The notes under the pieces: model-generated
The model's input: the letters and a program-made list of their open reading frames with translations, nothing else
Databases searched by the model: none
Told to the model about the DNA's origin: nothing
In this document: positions 1-64,000 of the stretch, in pieces
How the letters are laid out: each line of letters opens with the position of its first letter
How positions within the stretch are numbered: the first letter of the stretch is position 1
Program-made: the position numbers and the translations under genes
Assembly (NCBI RefSeq): GCF_030655195.1
Contig: NZ_JAURWA010000114.1
Span: 62,001 to 126,000, forward strand
DNA from: Patulibacter sp.
GTDB taxonomy: Bacteria > Actinomycetota > Thermoleophilia > Solirubrobacterales > Solirubrobacteraceae
DNA: 64,000 nt
Direction: 5' to 3'

Positions 1-255
1 GACGACGCCCTGACGCACGACCCCGACACCGGCGTCCCGGTCCAGCGGGTCCTCTTCGCCCCGGCCGTGCACTACAAGGGCAGCGGCTTCTACGCCAACG
101 ACTACGGCACGAGCAAGGGCAACAAGCAGCTCGAGCAGGCCGCCAGCGACGGGGCCGACGCGCACGACGACAAGTTCCGCAAGCAGCGCGCCGAGCGGCA
201 GAAGGCGGAGGCCGCCGAGCCGGCGCCGAAGCCCGCGCCGCCCAAGGCGCCCTGA
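1..255 (+). CDS. FmdB family zinc-ribbon protein, C-terminal part
   Basis: The gene is open from the window edge and ends at TGA 253-255, so only the last 84 residues are seen. The visible part reads through RVLFAPAVHYKGSGFYANDYG. FmdB-family small zinc-ribbon proteins have a similar VHFKGSGFYxxDY segment just after the zinc ribbon. The CxxC knuckles would lie upstream of the window. The tail (about residues 45-84 of the visible part) is charged and then Ala/Pro-rich with KPAPP-type repeats, so probably disordered. The molecular role of FmdB proteins is poorly known; they were first linked to formamidase regulation. Confidence 0.75.
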   Translation, partial: DDALTHDPDTGVPVQRVLFAPAVHYKGSGFYANDYGTSKGNKQLEQAASDGADAHDDKFRKQRAERQKAEAAEPAPKPAPPKAP

Positions 256-340
256 GGGCCCGGGAGCACCGCGGGCCGCGCGGCCCGGGCCCGCCCGGGG
301 CCTCGGCCGACGCTGCGGCCCGCTCGCTCCCCGGACTCGA

Positions 341-1618
341 CTACTTCTCGTAGCGGCGGCGGGCCCGCTCGACGGCCTCGGGCGACACGCTCAGCGCCTG
401 GCCACCACCGGGGATGCTCTCCACGCCCGTCGGCTTGAGGACGTGGCTGCCGCCGCTGCCCGGGAGGAACTGACCGATCGCGACGCCGAGCAGCGTGAAG
501 CCGGACATGTCGGTCTTGACGGCCTGCGGTGCCTTCCACGCGATCAACGGCAGGCGCATGAAGCCCGCGGGGGAGAGGATCCGCCGCTTCATCGCCCCGA
601 TGACCTCCTGCTGCCGACCGGCGCGGTCGACGTCGTCCTGGCCGGGGTCGCAGCGGTTCTTGCGGACCCGCGCCAGCGCCAGGGCGGCCGAGCCCCGCAG
701 CTTGTACTTCTCGCCCTTCTTCAGCCGGAACGACGTGCCGCCGAGCTTCTTGTCGTAGCCGATGGTCACGCCAGCACGAGGCCGGTTCGCGCCGCCGCTG
801 ACGTCCGCGGTCAGGCACGTCTTCGGCGTGTAGTTGACCCCGCCCATCGCGTCGATCAGCCCCGGGAAGTTCTCGAAGTCGATGGTGGCGACGTGGTTGA
901 CGTCGATCCCGGTCAGGTTCTCGACCGACCCGACCGACCCGCGGATCCCGTCGAAGGCGTACGCGGCGTTGATCTTCTGGCGGCCGTGGCCGGGCACGTC
1001 GACGGCGGTGTCCCGCGGGATCGACAGCTTCGCGTTCGCGAAGCCGCCGGTCCGCATCAGCAGCATCGTGTCGGTCCGGGCGCTGCCGCCCTCCGAGCCG
1101 GGCTCCTTCGATCCGGGCGGCCGGTCGTCGGTGCCGAGGATCAGGACGTTCGTCGGCGTGAACGGGGGCGCACCGCCGCCGAGCAGCGCGCCGACGTTGC
1201 CGCCCTGCTGGTGCACCGTCGCCGAGACCACGAACAGCACGATCGACAGGACGACCCAGGCGGCCACGGCGGTCACCGCCCAACGGAGGACCCGTCGCGG
1301 CGTGCTGCGACGGACACCGCGCCGGGGGCGGCCGAACCGCCGCCGACGCGGGGCCTGCTGGTCGTCGCCCTCGTCGCGGCCGCGCCTGCGGGCCTCGTAG
1401 ACCGTGTAGCCGGGCCCGTCGGCGTCGTGCTCGGAGGCACGCGGCCGTGCGGGGGCGTCGTCGGGCTCCCGGCTCTCCGCCGGGCGCGGGGACGGTCGAC
1501 CGCCCCCGCCCCGCGGGGCCTTGGGCGCGCGTCCGCCACCGCGGCCGCCGTAGACCGTGTACGGCTGGTCGTCCTGCTCCGGGCGACCGCCGCCGGCGTC
1601 GTCTTGGGGTCCCTGCAT
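341..1618 (-). CDS. LytR-CpsA-Psr (LCP) family cell-wall polymer ligase
   Basis: 425 aa. LCP enzymes transfer undecaprenyl-linked glycopolymers (teichoic acid, arabinogalactan or capsule) onto peptidoglycan outside the membrane. Residues 1-108 are a Pro/Arg/Gly-rich cytoplasmic tail holding the short repeat YTVYGG/YTVYEA twice (about 20 and 71). One TM helix lies at about 111-133. The LCP domain follows from about 153: LILGTDDRP, an RTDTMLL segment, SIPRDTAVDVPG, then GRQKINAAYAFDG. The Arg and Asp residues that bind the pyrophosphate headgroup are in these motifs. It is divergent from the ROK kinase with about 20 bp between starts, so the promoters must overlap neighbouring coding DNA; the true start could lie further inside the disordered tail. 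Confidence 0.9.
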   Translation of the reverse strand: MQGPQDDAGGGRPEQDDQPYTVYGGRGGGRAPKAPRGGGGRPSPRPAESREPDDAPARPRASEHDADGPGYTVYEARRRGRDEGDDQQAPRRRRFGRPRRGVRRSTPRRVLRWAVTAVAAWVVLSIVLFVVSATVHQQGGNVGALLGGGAPPFTPTNVLILGTDDRPPGSKEPGSEGGSARTDTMLLMRTGGFANAKLSIPRDTAVDVPGHGRQKINAAYAFDGIRGSVGSVENLTGIDVNHVATIDFENFPGLIDAMGGVNYTPKTCLTADVSGGANRPRAGVTIGYDKKLGGTSFRLKKGEKYKLRGSAALALARVRKNRCDPGQDDVDRAGRQQEVIGAMKRRILSPAGFMRLPLIAWKAPQAVKTDMSGFTLLGVAIGQFLPGSGGSHVLKPTGVESIPGGGQALSVSPEAVERARRRYEK

Positions 1619-1625
1619 CAGGGGG

Positions 1626-1631
1626 TATGGT
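1626..1631 (+). promoter_or_regulatory. -10 element TATGGT of the ROK kinase gene
   Basis: TATGGT ends 7 nt before GTG 1639. The geometry matches the other leaderless starts in the window and favours GTG 1639 over ATG 1627, which would lie inside the -10 element. Confidence 0.5.
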
Positions 1632-1638
1632 GGCGCGC

Positions 1639-2604
1639 GTGCCGGGCGACTGCGTCATCGGGGTGGATCTCGGCGGGACGAAGCTGCTCGCCGGCCTGGT
1701 CCGGGACGACCTGACGGTGCTCGAGCGGGTCTACCGCCTGGCTCCCCCGTCGGGGGATCCGGAGGACCTGCTGCAGCACGTCGTCGACGAGGTCCGCGAG
1801 CTGCTGGGCAGCGGGATCGTCGACCCCGCGCGGGTGCGGGCGGTCGGCGTCGGCATCCCGTCGCTGGTGGACCGGGAGCGCGGGATCGCGGTCTCGACGG
1901 TGCACCAGCCGCTCGACGACGTGCCGGTCCGGGACGAGCTGCAGGATCGCCTGCAGCTGCCCGTCGCCCTCGACAACGACGCGAACTGCGCCGCCCTGGC
2001 GGAGTGGCGGGCCGGTGCCGCGAAGGGCTGCGACGACGTCGTCCTCCTCACCGTCGGGACCGGGATCGGCAGCGGGGTCGTGGCGGGCGGCCGGCTGTTG
2101 CGCGGCTCGACGGGCGCGGCCACCGAGCTCGGGCACATGGTCGTCGACTTCGACGGTCCGCCGTGCCAGGGCGCCTGCCGCAACCAGGGCTGCCTGGAGG
2201 CGCTGGCGTCCGGCAGCGCGCTGGGGCGCGAGGGTGCGCGGCTGGCCGGCCAGCGCCCGGGCTCCGAGCTCGCGCGCCTGGCGGCGGAGGGCCACCCCAT
2301 CACCGGCGTGCACGTCACGGTGGCCGCGCGACGCGGCGACCGGGCGGCCGTCGAGGCGCTCGAGCGGGTCGGGACGCTGCTCGGCGTCGGCATCGCCAAC
2401 GCCATGAACATCTTCAACCCGGAGCTCGTGCTCGTCGGCGGCGGCGTCTCCGACGCGGGGGAGCTGCTGCTGGCCCCCGCCCGCACCGAGGCCCGCCGTC
2501 GCGCACGGCCGCCGTCCAACCGGGCCCGCGTCGAGCGTGCCGCGTTCGGACCCGAGGCCGGCATGGTCGGCGGTGCGGTGCTCGCCCTGGAGGAGGCCCG
2601 ATGA
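1639..2604 (+). CDS. ROK family sugar kinase (glucokinase-like)
   Basis: 321 aa from GTG 1639 (ATG 1627 is the alternative and adds four residues). ROK kinases phosphorylate glucose or other hexoses with ATP, feeding glycolysis. Seen: phosphate-binding DLGGTK at residues 10-15, catalytic DNDAN at 112-116, GTGIGSG, and the ROK zinc site made by His166 and the CxxxCxxxxC motif Cys176/180/185 followed by LE. The second ATP motif VLVGGGVSDAG is near the C-terminus. Length is typical for a bacterial glucokinase. The stop overlaps the rsmI start (ATGA), so the two are co-transcribed. Substrate cannot be read from the sequence; glucose is the likeliest. Confidence 0.88.
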   Translation: MPGDCVIGVDLGGTKLLAGLVRDDLTVLERVYRLAPPSGDPEDLLQHVVDEVRELLGSGIVDPARVRAVGVGIPSLVDRERGIAVSTVHQPLDDVPVRDELQDRLQLPVALDNDANCAALAEWRAGAAKGCDDVVLLTVGTGIGSGVVAGGRLLRGSTGAATELGHMVVDFDGPPCQGACRNQGCLEALASGSALGREGARLAGQRPGSELARLAAEGHPITGVHVTVAARRGDRAAVEALERVGTLLGVGIANAMNIFNPELVLVGGGVSDAGELLLAPARTEARRRARPPSNRARVERAAFGPEAGMVGGAVLALEEAR

Positions 2605-3557
2605 GCACGCCGGAGACCGCGGGGACGACGGATCGTCCGGACGACCGGGACGACCGGGACGACCGGGCAACGCAGGGCACAGGGGCCACGGAGGACGCCG
2701 GGACGTCGGCCGATCACGACGCCGCGCCGGCCGACGGCCGCGTCGGGCGCCTCGTGGTCTGCGCGACCCCGATCGGCAACCTCGAGGACGTCACCGCCCG
2801 CGTCCTCCGCACGCTCGCGGAGGCCGCGGTGGTCGCCTGCGAGGACACCCGCCACACCCGGCGCCTGCTCGACCGCCACGGGATCCGGCAGCGGACGGTC
2901 AGCCTGCACGAGCACAACGAGGCGGAGCGCTCCGGCGAGCTGCTGGACCGCGTCCGCGCGGGCGAGGTCGTGGCCCTGGTCAGCGACGCCGGGATGCCCG
3001 TGGTCAGCGACCCGGGCGGCCGGCTGGTCGCCGCCGCACGCGACGCCGGCCTGCCCGTCGAGGTGCTGCCGGGCGCCAGCGCGCCGGTCACCGCGATCGC
3101 GACGGCCGGGATCGTCGCGGACCGCTGGCGCTTCGTCGGGTTCCTGCCGCGGCGCGGCGACGACGTCGTCGCCCTGCTCGCGCACCCCGAGACCTCCGTC
3201 GCGTTCGAGTCGCCCAACCGGCTGGTCGCGACGCTCCGCGCGCTGGCGGCGATCGACCCCGACCGGGTCGTCGCCGTCTGCCGCGAGCTGACCAAGCTCC
3301 ACGAGGAGGTCGTCCGCGGCCCGGTCGCCGAGGTCGCCGCGCGGTTCGGTGAGAGCGGCGTGCGGGGCGAGGTCACCCTGGTGGTCGCGGGCGTCCCCGA
3401 GGCCGCGGCCGACGACGCCGACCGGTCCGTCGCGCTGGACGCGGTCGCCGAGCTCGTCGAGGCCGGGGCCCGGGCGAAGTCGGCGGCGCGCGTCGTGGCG
3501 GGGCTCACCGGGCAGTCGGCCAACGAGCTCTACCGGGCGCTGCACGAGCGCGACTGA
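2601..3557 (+). CDS. rsmI: 16S rRNA (cytidine1402-2'-O)-methyltransferase RsmI
   Basis: 318 aa. RsmI uses SAM to methylate the ribose of C1402 in the 16S rRNA decoding centre. The tetrapyrrole-methylase fold starts at about residue 50 with LVVCATPIGNLEDVTAR, followed by EDTRHTRRLL, LVSDAGMPVVSDPG, VLPGASAPVTA and GFLPRR, all hallmark RsmI motifs. A short C-terminal domain (about 270-318) ends in ANELYRALHE. Residues 1-48 are an extra acidic low-complexity extension including DRDDRDDR, encoded by a small tandem repeat near 2636-2667. AGGAGG at 2591-2596 sits 4 nt before the ATG, and the start overlaps the upstream stop. Confidence 0.95.
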   Translation: MSTPETAGTTDRPDDRDDRDDRATQGTGATEDAGTSADHDAAPADGRVGRLVVCATPIGNLEDVTARVLRTLAEAAVVACEDTRHTRRLLDRHGIRQRTVSLHEHNEAERSGELLDRVRAGEVVALVSDAGMPVVSDPGGRLVAAARDAGLPVEVLPGASAPVTAIATAGIVADRWRFVGFLPRRGDDVVALLAHPETSVAFESPNRLVATLRALAAIDPDRVVAVCRELTKLHEEVVRGPVAEVAARFGESGVRGEVTLVVAGVPEAAADDADRSVALDAVAELVEAGARAKSAARVVAGLTGQSANELYRALHERD

Positions 3558-3606
3558 CGCCGCCGACGCCGAGGCCCGGTGGGCCGACGTGGCACTCCCC
3601 GGGCTC

Positions 3607-3635
3607 GTGACCCGGGCGGCGCCGCCCGGCGTCAC
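3607..3635. terminator. Hairpin between convergent rsmI and lhgO
   Basis: Arms beginning GTGAC and ending GTCAC pair for about 12-14 bp with one bulged base and a GC-rich core. There is no T-run. It lies midway in the 91-nt gap between two convergent genes, so it may end both transcripts. Confidence 0.5.
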
Positions 3636-3648
3636 GCTCCTCGCGGCG

Positions 3649-4971
3649 CTAGCGCTGGGCGGGCTCGAGCCCGAACGCCGCCTCGGCGCGGTCGACGATC
3701 TCGCCGGCCAGGGCCAGCGACGCGGTGGCCGCGGGGGAGGGGGCGTTGCGCACGTGCAGCGTGCGGTCGTCGTGGTCGAGCACGAAGTCGTCGACCAGGC
3801 CGCCGTCGCGGCGCAGCGCCTGCGCCCGGACGCCGGCGGGGCCGGGCAGCAGGTCGTGGGCGCGCAGCTCGGGGACCATCCGGGCGAGCTCCGCGGCCAT
3901 CGCCCGGCGGCTGACGGTGCGGTGGATCTCGCCGCCGGCGGTGCGCCACCACGTCCGCGCCATCCGCCAGGTGCCGGGCCAGCGCACGGTCGCGCCGAGG
4001 TCGGTCCGGCGCACCCGCGTCAGGCGGTACGCGTCGCGGGCGCCGACCAGCAGCGCGGTCGGGCCGGCGTGGACCTCGCCGTCGACGCCGCGGGTGAGGT
4101 GCACGCCCAGGAACGGCAGGTCCGGGTCGGGCACCGGGTAGACCAGGCCGCGGACGAGCGACGCGGCCTCGGGCGACAGCACGCGGTAGCCGCCGCGGAA
4201 CGGCACGACCCGGACGTCGGCGTCGGCCGGCGCGGCCCCGCGCGGGGCGAGGGCGTCGGCCCAGGCCCCCGCGCAGACGATCGCCCGGCGGGCGTGCGAG
4301 ACGTCCGAGTCACCCGCCGGACCCCCCGGGCCGGTGCGGGCGCCGCCGGACGCGCCGCGGGGACGGTGCCGCAGCCGCACGCCGTCGTCGGACCGGGCGG
4401 CACCGACCACCTCGCGCCCCAGGTGCAGCGTGCCGCCCCGTGCACGGACATCCGCCGCCAGCGCCCGCGTCACCCCGACGAAGTCGACGACCCCGGTGCC
4501 GGGCGACCACAGCCCGTCGAGTCCCCGGACGTGGGGCTCGTGGCGCCGGATGCCCGCGGCGTCCAGGCGCCGCAGCCCCGGCACCCCGTTGGCGCGACCG
4601 CGGCGCTCGAGCTCGTCGAGCCGCGGCAGCTCCTCGGCGCGCGTGGCGACGACGACCTTGCCGCAGCGCTCGTGCGCGACGCCGTGCTCGGCGCAGAACG
4701 CCAGGAGCGCCTCGACGCCCTCGACGGCCAGGCGCGCCTTGAGCGAGCCCGGCCGGTAGTAGAGGCCGGAGTGGGCCACGCCGCTGTTGTGACCGGTCTG
4801 GTGGGCGGCCACGGCGTCCTCGCGCTCCAGCACCGCGACCCGCAGCCCCGGGCGCCGGCGCAGCGCCTCCCGGGCGACGGCGAGGCCGACGATCCCCGCG
4901 CCGACGACGAGCAGGTCGCAGGCCGCGGGCGGGGCGCCGTCGTCGGAGGCGGCGATCGGGGCCGGAGGCAT
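3649..4971 (-). CDS. lhgO: L-2-hydroxyglutarate oxidase-like FAD-dependent oxidoreductase
   Basis: 440 aa. LhgO oxidises L-2-hydroxyglutarate to 2-oxoglutarate and passes electrons to the membrane quinone pool. The DAO-type FAD fold shows a Rossmann motif LLVVGAGIVGLAVAREAL at about 19-36 and the family hallmark HQTGHNSGVAHSGLYY at about 58-73. Further matches are PGTGVVDFVGV, CAGAWAD, PFRGGYRVL and FLGVHLTRGVDGEVHAGP. A Gly/Arg-rich insertion (about 196-220) is unusual. ATG 4971 lies 12 nt after the alsS stop, so it is the second gene of a two-gene operon. Reading the frame further upstream runs antisense through alsS and is not real. The substrate is inferred from family similarity. Confidence 0.85.
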   Translation of the reverse strand: MPPAPIAASDDGAPPAACDLLVVGAGIVGLAVAREALRRRPGLRVAVLEREDAVAAHQTGHNSGVAHSGLYYRPGSLKARLAVEGVEALLAFCAEHGVAHERCGKVVVATRAEELPRLDELERRGRANGVPGLRRLDAAGIRRHEPHVRGLDGLWSPGTGVVDFVGVTRALAADVRARGGTLHLGREVVGAARSDDGVRLRHRPRGASGGARTGPGGPAGDSDVSHARRAIVCAGAWADALAPRGAAPADADVRVVPFRGGYRVLSPEAASLVRGLVYPVPDPDLPFLGVHLTRGVDGEVHAGPTALLVGARDAYRLTRVRRTDLGATVRWPGTWRMARTWWRTAGGEIHRTVSRRAMAAELARMVPELRAHDLLPGPAGVRAQALRRDGGLVDDFVLDHDDRTLHVRNAPSPAATASLALAGEIVDRAEAAFGLEPAQR

Positions 4972-4982
4972 CGGCTCGGGAC

Positions 4983-6659
4983 CTACAGCGGAGCCTCGAG
5001 CTCGCCGAGGCGCTCGGTGAGCTTCAGGTTCTCGCGGTAGTCCACGGGCACCGCGATGACCGTGACGCCGTCGGACTCCAGGCCCGCGCGCAGGGCCGGC
5101 AGCAGCTGCGAGGCCTCGGTGATCCGGACGCCCGTGCCCCCGAAGCTCTCGGTGAACGCCACGACGTCGGGGTTGCCGAACTTGACGGACGAGCTCGTGC
5201 CGAGCTCCATCTCCATCTTCCACTCGATCAGGCCGTAGCCGTCGTCCTCCCAGACCAGGACGCACAGCGGGATCCCCTCCCGCACCGCGGTCTCGAGCTC
5301 CTGGGCGTGCATCAGGAACGCGCCGTCGCCGGTGGCCGCGAGGATCTTCGCGTCCGGCCGGGCGAGCTTCGCCCCGAGGGCGCCGGGAAGGGAGAAGCCC
5401 ATCGTCGACAGGCCGTTGGAGAGCAGGCAGGTGTTGGGCGCGTAGGTGGGGTAGAGCCGCGCCATCCACATCTTCACCGCGCCGGTGTCGGCCAGGACGA
5501 TGTCCTCGCGACCGAGCGCCGCGCGCGTGTCGGCGACGATCCGCTGCGGCGAGAGCGGCACCTGCTCGTCGTCGGCGTGCGCGTCGAGCTCGTCGCGGAG
5601 CAGGGCCGCGACCCCGGGGGTCTTCCGGGCGCGCCACGGTGCCGGGGAGTCCGCCGCGGCGTCGGCGCGCTCGAAGGCCTCCGTGAACAGCTCCAGCGAC
5701 CGTCCGATGGATCCGTGCAGGCCGACGTCGACGGGGTAGTGCCGGTCGACCTCGGCCGGGAAGCGATGGACGTGGATGATCGTCGCGTCGCCCTCGGGGT
5801 TGACCTTCTTCGGGTCGAACTCCTGCAGCTCGTAGCCGACGGCGACGATCGTGTCGGCCGCGTCGAAGCCGAAGTTCACGTAGTCGTGGCGCATGAAGCC
5901 CACGGCGCCGAGCCCCAGCGGGTGGTCGTCGGGGAAGACGCCCTTGGCGTGGAACGTCGCGGCGACGGGGATGCCCGTGGCCTCGGCGAAGCGGACGAGC
6001 TGCGCGGCCGCGCCGTCCTCGCGCGCGGCGCCGTGGCCGGCCAGGACGATCGGGCGCTCCGCGGCCAGCAGCAGCTCCACGGCCCGGTCGACCTGCGCGT
6101 CGGTCGGCTCGTTCGGCCGGACGCGGTCGATCCGCAGCGGCACGAGGTCGTCGGGGACCTCCGCGCTCTCGATGTCCTCCGGGACCGCCAGGTAGACGGC
6201 GCCGGGGCGCTCGGTCTGCGCGGTCTTGAACGCCTTGCGGAGGATCTCGGGGATCGACTCGGGCGTCGGGATCAGGGCCGACCACTTCGTGATCGGGGCG
6301 AACATCGGCACGAGGTCGATGCCCTGGTGGGACTCCTTGTAGGAGCGGTCGCGGCCGACCTGGGCGGTCAGCGCGATCAGCGGGGTGGAGTTCGTCTGCG
6401 CGTCGGCGACCCCGAGCTGCAGGTTGATCGCGCCCGGGCCGAGCGTCGCCGAGCAGACCGCGGCGCGCTGCGTCAACCGGCCGTACATCTCGGCCATGAA
6501 CGACGCGGCCTGCTCGTGCCGGACGAGCACGTAGCGGATCTCCGAGTCGTCGAGCGCCTGGACGAAGTGGATGTTCTCCTCGCCGGGGATCCCGAAGACG
6601 TACTGGACGCCCTCGGCCTCGAGGCAGCGGACGAGGAGCTGGGCGGCGGTGACGCTCAT
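4983..6659 (-). CDS. alsS: Thiamine diphosphate-dependent acetolactate synthase (catabolic AlsS type)
   Basis: 558 aa. AlsS condenses two pyruvates to 2-acetolactate with CO2 release, using ThDP and Mg. Features in order: an N-terminal PYR domain with GIPGEENIHF (about 24-33) and the catalytic Glu in VRHEQAASFMAEM; a central NAD/FAD-like domain; a PP domain with the ThDP/Mg motif GDGAFLMHAQELETA and downstream EWKMEMELG. The C-terminal VPVDYRENLKL matches catabolic AlsS better than anabolic IlvB, and no small regulatory subunit gene is adjacent. GGAG lies about 9 nt upstream of the ATG. A candidate -10 (TAGACT, plus-strand 6689-6694) predicts a leader of about 22 nt. A related ThDP carboligase or decarboxylase of other specificity is possible given its lhgO partner. 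Confidence 0.85.
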   Translation of the reverse strand: MSVTAAQLLVRCLEAEGVQYVFGIPGEENIHFVQALDDSEIRYVLVRHEQAASFMAEMYGRLTQRAAVCSATLGPGAINLQLGVADAQTNSTPLIALTAQVGRDRSYKESHQGIDLVPMFAPITKWSALIPTPESIPEILRKAFKTAQTERPGAVYLAVPEDIESAEVPDDLVPLRIDRVRPNEPTDAQVDRAVELLLAAERPIVLAGHGAAREDGAAAQLVRFAEATGIPVAATFHAKGVFPDDHPLGLGAVGFMRHDYVNFGFDAADTIVAVGYELQEFDPKKVNPEGDATIIHVHRFPAEVDRHYPVDVGLHGSIGRSLELFTEAFERADAAADSPAPWRARKTPGVAALLRDELDAHADDEQVPLSPQRIVADTRAALGREDIVLADTGAVKMWMARLYPTYAPNTCLLSNGLSTMGFSLPGALGAKLARPDAKILAATGDGAFLMHAQELETAVREGIPLCVLVWEDDGYGLIEWKMEMELGTSSSVKFGNPDVVAFTESFGGTGVRITEASQLLPALRAGLESDGVTVIAVPVDYRENLKLTERLGELEAPL

Positions 6660-6867
6660 GCGGTGGTCTCCGGGGTCGGGATGGAGCGAGTCTAGGCGCC
6701 GCCGGTCCGGCGGATCCGGTGGCGTCGCGTCGGCGCGGCGCGGGGACGCCTACCCGCGTCCGGGGCCGGGCACGCGCAGGGGTCACGGGACCGTGCCGGG
6801 CTGCGCGCGACCCGTGCGCGTCGCGCGCCGGAACGGCGACGACCGGGGTGCGCCGGCGACGGCGGCC

Positions 6868-6873
6868 TACGGT
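6868..6873 (+). promoter_or_regulatory. -10 element TACGGT of the degenerate M23 gene
   Basis: TACGGT ends 6 nt before GTG 6880, matching the leaderless-promoter spacing seen across the window. No Shine-Dalgarno is present. Confidence 0.5.
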
Positions 6874-6879
6874 CGGTGC

Positions 6880-7518
6880 GTGGTCGATCCGCCGCCGCTC
6901 CTCCGCCCCGTCGAGGGCCCGGTGGTCTCCCGGTTCTCGTACGACCGGGCCACGCCGTTCCGCTCCGGACGGCGGCGGATCGTCCGCTTCCGGGTGCCGC
7001 CCGGGGCCGTCGTCCGCGCTCCCTGCCGGGGGCGCGTGACCCACGCCGGGCGCGTCCCCGGTGGCGGCGGCGTGACCCTGCGCTGCGGCGGGTGGTCCGT
7101 GACGCTGACCGGGGTCGACGCGCAGGCCACCCGGGGGCGACGGGCGGCGAGGGGCACGACGATCGCCCGGGCCGGGGCGTCCCCGGTCGGTCTCGGGCTC
7201 CGCCGCACAGCCGACCCCTTCGGCTACGTCGATCCGCTGCCGCTCCTGCGCGCGCCGGAGCCCGCGGAGCCGTTCGTGCCGCTGGGCCCGGCGCCCCGGG
7301 TGCGGCCGGTGGCTCCGGTGCCCGCGCCGGCCGCGCGACCGCTGCCGGTGCCCGCGGTCCTGCGGGTGCCGGTGGCCCCGGGGGCGCCCGCCCCGGTGTC
7401 GGCCTGGGTGGGCCTGGGCGTGGCGGCGCTCGGCCTCCCCGCCGGAGCGGTCGGGCTCCGCGTGCGCCGCCGGCGGGTCCGTGGCCGCGCGGTCGTCGCG
7501 GGTCGCGCCGACGCCTGA
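6880..7518 (+). CDS. Degenerate M23/LytM-domain membrane protein
   Basis: 212 aa from GTG 6880. Residues about 5-100 follow the fold of an M23 (LytM) endopeptidase domain: [32 protein letters not shown], then [10 protein letters not shown]. The metal ligands are missing: the HxxxD segment reads GRRRIVRF, and no HxH motif follows. It is therefore unlikely to cleave peptidoglycan, though it could bind wall material or regulate an amidase. A Pro/Ala/Val-rich linker (about 120-165) leads to one hydrophobic segment (about 168-190) and a basic tail, so the topology is unclear. No cleavable signal peptide is seen at the N-terminus. Confidence 0.65.
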
Positions 7519-7621
7519 TGGCCGACGGCCGTCCCGCCCGCCCGCATCCGCATCCCGGCCCGACGGCCGGCCGCTCCGTCGGGCCCCGATGCGCGTCCGG
7601 GGCCTCCCCGACGCACGCCGG

Positions 7622-7627
7622 TACCCT
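7622..7627 (+). promoter_or_regulatory. -10 element TACCCT of metG
   Basis: TACCCT ends 9 nt before the metG ATG 7637, predicting a leader of zero to three nucleotides. It would drive the whole metG-to-13720 operon. Confidence 0.45.
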
Positions 7628-7636
7628 GCCTCCGGC

Positions 7637-9175
7637 ATGGGTTACCTCGTCACCACCCCGATCTTCTACGTCAACGCGGCGCCGCACCTGGGCCACGCGT
7701 ACTCGACGATCGTGGCCGACGTGCTCGCCCGGCACCACCGCCAGCGCGGCGACGACGTGTTCTTCCTCACCGGCACCGACGAGCACGGCGAGCCCGTCGC
7801 CAACGTCGCCGCGGAGCGCGGCATCACCCCGCAGGAGCTCGTCGACGAGAACGCCCCGCGCTTCCAGGCGATGGGCCCGGTGCTCGAGAGCAGCAACGAC
7901 TTCTTCGTCCGGACGTCCGACCCGCGGCACAAGGCCGTCGTGCAGGAGATCCTCACCGCCGTCAAGGACAACGGCTGGGTCTACGAGGGGCAGTACGAGG
8001 GCTGGTACTGCCCGAAGTGCGCCGACTTCAAGACCGAGACCGAGATCGCGGAGGGCAACACCTGCCCGATCCACGGCATCGCCCTCCTGCGGGAGTCCGA
8101 GAACAACTGGTTCTTCAAGCTCTCCGCCTTCCAGGAGCAGCTCGAGCAGCTCTACGCGGACCGTCCCGACTGGGTCGTCCCGCAGAGCCGCCGCAACGAG
8201 GCGCTCGCGTTCATCAAGGGCGGGCTGCAGGACGTCTCGCTCAGCCGCAACCAGATCACCTGGGGCGTCGAGGTCCCGTGGGACCTCGAGCACGTCTTCT
8301 ACGTCTGGTGGGACGCGCTCCTCAACTACGTCACCGCCCTGCGCTTCGGCCGCGAGGGCCAGGACCTGACGACGACCCACTGGCCGGCGACGCACGTCAT
8401 CGGTAAGGACATCCTCAAGTTCCACACCATCTACTGGCCGGCGCTCCTGATGGCCGCCGGCATGGAGGTCCCGACCCGGGTGATGGTCGGCGGCTTCCTG
8501 CTCGTCGACGGCGCGAAGATGAGCAAGTCCAAGGGCAACGTGCTGGACCCGTTCGAGGCGATCGAGCAGTACGGCGCCGACGCGGTGCGCTTCTACCTGC
8601 TGCGCGAGGTCGCGTTCGGGTCGGACGGCTCCGTCTCGCTCGAGGGGCTGAGGCTCCGCTACGAGTCCGAGCTGGCCAACGACTTCGGCAACCTCGCATC
8701 GCGCTCGACCGCGATGGTCCGCCGCTACCGCGACGCCGCGGTGCCCGACGTGGCGGTCGACGCGTCGATCGCCGCCGACTTCGAGGGCCTGCCGGCCACC
8801 GTCGCCGGGATGCTCGACGACGGGCAGATCAGCCAGGCCCTCGAGACGATCTGGGAGCGCGTCCGCCGCCTGAACCGCTTCGTCGAGGAGCGGGCGCCCT
8901 GGACCCTGGCCAAGGCCGAGAAGGCGACCGAGGAGGACCCCGACGCCGCCGCCCGGGCCACCGCGGACCTCGACCGCGTCCTGCGCACCCTCGTCGAGGG
9001 CGTCCGGTCGCTCGCCGTCCTGCTGCACCCCTGGCTGCCGGCCAGCACCGTCGTGCTGCTCGACGCACTGGGCGCCCCGGACCTGTCGTGGACCGGCGCC
9101 GAGCTGGGGACCGGGGCCGCGGGCGCGGTCGGCGACCTCGCCCCGCTGTTCCCCAAGGACCGGTCGGCCGCGTGA
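7637..9175 (+). CDS. metG: Methionyl-tRNA synthetase
   Basis: 512 aa, cytoplasmic class I synthetase charging tRNA-Met with methionine. The HIGH-type motif is HLGH at residues 17-20 and KMSKS at 294-298. A zinc-knuckle insertion begins CPKC and ends CPIH, giving a C-C-C-H ligand set, so this is the one-knuckle form. The anticodon-binding helical domain (about 350-500) contains [10 protein letters not shown] and the Trp-containing RAPWTLAK. The C-terminal tRNA-binding dimer domain found in E. coli is absent, as in many shorter bacterial enzymes. It heads a tight operon with tatD, rsmA and ispE. Confidence 0.97.
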
Positions 9176-9206
9176 GCCGCCCCGTCGCCGCCCCCGGAGC
9201 CCCTTC

Positions 9207-9962
9207 GTGATCGACAGCCACACCCACCTCGACTCCTGCGACGAGGGCAACGACGAGCTCGTCGGCAACGCGCGCGCCGCCGGGGTCCGGCGGATCCTGA
9301 CCGTCGGCATGGACGAGGCCTCCAACCGCACGGCGCTGACCGCGGCGGAGACCTTCGACGAGGTCTGGGCCGCCGTCGGCCGGCACCCGAACGCCGCGAC
9401 GGGCTACGACGCCGCGGCGGCCGCGGACCTGCGCGAGCTCGCCGCCCACCCGCGCTGCGCCGCGATCGGCGAGACCGGCCTGGACTTCTTCCGCGAGGGC
9501 GCGCCCGGAGCGGACCAGCGCGCCGCCTTCCACGACCAGATCGAGATCGCCCGCGAGACCGCCAAGCCGCTCGTCATCCACACCCGCGCCGCCGACGACG
9601 AGACGATCTCCACCCTGCGCGAGCGCGCCGGCGGGGTCGTCGTGGTCCTGCACTGCTTCTCCATGCCCGCGCGCCTGCACGAGTGCCTCGAGCAGGGCTG
9701 GTACGTCTCGTTCGCGGGCAACGTCACCTACCCGAAGAACGTCGACCTCGCCCTGGCCGCGGCGAGCGTGCCCGACGACCGGGTCCTCGTCGAGACCGAC
9801 GCGCCGTACCTGACGCCGCAGTCGCGCCGGCGCGAGCGCAACCAGACCGCCAACGTCACCGAGACCGCCCGCTTCGTCGCCGCGCAGCGCGGCCAGTCCT
9901 ACGAGGACCTCGAGGCCGCCGTGACGGCCAACGCCGCCCGTGTGTTCGGGTGGGACGCGTGA
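9207..9962 (+). CDS. tatD: TatD family metal-dependent hydrolase (3'-5' DNase)
   Basis: 251 aa. TatD enzymes are TIM-barrel metal hydrolases acting as 3'-5' exonucleases on DNA and RNA. Metal ligands are visible: HTH at residues 5-7, Glu in GETGLDFF (about 91), His in IHTRAADDE (about 127), His in LHCFS (about 152) and Asp in VETDAPYLTP (about 202). Start is GTG, with GGAG 8 nt upstream and 31 nt after metG. Its stop overlaps the rsmA GTG start. The metG-tatD-rsmA neighbourhood is widely conserved in Gram-positive bacteria. Confidence 0.93.
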   Translation: MIDSHTHLDSCDEGNDELVGNARAAGVRRILTVGMDEASNRTALTAAETFDEVWAAVGRHPNAATGYDAAAAADLRELAAHPRCAAIGETGLDFFREGAPGADQRAAFHDQIEIARETAKPLVIHTRAADDETISTLRERAGGVVVVLHCFSMPARLHECLEQGWYVSFAGNVTYPKNVDLALAAASVPDDRVLVETDAPYLTPQSRRRERNQTANVTETARFVAAQRGQSYEDLEAAVTANAARVFGWDA

Positions 9963-10990
9963 GCGGCACCGACGCCGACGCCCCGCCCGCCGGTCCGGAC
10001 GAGGACGGGACGCCCGGGAGCGGCACCTCGGCCGACGCCGCCGCGGAACGCGAGGCCCGGGAGGCCGCCGAGCGCGCCGCCGTCGCGGACGTCCTCGCCG
10101 GCGGGAGCGGGCAGCCCGCCCAGGCCAGCATCCGGCGGATGGCCGAGCACGGCGTCCGTCCCCGCCACGAGCTCGGCCAGAACTTCCTCGTCGACGACAA
10201 CATCCTCGGGGTCATCGAGCGGCTCGCCGACCTGCGGGCCGACGACGTCGCGCTCGAGGTCGGCGGGGGCCTCGGCGTCCTCTCCGAGCACCTCGGCGCC
10301 CGCGTCGCCGGACTGCACGTCGTCGAGCTCGACCGCGGGCTGGAGGAGCCCCTCCGGGAGGCGCTCGAGCCGTTCCCGGGGGCGCAGCTGCACTTCGGCG
10401 ACGCGGTCAAGGTCGACTACGCCTCCTACGACCCGCCGCCGACGGTCTGCGTCTCGAACCTCCCCTACAACGTCGCCGCGACCGTCATCCTGAGGACCGT
10501 GGCCGAGCTCCCGACGTGCGACCGCTGGGTCGCGATGGTGCAGAAGGAGGTCGGCGAGCGGTTCGCCGCGCCTCCCGGGACGAAGGCCTACGGGGCCCCG
10601 TCCGCCCTCGCCCAGCTGTCCTGCGACGTCAAGGTGCTGCGCGCCGTGTCCCGGCGGATCTTCTCGCCGGTGCCCAACGTCGACAGCGTGCTGCTCGGGC
10701 TGCGGCGCGTGCGCCCGCCCGCGCCCCGGCCGGTGCGCGACCTGATCAACGCCGCCTTCCTGCACCGCCGCAAGGTGCTCGCCAAGTCCGTGTCGCTCGG
10801 GATGCCCCGCGACGCCCAGAACGCCCGGCGCGACGCGATCAAGCTCGCGCTGGAGCAGGTCGGCCTGCCGCTCGACGTCCGGGCCGAGCGCGTCCCGGCC
10901 CTCGCCTTCGCCGACCTCACCCGCGCGATCGCGGCCACGGACGGCGACGACGCCACCGTCGCGGCGATCGACACCTGGAGGAGCGCATGA
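9959..10990 (+). CDS. rsmA: 16S rRNA (adenine1518/1519-N6)-dimethyltransferase
   Basis: 343 aa. RsmA (KsgA) dimethylates A1518 and A1519 near the 3' end of 16S rRNA in a late 30S assembly step. The catalytic domain starts at about residue 70 with RHELGQNFLVDD; SAM motif I is EVGGGLGVLSEHL; motif IV is NLPYNVA; and FSPVPNVDSVLL is followed by the helical C-terminal domain FLHRRKVLAKSV. Residues 1-60 are an Ala/Asp/Glu-rich extension not found in typical enzymes of about 270 aa. GTG 9959 overlaps the tatD stop (GTGA). A GTG or ATG further inside cannot be excluded as the start, but the overlap argues for this one. Confidence 0.94.
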   Translation: MSGTDADAPPAGPDEDGTPGSGTSADAAAEREAREAAERAAVADVLAGGSGQPAQASIRRMAEHGVRPRHELGQNFLVDDNILGVIERLADLRADDVALEVGGGLGVLSEHLGARVAGLHVVELDRGLEEPLREALEPFPGAQLHFGDAVKVDYASYDPPPTVCVSNLPYNVAATVILRTVAELPTCDRWVAMVQKEVGERFAAPPGTKAYGAPSALAQLSCDVKVLRAVSRRIFSPVPNVDSVLLGLRRVRPPAPRPVRDLINAAFLHRRKVLAKSVSLGMPRDAQNARRDAIKLALEQVGLPLDVRAERVPALAFADLTRAIAATDGDDATVAAIDTWRSA

Positions 10991-11922
10991 CCCGGTCGTC
11001 GGCCGGTCGGACCGTCGGCGCCGGTGCGCGGACGGTCGCGCCCGCGAAGCTGAACGCCACCCTGCTCGTCGGCCCGGTCCGGCCCGACGACGGCCGCCAC
11101 GAGCTGACGTCCGTGATGCAGTCGCTGAGCCTCGCCGACGACGTCGCGCTCGTGCCCGCCCCGGAGGGCGGGACCGACGGCGTGGACTGCCCCGGTGTCA
11201 CCGGTGACAACCTCGCGCTGGACGCCCTGCGGGCCTTCCGCGAGGCGACGGGCTGGTCGGTCGGCCCGCTCACCGTCCGAATCGTCAAGCGCATCCCGGT
11301 CGCCGCGGGGATGGCCGGCGGGTCGACCGACGCCGCCGCCGTCCTGCGACTCGCCGCCCACCTCAGCGGCCACGACGCCCCGGACCTGCTGCAGGAGCTC
11401 GCCGCCGGTCTCGGGGCCGACGTGCCGCACGGCCTGCGCCCGGGCCTCGCGCTGGCCGCGGGCGCGGGGGAGCGGCTCGTCCGCTTCGGCGGCGTCCTCC
11501 CCGGCGCCGTCGTCGTCGTCCGTGCCGACGTCGGCCTCTCGACCCCGACCGTCTTCCGGCGTGCCGACGAGCTCGCGCCGCCCCGCACCGCCGAGGACCT
11601 CGAGGCGTGGCGCCTGCGCGTGGTCGCGGCGCTCGAGGCGGTGGGCGGCGGAGAGCTCGCGCGCTACCCCGACGAGCTGGCCGTCAACGACCTGGGCGCC
11701 GCCGCCGTCGATCTGGAGCCCGTGGTGGGCGAGCACCTGGCCGCGCTGGGGGCGGCGGGTGCCGCACCGGCGCTGGTGTGCGGGTCCGGCGCCACGACCG
11801 TCGGCTGGTTCGCCGACGAGGCGACCGCCACGGTCGCGGCGCGGCGCCTGCGCTCCGAGGGCCTCGACGCCCTGATCGCGGTCCCCTCGGCCGGCGCACC
11901 GATCGTCGAGGTGGAGGCATGA
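10987..11922 (+). CDS. ispE: 4-diphosphocytidyl-2-C-methyl-D-erythritol kinase
   Basis: 311 aa GHMP kinase of the MEP isoprenoid pathway, phosphorylating CDP-ME at the 2-hydroxyl. Motif 1 is APAKLNATLLVG (about 20-31; the more usual form is KxNLxLxV). The ATP-binding motif is IPVAAGMAGGSTDAAA, and GSGATTVGWF near the C-terminus is motif 3. The start ATG overlaps the rsmA stop, with GGAGGAGC just upstream. The adjacency rsmA-ispE is a conserved bacterial pairing. Confidence 0.93.
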   Translation: MTRSSAGRTVGAGARTVAPAKLNATLLVGPVRPDDGRHELTSVMQSLSLADDVALVPAPEGGTDGVDCPGVTGDNLALDALRAFREATGWSVGPLTVRIVKRIPVAAGMAGGSTDAAAVLRLAAHLSGHDAPDLLQELAAGLGADVPHGLRPGLALAAGAGERLVRFGGVLPGAVVVVRADVGLSTPTVFRRADELAPPRTAEDLEAWRLRVVAALEAVGGGELARYPDELAVNDLGAAAVDLEPVVGEHLAALGAAGAAPALVCGSGATTVGWFADEATATVAARRLRSEGLDALIAVPSAGAPIVEVEA

Positions 11923-13508
11923 GCGGTCTCGCCCCGGCGATCCCTATCGCCCAGGTGCACCCGCTCTGGCTCTCGCTGGTCGTCCTCGCGCCGGCCGTCG
12001 TCTGGTTCTTCCGCCGCCGGGGCACGAAGCCGGGCTGGGCGATCCCGGTGGCGGTCGTCGCCGTCGTGGCCGGCGTCCTCTTCGGTCTCGGACTCGTCGA
12101 GATCCCGTCGCTGGAGGACCTGCCGCTGCAGGAGAAGGTCGGCGACGTCGGCGATGCCGTCGGGCACTGGGGCTACCTGATCGTCGGCGTCCTCGCGTTC
12201 CTCGAGACGGGCGCCTTCGTCGGTCTCGTCGCACCGGGCGAGACGTTCGTCATCCTCGGCGGCGTGCTCGCGGGCGAGGGCACCCTGAGCTACGGCCTGC
12301 TGCTCGCGCTCGTCTGGTTCTCCGCGTTCCTGGGCGACGCCGCGAGCTTCGGGCTCGGACGCCGGTTGGGCCGCGGGTTCCTGGTCAAGCACGGGCCGCG
12401 GGTGAAGATCACGCCCGACCGGCTCGAGCAGGTCGAGGGCTTCCTGGAGAAGCACGGCGGCAAGGCCATCGTCATCGGCCGGTTCCTCGGCTTCGTCCGC
12501 GCGGTCGCGCCGTTCATCCTCGGCTCCAGCGGCGTCTCGTGGCGGCGGTTCCTGCCCTACGCCGTCATCGGCAGCGGGCTCTGGGCCGGCCTCTTCGTGA
12601 CGCTGGGCTACATCTTCTGGCAGAGCCTCGACAAGCTCCTGGGCTGGATCAAGCAGGGGGCGTTCGCCTTCGGCACCGTCGTGGTGCTCGTCGTGGCGAT
12701 CATCGCGGCGGTCCACTGGTTCGGCGTCGAGGAGAACCGCGACAAGGCCCGCGCATGGGTCGAGGACGCGCAGGCCACCCGCTGGGGCCGGGTCCTCCTG
12801 GCGATCTGGCGGCCCGTCTCCGGGCCGGCCCGGTTCCTCTGGCACCGGATCACCCCGGGAGGCATCGGCCTCGAGGCCACCACCCTGGCCGCGGTCATCG
12901 CCGTCGGCACGTTCGCGTTCGTCGGGCTCGAGTCCACCCTCGACGACCGCGGACCGACCGGCCTGGCGACGGGCGACGTCAGCACCCTGGACTGGGTCGA
13001 GCGCCTGACCTTCGGGCCCGCCGAGGAGCTCTCCCGCATCGGTGTGGTGCTCGGGTCCTACCCCGTCGTCGCGGGCCTCGCGCTCCTGGCGGCCGCGTTC
13101 CTCGTCGGCCGCCGCCGGGTCGGATCGGCGATCGCGCTGGTCGCCTCGTCCGCCGCGGCGCTCGTCATCGGCGCGATCGTCCGGGCGTCGGAGGGCCGGA
13201 CCCCGCCGCCGGGCGCGCTCGAGACGGTCGACGGATCGAGCTTCCCGTCCCCGGTCGCCGTATCCGCCGTCGTGTGGGTCGCGGTCGCGCTGGCGTTGAG
13301 CCCCGCGGTGCGGCGGGTGCCCGGCCGCGTCGGCCTGACCGGGCTGGCCGTGATCCTCGCCGTGGCGATCTGCACGGCGCCGCTGGTCCTCCGCACCGCC
13401 TACCTCTCGGACGTCCTCGCGGGCGCCGGGCTCTCCGCCGCGGTGATGGCCGTCGTCGGCCTCGGCGCGATCGTCGTCGGGCACATCCGTCACACTCCCG
13501 ACCCATGA
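11919..13508 (+). CDS. DedA family membrane protein fused to a degenerate PAP2 domain
   Basis: 529 aa, multi-pass. Residues 1-65 hold two TM helices. The DedA/SNARE-assoc domain (about 75-270) has the family signatures ETGAFVGLVAPGETFVILGG and GRFLGFVRAVAPFILGSSGVSWRRF. DedA proteins act as undecaprenyl-phosphate or phospholipid flippases. The C-terminal half (about 325-529) has a PAP2-like helix pattern, but its phosphatase motifs are broken: PSGH reads PSPV at residues 443-446, and the last motif reads RTAYLSDVLAG (about 492) without its catalytic His. It probably recycles lipid carrier without a working phosphatase. It sits in the metG operon, overlapping ispE (ATGA) and the next gene (ATGA). 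Confidence 0.85.
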   Translation: MSGLAPAIPIAQVHPLWLSLVVLAPAVVWFFRRRGTKPGWAIPVAVVAVVAGVLFGLGLVEIPSLEDLPLQEKVGDVGDAVGHWGYLIVGVLAFLETGAFVGLVAPGETFVILGGVLAGEGTLSYGLLLALVWFSAFLGDAASFGLGRRLGRGFLVKHGPRVKITPDRLEQVEGFLEKHGGKAIVIGRFLGFVRAVAPFILGSSGVSWRRFLPYAVIGSGLWAGLFVTLGYIFWQSLDKLLGWIKQGAFAFGTVVVLVVAIIAAVHWFGVEENRDKARAWVEDAQATRWGRVLLAIWRPVSGPARFLWHRITPGGIGLEATTLAAVIAVGTFAFVGLESTLDDRGPTGLATGDVSTLDWVERLTFGPAEELSRIGVVLGSYPVVAGLALLAAAFLVGRRRVGSAIALVASSAAALVIGAIVRASEGRTPPPGALETVDGSSFPSPVAVSAVVWVAVALALSPAVRRVPGRVGLTGLAVILAVAICTAPLVLRTAYLSDVLAGAGLSAAVMAVVGLGAIVVGHIRHTPDP

Positions 13509-13720
13509 GCGGGGACCTCACCACCTACCTCGTCGTCGGCGTCGGCGGCGTCGTCGCCCTGGCGACCGTGGTCTGGCTGATCTTCGTCCCCGTCGTCCAG
13601 ATGTACCCGACCTGGTGGCAGAAGACGGCCGCCGGCGTCCTGGCGACCGTCGTCGTCTGGGCCTTCGCGATCGGTGGCATCTACGTCGGTCTGCAGGTCG
13701 TGGACCGCTTCCTCAGCTGA
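13505..13720 (+). CDS. Small two-TM membrane protein, function unknown
   Basis: 71 aa. Two hydrophobic helices (about 7-28 and 42-65) are separated by a short loop with QMYPTWWQK. The ATG overlaps the dedA/PAP2 stop, so the two are translationally coupled and probably act at the same membrane site. No family was recognised. Confidence 0.7.
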   Translation: MSGDLTTYLVVGVGGVVALATVVWLIFVPVVQMYPTWWQKTAAGVLATVVVWAFAIGGIYVGLQVVDRFLS

Positions 13721-13762
13721 GCCTGCGTGGCCCCCGGCACGGGCGTGGCGACGGCCCACCGG

Positions 13763-13768
13763 TACGAT
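13763..13768 (+). promoter_or_regulatory. -10 element TACGAT of the PucR-type regulator
   Basis: TACGAT ends 7 nt before GTG 13776; no Shine-Dalgarno. Leaderless geometry. Confidence 0.55.
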
Positions 13769-13775
13769 CAGGGTT

Positions 13776-15017
13776 GTGCATCCGCCCGACTCGCCGGTGG
13801 TCAGTGACGCGGGGCCCCTCGACGCCATCGCCGAGGCCGTGTCCTCCGGCGCCGGTCTTCCGGCCCTCGCCCGCGCCGTGGCGCGCGCCCTCGACGCCGG
13901 TCTGGTGGTCGCCGACCGCGGTGGCGCGGTCCTGGCCGTGGCGGCCCGCTCGCGCGACGAGGAGCGCCGGCTGCTGGCCGTCCGCGGCGAGCTCGACGCG
14001 ACGGTGCTGACCGTCGCGGGGGAGACCGCCGGCAGCGCGGTCCTCCAGCACCGCGGCGAGCCGGACCCCGGCGTCCTGGCCCTCGTCCTGACCGTCCTGG
14101 CGCTCGAGGTCGAGCGCGTCCGCGCCCCCGCCCGCGCCAGCCAGGAGGAGTCCGCGGCCTTCTGCGGCGAGCTGCTCCAGGGCACGCTGGCCGACGGCCC
14201 GGCGATCGTCGAGCGCGGCGCCGAGCTCGGCCTGGACCTGTCGGAGTCCACCGGGGCGCTCGTCGTCCGCGTCCACCCGCACGTCGCCGGCGACGAGGGC
14301 TGGCGCGCCCGGGCGCTGGCCGCCGTCGAGCGCGGTGCCCGTGCCGTCAGCCCCAGCTCGCTCGTGGGCGGCCTCGACCGGCCCGGCCCGGCCTGCGAGG
14401 TCGTCGCGCTGATCCCCGCCGGCTCCGAGGACGCGGTCTCCCGGGCCGCCCAGGCGGCGTTCACCGAGCTCGACGGCGTGCTGCCCGGGCACGGGGTCTC
14501 CGTCGGCCACGGACGCCCGACCGACCAGCCGGCGGACCTGCCCCGTGCGGTGCAGGAGGCCCTCCTGGCCTGCAACGTCAGCGAGGGCGACCCGGAGAGC
14601 GCGGTCCTCGGCTTCGAGGAGACCGGGGCCTACCGGCTGCTGCTGTCCGCGATGAGCGAGAACCCGGACGAGCTCCGGCGCTTCTACGCCGAGACGATCG
14701 AGCCGCTCGCCGCCTACGACGCGCAGTACGAGACCGACCTGGTCGGCACCGTCACCGCCTACCTCGACGCGGACGGCTCCGTCGCCGCCGCGGCCCAGCG
14801 CCTCTTCACGCACCGCCACACGGTCCGCTACCGCCTGGAGCGGGTCCGCGAGCTCTGCGGTCTCGACGTCACCTCGAGCGACGGCCGCGAGCGCCTGAGC
14901 CTCGGGCTGAAGGCCATGCGCGTCCTCGGCCTGGGCCAGCACGACGGCCCGGCCCTCGGCGAGCGCGAGACACGCCCCCGCCGCCCGGCCTCGGGCGGCC
15001 GCCGCACCGCCCGCTAG
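13776..15017 (+). CDS. PucR/CdaR-type transcriptional regulator
   Basis: 413 aa from GTG 13776. The C-terminal HTH_30 domain (about 325-385) contains YLDADGSVAAAAQRLFTHRHTVRYRLERVREL, quoted here in two parts as YLDADGSVAAAAQRLF and THRHTVRYRLERV, the PucR hallmark. Ahead of it lies a GGDEF-like regulatory domain (about 150-260) with VGHGRPTDQPADLPRAVQEA. The N-terminal 100 residues form a GAF-like small-ligand domain (LDAGLVVADRGGAVLAVAA). PucR-family activators control purine, sugar-acid or amino-acid catabolism; here no catabolic cluster is adjacent, though an MTAP-like purine phosphorylase lies downstream. The Arg/Pro-rich tail is probably disordered. Confidence 0.85.
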   Translation: MHPPDSPVVSDAGPLDAIAEAVSSGAGLPALARAVARALDAGLVVADRGGAVLAVAARSRDEERRLLAVRGELDATVLTVAGETAGSAVLQHRGEPDPGVLALVLTVLALEVERVRAPARASQEESAAFCGELLQGTLADGPAIVERGAELGLDLSESTGALVVRVHPHVAGDEGWRARALAAVERGARAVSPSSLVGGLDRPGPACEVVALIPAGSEDAVSRAAQAAFTELDGVLPGHGVSVGHGRPTDQPADLPRAVQEALLACNVSEGDPESAVLGFEETGAYRLLLSAMSENPDELRRFYAETIEPLAAYDAQYETDLVGTVTAYLDADGSVAAAAQRLFTHRHTVRYRLERVRELCGLDVTSSDGRERLSLGLKAMRVLGLGQHDGPALGERETRPRRPASGGRRTAR

Positions 15018-15161
15018 AGCGAGCGGCGCCGGTCCGGACCAGGACGACGGCCGGGCCCGTTCGCCGCGACCGACGGCCGCGCCGCGGTGGGTCCTCCGCC
15101 TCCGACGCCGACCCGGACCTCGGGGATCCGGCCCGGGTGCTGCACCGCGTCGCCTCCTGGG

Positions 15162-15167
15162 TAGCAT
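15162..15167 (+). promoter_or_regulatory. -10 element TAGCAT of the MTAP-like gene
   Basis: TAGCAT ends 8 nt before ATG 15176; no Shine-Dalgarno. It supports that start over one 13 codons upstream. Confidence 0.5.
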
Positions 15168-15175
15168 CGCGCCCC

Positions 15176-15964
15176 ATGCGGATCGGCATCGTCACGGGCT
15201 CGGGCACCTACGCGCTGGAGGGCCTCGACGGCGAGCGCCGGACGGTGGACACCACCGAGGGTCCCGTGCCGGTCACCGTCGGGTCCGTCGGCGGCGTCGA
15301 GGTGGTCCACCTGGCCCGCCATCGCGACGGCCACGCGCTCGTCTCCCACCAGGTCACCCACCGCGCGAACGTCCTGGCGTTCCGCGAGCTCGGGGTCGAC
15401 GCGGTCCTCGCCGTCACCGTCTGCGGCACCTGCGACCCGGAGGCCGAGCTCGGCAGCCTCGTCGTCTTCGACGACCTGCACTTCCTCCAGAACCGCCTCG
15501 CCGACGGCAGCGCCTGCACCCTGCACACCGAGCCGGGAGCTCCCGGCCGCGGCCACTGGGTGTTCGAGGAGCCGTTCTCGCCGTCGCTGCGGTCGGCGCT
15601 CCTGCAGGCCGCCCGTGACGCGGGCCTGGCCGTGCGCGACGGCGGGTGCTACGGCCACGTCGACGGCCCGCGCTTCAACACCAAGGCCGAGATCCGCTCG
15701 CTCGTCGCCGTCGGCGTCACGGCCGTCAGCCAGACCGCGGGCCCCGAGACGACGCTCTTCGGCGAGGCGGGCATCCCGTACGCGCTGATCGGCTTCCAGA
15801 CGGACTACGCCAACGGCATCAGCGACGTCGCGACCCCCGTCGAGACGCTCATGGACCTCATCTCCCGCAGCACCGCCTCGTTCTCCGCGGTCCTCGAGGG
15901 CGCGATCCCGCTCGTCGCGGCGGGCGCGGTCGAGCCGGTCGGCACGAACATCACCTGGGACTGA
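15176..15964 (+). CDS. MTAP-family purine nucleoside phosphorylase
   Basis: 262 aa. The family cleaves 5'-methylthioadenosine or related nucleosides with phosphate to give a base and a pentose-1-phosphate. Seen: phosphate-site start IGIVTGSGTYAL (residues 3-14), ANVLAFRELGVDAVLAVTVCG, GPRFNTKAEIRSL, and SQTAGPETTLFGEAGIPYAL with the purine-proximal GFQTDYANGI. The usual HGRGH..P..INYRAN loop reads RDGHALVSHQVTHRAN, so specificity may differ from true MTA phosphorylase (S-methylthioinosine and 6-oxopurine variants exist). Length matches the family. Monocistronic. Confidence 0.8.
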   Translation: MRIGIVTGSGTYALEGLDGERRTVDTTEGPVPVTVGSVGGVEVVHLARHRDGHALVSHQVTHRANVLAFRELGVDAVLAVTVCGTCDPEAELGSLVVFDDLHFLQNRLADGSACTLHTEPGAPGRGHWVFEEPFSPSLRSALLQAARDAGLAVRDGGCYGHVDGPRFNTKAEIRSLVAVGVTAVSQTAGPETTLFGEAGIPYALIGFQTDYANGISDVATPVETLMDLISRSTASFSAVLEGAIPLVAAGAVEPVGTNITWD

Positions 15965-16097
15965 CCGAACGGGGGCACGACCTGTGACCGCTCCGTGAGA
16001 ACCGCTGGCGGGCGGCCGCGGCATGCAGGAGACTCGGAGGCGCAGTCGCCCACACCGTCCACGCGCCCCCGCGCCCGTCCGTCCCAGGATCCTCGGC

Positions 16098-17261
16098 ATG
16101 ACCCCAGCATCACCGTCCCCGTCCCCGTCCAAGCGCCGGAGCCGCCGCCCACTCGTCCTCGCGATCGCGCTCCTGGTGCTCGGCGTCGGCGCCCCGTCCG
16201 CGTCGGCCGCCTCCGTCGTCGAGGGCTCGGGAACCGATGCGGCGGGCGACGCGCCCTCCAGGGGCCTGGACGTCGTCGGCGCGACCGCGTTCTTCAACCG
16301 CACCAGCGGGAAGCTGAAGGCCACCGTGCAGATGGGCAACAAGCCGCCCGGCGACGTCGACATCCAGTACGGCATCACGCAGCCGGGCGGGGCGTGCGCA
16401 CCGGAGGTCACGCTGCGCACCAACGTCGCGGCGGGCAAGGCGCAGCTCTACGGCAGCGCCGGCAACGTCCGGAAGAACGCGACGGTGGTGTACGCGGACG
16501 TCGGCATCGTCAAGGCGACGGTCACCGACGACGGCATCGGCTCGAAGGGCAAGATCAACTGCTTCGCCGTGCGGGCCTACGGCGCCGGGGCCAACCACGA
16601 GCTCCGCGACACCCTCGGCCCGGTCCCGCTGGCGGTGCGGACCGCGCCGCCCCCCCAGTGCGACCCCGAGGTCGACGACTGCGGCGGGACGGAACCGCCG
16701 TGCGACCCCGAGTTCGAGCAGTGCGACGGCTCGCCTCCGCCGTGCATCCCCGAGCTCGAGGACTGCGGCGGGACGACCCCGCCATGCGACCCGGCGCTGG
16801 GGGACTGCGGCGCCGGGGGCGTCGACACCGACGGTGACGGCATCCTCGACGACTTCGACGGCGACGGACTGCCGGACGACCTCGACGGCAACGGCATCGC
16901 GGACGCCCTGGAGACCGGCGGGGAGGGCACCGGCGGGCAGCAGCAGCTCTCCGTCCGCTTCTACGGCATCCCCGGCAAGCTCAAGCGGGGGCGGTCCTAC
17001 GACGTCCGCATCCGCATCCGCAACGCGGGGGACGACGACGCCCGGAAGCTCAAGGTCCGCCTGACGAAGAAGACCGGCGTGGCGATGTCGCGCCGGGTGG
17101 CATCGGTCTCGAACGTCCGGGCCGGGAAGGGCGTCACCGTGCACGTCCGGGTCCGCCTCACCTCGAAGCAGGCCAAGCGCACCGTCCGCGTGTCCGTGAC
17201 CAACGAGGCCGGGATCGACGAGCGGCGGTCGTTCGTGCTCAACCTCCGACGCGGGAGGTGA
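16098..17261 (+). CDS. Secreted protein with Cys-repeat, Ca-binding and CARDB-like domains
   Basis: 387 aa. A signal peptide ends at about residue 39 (basic KRRSRR, hydrophobic core, SASA). An unrecognised globular domain spans about 42-185. Next come four tandem 13-15-residue repeats of the form PPC[DI]P(E/A)xxxxC (about 188-240), giving eight closely spaced cysteines. A type-3 thrombospondin-like Asp/Gly repeat follows (DTDGDGILDDFDGDGLPDD, about 241-270) that should bind calcium. The C-terminal about 100 residues look like a CARDB or NEW3 Ig-like domain (GIPGKLKRGRSYDVRI and NAGDDDARKLKV). Probably an extracellular adhesion or structural protein. A CAGGAT hexamer 7 nt before the ATG may be a weak -10. 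Confidence 0.7.
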   Translation: MTPASPSPSPSKRRSRRPLVLAIALLVLGVGAPSASAASVVEGSGTDAAGDAPSRGLDVVGATAFFNRTSGKLKATVQMGNKPPGDVDIQYGITQPGGACAPEVTLRTNVAAGKAQLYGSAGNVRKNATVVYADVGIVKATVTDDGIGSKGKINCFAVRAYGAGANHELRDTLGPVPLAVRTAPPPQCDPEVDDCGGTEPPCDPEFEQCDGSPPPCIPELEDCGGTTPPCDPALGDCGAGGVDTDGDGILDDFDGDGLPDDLDGNGIADALETGGEGTGGQQQLSVRFYGIPGKLKRGRSYDVRIRIRNAGDDDARKLKVRLTKKTGVAMSRRVASVSNVRAGKGVTVHVRVRLTSKQAKRTVRVSVTNEAGIDERRSFVLNLRRGR

Positions 17262-17393
17262 CCGCGCGCCGCCGCGTCCGCGGTCCTCGCTGATCGAGGT
17301 CGGCCGGCGGGTCCCCGCCCACGCGGGCCCGCCGGGGCCTCGCCGGATCGGGCAGACGGCCCGCCGCCGGGTTCGCAAGACTGTCTGACGCGC

Positions 17394-17465
17394 TGGGGAG
17401 TGGTGTAACGGCAGCACGTCAGCCTTTGGAGCTGTTCGGTCAAGGTTCGAATCCTTGCTCCCCAA
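17394..17465 (+). tRNA. tRNA-Gln (anticodon TTG)
   Basis: The acceptor stem TGGGGAG pairs with CTCCCCA (17458-17464), followed by discriminator A. The T arm CAAGG-TTCGAAT-CCTTG is at 17441-17457. The anticodon stem CAGC/GCTG encloses loop CTTTGGA with anticodon TTG reading CAA. CCA is not encoded. The glmU promoter starts about 60 nt downstream. Confidence 0.9.
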
Positions 17466-17526
17466 CCTCGGGGTCCGCGCCCCGGGCGCGGGCAGGGGCC
17501 GCCGTCGCCCGCAGGGCCCGCTGACG

Positions 17527-17532
17527 TACGCT
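17527..17532 (+). promoter_or_regulatory. -10 element TACGCT of glmU
   Basis: TACGCT ends 7 nt before GTG 17540; no Shine-Dalgarno. Leaderless geometry, separate from the upstream tRNA transcript. Confidence 0.55.
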
Positions 17533-17539
17533 GCGCCGC

Positions 17540-18949
17540 GTGAGCCCGCAGCCCGCCCCGACCGTGATCGTCCTGGCCGCCGGCCGCGGCACCCGGATGC
17601 GATCGACGACGCCGAAGGTCCTGCACGACCTGTGCGGCGTGCCCCTGATCGGGTGGGTCCTGCGCGCCGCCGAGGGGGCCGGCGCGCACCGCACCGTCGT
17701 CGTCGACCAGCCGTCCCGCGTGCTGGACGGGCACCTCCCGGGGCACGTGGAGATCGTCGAGCAGCACGCCGACCGCCACGGCGACGGGACCGGCGGTGCG
17801 GTCACGGCCGCGCTCGGCGCCGTCGACCCGGACCGGCCCGTCGTCGTCCTGACGGGCGACGCCCCGCTCGTCACCGGCGAGGTCGTCCGCGCGCTGCTGG
17901 CCACCCACGCGGCGGAGGGCAACGCCGCCACCGTCCTCAGCGCCGAGCTGCCCGACCCCGGCCAGCTCGGCCGCGTCGTCCGCGACGCCGACGGGGCGGT
18001 CACGAAGATCGTCGAGACGAAGGTCGCGGGCGACGCGACGGACGAGGAGCTGCTGATCCGCGAGGTCAACGCGGGCGTCTACTGCTTCTCGGGCGACCGC
18101 CTGCTCGACGCGCTGCCCCGCGTCGGCGACGGCAACGCCCAGGCCGAGCGCTACCTGCCCGACGTCCTCGGCATCCTGCGCGCCGACGGCCACCGCGTCG
18201 GTGCGCACCGCGCCCCGGTCCCCGAGATCGTCCTCGGGGTCAACGACCGCGCGGAGCTCGCCGTGGTCCGTGAGGTCGCCCAGGCCCGCATCCACGAGGC
18301 GCACCTGCGCGCCGGCGTGACCGTCGTGCAGCCCGCCTCGACCACGATCGACGCCGGCGTGACCATCGAGCCGGACGCGACGATCGAGCCCGGCTGCGTG
18401 CTGCGCGGCACCACGACGATCGCGGCGGGCGCGGTCGTCGGTCCGCACACCACGACGATCGACGCCACGATCGGCGCCGGCGCCACCGTCCTCCACAGCC
18501 ACCTCGTCGGCGCGACGGCCGAGCCGGGCGCGACCATCGGGCCGTTCTCCTACCTGCGCCCGGGCACCGTCCTGCGCGAGGGCGCCAAGGCCGGCGCGTT
18601 CGTCGAGATCAAGAACAGCGACGTCGGCGCGGGCTCGAAGGTGCCGCACCTCAGCTACATCGGCGACGCCGACGTCGGTCCGGGCACCAACCTCGGGGCG
18701 GCCACGATCACCGCGAACTACGACGGGCACCGCAAGCACCGCACCACCATCGGCGCGCGCGTCCGGACCGGCGTCGACACGACGCTCGTCGCGCCCGTCG
18801 AGGTCGGCGACGACGCCTACACCGGCGCCGGCAGCGTCGTGACGAAGGACGTGCCGGCCGGGGCGCTCGGCATCGCCCGTGCCCGTCAGAAGAACCTCGA
18901 CGGCTACGCGGAGCAGGCCGCCGCGCGCGCCGCGGACGCGACGTCGTAG
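17540..18949 (+). CDS. glmU: Bifunctional UDP-GlcNAc pyrophosphorylase / glucosamine-1-P acetyltransferase
   Basis: 469 aa. GlmU acetylates glucosamine-1-phosphate and then adds UMP to give UDP-GlcNAc for peptidoglycan. The N-terminal uridylyltransferase domain (about 8-230) has LAAGRGTRMRSTTPKVLH, QHADRHGDGTGGAV and a metal Asp in LTGDAPLV. The C-terminal left-handed beta helix (about 255-450) has hexapeptide repeats such as TIDAGVTIEPDATIEPG and the acetyltransferase motifs GPFSYLRPGT, EIKNSDVGAGSKVPHLSYIGDA and NYDGHRKHRT. Length is normal. The pairing with prs downstream is common in Gram-positive bacteria. Confidence 0.97.
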   Translation: MSPQPAPTVIVLAAGRGTRMRSTTPKVLHDLCGVPLIGWVLRAAEGAGAHRTVVVDQPSRVLDGHLPGHVEIVEQHADRHGDGTGGAVTAALGAVDPDRPVVVLTGDAPLVTGEVVRALLATHAAEGNAATVLSAELPDPGQLGRVVRDADGAVTKIVETKVAGDATDEELLIREVNAGVYCFSGDRLLDALPRVGDGNAQAERYLPDVLGILRADGHRVGAHRAPVPEIVLGVNDRAELAVVREVAQARIHEAHLRAGVTVVQPASTTIDAGVTIEPDATIEPGCVLRGTTTIAAGAVVGPHTTTIDATIGAGATVLHSHLVGATAEPGATIGPFSYLRPGTVLREGAKAGAFVEIKNSDVGAGSKVPHLSYIGDADVGPGTNLGAATITANYDGHRKHRTTIGARVRTGVDTTLVAPVEVGDDAYTGAGSVVTKDVPAGALGIARARQKNLDGYAEQAAARAADATS

Positions 18950-19180
18950 GTCCGGCGCGGGGCTGCGTCGGCGACCCCGCCCGGCCCGGCGCCGCCCGGG
19001 GGGCCGCTCCGTCCCCGCCCTCGGTGCCGCCGTACGCGAACGGTCCCGAATACCCGCTCGGGTGCCGCGCAACCCCGGGACGCCCGCACCGCCCGGCACG
19101 TCCGGGTAGCCTGCCGGACTGCGCGGGTCGTCCTCGACCCGTTCGCCGCCCCGCCTCCTCGCCCTCTGGATCGCCACACC

Positions 19181-20209
19181 GTGAGCTCCGTCCCGACGAC
19201 CCTGGAAACGCCCGGCACCAGCCTGCAGCTGGGCTACGACAAGCGGCTCATGCTGTTCAGCGGGCGGGCCAACCCCGCGCTCGCGGACGCCATCGCCGGC
19301 CGCCTCGGCGTCAAGCCCGGGCCCGTCACCCTCAAGACGTTCCAGAACGGCGAGGTCTACTGCCGGTTCGAGGAGTCCATCCGCGGATCCGACGTCTTCA
19401 TCGTCCAGCCGACCTGCGGCAACCCGGAGACCGGCATCAGCGCCAACGACGCGCTGATGGAGCTCCTCGTGATGATCGACGCCGCCGTCGGGGCCAGCGC
19501 GCACCGCGTCATCGCCGTCACCCCCTGGTACGGCTACTCGCGCCAGGACAAGAAGAGCGCGCCGCGCGAGCCGATCTCGTCGCGCCTCGTCGCCCGGATG
19601 CTCGAGTCCGCCGGTGCCGACCGCGTCCTGACGATGGACCTCCACGCCGGCCAGGTCCAGGGCTTCTTCCAGATCCCCGTCGACCACATGACGGCGATGA
19701 TGATGCTGACCCAGTACTTCGTCGACCTGCAGCTCGACGACGAGCTCGTCGTCGTCGCCCCGGACGCAGGGCGCGTCAAGCTGAACAAGAAGTTCGCGAC
19801 CCGCATGAACGCGGACCTGGCGATCCTCGACAAGGAGCGGCCCCAGCAGCAGGTCGCCGAGATCGGGCACGTCATCGGTGACGTGCGGGGCAAGACCGCG
19901 ATCATCGTCGACGACATGATCGACACGGCCGGCACGCTGCGGGCGGCCGGCGAGGCGGTCAAGGCCGCCGGGGCCTCCCGCGTCTACGCGGCCGCCACGC
20001 ACGGCGTCTTCTCCGGCAAGGCCTACGAGAACCTCGCGGCCGCCCCGTTCGAGCAGATCGTCGTGACGGACACGATCCCGCTGCGCGCCGGCGCCCCGGA
20101 CAACGTCCACGTCGTCTCCTGCGCCGCCCTGCTGACCGACTCGATCCGCTCGATCTTCACGGACGACTCGGTCTCCGAGGTCTTCCAGGGCGAGAACCAG
20201 CTCTTCTAG
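19181..20209 (+). CDS. prs: Ribose-phosphate pyrophosphokinase (PRPP synthetase)
   Basis: 342 aa, class I. It makes PRPP from ribose-5-phosphate and ATP for nucleotide, His and Trp synthesis. Seen: FQNGEVYCRFEESIRGSDVF, flexible-loop YGYSRQDKKSAPREPIS, the catalytic/Mg region TMDLHAGQVQGFF, and the PRPP-binding loop AIIVDDMIDTAGTL. The C-terminal motif SVSEVFQGENQLF is typical of actinobacterial enzymes. Residues 1-20 are a short extension. GTG 19181 has no Shine-Dalgarno; a TAGCCT at 19107-19112 may be a -10 giving a leader of about 65 nt. Confidence 0.96.
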   Translation: MSSVPTTLETPGTSLQLGYDKRLMLFSGRANPALADAIAGRLGVKPGPVTLKTFQNGEVYCRFEESIRGSDVFIVQPTCGNPETGISANDALMELLVMIDAAVGASAHRVIAVTPWYGYSRQDKKSAPREPISSRLVARMLESAGADRVLTMDLHAGQVQGFFQIPVDHMTAMMMLTQYFVDLQLDDELVVVAPDAGRVKLNKKFATRMNADLAILDKERPQQQVAEIGHVIGDVRGKTAIIVDDMIDTAGTLRAAGEAVKAAGASRVYAAATHGVFSGKAYENLAAAPFEQIVVTDTIPLRAGAPDNVHVVSCAALLTDSIRSIFTDDSVSEVFQGENQLF

Positions 20210-20358
20210 GGAGAGGACCGGGCCCCGCCCCGAACGTCACGGGCTCGTACCGCGTCGGACTGCGGCGAGGTTCGGGGCACCCGGGGAGAGGACCGGGCCC
20301 CGCCCCGAACGTCGCAGGTTCGGGGCGCGTCGGACTGCGGCGAGGTTCGGGGCACCCG
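20209..20358. repeat. Two tandem copies of a 75-bp GC-rich element
   Basis: Copies at 20209-20283 and 20284-20358 are nearly identical. Each begins GGGAGAGGACC and carries the 19-mer GGGCCCCGCCCCGAACGTC (20220-20238 and 20295-20313). GCCCCGAAC and its complement GTTCGGGGC recur inside each copy, so a 9-bp hairpin with a 7-nt loop can form in copy 2 and a longer-loop form in copy 1. A third partial copy lies at 36930-36948. The element fills the gap between prs and the next gene and ends 11 nt before a -10. Confidence 0.85.
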
Positions 20359-20369
20359 GGGGAGCGCGG

Positions 20370-20375
20370 TACGCT
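20370..20375 (+). promoter_or_regulatory. -10 element TACGCT of the MbcA/ParS-like gene
   Basis: TACGCT ends 6 nt before GTG 20382; no Shine-Dalgarno. Its -35 region would fall inside repeat copy 2. Confidence 0.5.
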
Positions 20376-20381
20376 CGGTCC

Positions 20382-20699
20382 GTGCAGACCTCCGCCGCCC
20401 AGCTCCTCGCCGAGCGCCTCGGGCTCACCGACGACGAGGTGCTCGCCGTCCTGGACGCCGACCCGCTGAGCGTCATCGCGGGCGGCGAGATGGAGCACAA
20501 GCCGCAGCTCGCGCTGCTGCTGACGCTGACGAGCGAGCCTGCCGAGCAGGTCGGCCTGCCGACGCTGCACCGCTGGATGCGCACCGCCGGCCCCGCCGGA
20601 CGGCCCGTCGAGCTGCTCACGTCCCGCGACTTCGGGGCGTTCGAGGACGCGCTGGCCACGCTCCAGGAGCGCGGCCTGGTGATCCGCAAGGCCCGCTGA
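20382..20699 (+). CDS. Small protein resembling MbcA/ParS antitoxin C-terminal domain
   Basis: 105 aa. The C-terminal half (HRWMRTAGPAGRPVELL, then AFEDALATLQERG) resembles the DUF2384 toxin-binding region of MbcA/ParS/Xre antitoxins, where a W...NPALGGRTPLELL-like motif is typical. The N-terminal half (AERLGLTDDEVLAVL) could be a divergent HTH. No RES-domain toxin gene is adjacent, so it may be an orphan or have another role. The family assignment is by eye and tentative. Confidence 0.6.
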   Translation: MQTSAAQLLAERLGLTDDEVLAVLDADPLSVIAGGEMEHKPQLALLLTLTSEPAEQVGLPTLHRWMRTAGPAGRPVELLTSRDFGAFEDALATLQERGLVIRKAR

Positions 20700-20798
20700 C
20701 CGGCGCCCGGCCGCCGGCCGGTGACGTCCCGGGGTGGCGGCGTCCGCCCGCCCGGCGTTTGCGATCATCCCCCGTCGTTCCCCCACGAGAGGACCCGC

Positions 20799-21869
20799 AT
20801 GCCCCGCAACACCTCGCGCTTCGTGGCCGCCGGCCTCGCCTCGCTCTCCCTGCTGGCGGTGCCGGCCGCCGCTGACGCCGCCCCGACCAAGGGTCTCCAG
20901 GACAACGCGATCCTGAGCGACGACGCCGACCTTCGCGCCTCCTTCTTCAAGGACGCGAAGGCGTCGAAGGCCCGCACCGTCCGCGTGCTCGTCAACTGGG
21001 ACGAGAAGACGACGCAGGCCCCCGCCGACCAGATCGCCCGCATCCGCCGCGCCGCCGAGGAGGGCCGCGCCGCACGGGTCAAGCTGCTCGTCGGCAGCTA
21101 CGTGACGATGGGCCGCGGCAAGCGCGCCGGGGCCAAGGTCTCCTCGTCGCTGCAGTCGAAGTACGTGCTCTTCATGGGCGACGTCGCCACGCAGCTGAAG
21201 GACCTGTCGCTCGCCGGCTACCTGACGTTCAACGAGCCCAACTACAAGACCGCCTGGCCGACCCGCCAGGAGCGGGCCTGGGTCAAGCTCTCCAACCGCG
21301 TCTACAAGCAGATCAAGAAGAACGACCGCGGCGCCAAGGTCCTGGTCGGCGAGGCCGCTCCGAACACCCGCTCCGGGGACGCCTCCACGAACCCGGGCGC
21401 GTTCTTCCGCAAGGCGCTCTACCTCGACTCGTCCTTCCGGCCCACGAGCCGCTCGAAGGCCGCCCGGACGAAGCTCCTGGGCGACGGCTTCACGCTGCAC
21501 ACCTACGACTTCTCGCGCTCGCCCACGAAGGCGACGTCGGCGACGGACCAGTGGACGCACGGCAACCTGAGGACGACCGTCCGGCAGATCAAGGCCCTCG
21601 CCCGCGCCGGCCGCCTGTCGAGCACCGCCGCGCGGAACATCCACATCACCGAGTTCGCCTACCGCACCGAGGGGCGCTTCAAGACGCCGACCTCCCGCGC
21701 GGCGAGCTACCTGAAGTCCGCGTTCAGCCTGGCCAAGCGCAACGGCATCAAGACGTTCATCTGGTACCAGCTGCGCGACCCGAAGGGCCGCAGCGACTGG
21801 AAGAGCGGTCTGAAGACCTCCGACGGGACCTCCCGCCGGACCTGGACGATCTTCCGTCGCCTGAAGTAG
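20799..21869 (+). CDS. Secreted glycoside hydrolase-like (cellulase-fold) protein
   Basis: 356 aa. A signal peptide ends near residue 28 (AAADA). The mature protein reads as a TIM-barrel clan-A-like hydrolase. Glu146 in YLTFNEPN sits where the acid/base of an NEP motif falls, and Glu285 in IHITEFAYRTEG is placed like the nucleophile at the end of strand 7. FIWYQLRDP near the C-terminus resembles the strand-8 Trp region. It is unusually rich in Lys and Arg (SRSKAARTKLL). A GAGAGGA Shine-Dalgarno lies 5 nt before the ATG. The substrate is unknown; a polysaccharide is likely. Confidence 0.75.
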   Translation: MPRNTSRFVAAGLASLSLLAVPAAADAAPTKGLQDNAILSDDADLRASFFKDAKASKARTVRVLVNWDEKTTQAPADQIARIRRAAEEGRAARVKLLVGSYVTMGRGKRAGAKVSSSLQSKYVLFMGDVATQLKDLSLAGYLTFNEPNYKTAWPTRQERAWVKLSNRVYKQIKKNDRGAKVLVGEAAPNTRSGDASTNPGAFFRKALYLDSSFRPTSRSKAARTKLLGDGFTLHTYDFSRSPTKATSATDQWTHGNLRTTVRQIKALARAGRLSSTAARNIHITEFAYRTEGRFKTPTSRAASYLKSAFSLAKRNGIKTFIWYQLRDPKGRSDWKSGLKTSDGTSRRTWTIFRRLK

Positions 21870-21933
21870 GCGGGCGGCCCCCGGCGGCCCCCGGCGGGGC
21901 CCTGCTCGGCCCGGTCGGGACCGGGTGCCGCCC

Positions 21934-21961
21934 CGACCGCCCCGGACCCCCGGGGCGGTCG
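21934..21961. terminator. Bidirectional hairpin terminator
   Basis: A perfect 12-bp stem (CGACCGCCCCGG and its complement) with loop ACCC, followed by TCGTT. It lies between two convergent genes (stops at 21869 and 21966). Confidence 0.7.
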
Positions 21962-21965
21962 TCGT

Positions 21966-22253
21966 TCAGGCGTCGGGACCGGCCTCGACCTGGCGGTGGT
22001 CGCCGGGCCAGTGGCCGAAGGTGTGCTCGAAGACGTGCATGCCGTACCGGCTGACCGCGGCGGTCGTGCCGGCGAAGATCGCGGCCTGCAGCGCGGCGGC
22101 CAGGATCGCCCGGCCCGCCGGGTCCTCCCGCACGTCGGCGTCGGGCAGGTCGCCGCCGTCGACGCGCTGCCAGACCTGGTCGAAGATCGCGGTCGAGGCC
22201 TTCGTGGCGACGAGGCCCGCGACCATCCCGAACGGCTTGAAGAGGAGCTTCAT
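21966..22253 (-). CDS. DUF4235 domain-containing protein
   Basis: 95 aa. It matches the DUF4235 layout of small actinobacterial membrane proteins: MKLLFKPFGMVAGLVATKAS, a charged middle, then an Ala-rich hydrophobic helix AILAAALQAAIFAGTTAAVSR. A soluble His/Asp-rich tail follows. The start ATG 22253 has a TAGTCT -10 8 nt upstream. Divergent from the GH2 gene across a 50-bp gap. Function unknown. Confidence 0.75.
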   Translation of the reverse strand: MKLLFKPFGMVAGLVATKASTAIFDQVWQRVDGGDLPDADVREDPAGRAILAAALQAAIFAGTTAAVSRYGMHVFEHTFGHWPGDHRQVEAGPDA

Positions 22254-22261
22254 CGCCCGCG

Positions 22262-22267
22262 AGACTA
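22262..22267 (-). promoter_or_regulatory. -10 element TAGTCT of the DUF4235 gene
   Basis: On the minus strand TAGTCT ends 8 nt before ATG 22253. The 50-bp divergent gap also holds TAGAGA at 22292-22297, 6 nt before the GH2 ATG, a weaker match. Confidence 0.5.
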
Positions 22268-22303
22268 GCGCGGGGCGGACGCGGACCGTGCTAGAGAGCA
22301 GGC

Positions 22304-24442
22304 ATGCACCGTCCCCTCCGGGCCGCCTCGCGTGCGGCGGCCCTGGCCGCCGTCCTCTCGGCCGCCCTCGCCGCCCCGGCCGTCGCCCAGGACGTCCCGG
22401 CCCCGGCGACCACGGCACCCGCGTCGCCCACCACCCCCGCACCACCGGCGACGCCGGACCCACCGACCACCCCGGTCCCCCGTCCCGCCGCCACGCCGCC
22501 GACGGCCGGCGGGCGGTACTACGCCGGTCCCGCCGACCGCTGGACCGTCGGCGGCGCCTGGCTGGTCCGGCGCGACCAGGGCATCGTCGGACTGAAGAGC
22601 GCGTGGCAGCGGCAGCGGACCGCCACCGGCTGGACGCCCACGTCCGTGCCCGACGTCTGGAACGCGGGGGACAACTCGCCCGCCTCCCAGGCCGGCGGGG
22701 TCGTCTGGTACCGCCGCGAGCTGCGCCTGCCCAGGATCGAGAAGGCCCGCCGCGGGGGCCTGTTCCTGCTGCGCTTCGAGCGTGTCTCGGTCGCCGCGAC
22801 CGTCTGGGTCGACGGGGTCCGGGTCCGATCGCACCGCGGTGCCTACGAGCCGTTCTCGGCGACCATCCCGGCCTCGCAGGCCAAGGACGGCCGCGTCAAC
22901 GTCGTCGTGCGCACCGACAACCGCCGCAACGTCGGCGACTTCCCGCCGGGGTCGACCCAGAAGGACGGGACGCCCGGCGGCGGCTGGTGGAACGACGGCG
23001 GCATCCCGCGCGAGGTCGGGCTGCGGTACGCCGACGGCATCGACCTCTCGCCGGTCCAGGTCACCCCCGACCTGCCCTGCGCGACCTGCTCGGGCGTGGT
23101 CCGCTTCCGCGTCACCGCCACGAACTACGCACGCAAGCGCAGTCGCGTCGCCCTGACCGGCCGCATCGACGGCCGCACGGTCCAGCTGGGCCGCGTGTCG
23201 CTCGCCCCGACCGCCGCGCTCGGACGCTCCCGCGCCACGACCGTCTCCGGCACGATCAAGGTCCCCAGGCCCCGCGTCTGGTCCCCGAAGGACCCCGAGC
23301 TCTACGACGTCGCGGTCGAGGCCCGGCTGCTGGACGGGAAGCGCGAGGGGCAGCGGGTCGCGCGCTACCGGCTGCGCACGGGCATCCGCTCGATCAAGGT
23401 CGTCGGGGGTCGCCTCAAGCTCAACTTCAAGGGCGTCGACCTGCGCGGCAGCGGCGTCCACGAGATGGACGTGCCCAACGGCAGCGCCCTGACGGACGAG
23501 GGGCAGGACACGCTGCTCAGACAGGTCCGCGCCCTCGGCGGCCTCGTGATCCGCGGGCACTACCCGTTCCACCCGCGGATCCTGGAGGAGGCCGACCGCC
23601 AGGGCCTCCTCGTGTGGGCCGAGATCCCCGTCTACCAGGTGCGTCAGTCGCAGCTGGCGCGCGACGTCATCCGGCAGAACGCGATGGACCTGCTGCGGAC
23701 CACGATCCAGGTCAACGCCCACCACCCGTCGGTCTTCACGTGGTCGGTGGCCAACGAGCTGACGACGAACCCTGGGGCGCCGATCGTCCGCTACATGCAG
23801 GAGGCCCGCAAGGTCGTCGACACCTACGACCCGACGCGCCCGATGGCCTACGCGCGCCAGTCCGGCGTGAAGTACGGCTGCGTCGGGGCGTACGGGCCGG
23901 TCGACATCCTCGGCCTGAACGACTACTTCGGCTGGTACGGCGGACCGAACGAGCCGCTGGCGGATCCGGCGCAGCTCGGGCCGTTCCTCGACGCCCTGCA
24001 CGCCTGCAACCCCCGCGAGGCGATCATGATCACCGAGACGGGCGCCGAGGCCAACCGCGACGGGCCGGTCACCGAGGCCGGCACCTACGCCTTCCAGGCC
24101 GCCTACGCCGCCCACCACTTCGCGGTCTACCGGTCGCGTCCGTGGTTGGACGGGGCGATCTGGTGGGGTCTGCGCGAGTTCCGCGTCCGCCCGAACTGGG
24201 GCGGGGGCAATCCACGGCCGACGCCGCCCTGGCACGGCAAGGGCCTCCTGGGCCGCGACGCCGGCTTCTCGAAGAAGCCCGCCTGGCAGGTCCTGCACGA
24301 CGAGTTCCGCGGCGTCGACCAGACGGCGCCCGCGCCGACCACGCCGGTGACCATCCCGCCGTCCCCGCCGGGACGCACGTCCACGGACGGGACGGGGGAG
24401 GACGGCGACCCCGCCGACGGCGTGGCGTCCCCCGGGGCCTGA
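22304..24442 (+). CDS. Secreted glycoside hydrolase family 2 protein
   Basis: 712 aa. A signal peptide (about 1-28, ending APAVAQ) is followed by a Thr/Pro-rich linker (30-65). A galactose-binding-like sandwich domain spans about 70-235 (YRRELRLPRIEKA and NDGGIPREVGLRY). A GH2 Ig-like domain spans about 240-370, and a TIM barrel about 370-650. Acid/base Glu485 is in SVANELT and nucleophile Glu578 in MITETGAEA. GH2 members are beta-galactosidases, glucuronidases or mannosidases; the specificity is not readable here. The Pro/Thr/Gly tail (about 670-712) has no obvious anchor. Probably polysaccharide scavenging outside the cell, like the neighbouring protein at 20799. Confidence 0.88.
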   Translation: MHRPLRAASRAAALAAVLSAALAAPAVAQDVPAPATTAPASPTTPAPPATPDPPTTPVPRPAATPPTAGGRYYAGPADRWTVGGAWLVRRDQGIVGLKSAWQRQRTATGWTPTSVPDVWNAGDNSPASQAGGVVWYRRELRLPRIEKARRGGLFLLRFERVSVAATVWVDGVRVRSHRGAYEPFSATIPASQAKDGRVNVVVRTDNRRNVGDFPPGSTQKDGTPGGGWWNDGGIPREVGLRYADGIDLSPVQVTPDLPCATCSGVVRFRVTATNYARKRSRVALTGRIDGRTVQLGRVSLAPTAALGRSRATTVSGTIKVPRPRVWSPKDPELYDVAVEARLLDGKREGQRVARYRLRTGIRSIKVVGGRLKLNFKGVDLRGSGVHEMDVPNGSALTDEGQDTLLRQVRALGGLVIRGHYPFHPRILEEADRQGLLVWAEIPVYQVRQSQLARDVIRQNAMDLLRTTIQVNAHHPSVFTWSVANELTTNPGAPIVRYMQEARKVVDTYDPTRPMAYARQSGVKYGCVGAYGPVDILGLNDYFGWYGGPNEPLADPAQLGPFLDALHACNPREAIMITETGAEANRDGPVTEAGTYAFQAAYAAHHFAVYRSRPWLDGAIWWGLREFRVRPNWGGGNPRPTPPWHGKGLLGRDAGFSKKPAWQVLHDEFRGVDQTAPAPTTPVTIPPSPPGRTSTDGTGEDGDPADGVASPGA

Positions 24443-24546
24443 GCCGGGGCCGCACGCCGCCGGAGCCCGGGCGCGGTCCGCGACGACCGCCGCCCCGGCG
24501 ACGACCGGATCCGGCCGAGGGCACCGCAGAACGCGAGCGTCTCGGC

Positions 24547-24552
24547 TAGGAT
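24547..24552 (+). promoter_or_regulatory. -10 element TAGGAT of rplY
   Basis: TAGGAT ends 12 nt before the ATG 24565, giving a leader of about 6 nt; no Shine-Dalgarno. Confidence 0.45.
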
Positions 24553-24564
24553 CATCGGTCGCTC

Positions 24565-25263
24565 ATGGCCACGAACTCTTCCTCGCTCGCAGTCGCTTCC
24601 CGCGAACCCGCCCACTCGCGTGAGTCGCGGCGTGCCCGTCGCGCCGGCAGCGTCCCCGGCGTGATCTACGGCGGTTCCGGCGACCCGGTCTCGATCGCCG
24701 TGAACGAGCGGGATCTGCGCCACACGCTCGCCGCCAAGGGTGCGGTCATCGACGTCGCCATCGACGGCGGCAAGAGCGAGCCCGTCGTGCTGAAGGACGC
24801 CCAGCGTCACCCGGTCCGCGGCCAGATCGTGCACGTCGACCTGCTCCGCGTCGACCTCAAGCAGAAGATCGAGGCCGTCGTGCCCGTCGAGGTCGTGGGC
24901 GCCGACGAGGCCGAGGCCGTCAAGCTCGGCGGCATCGTCACGCAGATCGTCCGCGAGATCACGGTCGAGGCGCTCCCGAACGAGATCCCGGAGAACGTCA
25001 CGATCGACGTCACCGAGCTCGCCATCGGCGACAACCTGACCGTCGGCGACATCGTCGTCCCGTCGACCGCGACGCTCGTCGACGACGCCGAGCCGATCGC
25101 CGTGACGATGGCCGCCCCGCGCCTGGCCTCCGAGGTCGAGGCCGAGGAGGAGGCCGCGGCCGAGGCCGGCGCGCTGGCCGCCGAGGGCAGCGAGGCCAAC
25201 GAGAGCACCGTCCTCACCGACGACGAGTCGGGCTCCGACTCCGACTCCTCCGGCGACGAGTAG
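24565..25263 (+). CDS. rplY: 50S ribosomal protein L25/general stress protein Ctc
   Basis: 232 aa. The N-terminal L25 domain (about 8-95) binds 5S rRNA: RESRRARRAGSVPGVIYGG, and KDAQRHPVRGQIVHVDLLRVDL. The C-terminal TL5-like beta domain spans about 97-190 (VPVEVVGADEAEAVKLGG and LPNEIPENVTIDV). The last 45 residues are an acidic tail ending in DSDSSGDE. Pairing with pth downstream is a conserved bacterial neighbourhood. Confidence 0.95.
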   Translation: MATNSSSLAVASREPAHSRESRRARRAGSVPGVIYGGSGDPVSIAVNERDLRHTLAAKGAVIDVAIDGGKSEPVVLKDAQRHPVRGQIVHVDLLRVDLKQKIEAVVPVEVVGADEAEAVKLGGIVTQIVREITVEALPNEIPENVTIDVTELAIGDNLTVGDIVVPSTATLVDDAEPIAVTMAAPRLASEVEAEEEAAAEAGALAAEGSEANESTVLTDDESGSDSDSSGDE

Positions 25264-25374
25264 CCGACCCGGACGGGCAGCCGTCCGGTCGCCGCTCCGC
25301 CCGCCGCGCACCCCGCGACGGGCGTCGAGCAGCACCGGTCGGCACCGCCGCCCGTCCGCGTCGCCGTCACGCCG

Positions 25375-25998
25375 ATGGCCCTGCTCGGGGGCACCACCCC
25401 CGTCGACTGGCTCGTCGTGGGCCTGGGCAACCCCGGGTCCCAGTACGAGCGCACCCCGCACAACGCGGGGTTCCAGGTCGCCCGCGAGCTCGTGCGGCGC
25501 TGGGAGCTCGGCAAGGGCCGCGCGAAGTTCCGCGGCGAGTTCTGGCAGGGAACCGTCCGCGAGGGGGCGGGGGGGCTCGGTGTCGGTCCGCCGGTCAAGG
25601 TGGGCGTCCTGCTGCCGCAGACCTTTATGAACGAGTCGGGGCGGTCCGTGAGCCCCGCCCGCGGCCAGCTCAAGGTCCCGCTCGAGCGCATCCTCGTGCT
25701 GCACGACGAGATCGACCTGGCGTTCGGCGACGTGCGCTGGCGTCTCGCCGGCGGTCTCGCCGGCCACAACGGCCTGAAGTCGCTCAAGCGCGAGCTGGGG
25801 GAGCCGACCTTCGGCCGCGTGCGCATCGGCGTCGGGCGCCCCGCCTCGACGGACCCGGAGATCGTGTCGGGCTACGTCCTGGGGAAGTGGCGCCAGGCCG
25901 AGCACGAGGTCGAGGACCTGGTCACGCGTGCCTCCGACGCGGCCGAGTCGATCGTCTTCGGCCACCGCGAGCTCGTCGCCGCCAAGCCCAACGGTTGA
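25375..25998 (+). CDS. pth: Peptidyl-tRNA hydrolase
   Basis: 207 aa. Pth releases tRNA from prematurely dropped peptidyl-tRNA. Seen: VVGLGNPGSQYERTPHNAGF with Asn and catalytic His (about 25-36), QTFMNESGRSV, the Asp-containing VLHDEIDLAFGDVR, and GGLAGHNGLKSL. The first ten residues are an extension. A Gly-rich insert (about 63-75) follows WQGTVREGAGG. No Shine-Dalgarno or clear -10 adjoins the ATG, so it may be expressed with rplY, 111 nt upstream. Confidence 0.95.
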   Translation: MALLGGTTPVDWLVVGLGNPGSQYERTPHNAGFQVARELVRRWELGKGRAKFRGEFWQGTVREGAGGLGVGPPVKVGVLLPQTFMNESGRSVSPARGQLKVPLERILVLHDEIDLAFGDVRWRLAGGLAGHNGLKSLKRELGEPTFGRVRIGVGRPASTDPEIVSGYVLGKWRQAEHEVEDLVTRASDAAESIVFGHRELVAAKPNG

Positions 25999-26020
25999 GG
26001 GCCCGCGTCAGCGGGCCCTC
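25997..26020. terminator. Bidirectional hairpin between pth and guaB
   Basis: A perfect 10-bp stem GAGGGCCCGC with loop GTCA. It overlaps the pth stop codon and lies 30 nt from the guaB stop. No T-run. Confidence 0.65.
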
Positions 26021-26049
26021 GAGCGGTACGACGAGGGCGGCTGCCCCTC

Positions 26050-31391
<5,342 letters not shown>

Positions 31392-31563
31392 CCGGCGGGC
31401 CGCGGGGGCGGTCGGTCCTCCCGGCCCCGCAGCCCGTGCGTGGCTCCGGCGCGGCACGGGTATCCGTGTCACGAGCGGGCCACGAGGCCCGCGATGACGG
31501 ACCACGCGGGCGGGAACGGAATCTCCGATCCGGCCCGCGCGCAACGCTGATGGGGCCCTGAGC

Positions 31564-31579
31564 CCCGACTTAGGTCGGG
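31564..31579. promoter_or_regulatory. Inverted repeat upstream of the SurA-like gene
   Basis: CCCGAC-TTAG-GTCGGG, a perfect 6-bp inverted repeat ending 4 nt before the -10 TAGTCT. It occupies the spacer/-35 region, so it could be an operator. Confidence 0.4.
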
Positions 31580-31583
31580 TCGC

Positions 31584-31589
31584 TAGTCT
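31584..31589 (+). promoter_or_regulatory. -10 element TAGTCT of the SurA-like gene
   Basis: TAGTCT ends 8 nt before ATG 31598; no Shine-Dalgarno. Leaderless geometry. Confidence 0.5.
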
Positions 31590-31597
31590 GGCGCCCG

Positions 31598-32785
31598 ATG
31601 CCTCGTCACCAGCGTCCCGCCACCAAAGCGCTCGTCGCCTGCGCAGTCGGCCTGCCGGTCGCCGCCCTCCTGACCGGATGCGGAGGTGGATTGTCCGGGG
31701 ACTCGATCGCGAAGGTCGGGGACACGGACATCACCAAGACCCAGTACGAGCAGAGCCTGAAGTTCCAGGAGATGCGCGCCAGCCAGCAGGTCACGGGCAA
31801 CAAGCTCTTCGCCTCGGCCACCCCGCAGCTGATCTCGTTCAAGGCGCCCTACACCGAGTGCCAGACCAAGCTCAAGGCCACCGTGCCCAAGGAGCAGCAG
31901 GCCCAGGTGACCCCCGCGCAGATCAAGCAGTACTGCGAGGGCATCCCGGAGCAGGCCAAGAGCCTCGCCGTCCAGCAGCTGATCTCCACGAAGGTCCTCG
32001 ACGAGGAGGCGAAGGAGGCGAAGATCAACGTCACCGACGCCGAGATCAACAAGCAGCTCGACGCCGTCTACACGCAGGAGATCGGCGGCAAGGCCAACCT
32101 CGCCAAGTTCACCAAGCTCACGGGCCTGAACGGCGACGTCTTCAAGGACCTGGTCCGCCAGGGCCTCGAGCTCCAGAAGCTCACGGCGAAGGCCACCAAG
32201 GACGCCGGCAAGGTGACCGAGAAGGACGTCCAGGACTACTACAACAAGAACAAGAAGCAGTACGCGCAGCCCGAGTCGCGCAACCTGCACGTCGTCCTGA
32301 CGAAGACCGAGGCCGAGGCCAAGAAGGCCCGGGCCGAGCTCGACGGGGGCGCGACGTTCGCGTCGGTCGCCAAGAAGTACTCGATCGACCAGGTCACGAA
32401 GAACGCCGACGGCAAGCTCGCCAACGTCGTGAAGGGCCAGCAGGAGAAGGCGCTGGAGACCGCCGCGTTCTCGACCGCCGCGACCGAGCTCGCCGGCCCC
32501 GTGAAGACCGAGACCGGCTGGTACGTCCTCCGCGTCGACAAGATCACGCCCGCGAAGACGATCCCCTACGCGCAGGTCAAGGCCGTGCTCAAGCAGCAGC
32601 TCGAGCAGACGAAGCCGCAGGAGGCCGCCCAGAAGTGGGAGGAGGGCGTCCTGAAGAAGTGGAAGGAGAAGACGGAGTGCCGCGACGGCTACAACACCGT
32701 CGCCTTCTGCAAGAACCAGGAGAAGCCGAAGACGACGACCGCCGCCGGCGCCGCCCAGACGCAGCAGCCGGAGTCCGGTCAGTAG
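31598..32785 (+). CDS. SurA/PrsA-type peptidyl-prolyl isomerase lipoprotein
   Basis: 395 aa. A lipoprotein signal ends at lipobox LLTGC (Cys28), so the protein is anchored outside the membrane. A SurA_N-like helical chaperone region (about 35-215) precedes a parvulin (rotamase) domain at about 225-325: RNLHVVLTKTEAEAKKA, GGATFASVAKKYS, and TGWYVLRVDKI. The C-terminal part is Lys/Gln-rich with two Cys (about 367 and 377), then a Thr/Ala/Gln tail. It probably helps secreted proteins fold. The mfd-SurA-MazG order recurs in actinobacteria. Confidence 0.88.
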   Translation: MPRHQRPATKALVACAVGLPVAALLTGCGGGLSGDSIAKVGDTDITKTQYEQSLKFQEMRASQQVTGNKLFASATPQLISFKAPYTECQTKLKATVPKEQQAQVTPAQIKQYCEGIPEQAKSLAVQQLISTKVLDEEAKEAKINVTDAEINKQLDAVYTQEIGGKANLAKFTKLTGLNGDVFKDLVRQGLELQKLTAKATKDAGKVTEKDVQDYYNKNKKQYAQPESRNLHVVLTKTEAEAKKARAELDGGATFASVAKKYSIDQVTKNADGKLANVVKGQQEKALETAAFSTAATELAGPVKTETGWYVLRVDKITPAKTIPYAQVKAVLKQQLEQTKPQEAAQKWEEGVLKKWKEKTECRDGYNTVAFCKNQEKPKTTTAAGAAQTQQPESGQ

Positions 32786-32823
32786 CCGACCGCCCCGGGC
32801 GCACCGCGCCCCCGTCGGGATCC

Positions 32824-32850
32824 ACGGCCCCGGGCATCGCCCGGGGCCGT
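32824..32850 (+). terminator. Hairpin terminator after the SurA-like gene
   Basis: A perfect 12-bp stem (ACGGCCCCGGGC with its complement) and loop ATC, 38 nt after the stop. No T-run. Confidence 0.65.
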
Positions 32851-32881
32851 CGTGCGTCCGGGGGTCCCCTGGCGTGGCCTC

Positions 32882-32887
32882 TATCGT
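32882..32887 (+). promoter_or_regulatory. -10 element TATCGT of mazG
   Basis: TATCGT ends 7 nt before GTG 32895; no Shine-Dalgarno. It selects that start over GTG 32874, which lies upstream of the -10. Confidence 0.55.
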
Positions 32888-32894
32888 GTGCCGG

Positions 32895-33812
32895 GTGCCG
32901 CGCGACGAGATCACCGCCGCCCTCGGGGCCCTGGACGACATCACCCGGAGGCTCCGCCTCGAGTGCCCGTGGGACCGCGAGCAGGACGAGCGGACGATCG
33001 TGCCCCACACGCTCGAGGAGGCCTACGAGCTGGCCGACGCCGCCAACTCGGGCGACGACGCCAAGCTCCGCGACGAGCTGGGCGACGTGCTCTTCCAGGT
33101 CCACTTCCTGTCGCTGCTGCTCGAGGAGCGCGGCGCCGGCGACCTCGCGGCGGTCGCCGCCGGGTGCCGGCGCAAGCTGATCCGGCGTCACCCGCACGTC
33201 TTCGCCGAGGACTCGCCGGAGATGACCGAGGTGCTCGAGGCCGACCGGGCCGGCCGCGAGGCGCGGGAGTCGCAGCTGACGGAGCGGGCGGGCGCCCAGC
33301 TGCGCGACGTCACGGGCGCCGACGACGTCCTGGCCAACTGGGACGCGATCAAGCAGACCGAGGCCGGTCGCGAGGGCGGCATCTTCGGCGAGGTGCCCGA
33401 CAACCTGCCGTCCCTGCTCTTCGCGCGGAAGGTCCAGCGGCGGGCGGCCAGCTCGGGCTTCGACCCCATCGACGTCGACGCCGCGATCGAGGCCGCCCAC
33501 GCCGAGCTCGACCGGCTGGCGGAGACGATCCGCGCCGGGGCGCGGGCCGCGACGTTCCAGGCGCTGGGCGACGCGCTCTTCGCGGTCACGAACATCGCCC
33601 GCAAGGCGAAGGCCGACCCCGAGATCGCCCTGCGCTCCGCCAGCGTGCGCTTCCGCGACCGCGTGCTGCGCGCCGAGGTCCTGGCGGACGCCGAGGGCCA
33701 GACCTGGGCGGAGCTCAGCGACGACGGACGCCTGGGCTACTACGCGCAGGTGCTCTTCGCCGAGCGCCCGGGCGGGGGAGACGTCCCGCCCGAGGAGCCG
33801 CAGGACGACTGA
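32895..33812 (+). CDS. mazG: MazG family nucleoside triphosphate pyrophosphohydrolase
   Basis: 305 aa from GTG 32895. MazG hydrolyses NTPs to NMP and PPi, cleaning the nucleotide pool and lowering ppGpp in some species. The N-terminal MazG domain has CPWDREQDERTIVPHTLEEAYEL and Mg-binding DELGDVLFQVHF (about 22-80); the first motif is quoted here as CPWDREQDE plus LEEAYEL. The second MazG-like domain is at about 175-260 (PSLLFARKVQRRAASSGFD and LGDALFAVTNIARK). This two-domain layout is the full-length type. The tail is acidic. Confidence 0.93.
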   Translation: MPRDEITAALGALDDITRRLRLECPWDREQDERTIVPHTLEEAYELADAANSGDDAKLRDELGDVLFQVHFLSLLLEERGAGDLAAVAAGCRRKLIRRHPHVFAEDSPEMTEVLEADRAGREARESQLTERAGAQLRDVTGADDVLANWDAIKQTEAGREGGIFGEVPDNLPSLLFARKVQRRAASSGFDPIDVDAAIEAAHAELDRLAETIRAGARAATFQALGDALFAVTNIARKAKADPEIALRSASVRFRDRVLRAEVLADAEGQTWAELSDDGRLGYYAQVLFAERPGGGDVPPEEPQDD

Positions 33813-33854
33813 CGGGCGGGCCCCTGGGGCGCCCCCGAGCGTCCGGGCGCAGAC

Positions 33855-34199
33855 CTACGCGGCGGTCGCGAGCAGCAGGTCGGCGGTGCGCCGGTCGGCG
33901 AGGCCGGTGACCGGCAGGTGCCGCGCCCGCTGGAACGCCGCCACGGCGTCGGTGGTGGGACGGTCCCACCGGGCGGTGCGGTGTCCCCGGTCCAGGACCC
34001 GGGCACCGCGCAGGAGGGCCTGGGCGTCGGCGGCGCGGAGGGCCGGGACCACGTCCTCCGCCGCGCGGCCGGGCACCAGCGCCGCCCCGAGCGCGCGCAG
34101 GGCGACGCCGACCCCGACGAGCGGCGTCGAGGGCCGCGTGGCGTCCGACGCGCGGGCGTCCCACGGGCGGGAGGTCTGGGGGTGGAACGAGGTCGACAT
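33855..34199 (-). CDS. Small protein with C-terminal peptidoglycan-binding-like domain
   Basis: 114 aa. The last about 40 residues (WDRPTTDAVAAFQRARHLPVTGLADRRTADLL, a PG_binding_1-like pattern; seen as TTDAVAAFQRARHLPVTG then DRRTADLL) resemble the three-helix wall-binding repeat. The preceding part is Ala/Arg/Leu-rich with LVGVGVALRALGAALVPG. No signal peptide is seen. GAAGG lies 6 nt before the ATG. Convergent with mazG. Function unknown. Confidence 0.65.
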   Translation of the reverse strand: MSTSFHPQTSRPWDARASDATRPSTPLVGVGVALRALGAALVPGRAAEDVVPALRAADAQALLRGARVLDRGHRTARWDRPTTDAVAAFQRARHLPVTGLADRRTADLLLATAA

Positions 34200-34267
34200 G
34201 TGGTGCCTTCGGTGGTGGTGTCCCCACCGTCGCACGCGTCCGTGAGCGCGAGCCGAGGGTCGCCTGA

Positions 34268-35608
<1,341 letters not shown>

Positions 35609-35615
35609 GCTCCCG

Positions 35616-35642
35616 GCCCGGCGGCGGGCCCCGCCGCCGGGC
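35616..35642 (+). terminator. Hairpin terminator after eno
   Basis: A 27-nt near-perfect inverted repeat (13-nt arms GCCCGGCGGCGGG, one central base) beginning 8 nt after the stop. No T-run. Confidence 0.6.
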
Positions 35643-35702
35643 GCCCGGGCGTCCCCCGTCCGACCGTGGGTGGGCAGATGGTTGCGTGGGTAACTGGCGT
35701 CC

Positions 35703-35972
35703 ATGACCCGGACCTCCCGCCCAGCTCTCGCCGCCGGGTACCTCGTCGCGTACGCGGCCGTGCAGCTCGGCCTGATCGCCGTGTTCGGGTACGTGGGACC
35801 GCTCGAGATCGTGGTGGCCGCGGTACTCGCTGTCCCGGTGACGATCGGCGGCGCGCGGCTGCTCGCCGCCGACCTCGAGCCGGAGCTCGACCTCGAGTTC
35901 GACCTCGCACCCGTCGGGCCCGAGGTGACGCTCCCGGTCGCCGCCGAGTCGCGGTCGGCCGCCGCGGCCTGA
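35703..35972 (+). CDS. Small two-TM membrane protein, function unknown
   Basis: 89 aa. Two TM helices (about 8-30 and 33-56) are followed by an acidic cytoplasmic or external tail with ADLEPELDLEFDLAPVG. No family was recognised. TAACTG ends 6 nt before the ATG and could be a weak -10. It lies between eno and divIC, where other actinobacteria often carry small membrane genes. Confidence 0.6.
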   Translation: MTRTSRPALAAGYLVAYAAVQLGLIAVFGYVGPLEIVVAAVLAVPVTIGGARLLAADLEPELDLEFDLAPVGPEVTLPVAAESRSAAAA

Positions 35973-36099
35973 GGCGCGAGCCCGCCGGGTCGGGGCCCGC
36001 GATCGCCCGTGCGAACAGGCGTTCCGGGGTCGTGCAACGGATCGTGCACGCCGTCCACGACATCTGGCTGCAAGTCGGCGTGCGTCCGGAGGAACGGCG

Positions 36100-36465
36100 G
36101 TGCGCGAGGCCAACAGCCATGTCGTGAGCAGCGCTACGACCGCCACACGCGGCACCCGCACCCCGTCGACGCAGGCGGCCCGCGTGGCCGCCAACCGTGC
36201 GCGCTTCGGCCGCATCGCGCTCGCCGTGGTCGTGCTGCTGATGGCGTCGAGCTACGTCCGCCCGGCGGTCGACTGGGTGAACGCGCGCAGCGCCGCGGGT
36301 GAGCAGGCACAGCGTCTCGACGCGTTGCGGGCCACCGAGGCGCGGCTGGAGCACGAGAAGGCCCGACTCAGCACGCAGCGGGGCCTGACCGTCGAGGCAC
36401 GGCGACTGGGGATGGTTCGCGAGGGCGAGCGCTCCTACGTCGTGCGCGGGCTGCCGAAGAACTGA
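36100..36465 (+). CDS. divIC: DivIC/FtsB-type septum formation initiator
   Basis: 121 aa. DivIC/FtsB is a bitopic divisome protein that complexes with FtsL and FtsQ/DivIB. A basic, disordered N-terminus (1-35) precedes one TM helix (about 38-55, IALAVVVLLMASSYV) and an extracytoplasmic coiled coil (about 63-95, AGEQAQRLDALRATEARLEHE, read as heptads). The family motif ARRLGMVREGERSYVV closes it. GTG 36100 has GGAGGA 6-7 nt upstream. The eno-divIC order is conserved in actinobacteria and supports the call. Confidence 0.85.
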   Translation: MREANSHVVSSATTATRGTRTPSTQAARVAANRARFGRIALAVVVLLMASSYVRPAVDWVNARSAAGEQAQRLDALRATEARLEHEKARLSTQRGLTVEARRLGMVREGERSYVVRGLPKN

Positions 36466-36486
36466 TCCGCCCGGCATCGCGTCGCC

Positions 36487-36516
36487 GCACCCACCACCTC
36501 CACATGAGGTGGGTGC
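36487..36516 (+). terminator. Hairpin after divIC
   Basis: GCACCCACC pairs with GGTGGGTGC across a 12-nt loop, with further pairing possible inside. It starts 22 nt after the stop. Confidence 0.55.
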
Positions 36517-36548
36517 ATCGCGACGCCCGGACGGATCGGAATCACGGA

Positions 36549-36577
36549 CCACCCGCCCGCGGGAGGCGGGCGGGTGG
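36549..36577. terminator. Strong hairpin just upstream of a promoter
   Basis: A perfect 12-bp stem CCACCCGCCCGC with loop GGGAG. It ends 6 nt before the -10 TATCGT of the next gene, so it can insulate that promoter or overlap its -35 region. Confidence 0.55.
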
Positions 36578-36583
36578 GACCGT

Positions 36584-36589
36584 TATCGT
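36584..36589 (+). promoter_or_regulatory. -10 element TATCGT of the 106-aa gene
   Basis: TATCGT ends 6 nt before GTG 36596; no Shine-Dalgarno. It selects this start over one 29 codons upstream that would run through the hairpin. Confidence 0.55.
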
Positions 36590-36595
36590 GGCCCC

Positions 36596-36916
36596 GTGCG
36601 GTTGAGCCTGGCGGTCGAGCAGTGGCGGAGCGGGGAGCGGTGGATCGCCGGCCTGGACGGGCGGCTCTCCCTGCGCGCGGAGGACGTCGCGCAGGCCACC
36701 TACGACGAGCTGCGGCGACGGCTAGGCGGTGCCTTCACCACCAACGAGCTCGTGGACCTCTACGAGTCGGGCGTCAGCTGGGCGCTGGACCTGGCCTCGC
36801 GCGTCGCGCCGGACGATCCCGACGCCTGGGACTCCCGCGTCACCGACGCGGCGTTCCTGCGCTACCTGGGCCAGGCCCAGGACTGGGGCGGCGGGCGCAT
36901 CGTCCACCACGAATAG
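36596..36916 (+). CDS. Hypothetical 106-aa protein
   Basis: Not recognised. The protein is soluble and helical in pattern: LSLAVEQWRSGERWIAG, YDELRRRLGGAFTTNELVDLY, then WALDLASRVAPDDPDAWD. Trp and acidic residues are frequent and there is no signal or TM segment. The length and the well-placed -10 make it a credible gene. Confidence 0.7.
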   Translation: MRLSLAVEQWRSGERWIAGLDGRLSLRAEDVAQATYDELRRRLGGAFTTNELVDLYESGVSWALDLASRVAPDDPDAWDSRVTDAAFLRYLGQAQDWGGGRIVHHE

Positions 36917-36929
36917 GGGGAAGGGGTGC

Positions 36930-36948
36930 GGGCCCCGCCCCGAACGTC
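36930..36948. repeat. Dispersed copy of the intergenic 19-mer
   Basis: GGGCCCCGCCCCGAACGTC, identical to the core of the two tandem 75-bp units at 20209-20358, 16.6 kb away. It again lies just after a gene stop (36916). Confidence 0.7.
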
Positions 36949-36967
36949 CCGGGTGTGGCCCCGCCCT

Positions 36968-37576
36968 CTAGCTCTGGTCGGAGCCCTCGCCGGCGCGGCG
37001 GATGATGATCTGGTCGTCCTCGATCGTGACCTCGACCGGGCGGTGGCCCGCCCAGTGCTCCGCGTAGACCGCGGAGTCCGCGACGGCCGGGTCCAGCCAG
37101 AGGCCGTAGCCCTCGTCGCCGTGGTCGAAGGTGCCCTCGAAGCCGTTGGCCGACCCGCCACGACGGCGACGTCCGCCGCCACTGCGCCGGCGGCGCCGCG
37201 GGGCGTCGTCCTCGGCGTCGTCGTCGCCACGCTCGGCGGCCTCCGCGGCGCGCTTCTCGGCCTGCGCCTTGCGCTCGGCCTCCTTCGCGGCCTCCTCGGC
37301 GGCGAGGCGCTCGGCCTCCGCCTTGCGCTCGGCCTCGGCGGCCTCGAGCTCGACGGCGATCTGCGCGTCGTCCTCGGCACGGAGGTCGACGTCCTCCGGG
37401 GCGATCGCGCCGGCCGGATCGTCGGGCGACGCGGCGGTCAGGCCGTTCTTGTCCTTGAAGTCGGCGATCTCCGGCCCGGTGACCTCGAGCTGGTGGGCGA
37501 CCCACGCGTCGGTGCGGCCCTGGCGCACCCACGTGCGGATCTGGTTCAGGTGGGGTCGGAGCGAACGGCGTGCCAT
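36968..37576 (-). CDS. Coiled-coil protein with basic linker, function unknown
   Basis: 202 aa from ATG 37576. Residues 1-40 look like a helical domain (ARRSLRPHLNQIRTWVRQGR, then HQLEVTGPEIADFKDKNGL). A long Ala/Glu/Lys coiled coil spans about 72-112 (RKAEAERLAAEEAAKEAERK). Next is an acidic patch and an Arg/Gly cluster (PRRRRRSGGGRRRRGG, about 124-139). A C-terminal domain (about 142-202) has FEGTFDHGDEGYGLWLDP and VEVTIEDDQIIIRR. The Arg/Gly stretch suggests nucleic-acid binding. The alternative ATG at 37588 overlaps the predicted -10 and is disfavoured. Confidence 0.75.
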   Translation of the reverse strand: MARRSLRPHLNQIRTWVRQGRTDAWVAHQLEVTGPEIADFKDKNGLTAASPDDPAGAIAPEDVDLRAEDDAQIAVELEAAEAERKAEAERLAAEEAAKEAERKAQAEKRAAEAAERGDDDAEDDAPRRRRRSGGGRRRRGGSANGFEGTFDHGDEGYGLWLDPAVADSAVYAEHWAGHRPVEVTIEDDQIIIRRAGEGSDQS

Positions 37577-37586
37577 GTAGCAGCCC

Positions 37587-37592
37587 AATCTA
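37587..37592 (-). promoter_or_regulatory. -10 element TAGATT of the coiled-coil gene
   Basis: On the minus strand TAGATT ends 10 nt before ATG 37576, predicting a leader of about 4 nt. Confidence 0.45.
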
Positions 37593-37721
37593 CCGACGAG
37601 CGGGACCCCCCTGCGTGGCGCCCCCGCGACGCCGTCGGACGCGCCGGATCCCGCACCCCGCCGACCGCGTGGCGAGTTCCGGCGGACGACCGCGCGGCCG
37701 AGCCGCGGCGCCGAGGGGCGT

Positions 37722-37976
37722 CTACGCGAAGACGAGCGACAGCACGCGGAACATCACGAGGGTGACGAGCACGGCCGTGAACGTGAGCATGCCCAGCAGG
37801 GCGAGGTACCGCAGGCCCCGGCGACGCTTGACGGCGTCGAACTCCCGCATCGCCTCGCGTCGCTGCACCTCGCGGAGCATCTTCTCGCGCTGGCGTTGCG
37901 CGATCTGCGTCTCGCGCGCCAGGCGGCGTTCCAGCTCGTCGAGCGAGCCGGAGGGGCGTTGGCGGGCCGCGCTCAC
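37722..37976 (-). CDS. Small single-TM protein with coiled coil
   Basis: 84 aa from GTG 37976. A charged helix (about 10-52, LDELERRLARETQIAQRQRE) with coiled-coil character leads into one TM helix (about 58-82). The topology resembles small regulatory or scaffold membrane proteins, but no family was recognised. The GTG overlaps the nuclease stop (GTGA), and a TACCCT -10 lies 7 nt upstream, so both coupling and its own leaderless transcript are possible. Confidence 0.65.
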   Translation of the reverse strand: MSAARQRPSGSLDELERRLARETQIAQRQREKMLREVQRREAMREFDAVKRRRGLRYLALLGMLTFTAVLVTLVMFRVLSLVFA

Positions 37977-38569
37977 GTCCTCGAGGGTAGTGCATTCCCG
38001 CAGGCGCCCCACCGACCGCGGCCCACCCGCTGCGCACGGAGCTGCACCCGGCGCAGGTGCGGGGCGTCGGTCCCGTTCGGCGCGATCGCGAGGACGCGCC
38101 CGAGCCCCTCGGCCACCAGGCGCTCGCTCAGCGAGCGTCGCCACCCGACGGGCGTCAGCGCCGCCAGGAGCCGTCCGTAGGGGTCGACGCGCTCGACGTC
38201 GAAGCGCACCCGCACGAGGCGTCCGGTCGCCCAGTCGCGGTTGCGGTGCGAGGCCTCCGGGCCGAAGCACTCGACGCCGCGGTCGGGGTGCACCGTCTCG
38301 GGCGTGTCGACCCCGAGGTAGCGAACGGTGACGGTGGCCCGGCCCTCGTCGTCGCGGAAGGCGATGCGCGCGGTGTCGCCGTCCAGCGTCCGCACGACCC
38401 GGGCGCGCGCGCCGGGGACGGACAACGCCGCGACGGCCCGCCCCGCGACGCCCCCGGGGGCCTCCGCGCCCGGTGGCCAGAGCCGGGTCGCCCCGAAGCC
38501 GCCGGCGACCGCCGCCAGCGCGACGACCACCGCAGGAGGGGGGCCGGGGCGCGGGGCAGCGGGAGCCAT
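37973..38569 (-). CDS. Thermonuclease (SNase) family protein
   Basis: 198 aa from ATG 38569. The N-terminus (1-45) is Pro/Ala-rich with a hydrophobic stretch PPAVVVALAAVAGGFGAT, so it is a signal peptide or anchor. The SNase OB-fold follows from about 60: VVRTLDGDTARIAF, VRYLGVDTPETVHPD and VERVDPYGRLLAALTP. These supply the Arg, Glu and second Arg of the staphylococcal nuclease active site, plus Ca ligands. It probably degrades extracellular DNA or RNA. A CACCCT hexamer 6 nt before the ATG may be a weak -10. Confidence 0.85.
   Translation of the reverse strand: MAPAAPRPGPPPAVVVALAAVAGGFGATRLWPPGAEAPGGVAGRAVAALSVPGARARVVRTLDGDTARIAFRDDEGRATVTVRYLGVDTPETVHPDRGVECFGPEASHRNRDWATGRLVRVRFDVERVDPYGRLLAALTPVGWRRSLSERLVAEGLGRVLAIAPNGTDAPHLRRVQLRAQRVGRGRWGACGNALPSRT
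37984..37989 (-). promoter_or_regulatory. -10 element TACCCT of the single-TM gene
   Basis: On the minus strand TACCCT ends 7 nt before GTG 37976. It lies inside the nuclease coding end. Confidence 0.45.
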
Positions 38570-38807
38570 CGCCCGAGGGTGATCCGCCCGGGTCGACGGG
38601 GGCCGCCGGCGCCCCGCATCGGCACGGGTCCGGCACGGTGCCGTCACGCGCGGGAGCAGGCGCGATGCGGGTGGGAGGCGGGGTTTTGGGATACCCTCCG
38701 CGTCTCGCCGTCCGATCCAGCCTGCCGGATCCGGAGCCGAGGAACCCCCGAAGACCAGAGCGGTCCGTGCGGACCGTCGGGAACCCAAAGCAACGAGAAG
38801 GATCTCC

Positions 38808-39884
38808 ATGGCTGTTCAGACCGCATCGACGATCGACCGCGTCACGGAGCTGCTCGGCGACGACGCCGACTCGCTCCTGGGCCACAAGTCCACGACGATC
38901 GACGCCTCGCAGCTGCACCTGCCGGGCCCCGACTTCGTCGACCGGATCTACTCCGCGACGGACCGCAACAACCGCACGCTGGTCAACCTCCAGCGCCTGT
39001 TCGACGGCGGCCGCCTGGGTGGCACCGGCTACGTGTCGATCCTCCCGGTCGACCAGGGCATCGAGCACTCCGGTGCCGCGAGCTTCGCGCCCAACCCCGC
39101 GTACTTCGACCCCAAGAACATCGTCGAGCTGGCGATCGAGGGCGGCTGCAACGCGGTGGCCTCGACGCTCGGCGTCCTGGGCGCGGTCTCCCGCACCCAC
39201 GCGCACAAGATCCCGTTCGTGGTGAAGCTCAACCACAACGAGTCGCTCTCGCTGCCCGAGACCTACGACCAGATCATGTTCTCGTCGGTCCAGCGCGCCT
39301 ACGACCTCGGCGCCGCCGCCGTCGGCGCCACGATCTACTTCGGCTCGCCGGAGTCGGGTCGGCAGATCGTCGACGTCGCCCGCGCGTTCGAGGAGGCCCA
39401 CCGCCTCGGTCTCGCCACGATCCTCTGGTGCTACACGCGCAACTCGGCGTTCAAGGTCGACGGCGTCGACTACCACACCGCCGCGGACCTCACCGGCCAG
39501 GCCAACCACCTCGGCGTGACGATCGAGGCCGACATCATCAAGCAGAAGCTGCCGGAGCTCAACGGCGGCTTCAACGCGATCAAGGTCGGCAAGACGCACC
39601 CGCTCGTCTACTCCGAGCTGACGACGGACCACCCGATCGACCTCACCCGGTACCAGCTGGCCAACTGCTACATGGGTCGCGCCCCGCTGATCAACTCGGG
39701 CGGCGCCTCCGCCGGCGAGACGGACCTCACCGAGGCCGTCAAGACCGCGGTCATCAACAAGCGCGCCGGCGGCGCGGGCCTGATCTCCGGCCGCAAGGCG
39801 TTCCAGCGGCCGCTCGCGGAGGGCGTCGCGCTGCTGCAGGCGATCCAGGACGTGTACCTGGACCCGCAGATCACCATCGCCTGA
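38808..39884 (+). CDS. fbaB: Class I fructose-bisphosphate aldolase (DhnA/FbaB type)
   Basis: 358 aa. It cleaves fructose-1,6-bisphosphate to DHAP and glyceraldehyde-3-phosphate through a Schiff-base Lys. Seen: [18 protein letters not shown] (about 75-92), [29 protein letters not shown], and the likely Schiff-base Lys in the [11 protein letters not shown] region. The phosphate-binding end reads [13 protein letters not shown] and [21 protein letters not shown] lies 5-6 nt before the ATG. The leader of over 100 nt holds a CGGTCC-GTGC-GGACCG hairpin, which may matter for regulation. Confidence 0.92.
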
Positions 39885-39889
39885 TCACC

Positions 39890-39935
39890 CCGGGGGCCCG
39901 CGGACGCCACGATCCGGCGTCCCCGTGGCCCCCGG
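39890..39935 (+). terminator. Long two-part hairpin after the aldolase gene
   Basis: CCGGGGGCC pairs with GGCCCCCGG; after a small internal loop, GGACGCC pairs with GGCGTCC. It starts 6 nt after the stop. Confidence 0.65.
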
Positions 39936-40038
39936 ATCCGGGCGTGCGGACGCCGCTTCGGTGCGTCCCCACGGCCCCTGATCGGCGGGTGACCGACGTC
40001 GATCGCCCCTGCTGCGCACCCCGGACCCGCCGTCAGCC

Positions 40039-40044
40039 TACAAT
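40039..40044 (+). promoter_or_regulatory. -10 element TACAAT of the pseudo-rhomboid gene
   Basis: TACAAT, among the closest matches to TATAAT in the window, ends 7 nt before ATG 40052; no Shine-Dalgarno. Confidence 0.6.
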
Positions 40045-40051
40045 CGGTCCG

Positions 40052-40972
40052 ATGGCGGGCCAGGCAGAGCTGTTCACGGTGTGCAGCTCCTGCGGGCAGC
40101 AGGTCTCGACGTTCGTGACCGAGTGCCCCTACTGCGGCACGCGCCTGCAGAAGCGGGCCCCCCGCCTGGACCGCAAGGACGGCGACCTCGAGGCGCTGCT
40201 GCGGCTCCCGTCGGTCGAGCCGGACCGCTCGTCGCACGACCGGACCCCCCGGGGTTCCGAGGACGACGACAACGTCGTGCCGCTCAAGCGCGGCCGCCGG
40301 ACCCTGAAGCCGAGGTCCAAGCCGGACGCCGGGCCGAAGTCGAAGTCGAAGCCCTCGCGACCGAAGCCGGGCGGCTCCGGCCTGCGGGCGACGCTCCGCC
40401 GCCCGCGCAGGGCGAAGAGCTCGTACGCGACCGAGGGCAAGGCGTACGCGACCTTCGCGATCATCCTGATCTCGCTGATCGGCCTGCCGGTCCAGCAGCT
40501 CCTCAACGGCACCGACCTGCTGCTGATCGACGGCTCGCCGGCGTGGCGCGCGGTCACCGCGTCCCTCCTCTTCACGAACACCTGGAACGCGGTGGCCGTG
40601 CTGACGACCTTCGGGGTCTTCGGCTGGCTGTGGGAGCGCCGGGCGGGAGCCGTGGGCTCCGCGGTCGTCGTGGTCGCGTTCCTCGTCGCCGGCGTCGGCG
40701 GACTCCTGCTGGACCGCGCAGCGGATCCGGGTGTCGTGGCGTTCGGCTCGGCCGGCGCAGCGATCGCCCTGGCCACCGCATGGATCGTCACCGAGATCCG
40801 CGCGCGCCGCCAGGGGGAGTCGCTCGACGGCGACCTGCTGGGTGCCGCGACGCTGCTCGTCGTCCCGATCGCCACCACCGCGCTGACGGCCACCGCCGTC
40901 CCGGTCTCGATCGGCGTCGGTCTCGTCCTGGGCTCGCTGCTGGGCCTCGGGCTCTCGCTCGCCCGCCGCTGA
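40052..40972 (+). CDS. Zinc-ribbon rhomboid-like membrane protein lacking catalytic residues
   Basis: 306 aa. A zinc ribbon is at residues 10-33 (CSSCGQQ, then CPYCGTR). A long basic, Ser/Pro/Lys-rich linker spans 40-125 (KPDAGPKSKSKPSRPKPGG). Six TM helices follow from about 130. The middle resembles rhomboids: NTWNAVAVLTTFGVFGWLWERRAG parallels the NxxxL...FG..LE..G region and is quoted here as WNAVAVLTTFGVFGWLWERR. The GxSG serine site reads GSAG at 232-235, so the Ser position holds Ala. The last helix (SIGVGLVLGSLLGLG) has no catalytic His. A pseudo-protease that binds TM helices is a reasonable guess. Confidence 0.7.
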   Translation: MAGQAELFTVCSSCGQQVSTFVTECPYCGTRLQKRAPRLDRKDGDLEALLRLPSVEPDRSSHDRTPRGSEDDDNVVPLKRGRRTLKPRSKPDAGPKSKSKPSRPKPGGSGLRATLRRPRRAKSSYATEGKAYATFAIILISLIGLPVQQLLNGTDLLLIDGSPAWRAVTASLLFTNTWNAVAVLTTFGVFGWLWERRAGAVGSAVVVVAFLVAGVGGLLLDRAADPGVVAFGSAGAAIALATAWIVTEIRARRQGESLDGDLLGAATLLVVPIATTALTATAVPVSIGVGLVLGSLLGLGLSLARR

Positions 40973-41059
40973 GCACCGGACCGGCCCTCGCGCGCGGGCG
41001 TGACCGCGCCCGCGCCGGACCGGGGAGTCCCGCACGCCGGGCCCACCGGGACGGCTCCG

Positions 41060-41065
41060 TATGCT
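41060..41065 (+). promoter_or_regulatory. -10 element TATGCT of the 126-aa gene
   Basis: TATGCT ends 7 nt before GTG 41073. The ATG at 41061 overlaps the -10 and is disfavoured. Confidence 0.5.
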
Positions 41066-41072
41066 CGGAGGC

Positions 41073-41453
41073 GTGACCGATCGCCCCTACACCGCGGAGC
41101 AGGTCGACGCCGCCGTCCGCGAGATCAGCGAACCCGGCCGGCTGCGCCGCGCCGAGGAGGTCGTCACCCACGCGGTGCCGAACCTCCAGCGCATCATCGA
41201 CGGCGCGCTGCACGACGGCGGCTGGTTCAGCCAGGGCCACGAGCAGCAGATCACCCAGGCCTCCGCCGAGCCCGATCCGAAGATGCGCGAGGCGCGGCTG
41301 CACGCCCTCGTCGCCGACGAGTCGCAGCTGGCGATGCTCGTCGGGGTAACGGTGGGGTTCGCGCTCGCCCGCGAGCTCGACGCACCCGGGACGGCGGCCG
41401 CCGAGGCGGACCCGTCCCCCGAACACGATCCTGACGGAGCACCCCCCGCATGA
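41073..41453 (+). CDS. Hypothetical 126-aa protein
   Basis: Not recognised. A helical soluble pattern is seen: YTAEQVDAAVREISEPGRLR, then HAVPNLQRIIDGALHDGGWF and MREARLHALVADESQLAMLV. An acidic Pro/Ala tail follows (about 105-126). Its stop overlaps the start of the downstream hydrolase (ATGA), so the two are co-translated and may be functionally linked. Confidence 0.7.
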   Translation: MTDRPYTAEQVDAAVREISEPGRLRRAEEVVTHAVPNLQRIIDGALHDGGWFSQGHEQQITQASAEPDPKMREARLHALVADESQLAMLVGVTVGFALARELDAPGTAAAEADPSPEHDPDGAPPA

Positions 41454-42127
41454 CGACCCTCACGTTCCTCGGCCAGTCGGCCATCCTCCTCGAGGCCGGC
41501 GGCTTCCACGTCCTCGTCGACCCGTTCCTGGGCGACAACCCGAAGGCGACGACCTCGCCCGACGACGTCCCCGCCGACCTGATCCTCCTGACCCACGGCC
41601 ACGGCGACCACCTCGGCGACACCGTCGCCATCGCCAAGCGGACCGGCGCGCCCGTCGTCGCGATCGTCGAGGTCGCCAACGAGCTCGCCGAGGAGGGCCT
41701 CGACGTCGTCGACCTCAACCTCGGCGGCACCCACGAGTTCGACGGCGGCTGGGTCCGGATGGTCCCGGCGTGGCACACCGGCCTGACGCCCAAGGGCACG
41801 CCGCACACCCCCGCCGGCCTGGTCATCAACCTCGGCGGCAAGACGGTCTACCACCTCGGCGACACCGCGCTCTTCAGCGACCTGGCCCTGCCGTCGCGTC
41901 GCGATCCGCTCGACCTGGCCCTGATCCCGATCGGCGGTCACTACACGATGGATCGCCACGACGCCGTCGAGGCCGCCCGCCTCGTCGCCGCCCCGCACGT
42001 CGTCCCGGTGCACTTCGACACGTTCCCGCCGATCGAGACCGACGCCGAGGCGTTCAAGCGCGAGGTCGAGGAGGCCGGGGTGGCGAAGGTGTCCGTCCTC
42101 GCCCCCGACGCCTCCGTCGAGGTCTGA
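41450..42127 (+). CDS. UPF0173 metal-dependent hydrolase (metallo-beta-lactamase fold)
   Basis: 225 aa. The metal site is HGHGDHLGD (about 51-59), with further ligands at His in VPAWHTG, Asp in YHLGDTALFSD and His in VPVHFDTFPPI. The start TFLGQSAILLEAGGFHVLVDPFLG matches YtkL/UPF0173 proteins and is seen here as TFLGQSAILLEAGG. The physiological substrate of this group is unknown. The ATG overlaps the upstream stop. Confidence 0.9.
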   Translation: MTTLTFLGQSAILLEAGGFHVLVDPFLGDNPKATTSPDDVPADLILLTHGHGDHLGDTVAIAKRTGAPVVAIVEVANELAEEGLDVVDLNLGGTHEFDGGWVRMVPAWHTGLTPKGTPHTPAGLVINLGGKTVYHLGDTALFSDLALPSRRDPLDLALIPIGGHYTMDRHDAVEAARLVAAPHVVPVHFDTFPPIETDAEAFKREVEEAGVAKVSVLAPDASVEV

Positions 42128-42180
42128 CGCCCCGGTCCCCCGCCGGCCCCCGGATCACACCGGTGGCCGGCCCGGGGGGC

Positions 42181-42186
42181 TAGCCT
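42181..42186 (+). promoter_or_regulatory. -10 element TAGCCT of the AsnC-type gene
   Basis: TAGCCT ends 6 nt before ATG 42193; no Shine-Dalgarno. Confidence 0.5.
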
Positions 42187-42192
42187 CCGCCC

Positions 42193-42474
42193 ATGTCGAC
42201 CTCCACCGCAATCGTCCTCGTCCAGGCGGACCGCCGGTTCCTCGGCGACCTCGGGGAGCGGCTCGCCGACCTCGAGGGCGTGGCGGAGGCGTACTCCGTG
42301 ACGGGCGACTGGGACTTCGTCGCGATCGTCCGGCTGTCGCGGCCGGAGGACCTCGCCCGCGTCGTCACCACGGGGATCGCGCGCGAGGAGGGCGTCGAGC
42401 GCACCCAGACGCTGATGGCGTTCGAGGCGTTCTCCAAGCACGACCTCGACGCCTTCTTCGACGTCGGCGGCTGA
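42193..42474 (+). CDS. Stand-alone Lrp/AsnC ligand-binding (RAM) domain protein
   Basis: 93 aa. It matches the C-terminal RAM domain of Lrp/AsnC regulators without an HTH: AIVLVQADRRFLGDLGERLADL, seen as AIVLVQADRRFL, then GVAEAYSVTGDWDFVAIVRL and GVERTQTLMAFEAFSK. Such single-domain proteins form octamer-like rings that bind amino acids and may modulate full-length Lrp proteins or enzymes. No partner regulator is adjacent. Confidence 0.85.
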   Translation: MSTSTAIVLVQADRRFLGDLGERLADLEGVAEAYSVTGDWDFVAIVRLSRPEDLARVVTTGIAREEGVERTQTLMAFEAFSKHDLDAFFDVGG

Positions 42475-42522
42475 GCGACGCCCCGGGCCCGGCGGCGCGG
42501 CTCGTCGGCGCCATGCGGTCGG

Positions 42523-42528
42523 TACGCT
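42523..42528 (+). promoter_or_regulatory. -10 element TACGCT of the 233-aa membrane gene
   Basis: TACGCT ends 7 nt before GTG 42536; no Shine-Dalgarno. Confidence 0.5.
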
Positions 42529-42535
42529 CGCCTGC

Positions 42536-43237
42536 GTGCCGATCGCGCGCCCCGAGTACGGACCGTCGCTGAAGGACATCGCCGGCCCGCGTCTGGCCGC
42601 GCTGCGCCGCCCCGTCCGCTGGGCGATCCTCGCGGCGCCCGTCGTCCTCCTCCTGCTCGTCGCGGCCGTCGCGTACGCCCGGCGCGACGTCGTGACGCAG
42701 GCCGTGATCCGGGGTCCGCTGACCTTCAACACCCGCTACGACGCCGGCCTCGAGCGCGTCCGGGCCGGCACGGGGGAGCTGCTGCACCTGCGGACGAAGC
42801 CCGGCGAGGGCCGCGGCGTCGAGGACCTCGTCTACCGGGACGCCGGCCCCGCGCCGGCACGGATCGAGCCCGCCGGCGGTCCGATCGCCCAGCTGGCGCT
42901 CCGGGCCGACGACGTGATGCGTCCGCTCCGCGCGACGCTGCAGGACTACCAGGTCCGCTCCGCGGGCCGCATCCGCATCGGCAGCGACTACGGCGGCTGG
43001 ATCGTGCGCTACCAGTTCAAGCGCCGGATCCCGGGCGACACGACCACGCAGGCCCGCACGTTCTTCGGCGCCCGCGTGCTGCTGCTGCCCGACGCCCAGG
43101 GCACGAAGGAGCGGGTCCTCGACGTGTCGCTGCAGAGCCAGCGGTCGCAGGTCGTGTCGAACATCAGCGAGGTCGGCGGCAACGGCCCGATGCGCACCCC
43201 GTTCTACGGCGTGGCCTTCGGGACCGAGAAGCCCTGA
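42536..43237 (+). CDS. Membrane-anchored protein of unknown function
   Basis: 233 aa. The cytoplasmic N-terminus (1-27) is followed by one TM helix (about 28-47, WAILAAPVVLLLLVAAVAYA). An extracytoplasmic domain (50-233) has TFNTRYDAGLERVR, IRIGSDYGGWIVRYQFKRR and SEVGGNGPMRTPFYGVAFG. No catalytic motif was seen and no family recognised. Convergent with the sigma-factor gene. Confidence 0.7.
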   Translation: MPIARPEYGPSLKDIAGPRLAALRRPVRWAILAAPVVLLLLVAAVAYARRDVVTQAVIRGPLTFNTRYDAGLERVRAGTGELLHLRTKPGEGRGVEDLVYRDAGPAPARIEPAGGPIAQLALRADDVMRPLRATLQDYQVRSAGRIRIGSDYGGWIVRYQFKRRIPGDTTTQARTFFGARVLLLPDAQGTKERVLDVSLQSQRSQVVSNISEVGGNGPMRTPFYGVAFGTEKP

Positions 43238-43269
43238 GACCGCGACGCGGTCGGCGGCCCCGGGCCGCC
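43238..43269. terminator. Two adjacent hairpins between convergent genes
   Basis: GACCGC-GAC-GCGGTC (43238-43252) is followed at once by the GC palindrome GGCGGCCC-C-GGGCCGCC (43253-43269). They sit in the 84-nt gap between convergent stops at 43237 and 43322. Confidence 0.5.
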
Positions 43270-43321
43270 CGCTCCTCGGGGGTGCGCCGCGTCCTCGGGG
43301 CCGGCGGTCCGGTGGCCGCCG

Positions 43322-44824
43322 CTACGGCTGCGGGGTGACCGGCAGCTGACCGGTCGCGCCGGGTGTCGGCGTCGGCGCCGGCGGCGCGGGGGACGTCGAC
43401 GTGGTCGGCGGCTGCTTCGGCGTCGTCGTGGTCGCCGGGGGCCGGGTCGTCGTCGGGGCGGTGGTGGTCGCGCCGGCGGGCGGCAGGACGACCGTCTGCT
43501 CGCCGGTGTCGGCCGGGACGGGGGCGGTCGTCGTCGGCGCCGTGGTGGCCGGCGTCGTCGTCGTGCCCGTGGTCGGGGCGGCCGTGACGCCGGTGCCCGT
43601 GGTGGAGGGCACCGTGTCGGTCGTCGTCGTGGACGGCGTCGTCGTGGTCGTCGTCGCGGTGGTGGGGCGCGGCTGTCGGCGCTCCTCCGTCGTGACCGCG
43701 GCGGAGGCGACGGCGGCGGGCAGGCCGCCCGTCGTCGTCCCGCTGGCCGGCGCGACCCGGCGGGGCGTCGTGGACACGCGGACGCTCGGCGCCGCGACGG
43801 GGGCGGCCGCGCGCGTGGCGGCGCGGACGTCGATCGAGGCGCCGGCGGAGTCGTACCGGCCGCGTGCGTGGTCGACCTCGACGGCACCGGCCGTGAAGAT
43901 CGCCGCGGCGGCGAGGCCGGCCGCGGTCTTCGACGCGATCGCGCTGACGCCCGTGGTCAGGACGCCGCCGGTCACGGAGCCGGCCGCGACGCTGCCGACG
44001 GCCGCGCCACCGGAGGCGCCGGCGCCGGCCGTGGCGTGGGCCAGCAGCTTCTTCACGATCACGAGCGGGCCGATCGGGAAGATCGCCTGCAGCGAGCGGT
44101 TGTTCGCCTTGAGGTGGGTCTGGAACGCGGCGCAGCGCTCGCACTCCTTGACGTGGCGCCGGACCGGCGGGGAGACGCGTTGGAGCGACTCGGAGACCTG
44201 CCCGAGCTCGTCGCGGACCTCCTCGCAGGTGAGGTTGCGCGCCTCGGAGGCCTCGGCCAGTGCGACGCGGGCGCGGACCAGCAGCGACTTGACGCTGGGC
44301 ACCGTGGTGTCCATCGCCTCGGCGATCTGGTCGTACGAGAGGGCGTCGATCTCGCGCAGGAGGAGCGCGGTGCGCTGGGTCTCGGGCAGCGCCTTGACGT
44401 CGCCGAGCAGCTCGCGGAACTCCTCGCGGCGATGCGCGGTGTCCGCGGCGGAGATCCCGTGGTCGGCCATGCGGTCGTCGAGCGTGTCGACGCCGATCGG
44501 CTGGATCTTGCGCAGGTGGTTCAGGCAGCGGTTGCGCGCGATCCGGTAGAGCCACGGCCGCACGTTGATCGCCCGGTCGTCGCCGATGATCGCGTTGAAG
44601 GCGTTGGCGAAGACCTCCTGCAGCACGTCCTCGGCGTCCTCGCGCGAGCCGAGCATGTGGCGGCAGAACGCCAGGAGCCGCGACTGGTAGCGCTGGACGA
44701 GCGTCTCGTAGGCCGCCTGGTTGCCCCGACGGGTCAACGTCACGAGCCGCTCGTCGCCCTGCAGGCGCAGGAGCGTCGACGGGCCTCGGAGGGCTGGGGC
44801 GGTGTCGAGTGCGGAAACTTCCAT
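43322..44824 (-). CDS. ECF sigma factor fused to zinc anti-sigma domain, TM region and Thr/Pro tail
   Basis: 500 aa from ATG 44824 (ATG 44869 would add 15). The sigma-2 region spans about 25-100 (YETLVQRYQSRLLAFCRHML, EDVLQEVFANAF, RPWLYRIARNRCLNHLR). The sigma-4 region is at about 130-185 (LPETQRTALLLREIDALSYD, AEAMDTTVPSVKSLLVRAR). A zinc anti-sigma motif then follows in the same chain: Cys200 and His224-x3-Cys228-x2-Cys231. Residues about 260-315 are Ala/Gly-rich and hydrophobic, probably spanning the membrane. The last about 170 residues are Thr/Pro-rich and likely extracytoplasmic. The layout resembles ECF groups with fused C-terminal anti-sigma extensions: a sigma factor held at the membrane until released. 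Confidence 0.88.
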   Translation of the reverse strand: MEVSALDTAPALRGPSTLLRLQGDERLVTLTRRGNQAAYETLVQRYQSRLLAFCRHMLGSREDAEDVLQEVFANAFNAIIGDDRAINVRPWLYRIARNRCLNHLRKIQPIGVDTLDDRMADHGISAADTAHRREEFRELLGDVKALPETQRTALLLREIDALSYDQIAEAMDTTVPSVKSLLVRARVALAEASEARNLTCEEVRDELGQVSESLQRVSPPVRRHVKECERCAAFQTHLKANNRSLQAIFPIGPLVIVKKLLAHATAGAGASGGAAVGSVAAGSVTGGVLTTGVSAIASKTAAGLAAAAIFTAGAVEVDHARGRYDSAGASIDVRAATRAAAPVAAPSVRVSTTPRRVAPASGTTTGGLPAAVASAAVTTEERRQPRPTTATTTTTTPSTTTTDTVPSTTGTGVTAAPTTGTTTTPATTAPTTTAPVPADTGEQTVVLPPAGATTTAPTTTRPPATTTTPKQPPTTSTSPAPPAPTPTPGATGQLPVTPQP

Positions 44825-44894
44825 GGCGATGCCGGACGCGTGGGGACCGTCCAGTCCCCGTTGGAACACGGCGGACCGCCCCGAGTTGCGGACC

Positions 44895-44914
44895 CGGCGA
44901 CGGATCCGTCGCCG
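44895..44914. promoter_or_regulatory. 20-bp perfect palindrome between divergent signalling genes
   Basis: Each 10-nt half reads CGGCGACGGA on its own strand, meeting at GGATCC. It lies 71 nt upstream of the sigma-factor start and 134 nt upstream of the cyclase start, so a dimeric regulator could bind it and act on both. Confidence 0.5.
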
Positions 44915-45048
44915 TCGGGCGAGGACCTGTCCGTAGACCGTAGCCCTCGTTGGTAAAGGCGCCGCAAACGGCCGCCCGGGCCGCCGACGCGGTCCACCCG
45001 GCGGCGGGGACCGAGGAGCCGCCCCGACTCCTGGGAGAATCCCCGGCC

Positions 45049-46668
45049 GTGGCCCGGCGCCCCCTCCACTCGCTGCACCGCCGTCTCGGCGAGCGCTACC
45101 CCGCGGTCGCGCTCTCGCTCGTCCTCGCCCAGGCGCACCTGGTCGTCCTCGCGGCGATCCTGATCCTCATGCGGTTCCTGGACCTCCCGGCGGGCGGCTG
45201 GCTGCTGCTGATCGGCATGTCGCAGGCGCTGACCCTGGCCGAGAACGTCCTGGTGATGGCCACCGCCTGGTACCACCTGCGGCCGTTGCGGGCGTGGGAG
45301 GCCCACGAGCGCGGCGGCGGGGAGGAGGGGATCGTGTCGGCGCGGGCGACCGAGGCCTGGCGCGCGCTCGTCGTCCTGCCGCTGCGCCTGGTCGGCGCGG
45401 GCGCCGCGGCCCGGACGATGCTCTGGGCCCTGACCATGGTGGTCGCGATCTGCCTGGTGGCGGACCTGGCCGTGTGGCCGGGTGGCGTCGTCCTGATCCT
45501 CGCCGCGTCGGTGGTCCTCCTGGCGGGCGTGCTGATCCGCTACCTCGAGGTCGAGCTCGTCCTGCGCCCGGTGATCGAGGTCGTCGCGCCGGGACTCGAC
45601 GACGACGCGGTCCTCGACCGCTCCCTCTCCCTGCGGATGCGCCTCCTGGCCGGGGTCCCGCTGACGACGGTCGTGACCGGCGGCGTCGTCGCGAGCTTCA
45701 GCACGAGCGACCAGGGCCTCGCGGACTTCGGGGTCGGCATCGCCATCGCGCTGGTGAGCGCGGCGACGATCGCGACGCTGCTGGCGGCGCTCCTGGTCCG
45801 GAGCTTCGTCGCGCCGATCAACGAGCTCCGCGCCACGATGCAGGCGATCCAGGGCGGCGACCTCGACCGGCCCGCGGCGATCCTCGGCGGCGACGAGATC
45901 GGCCGGCTGGCGCGGCAGGTGAACATCGGCCTGCGCGGCCTGCGCGAGCGCGACCGGCTGCACGAGGCGTTCGGCACCTACGTCGACCCGGCGATCGCCT
46001 CGCGGGTCCTCGACGAGGGGCCCCAGCTGGAGGGCACGGTCATCGAGGTCACGGTCGCCTTCATCGACATCCGCGGCTTCACCGCCTTCGCGGAGGGCTC
46101 GACCCCGACCGAGGTCTTCTCGCTCCTCAACGAGTTCTACGGCGTCGTCGTCCCGGTCGTGGAGCGCTACGGCGGCCACGCCAACACCTTCCAGGGCGAC
46201 GGGCTCCTGGCCGTCTTCGGGGCGCCGACCGAGCTGGAGGACCACGCCGACAGCGCGGTCACCGCCTCGATCGAGGTCGCCCGCGCGGTCCGCCAGCACT
46301 TCCGCGGCGACCTGCGCCTGGGCATCGGCGTGAACTCCGGTCCGGTCGTCGCGGGCACGATCGGCGGCGGCGGACGGGCCGCGTTCACCGTCATCGGCGA
46401 CCCGGTCAACACCGCCAGCCGCGTCGAGGCGATCACCCGGCAGACCGGCGATGTCGTGCTCTTCACGGAGGAGACGCGTCGGCGCCTGAAGCGCGACCAC
46501 GGCACGATCTCCGCGCGGCCGCCCGCGCCCGTGCGGGGGAAGCGCATCCCCGTGCGCCTGCACGCCCCGCTGCTCGGCGGACGCGTCGAGGAGCCGCTGC
46601 CGACGCTCGAGGACGGCCTCGGCCGCCTGCTCGCGCGGCCCGACGGCGGCGGCCCTCCGGGACGGTAG
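45049..46668 (+). CDS. Membrane class III adenylate/guanylate cyclase with HAMP domain
   Basis: 539 aa from GTG 45049 (a TTG at 44950 is possible). Six or so TM helices are at about 15-250, in the style of mycobacterial Rv1318c-type cyclases. A HAMP domain is at about 255-310 (APINELRATMQAIQGGDLDR). The catalytic domain starts at about 325: metal Asp340 in VAFIDIRGFTAFAEG and Asp384 in QGDGLLAVFGAP. The purine-selecting pair is unusual: the usual Lys is Thr380 (NTFQGD), while Asp451 (VIGDPVN) is kept. The substrate may therefore differ from plain ATP, or activity may be low. GGGAGAAT lies 8 nt upstream, and GAGAAT could be a -10. Divergent from the sigma-factor gene. Confidence 0.85.
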   Translation: MARRPLHSLHRRLGERYPAVALSLVLAQAHLVVLAAILILMRFLDLPAGGWLLLIGMSQALTLAENVLVMATAWYHLRPLRAWEAHERGGGEEGIVSARATEAWRALVVLPLRLVGAGAAARTMLWALTMVVAICLVADLAVWPGGVVLILAASVVLLAGVLIRYLEVELVLRPVIEVVAPGLDDDAVLDRSLSLRMRLLAGVPLTTVVTGGVVASFSTSDQGLADFGVGIAIALVSAATIATLLAALLVRSFVAPINELRATMQAIQGGDLDRPAAILGGDEIGRLARQVNIGLRGLRERDRLHEAFGTYVDPAIASRVLDEGPQLEGTVIEVTVAFIDIRGFTAFAEGSTPTEVFSLLNEFYGVVVPVVERYGGHANTFQGDGLLAVFGAPTELEDHADSAVTASIEVARAVRQHFRGDLRLGIGVNSGPVVAGTIGGGGRAAFTVIGDPVNTASRVEAITRQTGDVVLFTEETRRRLKRDHGTISARPPAPVRGKRIPVRLHAPLLGGRVEEPLPTLEDGLGRLLARPDGGGPPGR

Positions 46669-46723
46669 GCGGGAGCGGGAGCGGGGGCGGGGGCCTGGAC
46701 TCGCCGTGGGCGGGGGCGGGCTC

Positions 46724-47647
46724 CTAGAACTCGCCGGTCGCGGCGGCGATGATCGCCCCGCGCAGGATGTCGTGCTCGGAGACCTCGCACTCCTTCACCC
46801 CGAAGGTGCGCAGGGCGACGGAGAGCAGCACGCAGCCGGCCACGATCGTGGGTGCGCGGTCGGCCTGCAGACCGACGACCTCGCGGCGCTCGGCCTCGGT
46901 CATCTGGGCCAGACGCGCGGTCAGCTCGTCGACCTCGGCGAGCGCCAGCACGAACCCGTGGACCCGGTCGACGTCGTACGGGTCCAGCTCCTGGATCATC
47001 GCGGCGCACGACGTCGCGGTGCCCGCGACGGCGATCACCCGGCCGACCGACGCCCGGACGTCCTCGGGGACGGCCGCGGAGAAGACGTCCCGGGCGTCGT
47101 CGGCCAGCGCGACGAGCTCGTCGGACGCGGGCGGGTCGTGGTGCAGGTGACGCTCGCCGTGCCGGACGACGCCGGCCTGCGTCGAGACCGCGAACTCCGG
47201 CGATCCCGGGCGGCCGACGACCAGCTCGGTGCTGCCGCCCCCGACGTCGACGACCGCGACGGGGCGGTCCTCCGGCGGCCGCCCGCCCGTGGCGCCGAGG
47301 AAGGTCAGCTCGGCCTCCCGCTCGCCGGGGATCGTCCGCGCGTCGATGCCGAGGGAGCGCACGTGCTCGGTCAGCTCGGCGCCGTTCTCCGCGTCGCGCA
47401 CCGCGCTGGTCAGGACGCCGACCGCACGCTCGACGCCGTGCTCGGCCAGGAGGCCGTGGACCACCAGCAGCTCGGCGCGGACCCGGTCCAGCGCGCGGTC
47501 GTCGAGCCTGCCCGTGCGATCGACGCCGGCGCCGAGGCGGGTGACCGTCGCGCGGCGGAGGACCTCGGTCAGCCGCCCGTCGTCCTCGAGGTCGGCGATC
47601 AGGAGGCGCGTGGAGTTGGACCCGAGATCGACCGCGGCGAGGCGCAT
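46724..47647 (-). CDS. ppx: Exopolyphosphatase / Ppx-GppA phosphatase
   Basis: 307 aa. It hydrolyses polyphosphate or pppGpp. The ASKHA fold shows phosphate-1 motif AAVDLGSNSTRLLIAD (about 4-19), the Glu-containing region IPGEREAELTFLGA, phosphate-2 motif VDVGGGSTELVVG, and adenosine-type motif VIAVAGTATSCAAM. This is the short two-domain form common in actinobacteria (mycobacterial Ppx1 size). TAGGGT lies 6 nt before the ATG. Convergent with the cyclase gene. Confidence 0.92.
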   Translation of the reverse strand: MRLAAVDLGSNSTRLLIADLEDDGRLTEVLRRATVTRLGAGVDRTGRLDDRALDRVRAELLVVHGLLAEHGVERAVGVLTSAVRDAENGAELTEHVRSLGIDARTIPGEREAELTFLGATGGRPPEDRPVAVVDVGGGSTELVVGRPGSPEFAVSTQAGVVRHGERHLHHDPPASDELVALADDARDVFSAAVPEDVRASVGRVIAVAGTATSCAAMIQELDPYDVDRVHGFVLALAEVDELTARLAQMTEAERREVVGLQADRAPTIVAGCVLLSVALRTFGVKECEVSEHDILRGAIIAAATGEF

Positions 47648-47653
47648 CGCGCC

Positions 47654-47659
47654 ACCCTA
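47654..47659 (-). promoter_or_regulatory. -10 element TAGGGT of ppx
   Basis: On the minus strand TAGGGT ends 6 nt before ATG 47647; no Shine-Dalgarno. Confidence 0.5.
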
Positions 47660-47804
47660 CCCTCGGTGCCCGGCCGTCCGGGTGCCCCGTATCCGCCGGT
47701 CCCGCACCGGACGAGCCTGGCGGGGTCGCCACGCCGTCCGTCCGGTCGGGGGGAGCGTCCGCGGACACCACCTGACGGGGGGGCCTACCGGCGGTAGTAT
47801 GCCA

Positions 47805-48596
47805 GTGCCGCAGTCCCCCGGTCCACGCCTGAAGATGACCAAGCCCTCGATCTCCACGTCCCTCCCCAAGTCCGCGAAGACCGCCCGCAAGGCCGTCGTG
47901 AAGGCCGGTGCCAAGGCCGGCAAGGCGGCGGGCCGGGCGACCCGGCCGAGCGGCCGGGGCCAGCCCCGCCCGCGTGCCGCCCACCTCGGCCCGGAGCGCC
48001 GTCGCCCGATGATCCTCGACGCCGCCTTCGGGGTCTTCCTCGAGAAGGGCTACGAGGGCGCGTCGATGGAGGAGATCGCCCGCCGCGCCGGGGTCTCCAA
48101 GCCGGTCGTCTACAGCTCGTTCGCCGGCAAGGACGCCCTCTTCGGCGAGCTCCTGCGCCGCGAGGAGGAGCGCATCCTCCAGGCGATCTCCGCGGCGGTG
48201 CCGACGGAGCTGGACGAGGACGACCTCGAGCCCGCGATCACCGAGGCGCTCTGCGCGTTCCTCGAGGCGGTCGTCGCCTCGCCGGAGTCCTTCAAGGTCG
48301 TCTTCCTCGGCGCCGGCGGCTCCGACGCGAACATCACCCGCCGCGTGCAGCGGGGCCGGCAGCGCCAGATCGACCAGATCTCCACGCTCGCCGAGGGCTG
48401 GATCGCCCGGCAGGGCATCCCCGACGCCGAGCGCCAGGGGCGGCTGCACGGCTTCCTCCTCGTCGGGATGGCGGAGAACGCCGCCCGCGCGCTGATCCAG
48501 GAGCCCGGCCGCTTCCCGCCCCGCATGCTCGCCGAGCAGATCAGCCGCATGATCCTCAGCGCCTACGACCCGTCGTCCGCGCGCGGGTCCGCCTGA
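47805..48596 (+). CDS. TetR family regulator with lysine-rich N-terminal tail
   Basis: 263 aa from GTG 47805; ATG 47835 or 47799 are alternatives. Residues about 10-60 are a Lys/Ala/Arg tail (SAKTARKAVVKAGAKAGKAA) resembling histone H1 or HU tails, which should add nonspecific DNA binding. The TetR HTH follows at about 68-112: ILDAAFGVFLEKGYEGASME, IARRAGVSKPVVYSSFAGK. The C-terminal ligand domain (about 125-255) has PESFKVVFLGAGG and GFLLVGMAENAARALI. TAGTAT (47795-47800) is a good -10 but lies only 4 nt before GTG 47805, so the start is uncertain. Its target is unknown. Confidence 0.8.
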   Translation: MPQSPGPRLKMTKPSISTSLPKSAKTARKAVVKAGAKAGKAAGRATRPSGRGQPRPRAAHLGPERRRPMILDAAFGVFLEKGYEGASMEEIARRAGVSKPVVYSSFAGKDALFGELLRREEERILQAISAAVPTELDEDDLEPAITEALCAFLEAVVASPESFKVVFLGAGGSDANITRRVQRGRQRQIDQISTLAEGWIARQGIPDAERQGRLHGFLLVGMAENAARALIQEPGRFPPRMLAEQISRMILSAYDPSSARGSA

Positions 48597-48659
48597 CGCG
48601 CGAGCCCCGCCGGGGCAGAGCGCATCCGGAGGGGCGAGTCGCTATCTTTCTGTGTCCGC

Positions 48660-48733
<74 letters not shown>

Positions 48734-48740
48734 CTACGGA

Positions 48741-48764
48741 AAGCGTCTCTTCGGAGGCGCTTTT
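48741..48764 (+). terminator. Rho-independent terminator of tRNA-fMet
   Basis: AAGCGTCTC and GAGGCGCTT form a 9-bp stem (one G-T pair) around the stable tetraloop TTCG, followed by TTTT. It is the clearest classical terminator in the window, 7 nt after the tRNA. Confidence 0.88.
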
Positions 48765-48848
48765 CGCGTTTCCGGGGTCTCCGTAGGCGTTGCCCGCCGG
48801 CCCTCCGGCGCGCATCGGCCGTCCTTCGGCGTCTCGCTGCGGTGCCGC

Positions 48849-49898
48849 TCACCGCGCCGGCGCGCAGCGCTGGAACAGCCCCGCGACCTGGTCCGCTGCG
48901 ACGCCTCGCGGCAGCGGGCTCCGCGCCAGGAACGTCCCCGCACTGGGCCCGTCGAAGACGAAGGCGGAGAGGAAGAGGAGGTCGGGGCCCCCCTCGCCGT
49001 CCGGGGCGATCTGCACCCACGGCACGCCGACCGACGGGGCGGTCGGCACGCCGGCGTCGCCGCCGCAGACGACGGTCGGCTCGGCGCGCGGGGCGGGGCC
49101 GCGGTCCAGGAGCACCAGGCGCCAGGTCGAGAAGTCGCCCGGACGGCGCTGCACCTCGATCAGCATCCACGGGCGTCCGCCCGCGCGGAAGGTCGAGCGG
49201 CGGCCGTGGCTGGCGGGGAAGCCGGCCCGCGTCAGGGTCTCGTCGAGGGCCTCGTCGCGCCGGGCGGTCCAGTCCCGGAAGCCGCGCAGCGTGCCGATGC
49301 CCTGCCGGTCGACGCCCTTCGCGTCGGCGTTGTAGTGGAACCGCAGCGTGATCGTCGAGGCGCCCGCGGAGCCGTTCCAGTCGACGCGCTCGAAGGACGG
49401 GGTGCCCTCGTTGTTGTCCGAGAGCGTCGCGGGCAGCTCCCGCTGGACGGCCCACGTGTTGCGCAGGAGGCGGGCGCGGTCGGCGTAGGCGCGGACGCGG
49501 ATCCGGCTGATCGCGTTGCCGTCGTCGACGCGGACGTAGTCCTCGTAGGCCAGCAGGTAGCCGCCGCCGGGCAGGGCGTGCAGGACCGGCATGTTCCCCC
49601 CGTCGGCGTCGAGCTCCGCCACCGGGGTCCAGTGCAGCAGGTCCTTCGAGGTCGCCAGGCCGACGGCGAAGTCGGCGGGACCCCTGCCGGTCGGTCGGTG
49701 CGACACGCCGAGCCATCCGTCGCCCTCGGGGTCGGGTACGACCGACAGGCCGGTCAGCTGGTGGCCCGCGCCGTCGGTGGCGCCCGTGCGCGTGCGACGC
49801 TCGTCGTCCCCGCCGCGGGGGAGCAGGACGACCAGGACGGCGACGAGGACGACGAGGAGCGCGACCGCTCCGGCCGCGCGGAGCCGGGGTCGCGCCAC
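48849..49898 (-). CDS. Membrane-anchored beta-propeller-like protein
   Basis: 349 aa from GTG 49898. A signal anchor is at residues 8-28 (AGAVALLVVLVAVLVVLLP). The external part has repeats like those of five-bladed propeller glycosidases and sialidases: GWLGVSHRPTGRGPADFAV then TSKDLLHWTPV, GGYLLAYEDYV, and RPWMLIEVQRRPGDFSTW with LVLLDRG. No clear catalytic acid set was found, so binding may be its role. A CATCGT hexamer 7 nt before the GTG supports this start; an upstream GTG at 50015 is the alternative. Confidence 0.65.
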   Translation of the reverse strand: MARPRLRAAGAVALLVVLVAVLVVLLPRGGDDERRTRTGATDGAGHQLTGLSVVPDPEGDGWLGVSHRPTGRGPADFAVGLATSKDLLHWTPVAELDADGGNMPVLHALPGGGYLLAYEDYVRVDDGNAISRIRVRAYADRARLLRNTWAVQRELPATLSDNNEGTPSFERVDWNGSAGASTITLRFHYNADAKGVDRQGIGTLRGFRDWTARRDEALDETLTRAGFPASHGRRSTFRAGGRPWMLIEVQRRPGDFSTWRLVLLDRGPAPRAEPTVVCGGDAGVPTAPSVGVPWVQIAPDGEGGPDLLFLSAFVFDGPSAGTFLARSPLPRGVAADQVAGLFQRCAPAR

Positions 49899-50030
49899 GC
49901 CGGGGACGATGACCGGTGGGCCGGTCGGGGTCAACCGGCGGGCGAGCCCCTCGGCCGCCCCGACACCTCCGCGGGCGGCGGGGCGGAAAACGTGAACCCG
50001 GGCTGCCACGGGCACCCGGCCCCTGCCCTC

Positions 50031-50036
50031 TACTCT
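50031..50036 (+). promoter_or_regulatory. -10 element TACTCT of the ABC exporter operon
   Basis: TACTCT ends 6 nt before GTG 50043; no Shine-Dalgarno. Confidence 0.5.
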
Positions 50037-50042
50037 CGCTGT

Positions 50043-51050
50043 GTGGCCTCTCGATCATCGTCCTCGCACCCAGCCGTCGCCGTCCGCGGGCTCGAGCGCG
50101 CGTTCAAGGGCGGCATCAAGGCCGTCGACGGCCTCGACCTCGAGGTGCCCGAGGGCGAGATCTACGGGTTCCTCGGCCCCAACGGCGCCGGCAAGACGAC
50201 CACGGTGCGCATCCTCGTCACGCTGCTGCGGCCGACCGGGGGAGAGGCGCGGGTCGCCGGGCACGACGTCGTCTCCGACGCCGACGCCGTGCGACGCAAC
50301 ATCGGCGTGGCGCTGCAGGAGGCCGCGATCGACCCGCTGATGTCGGGTGTCGAGCTCCTGCGGATGCAGGGCGCGCTCCACGGCATGCGCGGCAGCGAGG
50401 CCCGGGGCCGGGCGACGGAGCTGCTCGAGCGGGTCGGTCTGACCGACGCCGGCGGCCGGCGGGTCGGCCAGTACTCCGGCGGCATGCGCCGGCGGCTCGA
50501 CCTGGCGATGGCGCTCGTCCACCGCCCGAAGGTCCTCTTCCTCGACGAGCCGACCACGGGCCTCGACCCGACCAGCCGCAACGCCCTGTGGCGCGAGGTC
50601 CGCGGCCTCAACGACGACGGCACCACGGTCTTCCTGACGACGCAGTACCTCGAGGAGGCCGAGCAGCTCGCCGACCGCGTCGGGATCATCGCCGGCGGGT
50701 CGCTCGTCGCCGAGGGCACCCCGGCCGAGCTGAAGTCGCGCGTCGGCGAGCCGACCCTGCACGTCGACCTCGCCGAAGGGGCGGACGTGCCCGCGGCCCG
50801 CCGCGCGCTGTCCACCGTCGGCCCGCTCGTCGACTGCGCGGACGACGCCCGCGTGGCGATCCGCGCGGCCCGCGGCAAGGCGACCGTCCCCGACGCCATC
50901 CGCGCCCTGGACGACGCCGGGATCGCCGTCGAGTCCGTCGAGGTGGTCAGCCCGACGCTCGACGACGTCTTCGCCGCGGTCACCGGGTCGACGCTCGAGG
51001 GGGCCGGCGGCGGCGCCGCCGACGGCGAGACCGCCGGGGTGGGGGCGTGA
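50043..51050 (+). CDS. ABC-2 type exporter ATP-binding protein (DrrA-like)
   Basis: 335 aa from GTG 50043. Walker A GFLGPNGAGKTTT is at about 42-54, Q-loop in VALQEAAIDPL, signature YSGGMRRRLDLAMAL, Walker B VLFLDEPTTGLDP, D-loop and H-loop (FLTTQYLEEAEQLADR, with Gln before Tyr where many have His). The C-terminal about 90 residues form the DrrA-type regulatory domain (LHVDLAEGADVPAARRAL, VSPTLDDVFAAVTG). DrrAB-like systems export lipids, antibiotics or polyketides. The switch His appears replaced in TTQYLEEA, as in many DrrA proteins. Confidence 0.9.
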   Translation: MASRSSSSHPAVAVRGLERAFKGGIKAVDGLDLEVPEGEIYGFLGPNGAGKTTTVRILVTLLRPTGGEARVAGHDVVSDADAVRRNIGVALQEAAIDPLMSGVELLRMQGALHGMRGSEARGRATELLERVGLTDAGGRRVGQYSGGMRRRLDLAMALVHRPKVLFLDEPTTGLDPTSRNALWREVRGLNDDGTTVFLTTQYLEEAEQLADRVGIIAGGSLVAEGTPAELKSRVGEPTLHVDLAEGADVPAARRALSTVGPLVDCADDARVAIRAARGKATVPDAIRALDDAGIAVESVEVVSPTLDDVFAAVTGSTLEGAGGGAADGETAGVGA

Positions 51051-51835
51051 TCGCCGCGGCGGCACGGGAGTCGCGGGTCGTCGGTGCGCTCGGGCGTCGG
51101 GCGCTGACGTTGCAGTTCCGCCGCGCGCAGCTGCTCATGCCGACGTTCGTCCTGCCGCTCTTCCTGCTCGCGGTGATCGCGTCGGGGACCAGCGCGGGCC
51201 GCGACCTGCGCGACTTCCCCGAGGTCTCCTCGTACCTGGGCTTCGTCGTGGCCGGGACGCTCCTGCAGGGGGCGCTCCTCGCCGGCCTGACCGCCGGGAT
51301 CGCGATGGCGTCGGACATCGAGGGCGGGTTCTTCGACCGGCTGCTCGCCGCCCCGGTCCGCCGGACGAGCCTCGTGCTCGGCCGCCTCGCCGGGACGCTG
51401 GGCCTCGCGGTCCTGCAGATGGCGTGGTTCCTGACCGTGGCCCTGATCTTCGGGGCCAGCTACCCCGGTGGGGTGCTCGGGGCCGTCGGTGCGGCGATCC
51501 TCGCGGCGCTCACCGCGGTCGGCATCGGCGGGCTCGCGATCGCCATCGCGATCCGCACCGGGTCGATGAACCTCATGCAGTCGATCTTCCCGTTCGTCTT
51601 CGTGCTGCTCTTCACCGCCCCGGCGTTCTTCCCGCGCGACCTGCTGACCCCGACGCTCCACGACATCGCGGCCTACAACCCGCTGACCTACGTGGTCGAG
51701 GGCGCGCGGGGACTGCTGCAGGACGATGCGTCGCTCGGCGACCCGTGGCTCGGCCTCGCCGCGGCGGTGGGCCTGGCGGCGTTCGCCACGGGCCTCGCCG
51801 TCCTCGCCCTCCGCGACCGGGCGCGCCGCACGTGA
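51047..51835 (+). CDS. ABC-2 type exporter permease, first subunit
   Basis: 262 aa. Six TM helices with the ABC-2 layout: LLMPTFVLPLFLLAVIASG, GTLLQGALLAGLTAGIAMASD, SDIEGGFFDRLLAAPVRRTS (the conserved ExGFFDRLL coupling motif), and AYNPLTYVVEGARGLL near the end. GTG 51047 overlaps the ATPase stop (GTGA). Confidence 0.9.
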   Translation: MIAAAARESRVVGALGRRALTLQFRRAQLLMPTFVLPLFLLAVIASGTSAGRDLRDFPEVSSYLGFVVAGTLLQGALLAGLTAGIAMASDIEGGFFDRLLAAPVRRTSLVLGRLAGTLGLAVLQMAWFLTVALIFGASYPGGVLGAVGAAILAALTAVGIGGLAIAIAIRTGSMNLMQSIFPFVFVLLFTAPAFFPRDLLTPTLHDIAAYNPLTYVVEGARGLLQDDASLGDPWLGLAAAVGLAAFATGLAVLALRDRARRT

Positions 51836-52620
51836 GCTCCCGTACGAACTCCCCCGCCGGGCCCGTCGCCTGGGCCTTCTGGATCCGCTCGCTCGGCGAG
51901 GTCACCCGCGTCCGCGGTGCGCTCGTCGGCACGTCGATCGCCCCGCTCGTCTTCCTGCTCGGCACCAGCGGCCAGTTCGGTCGGCTCTCCGGCCTGCCGG
52001 GCTTCCCGACCGACTCGTACCTGTCGTGGATCATCCCGCTGTGCTGCCTGCAGGGCGCGGGCTTCGCCGGCGCCGCCGCTGGTGCCAACCTGGCCCGCGA
52101 CATCGAGCAGGGCTGGTTCGACCGCCTGCTCGTCGCACCGGTGGCCCGGCCCCTGCTGATCCTCGGGCCGGTCCTCGGGGCGATCACGCGGGCGATGGTG
52201 CCGGTGACGCTCGTCCTCGTCGTCGGCCTGCTGATCGGCGGCGAGCTGACCGGCGGCCCGCTCGGCATCCTGGCGCTCTACGTCGCGTCCGTCGGCTTCT
52301 GCACGGTGGCGGCGATGTGGGGCATCGCGATGGCGGTCATCTTCCGCACGCAGCAGGCCGGGCCGCTCATGCAGATGGGTGTGTTCCTCGGCGTCTTCCT
52401 CTCGACGGCCTACACGCCGCAGCTGCTGCTGAAGGGCTGGCTCGAGGACGTCGCCCGGTTCAACCCGGTGTCGCACGTCCTGGAGCTCGGCCGGCAGGCG
52501 ACGGTGTCGGGCATCGACGTCAGCCTCGCCCACACCTGGCCGGGCCTCGTCGCGCTCGCCGGGATGATCGCGTTCTTCGGGGCGCTGGCGATGGTCGGGC
52601 TGCGGCGGATGGGGCGGTAG
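51832..52620 (+). CDS. ABC-2 type exporter permease, second subunit
   Basis: 262 aa, the same length as the first permease and similarly built. Its coupling motif reads DIEQGWFDRLLVAPVARPLL, and the terminal motif FNPVSHVLELGRQATVSG. TM helices are frequent from about 30 to 255. GTG 51832 overlaps the upstream stop (GTGA), so one ATPase serves two different permeases. They probably form a heterodimeric channel. Cargo is unknown. Confidence 0.9.
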   Translation: MSSRTNSPAGPVAWAFWIRSLGEVTRVRGALVGTSIAPLVFLLGTSGQFGRLSGLPGFPTDSYLSWIIPLCCLQGAGFAGAAAGANLARDIEQGWFDRLLVAPVARPLLILGPVLGAITRAMVPVTLVLVVGLLIGGELTGGPLGILALYVASVGFCTVAAMWGIAMAVIFRTQQAGPLMQMGVFLGVFLSTAYTPQLLLKGWLEDVARFNPVSHVLELGRQATVSGIDVSLAHTWPGLVALAGMIAFFGALAMVGLRRMGR

Positions 52621-52646
52621 GCCGGCGAGGTCCCGTCGGGCGCCGG

Positions 52647-53021
52647 TCAGTCCGCGGCGCCGACGACCTCGCACCCGATGGCCCGGAGGATCCGCAGGTG
52701 TCGCGGGTCCGCGTCCTGCGGCAGCTCGAGCGCGTCGGCGCGGTCGAGGCCCAACCGCTCGCGCAGCGCCTCCAGCACGGGGACGTGCTCGGCCGGCACG
52801 CCGGGGTGGAACGCGGGCGGGCAGCCCGCGTCGATGGCGTGCCGGTAGGCGTCGCCCTCGGCCACGGCGGCCGGGATCGCCGGGTCGGCCTCGCCCGCCT
52901 CGGTGATGCGGTCGTAGAGGACGTCCAGCAGCTCGGAGCTGAGGGCGAGCCGGCCGCCGGGGCGGACCTCGGCGAGGCGGTCGGCGGAGGCGGAGAGGGC
53001 TGCGAGGTGGTCGGTGCTCAT
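52647..53021 (-). CDS. Hypothetical 124-aa protein downstream of the GMC gene
   Basis: Not recognised. Soluble and acidic, with ALSSELLDVLYDRITEAGEAD, then VLEALRERLGLDRADALELP and RHLRILRAIGCEVVG. It could be read from the P450/GMC transcript 182 nt upstream, but a strong hairpin lies between. No Shine-Dalgarno or clear -10 is seen, which lowers confidence. Confidence 0.55.
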   Translation of the reverse strand: MSTDHLAALSASADRLAEVRPGGRLALSSELLDVLYDRITEAGEADPAIPAAVAEGDAYRHAIDAGCPPAFHPGVPAEHVPVLEALRERLGLDRADALELPQDADPRHLRILRAIGCEVVGAAD

Positions 53022-53158
53022 GGAGGTGGCGGGGGTCGGGTGGGGGACGGTCGGTGCGCGGCAGCGTGCGGCCGCCCGGAGAGACGCCGGGGGCCGAGGG
53101 CCAACCGTACGTGTCCGGCCGGCCGCCGGGCGCTTTTCCGGCGGTCCGGCGAGCACCG

Positions 53159-53194
53159 CCCGGCGGACGGCCGCGTGCGGCACCGTCCGCCGGG
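53159..53194 (-). terminator. Hairpin terminator after the GMC gene
   Basis: A perfect 12-bp stem (CCCGGCGGACGG and complement) enclosing a 12-nt loop that can itself pair. It starts 10 nt after the GMC stop; no T-run. Confidence 0.6.
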
Positions 53195-53203
53195 ACCCGC
53201 CGC

Positions 53204-54787
53204 TCAGGCCGTGGCGGCGGCGCTCCGGACGCTCGTGGCGGCGTCCTCGCGGATCATGTCCGCGGCCTTCTCGGCGATCATGATCGTCGGGGCGTTGGTG
53301 TTCCCGCGCGTGACGGACGGCATCACCGAGGCGTCGACCACGCGCAGGCCCTCGATCCCGTGGACGCGCAGGCGCGGGTCGACGACCGGACCGATCGCGC
53401 ACGTCGAGGTCGGGTGGTAGATCGTCATCGTGTGGTCCTGGACGTACCGCCACAGCTCCTCGTCCGACACGTCCGGCGCCGGCGCCACGAACGTTCCCGT
53501 GATGAACGCCTGCAGCGCCTCCTGCTGCGAGATCTCCAGGGCGACGCGGGCACCGGCCAGCATCGTGGCCCGGTCCTCCTCCGTCGTCAGGTAGTTGTGG
53601 ACGATCCGCGGCTTGGAGTACGGGTTCGCCGTCCGCAGCCCCACGGCACCGCGGCTCGTCGGCTTGACCACCCCGGGCCCGAACGCCATGCCGTGCTCGG
53701 TGGCCGGACCCAGTCCCTCCTGCCAGAACAGCGCCGGCGCGAAGTGGAACTGGCAGTCGGGGGCGTCCAGACCGGGCCGGGTGCGGATGAACCCGCCGGC
53801 CTCGGCGATGTTCGAGGTGAGCGGCCCGGTCCCGTCGCGCTGCAGCTGCTCGACGTTCTCGGGCGTCGCGGCGGTCATCAGCGACTCGTAGTCCGCCGCC
53901 CAGTTCATCAGCAGCATGCAGTGGTCCTGCAGGCCCTGGCCCACGGGCAGGTCGCGGCGGACCTCGATGCCGAACGGCTCGAGCCCCTCCGCCGGCCCGA
54001 TGCCCGAGAGCATGAGCAGCTGCGGCGACGCGTACGCCCCGGCGCAGACGAGCACCTCGCGGGTCGCGAGGACCTCCTCGACGGTCCCTGCGCGGTCGAT
54101 CTCCACGCCCGATGCGCGGTCGCCGTCGAAGAGCAGCCGGAGGGCCATCGCGTCGGTGATGACGGTCAGGTTCTCGCGGTCCATGACGGGGTGGAGGAAC
54201 CGCACGGCGGTGCTGGCGCGCATCCCGTTCTCCTGCGTCACCTGGTACCGCCCGAAGCCCTCCTGGCGGGCCCCGTTGAAGTCCGGGTTGTGCTCGTGTC
54301 CGGCCTGACCGGCGGCCTCGACGAACGCGTCGGCGGCGGGGTTCGCCGACCGGCTCTCGCGCACCGGCAGCGGGCCGCCGGTGCCGTGGTACGGGTCGGC
54401 GCCGCGCTCCTGGTCCTCGGAGCGCCGGAAGTACGGCAGGACGTCGTCGTAGCCCCACCCCTCGGCGCCGCCGGCCTCCCACTCGTCGTAGTCGACGCGG
54501 TTGCCGCGGATGTAGACCATCGCGTTCATCGACGAGCAGCCGCCGAGCACCTTGGCCCGCGGCAGGTACGCCCGGCGCCCGCCGAGCGCGGGCTCGGGCT
54601 CCGTGTTGAGGTCCCAGTCGCGGCGGCCCTTGAAGAGCGCACCGAAGGCCGCGGGGACGTGGATCTCCTCGTCCGTGTCGGCACCCCCGGCCTCCAGCAG
54701 GGCGACGGTGACCTCGGGGTCCTCCGAGAGTCGGGCGGCGAGGACGGCGCCGGCCGACCCCGCTCCGACGATGACGTAGTCGTACAC
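53204..54787 (-). CDS. GMC family FAD-dependent oxidoreductase (choline dehydrogenase-like)
   Basis: 527 aa from GTG 54787. GMC enzymes oxidise alcohols or sugars with FAD. Seen: FAD-binding [18 protein letters not shown] (about 3-20), GMC signature 1 [20 protein letters not shown], signature 2 [18 protein letters not shown], and the catalytic His in [12 protein letters not shown] with Asn in [22 protein letters not shown] lies 6 nt upstream. It is the second gene after the P450 on the same strand, so it may oxidise the alcohol the P450 makes. Substrate unknown. Confidence 0.92.
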
Positions 54788-54917
54788 GTGTTGCTCCTGC
54801 GGTCTGGGTGGGGTGAGGATCGGGTGCGACGGGCCCCGGTCCGGGACGCGTCGCGATCATCGCCGCCGCGCGGGCGCCCGACCGGCGGGCGACACGCGGC
54901 GACGTGGCCGGGTGCGG

Positions 54918-56147
54918 TCAGTCGCCGACGGCGACGGGCAGCGTGGTGAGCTGGTTGACGAAGATGGCGGTCGCGTAGCGCGCGTCGCCGGCCGGGCGGA
55001 GGTGCGGGAAGCGGGCGAGCGTCTCCTCGAACATGACCCGCAGCTCGAGCCGCGCCAGGGCGGTCCCGAGGCAGTAGTGCCGGCCCCCGGCACCGAACGC
55101 CTGGTGCTCGGGGTTGCGCTCGACGTCGAACCGGTCGGGGTCCTCGTAGACCGCCTCGTCCCGTCCGCTCGACGGGTACCACATCATGATCTTGTCGCCC
55201 TCGGCGATCGCCCTGCCCCCGATCTCGGTGTCCTTCGTCGCGGTCCGGCGGAAGTGCGCGAACGCGGGGAACATCCGCAGGCACTCCTCGACGGCGCTCG
55301 GGATCAGCGACGGGTCGTCGAGCAGCTTCCGGCGCTGGTCGGGGTGCTCCATGAGCGCCTTGATGCCGCTGCAGAACGTCGCCTTCGTGGAGTCGTTGCC
55401 GGCCGTGACGAGCAGGATGAAGCCCATCACGATCTCCCAGTCGGACAGACGCTCGCCGTCGATGTCGGCGTGGACCAGGACGCTCATCAGGTCGTCGGTC
55501 GGGGTCGCGCGTCGCGCGTCGATGAGGACCTGGCAGCGGGAGACGATCTCGGGGATCACGCGCTCGACCACGGAGTCCGGGCCGTCCGGGTTCATCTCGG
55601 CGTCGTCGCCGCCGACGATCTCGGCCATCAGCTGCGCCCACATGGCGTCGTCGGCGGGGTCGATGCCCATGAACGAGCCGATCACGCGAGAGACGACGGG
55701 CTGGGCGACGTCCGTGACGACGTCGAAGGTCTCGCGGCCCTCGAGGCGGTCGAGGACGCCGCGCGTGATCTCGCGGATCGCGGGCTCGTGCTCCGCGGTG
55801 CGCCGGGGGGTGAACCCGCGCTGGAACAGCGCCTTGAGCCGGTCGTGCTTCGGCGGGTCCATCCCGATGAACATGCCGTTCTGGACCTCGATCGCCGCCC
55901 AGGGCATGCCGACCATGCCGCCCCGCTCCGACGAGAACGTCTGCCAGTCCTTGCTGACCTGACGGATGTGCTCCTGGGTCGTGATCGACCAGAACCCCGG
56001 CTCGTCGGGGAAGGACGACATGCCGTCGGACCAGTGGACCGGGTCGCCGTCCCGCAGCTCGCGGAAGAGCTCGAGGGGCGGGCCGGCCCGCCAGTGCTCG
56101 GGATCGGCGACGCGCACGGTGGGGGAGGCGGGCTTCGTGGTGCTCAT
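54918..56147 (-). CDS. Cytochrome P450
   Basis: 409 aa from ATG 56147. Soluble class I-type P450. The I-helix oxygen-binding segment is LLVTAGNDSTKAT, the K-helix ExxR is EECLRMFP, and the heme-binding loop FGAGGRHYCLG has ligand Cys359. GNDST and this loop recall steroid/terpenoid P450s such as CYP125 or linalool hydroxylases; this is by eye. GGAG lies 7 nt before the ATG. No ferredoxin or reductase gene is adjacent, so electrons must come from elsewhere. It is divergent from a TetR gene across a palindrome. Confidence 0.93.
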   Translation of the reverse strand: MSTTKPASPTVRVADPEHWRAGPPLELFRELRDGDPVHWSDGMSSFPDEPGFWSITTQEHIRQVSKDWQTFSSERGGMVGMPWAAIEVQNGMFIGMDPPKHDRLKALFQRGFTPRRTAEHEPAIREITRGVLDRLEGRETFDVVTDVAQPVVSRVIGSFMGIDPADDAMWAQLMAEIVGGDDAEMNPDGPDSVVERVIPEIVSRCQVLIDARRATPTDDLMSVLVHADIDGERLSDWEIVMGFILLVTAGNDSTKATFCSGIKALMEHPDQRRKLLDDPSLIPSAVEECLRMFPAFAHFRRTATKDTEIGGRAIAEGDKIMMWYPSSGRDEAVYEDPDRFDVERNPEHQAFGAGGRHYCLGTALARLELRVMFEETLARFPHLRPAGDARYATAIFVNQLTTLPVAVGD

Positions 56148-56200
56148 GAGGGGGCTCCGGATCGACGCGAGAGCGGACTGGGGCGACCCTCCCACACTGC

Positions 56201-56215
56201 TTTACACACTGTCAA
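56201..56215. promoter_or_regulatory. Candidate TetR operator between P450 and TetR genes
   Basis: TTTACA-CAC-TGTCAA is an inverted repeat with one mismatch, AT-richer than its surroundings. It lies 54 nt upstream of the P450 start and 30 nt upstream of the TetR start, placed to control both. Confidence 0.55.
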
Positions 56216-56232
56216 CCGGAGTTGTCATGCGG

Positions 56233-56238
56233 TACCGT
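56233..56238 (+). promoter_or_regulatory. -10 element TACCGT of the TetR gene
   Basis: TACCGT ends 6 nt before ATG 56245; this selects it over ATG 56227, which lies upstream of the -10. Confidence 0.5.
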
Positions 56239-56244
56239 CGGCGC

Positions 56245-56844
56245 ATGTCGTCCGTCCTCTCCCGCCGGTCGTCCGGGCCCGACGACCAACGTGGGCGGAC
56301 CCGGGCGAAGATCCTCGACGCGACGGTCGGGCTGCTCGGGGAGGGGCGCGCGTTCGCCGAGCTCAGCGTCGGGGAGCTCTCCTCCCGGGCCGGCGTGTCG
56401 CGGCCGACGTTCTACGCGTACTTCCAGGACAAGCGCGATCTCGTCCTCGCCCTGGGCTCCGGCTTCGAGGCCGACGCCCGGAGGGCCGCCTCGCCGTGGC
56501 TGCGGACGGACACCGACGACATCGGGGCGACCCTGACCGGTGTGCTGGCGGCGTTCGCCGCGCACCGCGCCACCGTCGGTGCCCTGGTGGAGGCCGCCAC
56601 CTACGACGCGGAGGTGGCGGCGTTCTGGCGCGCGTTCCACGACTGGTTCATCGTCAACGCGACCGAGCGGGCCCGGCGGGCGGACCCGGGCCTCGCCGCG
56701 GAGGACGCCGAGGCCCTCGCCTACGGCCTCGTGTGGATGACCGAGCGCTCGTTCACCGAGCACCTCGGGGCCCCGCGCGTGAGCGACGACGCGCTGCTGC
56801 GGGCGGTCGAGCGGCTCTGGCGGACCGTCGTGCCCGCGGACTGA
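56245..56844 (+). CDS. TetR family regulator, probable controller of the P450 operon
   Basis: 199 aa. The HTH is at about 18-62: TRAKILDATVGLLGEGRAFA, ELSSRAGVSRPTFYAYFQDK. The ligand domain (about 75-195) has AALVEAATYDAEVAAFWRAF-like helices, seen as VEAATYDAEVAAFWRAF, and WMTERSFTEHLGAPRV, which resembles EthR-type C-terminal regions of regulators near lipid or steroid genes. The divergent layout and shared operator suggest it represses the P450/GMC genes until the substrate binds. Confidence 0.85.
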   Translation: MSSVLSRRSSGPDDQRGRTRAKILDATVGLLGEGRAFAELSVGELSSRAGVSRPTFYAYFQDKRDLVLALGSGFEADARRAASPWLRTDTDDIGATLTGVLAAFAAHRATVGALVEAATYDAEVAAFWRAFHDWFIVNATERARRADPGLAAEDAEALAYGLVWMTERSFTEHLGAPRVSDDALLRAVERLWRTVVPAD

Positions 56845-58119
56845 TCAGACCCGCGGGCTGCGACCCACCCCCGGCCCCAGGCCGATGAGGATCGCGCCCT
56901 CGCCCGACGCGTAGGCCTCCTCGCCGTGGTGCGTGAGGTCCATGCCCAGGGCCTCCTCGTTCTCCGGGCCGCGCAGGGGCATCAGCAGCCCGAGGCCCTT
57001 GATCAGGAGCCAGGTCATGCCGAACGCGTAGGCGGGCGCGGCGAGGACGGCGACGACCTGCGACCAGAGTTGGCCCGCGTCGCCGTAGAGCAGGCCGTTG
57101 CCGGCGCCGTCGTTCCAGGTGGCCTGGGCGACGAAGCCGATCAGCAGGGTGCCGGTCAGGCCGGCGACGCCGTGGGCGCTGAGGACGTCGAGCGTCTCGT
57201 CGACCCGGGTGCGCGGGCGCCAGAGGATCGCGAAGTAGCAGGGGAACGCGGCGATCGCCCCGATCGCCAGCGCCCAGCCCGGGCTGACGAAGCCGCCCGC
57301 CGGGGTGATCGCCACGCAGCCGACGACGATCGCGGTGGCCGCGCCGATGGCCGTGGCCTGGCGGCCGCGCACGAGGTCCAGGACGATCCAGACCACCAGC
57401 GTCGCGGCGGGCGCCAGCAGCGTGTTGACGAACGCGAGGATGCCCGGCTTGCCGACCCCGAAGCCGCTGCCGCCGTTGAAGCCGAACCAGCCGAACCACA
57501 GCAGGCCGGCGCCCAGGAGGACGAACATCGCGTTGTGGGGGACGATCGCCTGGCGCCCGTAGTCCTTGCGCGGCCGGACGACGATCGCGGCGGCCAGGGC
57601 GGAGAAGCCGGAGCCCATCTCGACCGGGACGCCGCCGGCGAAGTCGAGGGTGCCCTGCTGCTGCAGCCAGCCGCCGCCGAACGCCCAGTGCGCGAGGACC
57701 GCGTAGACGAGGACCGACCACACCGACGCGAAGATCAGGAACGGCACGAACCGCATGCGCTCGACGACCGCGCCGGCGACGAGCGCGACGGTGATGATGC
57801 AGAACGTCGCCTGGAAGGCGAAGAAGACGAGCTCGGGGATCTTCGTGCCGTCGCGCGGTGCGAACGTGACGTCCTTCATGAACGCGTGCCCGAGGCCGCC
57901 GATGATCTTGCCGTCGCCGTCGAAGGCCAGCGAGTAGCCCACGGTGGCCCACGTGACGGTCGCCAGGCCGATCGCGGCGACGCACATCATGAACGTGTTC
58001 AGGGTGTTCTTCTCGCGCACGAGACCGGCGTAGAAGAGGCCCAGCGCCGGCGTCATCAGCAGGACGAGCGCCGTGGCGACGAGCATCCAGGCGGTGTCCG
58101 CCGTGTCGATGCCCGGCAT
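56845..58119 (-). CDS. amtB: Ammonium transporter
   Basis: 424 aa, eleven TM helices expected. Typical Amt signatures: DTAWMLVATALVLLMTPALG at the start, AFFGWF-like WFGWFGFNGGSGFG, and DVLSAHGVAGLTGTLLIG with the second pore His at 316. The first twin-His position holds Glu167 (GGVPVEMGSGF), where E. coli AmtB has His168. Fungal Mep1/Mep3 carry the same swap. The cytoplasmic tail ends EEAYASGEGAILIGLGPG. The ATG overlaps the glnK stop by one base, so translation is coupled. Confidence 0.94.
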   Translation of the reverse strand: MPGIDTADTAWMLVATALVLLMTPALGLFYAGLVREKNTLNTFMMCVAAIGLATVTWATVGYSLAFDGDGKIIGGLGHAFMKDVTFAPRDGTKIPELVFFAFQATFCIITVALVAGAVVERMRFVPFLIFASVWSVLVYAVLAHWAFGGGWLQQQGTLDFAGGVPVEMGSGFSALAAAIVVRPRKDYGRQAIVPHNAMFVLLGAGLLWFGWFGFNGGSGFGVGKPGILAFVNTLLAPAATLVVWIVLDLVRGRQATAIGAATAIVVGCVAITPAGGFVSPGWALAIGAIAAFPCYFAILWRPRTRVDETLDVLSAHGVAGLTGTLLIGFVAQATWNDGAGNGLLYGDAGQLWSQVVAVLAAPAYAFGMTWLLIKGLGLLMPLRGPENEEALGMDLTHHGEEAYASGEGAILIGLGPGVGRSPRV

Positions 58120-58469
58120 CAGCGCCTGGGGCTCACGGCGTCGACGTCGCGCTCGCCGGTGCGGATCCGGACGGCCTCGGTGAGGTCGTGCACGAAGATC
58201 TTGCCGTCGCCGACCTCGCCGGTCCGTCCGGCCTCGCAGATCGCCTCGATCGTCTTCTCGACGACGTCGTCGGAGACCGCCACCTCGAACCGCACCTTGT
58301 CCTCGAGCCCCATCTTGACCTGGGTGCCGCGGTAGGTCTCGACGCGGTCGAGCTCTCCGCCGTGGCCCTGGATCCGGCTGAGCGACACCCCGCGGATCTC
58401 GGCGCGGTACAGCGCCTCGAGCACGTCGTTGGTCTTCTCCGGCCGGACGATGCCGATCACGAGTTTCAC
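58119..58469 (-). CDS. glnK: Nitrogen regulatory protein PII (GlnK)
   Basis: 116 aa from GTG 58469. PII trimers sense ATP/ADP and 2-oxoglutarate and plug AmtB. Seen: KLVIGIVRPEKTNDVLEAL (2-20), T-loop with Tyr in RVETYRGTQV, B-loop TGEVGDGKIFV, and C-loop VRIRTGERD. The T-loop region HGGELDRVETYRG differs from the usual GRQKGHTExYRG and lacks the common RQKG, so modification or partner contacts may differ. TAGAGT lies 8 nt upstream of the start. Confidence 0.93.
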   Translation of the reverse strand: MKLVIGIVRPEKTNDVLEALYRAEIRGVSLSRIQGHGGELDRVETYRGTQVKMGLEDKVRFEVAVSDDVVEKTIEAICEAGRTGEVGDGKIFVHDLTEAVRIRTGERDVDAVSPRR

Positions 58470-58477
58470 GCGCGGGG

Positions 58478-58483
58478 ACTCTA
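58478..58483 (-). promoter_or_regulatory. -10 element TAGAGT of glnK-amtB
   Basis: On the minus strand TAGAGT ends 8 nt before GTG 58469; no Shine-Dalgarno. Confidence 0.5.
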
Positions 58484-58668
58484 GCCGGGTGGACACGGTC
58501 CACGGGGACCGGTGCGAGCGCGCCACGGCGCGGTGACGCGGGGGCCGGCGCGAGCCCGTCCCGGCCGCGCCTGCGCCGACGGGCCGCGGGGGACGTCCGG
58601 GGGCGTGCCCGCCGTTCTCCCTGCAAACGCTGTGACGGCGGGCACACGGGTCCGTCCGGTGTCCTGCG

Positions 58669-58674
58669 TACGCT
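58669..58674 (+). promoter_or_regulatory. -10 element TACGCT of the 99-aa gene
   Basis: TACGCT ends 6 nt before GTG 58681; no Shine-Dalgarno. Confidence 0.5.
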
Positions 58675-58680
58675 CCTCGC

Positions 58681-58980
58681 GTGCACCGCACCGGGGAGCG
58701 TCTATCGGTGGGCGATCGCGTCGAGCTCGCGCAGCACGACGCCCCGGGCGTCGTGCTCGAGGTGCTCGCTCGCGACCTCGTCCGCACGTTCCGCGACGGC
58801 TGCCTCGAGGTCCACGACGTCGGCCGGTACCACGTGCTCCTGGCCTCGGGCCGCACGGTCGTCGTCAACGACCGAGGCGGCCGGCTCCGGAGGCTGGCCG
58901 CGCCCGCGGCCCCGCCGCCTCCGCCCCTGCTGGAGCTCACCGCGCGGCGCGGGCCGACTCCCACGCCCTCCCGGTCGTAG
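58681..58980 (+). CDS. Hypothetical 99-aa protein
   Basis: Not recognised. Residues about 8-65 look like a small beta-barrel (VGDRVELAQHDAPGVVLEVL, VHDVGRYHVLLASGRTVVVN). The tail is Pro/Ala-rich. It starts 211 nt from glnK on the opposite strand, but no link to nitrogen control can be shown. Confidence 0.6.
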   Translation: MHRTGERLSVGDRVELAQHDAPGVVLEVLARDLVRTFRDGCLEVHDVGRYHVLLASGRTVVVNDRGGRLRRLAAPAAPPPPPLLELTARRGPTPTPSRS

Positions 58981-59051
58981 TCCGCCAGGGGCGACCGCGC
59001 CCGTCGCGGACCCGCCCGGCCCCGCCGCGCCGGCCACGGGGCCGCGGGCGC

Positions 59052-59165
59052 TCAGCCCAGGACGCCCGCGACGTTCAGGACGATGGCCGCGATCACGACG
59101 GCCCAGCCGACGCCCATGCCGACGGCGACGCGTTCGAAGGGCGTCCAGCTGCGGGGGTGCTTCAT
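59052..59165 (-). CDS. Tiny single-TM protein
   Basis: 37 aa from ATG 59165: a charged start (MKHPRSWTPFERVAVG) and one TM helix to the end (WAVVIAAIVLNVAGVLG). An ATG 30 codons upstream gives a less plausible basic extension. No clear promoter or Shine-Dalgarno. Small membrane peptides of this type are common but hard to prove. Confidence 0.45.
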   Translation of the reverse strand: MKHPRSWTPFERVAVGMGVGWAVVIAAIVLNVAGVLG

Positions 59166-59235
59166 CCACGCATGGTCGCAGGCCGTATCGCGCCACCCGA
59201 CGGGGTGGTCGTCGCCGCGGACACGAGATGGCGCC

Positions 59236-59264
59236 TTGACACCCTGTCGCGACATGGGCAGATT
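59236..59264 (+). promoter_or_regulatory. Promoter of the large secreted repeat protein
   Basis: A perfect -35 TTGACA (59236-59241), a 17-bp spacer, then CAGATT (59259-59264). It predicts a leader of about 70 nt. This is the one consensus -35 noticed in the window, unlike the leaderless promoters. Confidence 0.5.
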
Positions 59265-59340
59265 GGTCCCCTCGAGGCCCTATCGCGTCCCCGGCGATGT
59301 GTGCAACGACCATCGACACATATCCGAGAGGGAGCACCGC

Positions 59341-62300
59341 GTGAAGACATCAGGACGGCGCACGGCCGGGGCGCTCGTCGCGACGGCGGCGTGCATGGGC
59401 ACGCTGGCGGTCGCGACACCAGCACAGGCGGGGCTGCTCAGCGGCCTGCTCGGCGGGACCAAGGCCCCGACGACCACCGCGACGACCGCACCGGCGACGA
59501 CGGCGAAGGCCGCCGACCCGTTGAGCCCGATCCTCGGGCTGCTCGGCGGGCAGAACGGCCTCGGCGGCGTCGTCCAGGGCGTGCTGTGCCCGGTGACGTC
59601 CGTCGTCGACGGACTCGTCAAGAACCCGGTGACCGGCGGTCTCTCGCCGATCACCTCGGGTCTGACGACGCTCGCCTGCAACGCGGGCGTCCTCGACTAC
59701 CGCTTCGAGACGAAGCTCCGGCGGGCCGACGGCACCCTGGTCTCGCGCTCCCAGGTCGCGCAGCTCGGCGTCCCGACCCCGCTGAACGTCGACGACGACC
59801 TCGCGCCCGACCTCGTCGGCACGATCACGATCGTCGGCCGCAACGCCGTCGGCCTGAAGGTCGAGCGCGCGAGCGGCGAGCGTTCCACGCTCCCCGTCCA
59901 GGTCGAGGCGATCGTCGGCGACCCGAAGGGCACGATCCTCGGTGGCCGGCGCATCGCGATCGGCTACGACGCCCGCGACGACCGCGCGCCCGGGACCTTC
60001 GTCGTCTCGACCCCCGCGGACGCCCTGCTCGCACCGAAGCCCACCGTCGAGGCGACGGTGACGCAGACGGCGCGTGGCGAGCGCGTCGCCGTGCTCGCCG
60101 GCGTGTTCTCCGGCACCGGCGCGCAGCGCGTCGACGCGACCCAGGCGCGCCTGGACTACCGGCAGGCCCCGGACGTCGCGGCGTTCACCGTCGGCCTCGG
60201 CGGCTCGACCGCCGTCCGCGCGACCACCAACCGTCCGGGCGGTCTCCTGACCGCGGACCTCTCGACCCCCGACCTGGACGCGCGCGCCGAGCTGCGGACG
60301 CTCCCGGCCACGCTCGACCTGGCGCTCGACGGGGACGGCTCCCGCGTCGCCTACGACGGCAACGGCACGTCGATCGGCCGGCTCATCGCCGACGTCCGGT
60401 CGAAGAAGCCCCTGCTCGGGGACGCCGACCGCCTCCGGGCCGACCTCGACGGCATGCCCGTGAAGGGCGCCATCGCGCTGCGGGCCCCCGAGACCACCCA
60501 GGGTGCGTTCGGCCTCTCGTCGGAGGGCGAGATCGACCGCATCGAGGTCCAGGCCGCGAACGGCGCCGGCGAGCTGCCGACCGTCCCCGGCGCGGCCACC
60601 GACGCCGGTGCGCTGGTCGACACGACGGACGGGCGCTTCCGCCTGGCCGCCCGCGTCTTCCGCCTGCGCTCGGTGTCCGTCGCGCCGTCGCCCGCCGCGG
60701 TCGACCTCCGCACCGGCGTCGCCCAGACCTTCCGGATCGACGCCCGCACGCCGGGCGCGCGGGCCGGCTCCGACCCCCTGCACCTGACGGCGCTGGTCCG
60801 CGACCTGCCGACGGCGCTGAAGATCGGCCTGCAGGACGGCGACACCCCGCGCCTCACCTACGCCGCCGACGCGCCGGTGTCCGAGCTCTCCGTCGAGGCC
60901 GAGGGCCTCGGCCTCGTCGAGGGCGCGGACCGGCTGAGGCTCGCGCTGCGCGACCTGGACGGCGACGGCGCGCTCGCGTTCCGCGCGCCGGAGGGCGTCG
61001 ACGACCGGATCGGCCTGACCACGGACGGCCTGACCATCGGCCGGCTCGACGTCGCCGCGACCGGCGGCGGGTTGGACTACCCCTCCGTGCCCGGCGGCGA
61101 CGACGCGGCCGGCGCCTTCGTCGACACCACGGGCGGCGCGTTCCGGCTCGCCGCCCGCATCCTGCGCCCCGAGTCGGTCACGCTCGGCACCTCGCCGGTG
61201 AGCCTCGCGCTGAAGACGGGCGTCGCGCAGCCCTTCCGGGTCGACGCGACGGTCCCGGGCTCCGGCGACGGCGCCGCCCCGGTCCACCTGCAGGCCGACA
61301 TCCTCGACCTGCCCGAGCGCCTGACGCTCGGGCTCGAGGACGGCGCCGACGGCACGCGCCTGCGCTACGCCGCCGACGCACCCGTCGAGACGATCGACGT
61401 CACCGGCACGGGCATCCCGCTCGTCGACGGCGCGGACAAGCTCCACGTCCGGCTCTCCGGCGTCGAGGGCGACGGCGCCATCGGCGTCCGGAGCGGCGAC
61501 GACGGCCGCATCGGCCTGACCGCCGACGGCGTCGCCGTGAAGACGGTCGAGGTCGAGGCCGCCGACGCGGGCTCGCCCTTCCCGTCCGTCCCCGGGCCGG
61601 CGGACGGCGCGGGGGCGTTCCTCGACACCACCGGCGGGGCGTTCCGTCTCGCCGCCCGCGTCTTCGAGCTGCGGTCGATCACCGTCGACCCCGACCCGAT
61701 CACGCTCGAGGCGACGACCGGCGTGGCGAAGCCCTTCCGGGTCGACGCGACGCTCGCCGCCGCCGCCGACGCACCGGCGGGCACGGCCCCGACCCACGTC
61801 GAGGCCCTGGTCGAGGACCTGCCGACGACGTTCAAGCTCGGCCTGGCCGACGCGGACGACGGCGGCTCCAAGCTCGCCTACCAGGCCTCCGAGCGCGTCT
61901 CGCGCCTGGAGGTCGAGGCCACCGGCGTGCCGATCCTCGAGGGCACCGACCGCATCGCGGCGGCCGTCCGCGACGTGCCGAAGGCGTTCGACCTGACGCT
62001 GCCCTCGCAGGAGGGCGACGTCGCCAGGCCGCTCGCGACGCTCGGCATCGGCGACGGCGAGGCCGCGATCGGCGAGCTCCGGCTGGCCGCCGGCGCCACC
62101 GACCTCCCCGCCACCGGCCTGCAGGCCGACGGGACGAACGACCCTGCGGTCGCCGACCGCTTCGAGTACCGCAGCGCGGACCCGGCGGCCATCGGCGTCG
62201 GCGTGCGGCTGACGGGCGTGAAGGGCCTGAACCTGGGGCTCGACCCGATCGCGATCCGGCTGGACCAGGACGAGACGCGGACGAAGCCCGTCGACCTGGT

Positions 62301-63087
62301 GGCGACGCTGCCCGGAGAGGCCGGCGCGCCGGCGGCCACGATCAACGGCCGGTTCTCGAAGACGTCCGCGTCGACGAGCATCGCCGCGGTCCTGCAGGAC
62401 GGACAGCCGACGCGGCTGACGTTCGGCAACGCACGGAACCTCGACCGGCTGACGCTGAACGCGACGAACCTCGGGTCGATCCCGAAGCTCGACCTCGCGC
62501 TCGACAACCTGCCGCGGACGCTGAACGTGTGCGTGGACTCCGCCGGCGGCTGCCGCCGTGCGAACCCCAACGCCCTGTCGGGCGGGACGGCGGCCGGGCT
62601 GAACCGCCCGTACGCCGCTCAGACGTCGATCGACCTCGACGACGCGGGGACGCAGCTCGCCGGACAGCGGACGACGCTGAACGCCTCGCTGCCGGTCGAC
62701 GGCAACGTGGTCAACGTCGAGAACCTGCGGTTCCGCAACCTCGGTCTGGACCTGGGGCAGAGCGGCACGTTCAAGTACGCGGGCCAGGACATCCCGCGGA
62801 TCTACCTGTTCGCGGACTCCCGCGGCCAGCCGTTCACGATCAACCGCATCCAGTACCCGGGCACGATCGAGTCCTTCAAGATCGGCACGGACGCGTCGCC
62901 GGCGACCGCGACCAACCGGATCGTCTGGCTCCGCGGCACGAAGGGGTTCCTCGGCGCCCAGTTCGACAACCTCCAGGCCGGGACCCTCAACTGCGGCGGT
63001 CAGCGCGAGCTGAGCGTCAAGGTGCTGGGCCTGAACATCAACATCCTGAACATCTTCGGTCAGCAGGTGCTGCCCGTCTGCAGCTGA
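59341..63087 (+). CDS. Large secreted protein with four tandem domains, function unknown
   Basis: 1248 aa from GTG 59341, with GGGAG 8 nt upstream. A signal peptide ends near residue 30 (TPAQAG). A Thr/Ala linker precedes a Cys-containing segment (CPVTSVVDGLVKNPVTGG). An unrecognised region spans about 115-310. About four repeats of about 168 aa then begin near residues 318, 481, 650 and 819. Each has a DLP(x)n-LGL-DG start (HLTALVRDLP, HLQADILDLP, HVEALVEDLP); three also show a linking segment FVDTTGGAFRLAARIL-like (about 421, 591, 758) followed by TGVAQPFRVDAT. A C-terminal region (about 925-1248) has four Cys and ends QQVLPVCS. Beta-rich, with no catalytic motif, no sortase signal and no TM anchor. 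Probably an extracellular structural or adhesive protein. Confidence 0.8.
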   Translation: MKTSGRRTAGALVATAACMGTLAVATPAQAGLLSGLLGGTKAPTTTATTAPATTAKAADPLSPILGLLGGQNGLGGVVQGVLCPVTSVVDGLVKNPVTGGLSPITSGLTTLACNAGVLDYRFETKLRRADGTLVSRSQVAQLGVPTPLNVDDDLAPDLVGTITIVGRNAVGLKVERASGERSTLPVQVEAIVGDPKGTILGGRRIAIGYDARDDRAPGTFVVSTPADALLAPKPTVEATVTQTARGERVAVLAGVFSGTGAQRVDATQARLDYRQAPDVAAFTVGLGGSTAVRATTNRPGGLLTADLSTPDLDARAELRTLPATLDLALDGDGSRVAYDGNGTSIGRLIADVRSKKPLLGDADRLRADLDGMPVKGAIALRAPETTQGAFGLSSEGEIDRIEVQAANGAGELPTVPGAATDAGALVDTTDGRFRLAARVFRLRSVSVAPSPAAVDLRTGVAQTFRIDARTPGARAGSDPLHLTALVRDLPTALKIGLQDGDTPRLTYAADAPVSELSVEAEGLGLVEGADRLRLALRDLDGDGALAFRAPEGVDDRIGLTTDGLTIGRLDVAATGGGLDYPSVPGGDDAAGAFVDTTGGAFRLAARILRPESVTLGTSPVSLALKTGVAQPFRVDATVPGSGDGAAPVHLQADILDLPERLTLGLEDGADGTRLRYAADAPVETIDVTGTGIPLVDGADKLHVRLSGVEGDGAIGVRSGDDGRIGLTADGVAVKTVEVEAADAGSPFPSVPGPADGAGAFLDTTGGAFRLAARVFELRSITVDPDPITLEATTGVAKPFRVDATLAAAADAPAGTAPTHVEALVEDLPTTFKLGLADADDGGSKLAYQASERVSRLEVEATGVPILEGTDRIAAAVRDVPKAFDLTLPSQEGDVARPLATLGIGDGEAAIGELRLAAGATDLPATGLQADGTNDPAVADRFEYRSADPAAIGVGVRLTGVKGLNLGLDPIAIRLDQDETRTKPVDLVATLPGEAGAPAATINGRFSKTSASTSIAAVLQDGQPTRLTFGNARNLDRLTLNATNLGSIPKLDLALDNLPRTLNVCVDSAGGCRRANPNALSGGTAAGLNRPYAAQTSIDLDDAGTQLAGQRTTLNASLPVDGNVVNVENLRFRNLGLDLGQSGTFKYAGQDIPRIYLFADSRGQPFTINRIQYPGTIESFKIGTDASPATATNRIVWLRGTKGFLGAQFDNLQAGTLNCGGQRELSVKVLGLNINILNIFGQQVLPVCS

Positions 63088-63117
63088 GGGGCGGCGGGCC
63101 CGCCCGCCACGCAGCCG

Positions 63118-63144
63118 CCCGCCCGGTCCACGGGACCGGGCGGG
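63118..63144 (+). terminator. First hairpin terminator after the repeat protein gene
   Basis: A perfect 12-bp stem CCCGCCCGGTCC with loop ACG, 31 nt after the stop. Confidence 0.65.
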
Positions 63145-63151
63145 TCACGAC

Positions 63152-63175
63152 GACGGCCCGCGCGAGCGGGCCGTC
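63152..63175 (+). terminator. Second hairpin terminator after the repeat protein gene
   Basis: A perfect 10-bp stem GACGGCCCGC with loop GCGA, 8 nt after the first hairpin; a tandem terminator. Confidence 0.6.
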
Positions 63176-63243
63176 CGCGTTCCCGGGCCCAGGAGGCCGA
63201 CCGCCGGTCGTCCGGCCGCGGCGAGCCGCGTCCCGCGACCGGC

Positions 63244-63249
63244 TAGCGT
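63244..63249 (+). promoter_or_regulatory. -10 element TAGCGT of the FKBP gene
   Basis: TAGCGT ends 7 nt before ATG 63257; no Shine-Dalgarno. Confidence 0.5.
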
Positions 63250-63256
63250 CCCGGGC

Positions 63257-63634
63257 ATGAGCACCTCCGAGAAGCCCAGCGTCGAGATCCCCGACGGTTC
63301 GCCCTCCTTCCAGCTCGAGCTCGACGACCTCGTCGTCGGTGACGGCCCCGAGGCGCAGTCGGGACAGACCGTCGAGGTCCACTACGTGGGCGTCGCCTGG
63401 TCCGACAAGCAGCAGTTCGACGCCTCCTGGGACCGCGGCCAGACGTTCAAGTTCGGCCTCGGCAAGGGCATGGTCATCCAGGGCTGGGACCAGGGCGTCG
63501 CGGGGATGAAGGTCGGCGGCCGCCGGCGCATCACCATCCCGCCGATGCTCGGCTACGGCAAGCGCGGCGCCCCGGGCGCCATCAAGCCCGACGAGACGCT
63601 CGTCTTCGTCGTGGACCTCATCGGCGTCCGCTAG
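63257..63634 (+). CDS. FKBP-type peptidyl-prolyl cis-trans isomerase
   Basis: 125 aa, cytoplasmic (no signal). A single FKBP domain: GQTVEVHYVGVAWSDKQQFD (about 36-55), SWDRGQTFKFGLGKGMVIQG, WDQGVAGMKVGGRRRITIPP, and LGYGKRGAPGAIKPDETLVF. The aromatic pocket residues Tyr, Phe, Phe, Val-Ile and Trp of FKBP12 are in place. It speeds proline isomerisation during protein folding. Confidence 0.95.
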   Translation: MSTSEKPSVEIPDGSPSFQLELDDLVVGDGPEAQSGQTVEVHYVGVAWSDKQQFDASWDRGQTFKFGLGKGMVIQGWDQGVAGMKVGGRRRITIPPMLGYGKRGAPGAIKPDETLVFVVDLIGVR

Positions 63635-63861
63635 ACCGGCGCCCGGCGCCCGGGACTCCCCGGGGCCGCCGCTCCGCGGTCCCCGCCGGGGCCGCCCGCC
63701 GGCTCCCGGCTCGGCGACGGGGCGACGCCCGCGCGACCGGGACGCCGCGTCCCGGTTGGGCGCGGGCGTCAAACGCTCGTCCGTTCGACGTTCGCGGACG
63801 CCGGGATCCGGCGATACGGTGCATACGGCTCGTGCTCCCACGGGCGTCGACGAGGAGCACC

Positions 63862-64000
63862 ATGCACAGAGGAACCATCGTGGCCGGCGTCACCGCCGGC
63901 GTCCTGGGGATCGGCGGCGTCGCCACGGCCACCGCCGCCCCGCTGCCGATCACGCTCGACTTCACGTCGGGGACGGTCAAGGTCGGGTCGCTCGCCTCGA
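63862..64000 (+). CDS. Secreted protein, N-terminal part
   Basis: Cut by the window end; 46 residues seen. A signal peptide (VAGVTAGVLGIGGVATATAA) is followed by PLPITLDFTSGTVKVGS, a start seen in secreted beta-rich proteins. GAGGAG lies 4 nt before the ATG. TACGGT (63815-63820) could be its -10 with a leader of about 35 nt. No family can be named from this much. Confidence 0.65.
   Translation, partial: MHRGTIVAGVTAGVLGIGGVATATAAPLPITLDFTSGTVKVGSLAS

What the first reader, a model, noticed from the sequence alone, without database searches (positions are those of the whole stretch)
43322..44824. Sigma factor, zinc anti-sigma motif and external tail in one polypeptide
Sigma-2 and sigma-4 regions are followed in the same chain by Cys200, His224, Cys228 and Cys231 (an Hx3Cx2C anti-sigma zinc motif), a hydrophobic region and about 170 Thr/Pro-rich residues. 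A self-inhibited, membrane-tethered sigma factor would need proteolysis or a redox signal for release. Fused ECF groups are known; this one pairs with a divergent cyclase.
Basis: partly seen in the sequence, partly recalled or inferred. Interest (0 to 1): 0.6.

Follow-up and report, generated by a model that had tools for sequence, protein, structure and literature searches.

The report
Sigma factor carrying its own inhibitor
This Patulibacter gene makes a transcription-switch protein with a zinc-binding inhibitor-like part built into the same chain; most sampled genomes of its order have it, and many relatives share an upstream promoter-like motif through which it may switch itself on, but the idea that it sits in the membrane rests on a weak hydrophobic stretch and needs testing.

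Summary
Window 43322-44824 (minus) encodes a 500-residue ECF sigma factor with a CHCC zinc anti-sigma motif (C200, H224, C228, C231), a weakly hydrophobic segment and a 175-residue Thr/Pro/Ala-rich tail in one frame. All 51 complete orthologs compared keep the four zinc ligands. In a sample of the order, 111 of 121 genomes match the sigma-plus-zinc part at E<=1e-40. The spacing fits the published ZAS definition, CHCC (RsrA-like) type.

The membrane tether is not shown. The segment scores dG +0.45 to +2.22 in the 51 orthologs, in the range of soluble window proteins and unlike its clear membrane proteins. By layout it corresponds to the hydrophobic helix of ECF52-like proteins, so a weak anchor remains possible.

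New here: an ECF-like promoter motif 36-108 bases upstream of the start in 31 of 51 orthologs (shuffles: mean 0.5; other genes: 2 of 319) suggests autoregulation. The divergent cyclase is a neighbour in the eight Patulibacter loci but in 1 of 36 others.

Fused sigma/anti-sigma proteins (ECF48, ECF52, ECF53) are known. This is a lineage of that kind without the ECF52 carbohydrate-binding domain.

The parts
43322..44824 (-). whole gene: ECF sigma factor fused to zinc anti-sigma-like domain and low-complexity tail, 500 aa
   Evidence: translation; 111 of 121 sampled genomes of the order match the query of residues 1-254 at E<=1e-40
44507..44701 (-). sigma region 2 (residues 42-106)
   Evidence: PF04542, E 1.7e-17; 51 of 51 orthologs
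44258..44392 (-). sigma region 4 (residues 145-189)
   Evidence: PF08281, E 6.2e-14; 51 of 51 orthologs
44027..44233 (-). zinc anti-sigma-like domain (residues 198-266), four predicted helices; ligands C200, H224, C228, C231
   Evidence: ligands 51 of 51; AlphaFold helices 200-212, 219-227, 229-248, 251-266; zf-HC2 hit at E<=1 in 25 of 51 orthologs' segments, not in the window's own
43931..44026 (-). Ala/Gly/Ser/Val-rich uncharged linker (residues 267-298)
   Evidence: sequence; pLDDT under 50 at 268-307
43874..43930 (-). weakly hydrophobic segment (residues 299-317), K299 and G313 invariant; possible membrane anchor
   Evidence: 51 of 51 for K299 and G313; dG +0.45 to +2.22
43325..43849 (-). 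Thr/Pro/Ala-rich tail (residues 326-500)
   Evidence: composition; short motif TxxLP in 22 of 51 orthologs against a mean of 5.5 and a largest of 13 in 200 shuffles
44865..44889 (-). ECF-like promoter motif GCAACT..CCGTGTT upstream of the gene, probable autoregulation
   Evidence: one of 4 such sites in the own genome; only one in the window, 0.06 expected; recurs upstream of orthologs
44950..46668 (+). divergent protein with HAMP and class III nucleotide cyclase domains and hydrophobic helices (exact start not settled)
   Evidence: PF00211, PF00672; adjacent in the eight Patulibacter loci examined

Best explanation
It is an ECF sigma factor locked by an anti-sigma domain in the same chain. 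In the resting state the zinc-bound CHCC domain (residues 198-266) folds back on the sigma domains: its first helices on region 4, its last helix (251-266) on region 2. The chain is probably also held at the membrane by the weak segment 299-317, leaving the tail outside. Loss of zinc or disulfide formation between C200 and C228/C231, proteolysis, or both, would free the sigma part. The sigma part then transcribes its own gene from the conserved upstream motif. Shown: the domain order, conservation of the zinc ligands, presence in most sampled genomes of the order, and the recurring promoter-like motif. Inferred: in-cis inhibition, zinc binding, the release signal, self-transcription and the membrane anchor (the anchor about 0.55 likely on its own).
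For: Sigma domains in 51 of 51 orthologs; zinc ligands in 51 of 51. Spacing C-x23-H-x3-C-x2-C fits the published ZAS definition (passages: fourth ligand 23-26 residues before HxxxCxxC; the Cys type is the one that RsrA uses to sense disulfide stress). Four-helix layout is as described for class I anti-sigma domains, where helix 1 binds sigma4 and helix 4 binds sigma2 (PMC7406223, passages). None of the four neighbouring proteins scanned looks like a separate anti-sigma factor. ECF-like motif upstream in 31 of 51 orthologs, shuffles mean 0.5 and at most 2, other genes 2 of 319; in the 121-genome scan 24 of 58 strict sites (my count) lie just upstream of the ortholog. Anchor: same order of parts, with a lysine and then a hydrophobic helix, in two ECF52-like proteins carrying an NPCBM domain (L192, L194); three paralog C-termini tested give SH3-family matches below the curated cut-off, E 2e-4, 0.07 and 0.13. 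Four Peptidase_M50 matches, the family of site-2 proteases, in the own genome.
Against: In none of the 51 orthologs does segment 299-317 score below dG 0; the window proteins Ppx (+0.16) and the MBL-fold hydrolase (+1.98), both soluble by family, score alike. The zinc domain modelled alone has no significant PDB match, and its profile finds no known anti-sigma chain in the PDB. zf-HC2 matches are weak; for the window's own segment the only Pfam hit is an unrelated one (Complex1_LYR_1, E 0.012, below cut-off). pTM of the whole model is 0.44, so the packing of the zinc domain on the sigma domains is not predicted with confidence. Strict motif sites elsewhere are near chance (34 against 24 in the reversed control, my counts), so no wider regulon is visible.
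Confidence: 0.6

Rival explanations
1. Soluble redox or zinc switch: the protein is cytosolic, segment 299-317 is a buried or dimer-forming helix, and the tail stays in the cytosol. Release is by oxidation of the CHCC site alone, as for RsrA.
For: Weak hydrophobicity in 51 of 51 orthologs; CHCC type as in RsrA; soluble class I anti-sigma factors are more often zinc-binding (about 72%, PMC7406223, passages); no recognised outer domain in the 51 tails at E<=0.01, apart from one weak fvmX2 hit whose place I did not check.
Against: The segment's position matches that of ECF52-like proteins with a clearer hydrophobic helix (dG -1.01 and -0.73); a long Thr/Pro-rich tail is more usual outside the cell (established knowledge, not tested: one search found too few other such proteins).
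Confidence: 0.3
2. The zinc domain is only structural and the sigma factor is constitutively active; the tail is a passive extension.
For: For RsiW the zinc motif is reported as structural rather than sensory (PMC7406223, passages); in-cis inhibition is not shown for this protein.
Against: Zinc ligands conserved 51 of 51; in ECF52 a truncated SCO4117 without zinc finger and membrane part went with activated expression of its own gene (PMC5826349, passages).
Confidence: 0.08
3. Assembly or frameshift artefact joining two genes.
For: One near relative (L009, L029) has its contig end inside this region, so the repeat-rich part is hard to assemble.
Against: 51 complete orthologs, named isolates among them, have the same single frame; GC3 0.95-0.99 along the window gene.
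Confidence: 0.01

Closest known systems
ECF52 (SCO4117 of Streptomyces coelicolor)
   Same: Sigma domains, zinc finger, Ala/Gly-rich linker, lysine followed by a hydrophobic helix, Pro-rich extension, one chain, Actinomycetota (PMC5826349, passages; L192 and L194, taken as ECF52-like by their layout).
   Different: No carbohydrate-binding (NPCBM) domain in 51 orthologs at E<=0.01; weaker hydrophobic segment (+1.95 against -1.01 and -0.73); 22-24% identity; separate branch in the tree.
ECF48 and ECF53 fused sigma/anti-sigma groups
   Same: C-terminal extension up to 400 residues with zinc finger and one or two predicted membrane helices (PMC8999054, passages).
   Different: Group assignment could not be tested: the classification models are not in the libraries here.
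RsrA and other CHCC zinc anti-sigma factors
   Same: Cys 23-26 residues before HxxxCxxC; four helices.
   Different: RsrA is a separate soluble protein; here the domain is fused to its sigma factor. No significant fold or profile match of the isolated domain.
IutY of Pseudomonas putida (ECF243)
   Same: Membrane anti-sigma factor fused to the C-terminus of the sigma factor, activated by proteolysis (PMC8999054, passages).
   Different: Iron-starvation system of a proteobacterium; no zinc motif is mentioned for it in the passages I saw.

Membership tests
ECF sigma factor (group IV) | regions 2 and 4 present | tested here: met
   PF04542 and PF08281 in 51 of 51; PDB matches to SigE, AlgU, SigW, SigH
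ECF sigma factor (group IV) | no region 3 domain | tested here: met
   No Sigma70_r3 hit in the window protein at E<=1
ZAS (zinc anti-sigma) domain | HxxxCxxC with Cys or His 23-26 residues upstream | tested here: met
   C200, H224, C228, C231, distance 24, 51 of 51; definition from PMC4960319 (passages)
ZAS (zinc anti-sigma) domain | anti-sigma domain fold or profile match | tested here: inconclusive
   Four helices but no significant PDB match; zf-HC2 at E<=1 in 25 of 51 segments, window's own not among them
ZAS (zinc anti-sigma) domain | binds zinc and inhibits the sigma factor | not testable with these tools
   needs purified protein or a reporter
ECF52 | zinc finger and Pro-rich extension after the sigma domains | tested here: met
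   (tail 55 T, 31 P, 30 A of 175)
ECF52 | transmembrane region | tested here: inconclusive
   dG +0.45 to +2.22 in 51 orthologs; parameters recalled from memory
ECF52 | C-terminal carbohydrate-binding module | tested here: not met
   NPCBM in 0 of 51 at E<=0.01
ECF48 / ECF53 | sequence group of the sigma domain | not testable with these tools
   classification HMMs not held; the 2021 reclassification paper is not held

The most novel reading that the evidence does not exclude
A near-universal stress switch of the order in which sigma factor, redox-sensitive zinc lock and autoregulated promoter form one gene, working without a partner protein and without the membrane: oxidation or zinc loss opens the chain in the cytosol and the tail tunes the lock. 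That would be a one-component, self-contained counterpart of SigR-RsrA.
Probability: 0.2. Interest if true: 0.6.

Novelty: new member of a known kind. Interest (0 to 1): 0.35.

Why it matters
Fused sigma/anti-sigma factors are known, but a 2022 review names IutY as the only sigma factor with such an extension whose release by proteolysis was characterised (PMC8999054, passages). This lineage is in most sampled genomes of an order, often with a conserved putative self-promoter, so it offers a natural reporter for testing whether such fusions are opened by redox, by zinc loss or by proteolysis.

Tried and rejected
Clear transmembrane helix: looked for with a dG scan and Kyte-Doolittle in 51 orthologs and not found at segment 299-317.

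Fold of the zinc domain: the isolated model gave no PDB match at E<=0.001 and a best VIA Z of 3.5; a missing match does not show that the fold differs. The A2 profile against PDB sequences gave three designed proteins at E 0.83-0.95.

Wider regulon: one pattern search had a spacer one or two bases too long (9 sites, 1 of them an ortholog's own promoter, against 7 in the reversed control). The corrected one found 58 sites in 46 of 121 genomes, 24 of them (my count) just upstream of the ortholog; the other 34 are close to the 24 of the reversed control. I did not check what lies downstream of those 34. None of the five Patulibacter genomes in that sample has a site with that strict pattern; in the own genome a looser pattern gave 4 sites, one of them this promoter, and the other three were not followed.

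Promoter caveat: the motif was first seen by eye in the same upstream regions and the pattern written afterwards, so the shuffles do not correct for that choice. The 22 orthologs not used for the matrix (20 without a pattern match, and two with a shifted spacer) have best matrix scores from -4.4 to 31.8; several look like a GCAAC/GGAAC box at a like spacing, but some score no better than control genes (99th percentile 5.6).

Tail outside the cell by composition: of 376 called genes, 20 had such a stretch; 3 were counted as non-sigma, one of which (L079) is itself an ortholog, and none of the 3 scores below dG 0, so no statistic.

Tree: most fused sigma factors lie in one part of the tree, but one fused protein (L139) lies in the neighbouring group and one unfused (L008) among them; deeper supports run from 0.001 to 0.776, and only the ortholog clade is firm (0.999).

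Selection of the 51: out of those read, I left out cut ones, second copies of the same locus, and one complete ortholog (L078) without a reason; genomes whose locus I did not fetch are not in it.

Literature: searches for Patulibacter, Thermoleophilia or Solirubrobacterales with sigma-factor terms showed no title on this lineage; two searches listed only 20 of 667 and 15 of 119 papers. Only listings were seen, so this is no proof of absence. [quoted passage not shown] mentions Patulibacter) was seen as a listing only. Of PMC8999054, PMC5826349, PMC4960319 and PMC7406223 I saw passages found by term, not the whole text.

Full report
Observation. The gene at 43322-44824 (minus) encodes 500 residues. 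Pfam gives sigma region 2 at 42-106 and region 4 at 145-189. The window lies in a 4.55-Mb genome; the nearest named relatives are Patulibacter species. The start codon agrees with orthologs, which begin with the same residues.

Conservation. All 8 genomes of the genus have it. In a sample of 121 genomes of the order, 111 match the query of residues 1-254 at E<=1e-40, 80 of 83 among the good-quality ones. In five of the 111 (G064, G078, G083, G084, G111) the best match is weaker than 1e-80 and may be a paralog; 10 genomes have no match at that threshold. I assembled a set of 51 complete, distinct orthologs. All 51 keep C200, H224, C228 and C231 and K299 and G313.

Zinc domain. PMC4960319 (passages) defines ZAS proteins by HxxxCxxC with a Cys or His 23-26 residues upstream; here the distance is 24 and the residue is Cys, as in RsrA, which senses disulfide stress. 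AlphaFold gives helices 200-212, 219-227, 229-248 and 251-266, in line with the class I anti-sigma layout in PMC7406223 (passages). The whole model has pTM 0.44, so domain packing is not settled. The domain alone has no significant PDB match. zf-HC2 is matched at E<=1 by 25 of 51 segments, not by the window's own; in the full-length scan at E<=0.01 it is matched by 1 of 51.

Membrane question. The best segment in the C-terminal part of the window protein is 299-317, dG +1.95; the same scan gives -2.61 for the cyclase and -3.33 for the 232-aa neighbour, but +0.16 for Ppx and +1.98 for the MBL-fold hydrolase. Over 51 orthologs this segment ranges from +0.45 to +2.22; a second segment at about 243-268 ranges from -0.06 to +2.77 there, and one ortholog (L081) reaches -0.28. 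Patulibacter paralogs with the zinc motif show the same layout with dG 0.24-1.39, leaving out one cut short (2.92) and one with masked bases. Of three paralog C-termini tested, one matches an SH3 family at E 2e-4 and two at 0.07 and 0.13, all below the curated cut-off. I rate an anchor at about 0.55.

Tail. 175 residues, mostly T, P and A. A short motif TxxLP occurs in 22 of 51 tails against a mean of 5.5 and a largest of 13 in 200 composition shuffles; it too was picked after looking at the alignment. The full-length scan at E<=0.01 finds one further weak hit, fvmX2 in one ortholog (E 0.0056), whose place I did not check.

Promoter. Upstream regions share a GCGCAACTT..GCTACGGTGTC-like element. 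31 of 51 match the pattern within 300 bases (shuffles mean 0.5, at most 2), and 2 of 319 other genes do. The matches begin 36 to 108 bases upstream of the start codon. In the window the site is 44865-44889, the only one in the window. Across 121 genomes, 24 of 58 strict sites (my count) are just upstream of the ortholog. This fits positive autoregulation, usual for ECF factors; that this sigma factor itself reads it is inferred.

Neighbours. The divergent cyclase is adjacent in the eight Patulibacter loci examined (window, L009, L013, L014, L099-L102). Among 36 loci outside the genus (L079-L098, L103-L118) it is adjacent in L115 only, with cyclase-like matches 3.8-6 kb away in six others; some loci are cut short. 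In the 40 loci L079-L118 the MBL-fold gene is found within reach in 24 and Ppx in 18 (my count). So the cyclase is not a general partner.

Placement. PMC8999054 (passages) describes ECF48, ECF52 and ECF53 as fused with zinc finger and membrane helices, and PMC5826349 (passages) describes SCO4117. The present protein probably works like these but lacks the ECF52 carbohydrate-binding domain (0 of 51) and is not filed there. In the tree it forms its own clade (0.999) near other fused sigma factors, with weak deeper support (0.001 to 0.776). Verdict: real, orderly, of a known kind; the new points are its presence across the sampled order, the probable self-promoter and the doubt about the membrane anchor.

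Noticed in passing
window 42536-43237 (+): About 232-aa protein with one clear membrane helix (dG -3.33) and no Pfam or NCBIfam match at E<=1, convergent with the sigma gene; a cluster found in 13 of 41 loci has it downstream on the opposite strand.
   Followed up: partly
L002, L003, L005 (own genome): At least three further sigma factors with a fused zinc motif in the own genome (weaker matches were not read); L003 ends in a weak SH3-like match, E 0.07.
   Followed up: partly
window 43325-43849 (-): Short motif TxxLP (for example GEQTVVLP) recurs in 22 of 51 otherwise variable tails.
   Followed up: partly
window 22304-24442 (+): 712-aa called gene with a signal-peptide-like start and a Thr/Pro-rich stretch directly after it.
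   Followed up: no
L020: Demequina aurantiaca fused sigma factor of about 1070 aa with zinc motif, hydrophobic helix (dG -0.73) and a long Gly/Ser/Thr-rich C-terminal part.
   Followed up: no

What the first reader, a model, noticed from the sequence alone, without database searches (positions are those of the whole stretch)
59341..63087. 1248-residue secreted protein with four about 168-aa repeats and no recognised domain
Repeats begin near residues 318, 481, 650 and 819 with a shared DLP...LGL-DG start and a linking DTTGGAFRLAAR segment. The sequence is beta-rich with no enzyme motif and no wall anchor. It has a consensus TTGACA promoter unlike the rest of the window, which suggests strong or distinct expression. 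It may be an undescribed extracellular structural family.
Basis: partly seen in the sequence, partly recalled or inferred. Interest (0 to 1): 0.65.

Follow-up and report, generated by a model that had tools for sequence, protein, structure and literature searches.

The report
Undescribed secreted beta-repeat protein family
This is a real gene for a large exported protein built from tandem beta-sheet repeats, one of a previously undescribed family that a few soil actinobacteria carry with very different repeat numbers, most likely an elongated part of the cell surface or surrounding matrix whose exact job is unknown.

Summary
Window 59341-63087 encodes a 1248-aa exported protein of a Patulibacter species. 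It has a Sec-type signal peptide, an N-terminal cap and four ~168-aa-spaced repeats (r1-r3 42-53% identical, r4 diverged). A partial fifth repeat and a Cys-bearing C-terminal cap follow. Pfam, NCBIfam, PDB-sequence, phage, plasmid and viral searches find nothing. Relatives occur patchily in Actinomycetota (9 of 399 genomes of the class, 5 of 396 sampled across the phylum) with about 2 to 13 full repeats. First and last repeats are position-specific and the middle ones expand. Each repeat is A-A'-B, where A and A' are an internal duplication. AlphaFold models two repeats confidently (pLDDT 91, pTM 0.85) as a long antiparallel beta meander with amphipathic strands and no significant solved match. 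The promoter hint gains support: CTTGACA-N17-CAGATTGG is conserved before the P. minatonensis ortholog and unique in both genomes. A strong hairpin follows the gene. Most likely it is a modular extracellular beta rod or ribbon with disulfide-bearing ends (inferred). A hydrophobic-ligand groove is a live rival.

The parts
59236..59264 (+). promoter-like element TTGACA-N17-CAGATT
   Evidence: Same sequence and same 17-nt spacer in P. minatonensis, at the same distance from the start codon, while the flank further upstream is unrelated. CTTGACA-N17-CAGATTGG is the only match (0-1 mismatch) in each of the two genomes.
59265..59340 (+). 5' leader, about 80% conserved with P. minatonensis by eye on the alignment, with AGAGGGAG ribosome-binding site at 59327-59334
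   Evidence: Alignment. The leader has no significant RNA fold (z -0.6).
59341..63087 (+). gene for the 1248-aa secreted repeat protein
   Evidence: Codon-position identity with the ortholog is 76/81/65% for positions 1/2/3; dN 0.25, dS 0.49.
59341..59430 (+). signal peptide aa 1-30 (ATPAQA|G), no lipobox
   Evidence: Sequence, aligned in relatives.
59431..59685 (+). Thr/Ala/Pro linker and hydrophobic Gly/Leu-rich segment with conserved Cys83 and Cys113 (aa 31-115)
   Evidence: Alignments; Cys census; modelled with low confidence.
59686..60285 (+). N-terminal beta cap, aa 116-315 (invariant LNVD; mostly GYDARxDRAP)
   Evidence: Alignment A1 of 12 relatives; beta strands in the full-length model.
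60286..60753 (+). repeat 1 (aa 316-471), position-specific 'first' type
   Evidence: Profile E 3e-42; first repeats match first repeats in 16 of 20 proteins.
60790..61257 (+). repeat 2 (aa 484-639), A-A'-B
   Evidence: Profile; within the two-repeat AlphaFold model of aa 478-822.
61294..61755 (+). repeat 3 (aa 652-805), A-A'-B
   Evidence: Profile; 53% identical to repeat 2; AlphaFold.
61804..62313 (+). repeat 4 (aa 822-991), position-specific 'last' type
   Evidence: Profile E 2e-31; last repeats match last repeats in 16 of 20 proteins.
62392..63084 (+). partial repeat and C-terminal cap (aa 1018-1248) with C1064-x6-C1071, C1218 and C1247
   Evidence: Alignment. Complete members keep the spaced Cys pair plus a near-terminal Cys, distant ones included, while repeats are nearly always Cys-free.
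63117..63145 (+). 13-bp G+C hairpin, probable terminator before the FKBP gene
   Evidence: Minimum free energy -36.1 kcal/mol for the 56-nt stretch, z -3.9 against shuffles; no U-tract.

Best explanation
The gene encodes an exported, modular extracellular protein. Shown by sequence: a signal peptide, a conserved N-terminal cap with a Cys pair, an array of about 155-residue A-A'-B beta repeats, and a C-terminal cap with four conserved Cys. Shown by prediction: two neighbouring repeats fold confidently as one well-defined array of short antiparallel strands, each with one hydrophobic and one polar face. Inferred: the chain forms a long rod or ribbon stapled by disulfides at the ends. Its length is set by the number of middle repeats (about 2 to 13 full repeats across the family). 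It is released or held non-covalently at the wall, where it acts as a structural, spacer or adhesive element of the surface or extracellular matrix. Transcription from its own conserved promoter and ending at a hairpin fits a stand-alone gene.
For: Signal peptide conserved in relatives and no lipobox, C-terminal membrane helix or C-terminal sortase motif. Cys only in the caps, conserved in pairs across the family. Repeat number varies from about 2 to 13 while first and last repeats are position-specific. Two-repeat model pLDDT 90.7, pTM 0.85, all beta. In the full-length model beta strands continue from about aa 118 to 1066. Strands are amphipathic: face difference 2.84 against 1.51 +/- 0.21 for shuffles. 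Only 1 Trp in 1248 residues and no enzyme domain. Best structural neighbours are long open meanders (OspA, CPAP G-box, ApoB, porins) at noise level. No conserved gene neighbours; own promoter footprint and 3' hairpin.
Against: No localisation, proteomic or phenotypic data exist here. The full-length model is mediocre (pLDDT 68.5, pTM 0.55) and the C-terminal cap is poorly modelled. No coordinates were available, so whether the sheet is open, rolled or a groove was not seen. The consistently hydrophobic face must be buried against something, which a simple single-layer rod does not explain. Distribution is patchy even within the genus, so it is dispensable.
Confidence: 0.5

Rival explanations
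1. Hydrophobic-ligand binder: the amphipathic meander curls into a groove or belt whose inner face carries lipid or another hydrophobic compound outside the cell, working like apolipoprotein B or bridge-like lipid transfer proteins without being one of them.
For: The modelled strands have one hydrophobic face. The top VIA-align hits include the bridge-like lipid transfer protein LPD-3 (Z 4.8, rmsd 5.7, 179 aligned) and ApoB100 (Z 7.2, rmsd 6.8, 186 aligned). Units of about 150 residues resemble RBG units in size (PMC7613979).
Against: These Z-scores tie with porins and OspA and are within the stated noise range. Foldseek gives no credible match. About 13 short strands per unit rather than 5 long ones plus a crossing loop. 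No sequence similarity to TamB, and no TamB in the three Patulibacter genomes searched, so no sign of the outer-membrane lipid bridge known from diderms.
Confidence: 0.22
2. Adhesin or polymer-binding protein: the caps, especially the variable C-terminal cap, bind a surface or polysaccharide and the repeats are a stalk.
For: Large secreted repeat stalk with disulfide-bearing caps; one relative carries a marginal N-terminal FG-GAP-like region; multiple divergent paralogs in P. medicamentivorans.
Against: No known binding domain, almost no Trp, no wall anchor.
Confidence: 0.15
3. S-layer or major coat protein.
For: Exported; a conserved, genome-unique promoter-like element suggests dedicated expression.
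Against: Absent from half of the Patulibacter genomes searched; size varies from under 800 to 2800 aa; no S-layer homology domain.
Confidence: 0.06

Closest known systems
Repeating beta-groove (RBG) / bridge-like lipid transfer proteins (VPS13, LPD-3) and bacterial AsmA/TamB proteins
   Same: Tandem beta units of about 150 residues, antiparallel meander, amphipathic strands with one hydrophobic face
   Different: About 13 short strands per repeat instead of 5 plus a crossing loop; secreted with no membrane anchor; no detectable sequence relation to TamB; TamB absent from the three genomes searched
OspA single-layer beta-sheet and CPAP G-box (TCP10) domain
   Same: Long, open antiparallel beta meander among the nearest structural neighbours of the model
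   Different: Similarity at noise level (Z about 5); no sequence relation found; here the strands have a clear hydrophobic face
Wall-anchored Gram-positive repeat adhesins
   Same: Signal peptide, large size, tandem extracellular beta repeats of variable number
   Different: No C-terminal LPxTG or membrane segment; repeats match no Ig-like, SRRP or other Pfam adhesin family

Membership tests
Repeating beta-groove (RBG) superfamily | Unit of five-stranded meander plus a crossing loop, 150 residues or more (PMC7613979) | tested here: not met
   The two-repeat model shows about 13 strands of mostly 6-10 residues per ~168-residue period, grouped 4+4+5.
Repeating beta-groove (RBG) superfamily | Concave face hydrophobic, convex face hydrophilic | tested here: inconclusive
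   Strands are amphipathic, but curvature could not be seen without coordinates.
AsmA/TamB family | Sequence similarity to TamB | tested here: not met
   hhalign probability 0.1% against E. coli TamB; no Pfam TamB or AsmA hit.
AsmA/TamB family | Inner-membrane anchor and envelope bridging | tested here: not met
   Cleavable signal peptide and no other membrane-helix-like segment in the hydropathy scan.
OspA/CPAP-type single-layer sheets | Single-layer antiparallel meander fold | tested here: inconclusive
   OspA and CPAP rows at Z about 4 to 5.7, tied with porins.
Sortase-anchored surface proteins | C-terminal LPxTG plus hydrophobic helix and basic tail | tested here: not met
   Only LPATG at aa 921, internal; C-terminus is ...QQVLPVCS.
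Any curated Pfam or NCBIfam family | Score above curated cut-off | tested here: not met
   No match for the window protein, for 22 repeat pairs or for 8 distant relatives, apart from sub-threshold noise and a sub-threshold FG-GAP hit outside the repeats.
S-layer proteins | Abundant two-dimensional lattice on the cell surface | not testable with these tools
   Needs microscopy or proteomics.

The most novel reading that the evidence does not exclude
A secreted, length-variable amphipathic beta array that binds or conducts lipids or other hydrophobic molecules outside a bacterium with no sign of the TamB lipid-bridge machinery, i.e. [quoted passage not shown]
Probability: 0.12. Interest if true: 0.78.

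Novelty: new variant of a known kind. Interest (0 to 1): 0.45.

Why it matters
It defines an unnamed family of large exported proteins in poorly studied actinobacteria. Repeat structure, caps and Cys signature are clear enough to build a family model and to test directly. A confident fold prediction with no significant solved match, plus a hydrophobic face on the strands, makes it a good target for a structure. If the hydrophobic face holds lipid, it would be an unexpected kind of extracellular lipid carrier.

Tried and rejected
Pfam, NCBIfam, PDB-sequence, plasmid, phage and viral-contig searches found no relative. The first genome-contig scan with the protein alone found nothing; the N-cap alignment then found five loci, all Solirubrobacterales. 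Gene neighbourhood gave no partner: no neighbour is clearly shared between species. RNA structure of the leader was not significant. Foldseek against PDB and BFVD was uninformative: the one hit with E below 0.001, teneurin, had TM under 0.1. A TamB relationship was tested and not found. The chance-promoter reading was rejected for the full spaced element, not for the hexamer alone. Literature searches found no description of this family, in an open-access library only. The two VIA searches list neither LptA nor MORN proteins in their top rows, which excludes nothing.

Full report
OBSERVATION. The ORF at 59341-63087 (+) starts with GTG and encodes 1248 aa. The frame is open further upstream, but the GTG has a ribosome-binding site, and the signal peptide that follows aligns with the P. 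minatonensis ortholog. A profile made from the repeats and iterated over relatives places four repeats at aa 316-471, 484-639, 652-805 and 822-991, with a partial fifth at 1018-1070. r1-r3 share 42-53% identity, r4 only 23-32%. Codon-position identity with the P. minatonensis ortholog (76/81/65%) shows coding constraint.

ORGANISM AND RELATIVES. The nearest named relatives are Patulibacter minatonensis DSM 18081 and P. medicamentivorans I11; the other named relative is a Solirubrobacterales MAG. In 101 genomes of near relatives 9 carry the family. With a repeat profile it is 9 of 399 in the class and 5 of 396 across the phylum, including two further lineages with distant members. It is absent from 4 of 8 Patulibacter genomes, and P. 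medicamentivorans has several paralogs. No phage, plasmid or viral relatives were found.

ANATOMY. Signal peptide; Thr/Ala/Pro linker; hydrophobic segment with two conserved Cys; N-terminal cap (invariant LNVD, mostly GYDARxDRAP); repeats; C-terminal cap with a spaced Cys pair (CX6C here) and two more Cys, the last almost at the C-terminus. Complete members keep this C-terminal pattern, distant ones included, while the repeat region is nearly always Cys-free. Full-length repeat numbers run from about 2 to 13. First repeats match first repeats in 16 of 20 proteins, last match last in 16 of 20, and middle match middle in 66 of 70. So the ends of the array are specialised and the middle grows or shrinks. 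Inside each repeat the first and second ~40 residues are homologous (hhalign probability 96.7%, E 4e-10), giving A-A'-B. One distant relative (L081) appears to consist largely of A-like modules, on weak scores.

STRUCTURE. AlphaFold on two repeats with 22 rows gives pLDDT 90.7 and pTM 0.85, all short antiparallel strands grouped about 4+4+5 per repeat. The full mature protein gives pLDDT 68.5, pTM 0.55, continuous beta from about aa 118 to 1066, and a poorly modelled C-terminal cap. The strands are amphipathic: mean face difference 2.84 on the Kyte-Doolittle scale against 1.51 +/- 0.21 for within-strand shuffles, none of 2000 reaching it. Foldseek finds no credible match: nothing below E 0.001 for the two-repeat model, and for the full-length model one teneurin hit with TM under 0.1. 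The second-look aligner lists long meanders (LPD-3, ApoB100, OspA, CPAP G-box, VDAC, porins) at Z 4 to 7, within its noise range. A long beta meander is therefore well supported; open, rolled or grooved is undecided. The antiparallel pairing is inferred from the strand order, since only secondary structure and confidence were returned.

EXPRESSION UNIT. The TTGACA hexamer alone is not informative. The full element CTTGACA-N17-CAGATTGG is conserved 104-106 nt before the start codon in P. minatonensis, the flank further upstream is not, and it is the only match in each of the two genomes. A 13-bp hairpin lies 30 nt after the stop codon (z -3.9), before the FKBP gene. No gene neighbours are clearly conserved. 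This fits a single-gene transcript.

FUNCTION. Best supported is a modular extracellular rod or ribbon whose length depends on repeat number, with disulfide-bearing ends (disulfides inferred from Cys pairs). The role in surface or matrix is inferred. The main rival is a hydrophobic groove or belt that holds lipid. It is favoured by the hydrophobic face of the strands. Against it stand the noise-level fold matches, the different strand count per unit from RBG proteins (PMC7613979), the lack of TamB similarity and the absence of TamB from three Patulibacter genomes.

VERDICT. Real, undescribed in every library searched, and clearly a family. The function is open, so interest is moderate, with an upside if the hydrophobic face turns out to be a ligand channel.

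Noticed in passing
window 59236-59264: Promoter-like element TTGACA-N17-CAGATT conserved with the P. minatonensis ortholog; with flanking bases it is unique in both genomes, and the leader downstream is conserved too, though without a significant RNA fold.
   Followed up: yes
window 63117-63145: Perfect 13-bp G+C hairpin after the gene without a U-tract, a probable actinobacterial terminator.
   Followed up: partly
window 63862 to beyond the window end: Another exported protein (325 aa, read to its stop in L031) with a signal peptide and a C-terminal part that looks like a CARDB-type beta domain by eye.
   Followed up: no
L080:7287-10046: A family member in another genus carries an N-terminal FG-GAP-like region before the family's N-terminal cap (sub-threshold Pfam hit).
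   Followed up: partly
L036:6385-13028: Two family genes lie in tandem in P. medicamentivorans, which has several divergent paralogs.
   Followed up: partly
L081:5357-8560: Distant relative that seems to consist mainly of the ~50-aa A module, suggesting that A is the elementary unit.
   Followed up: partly
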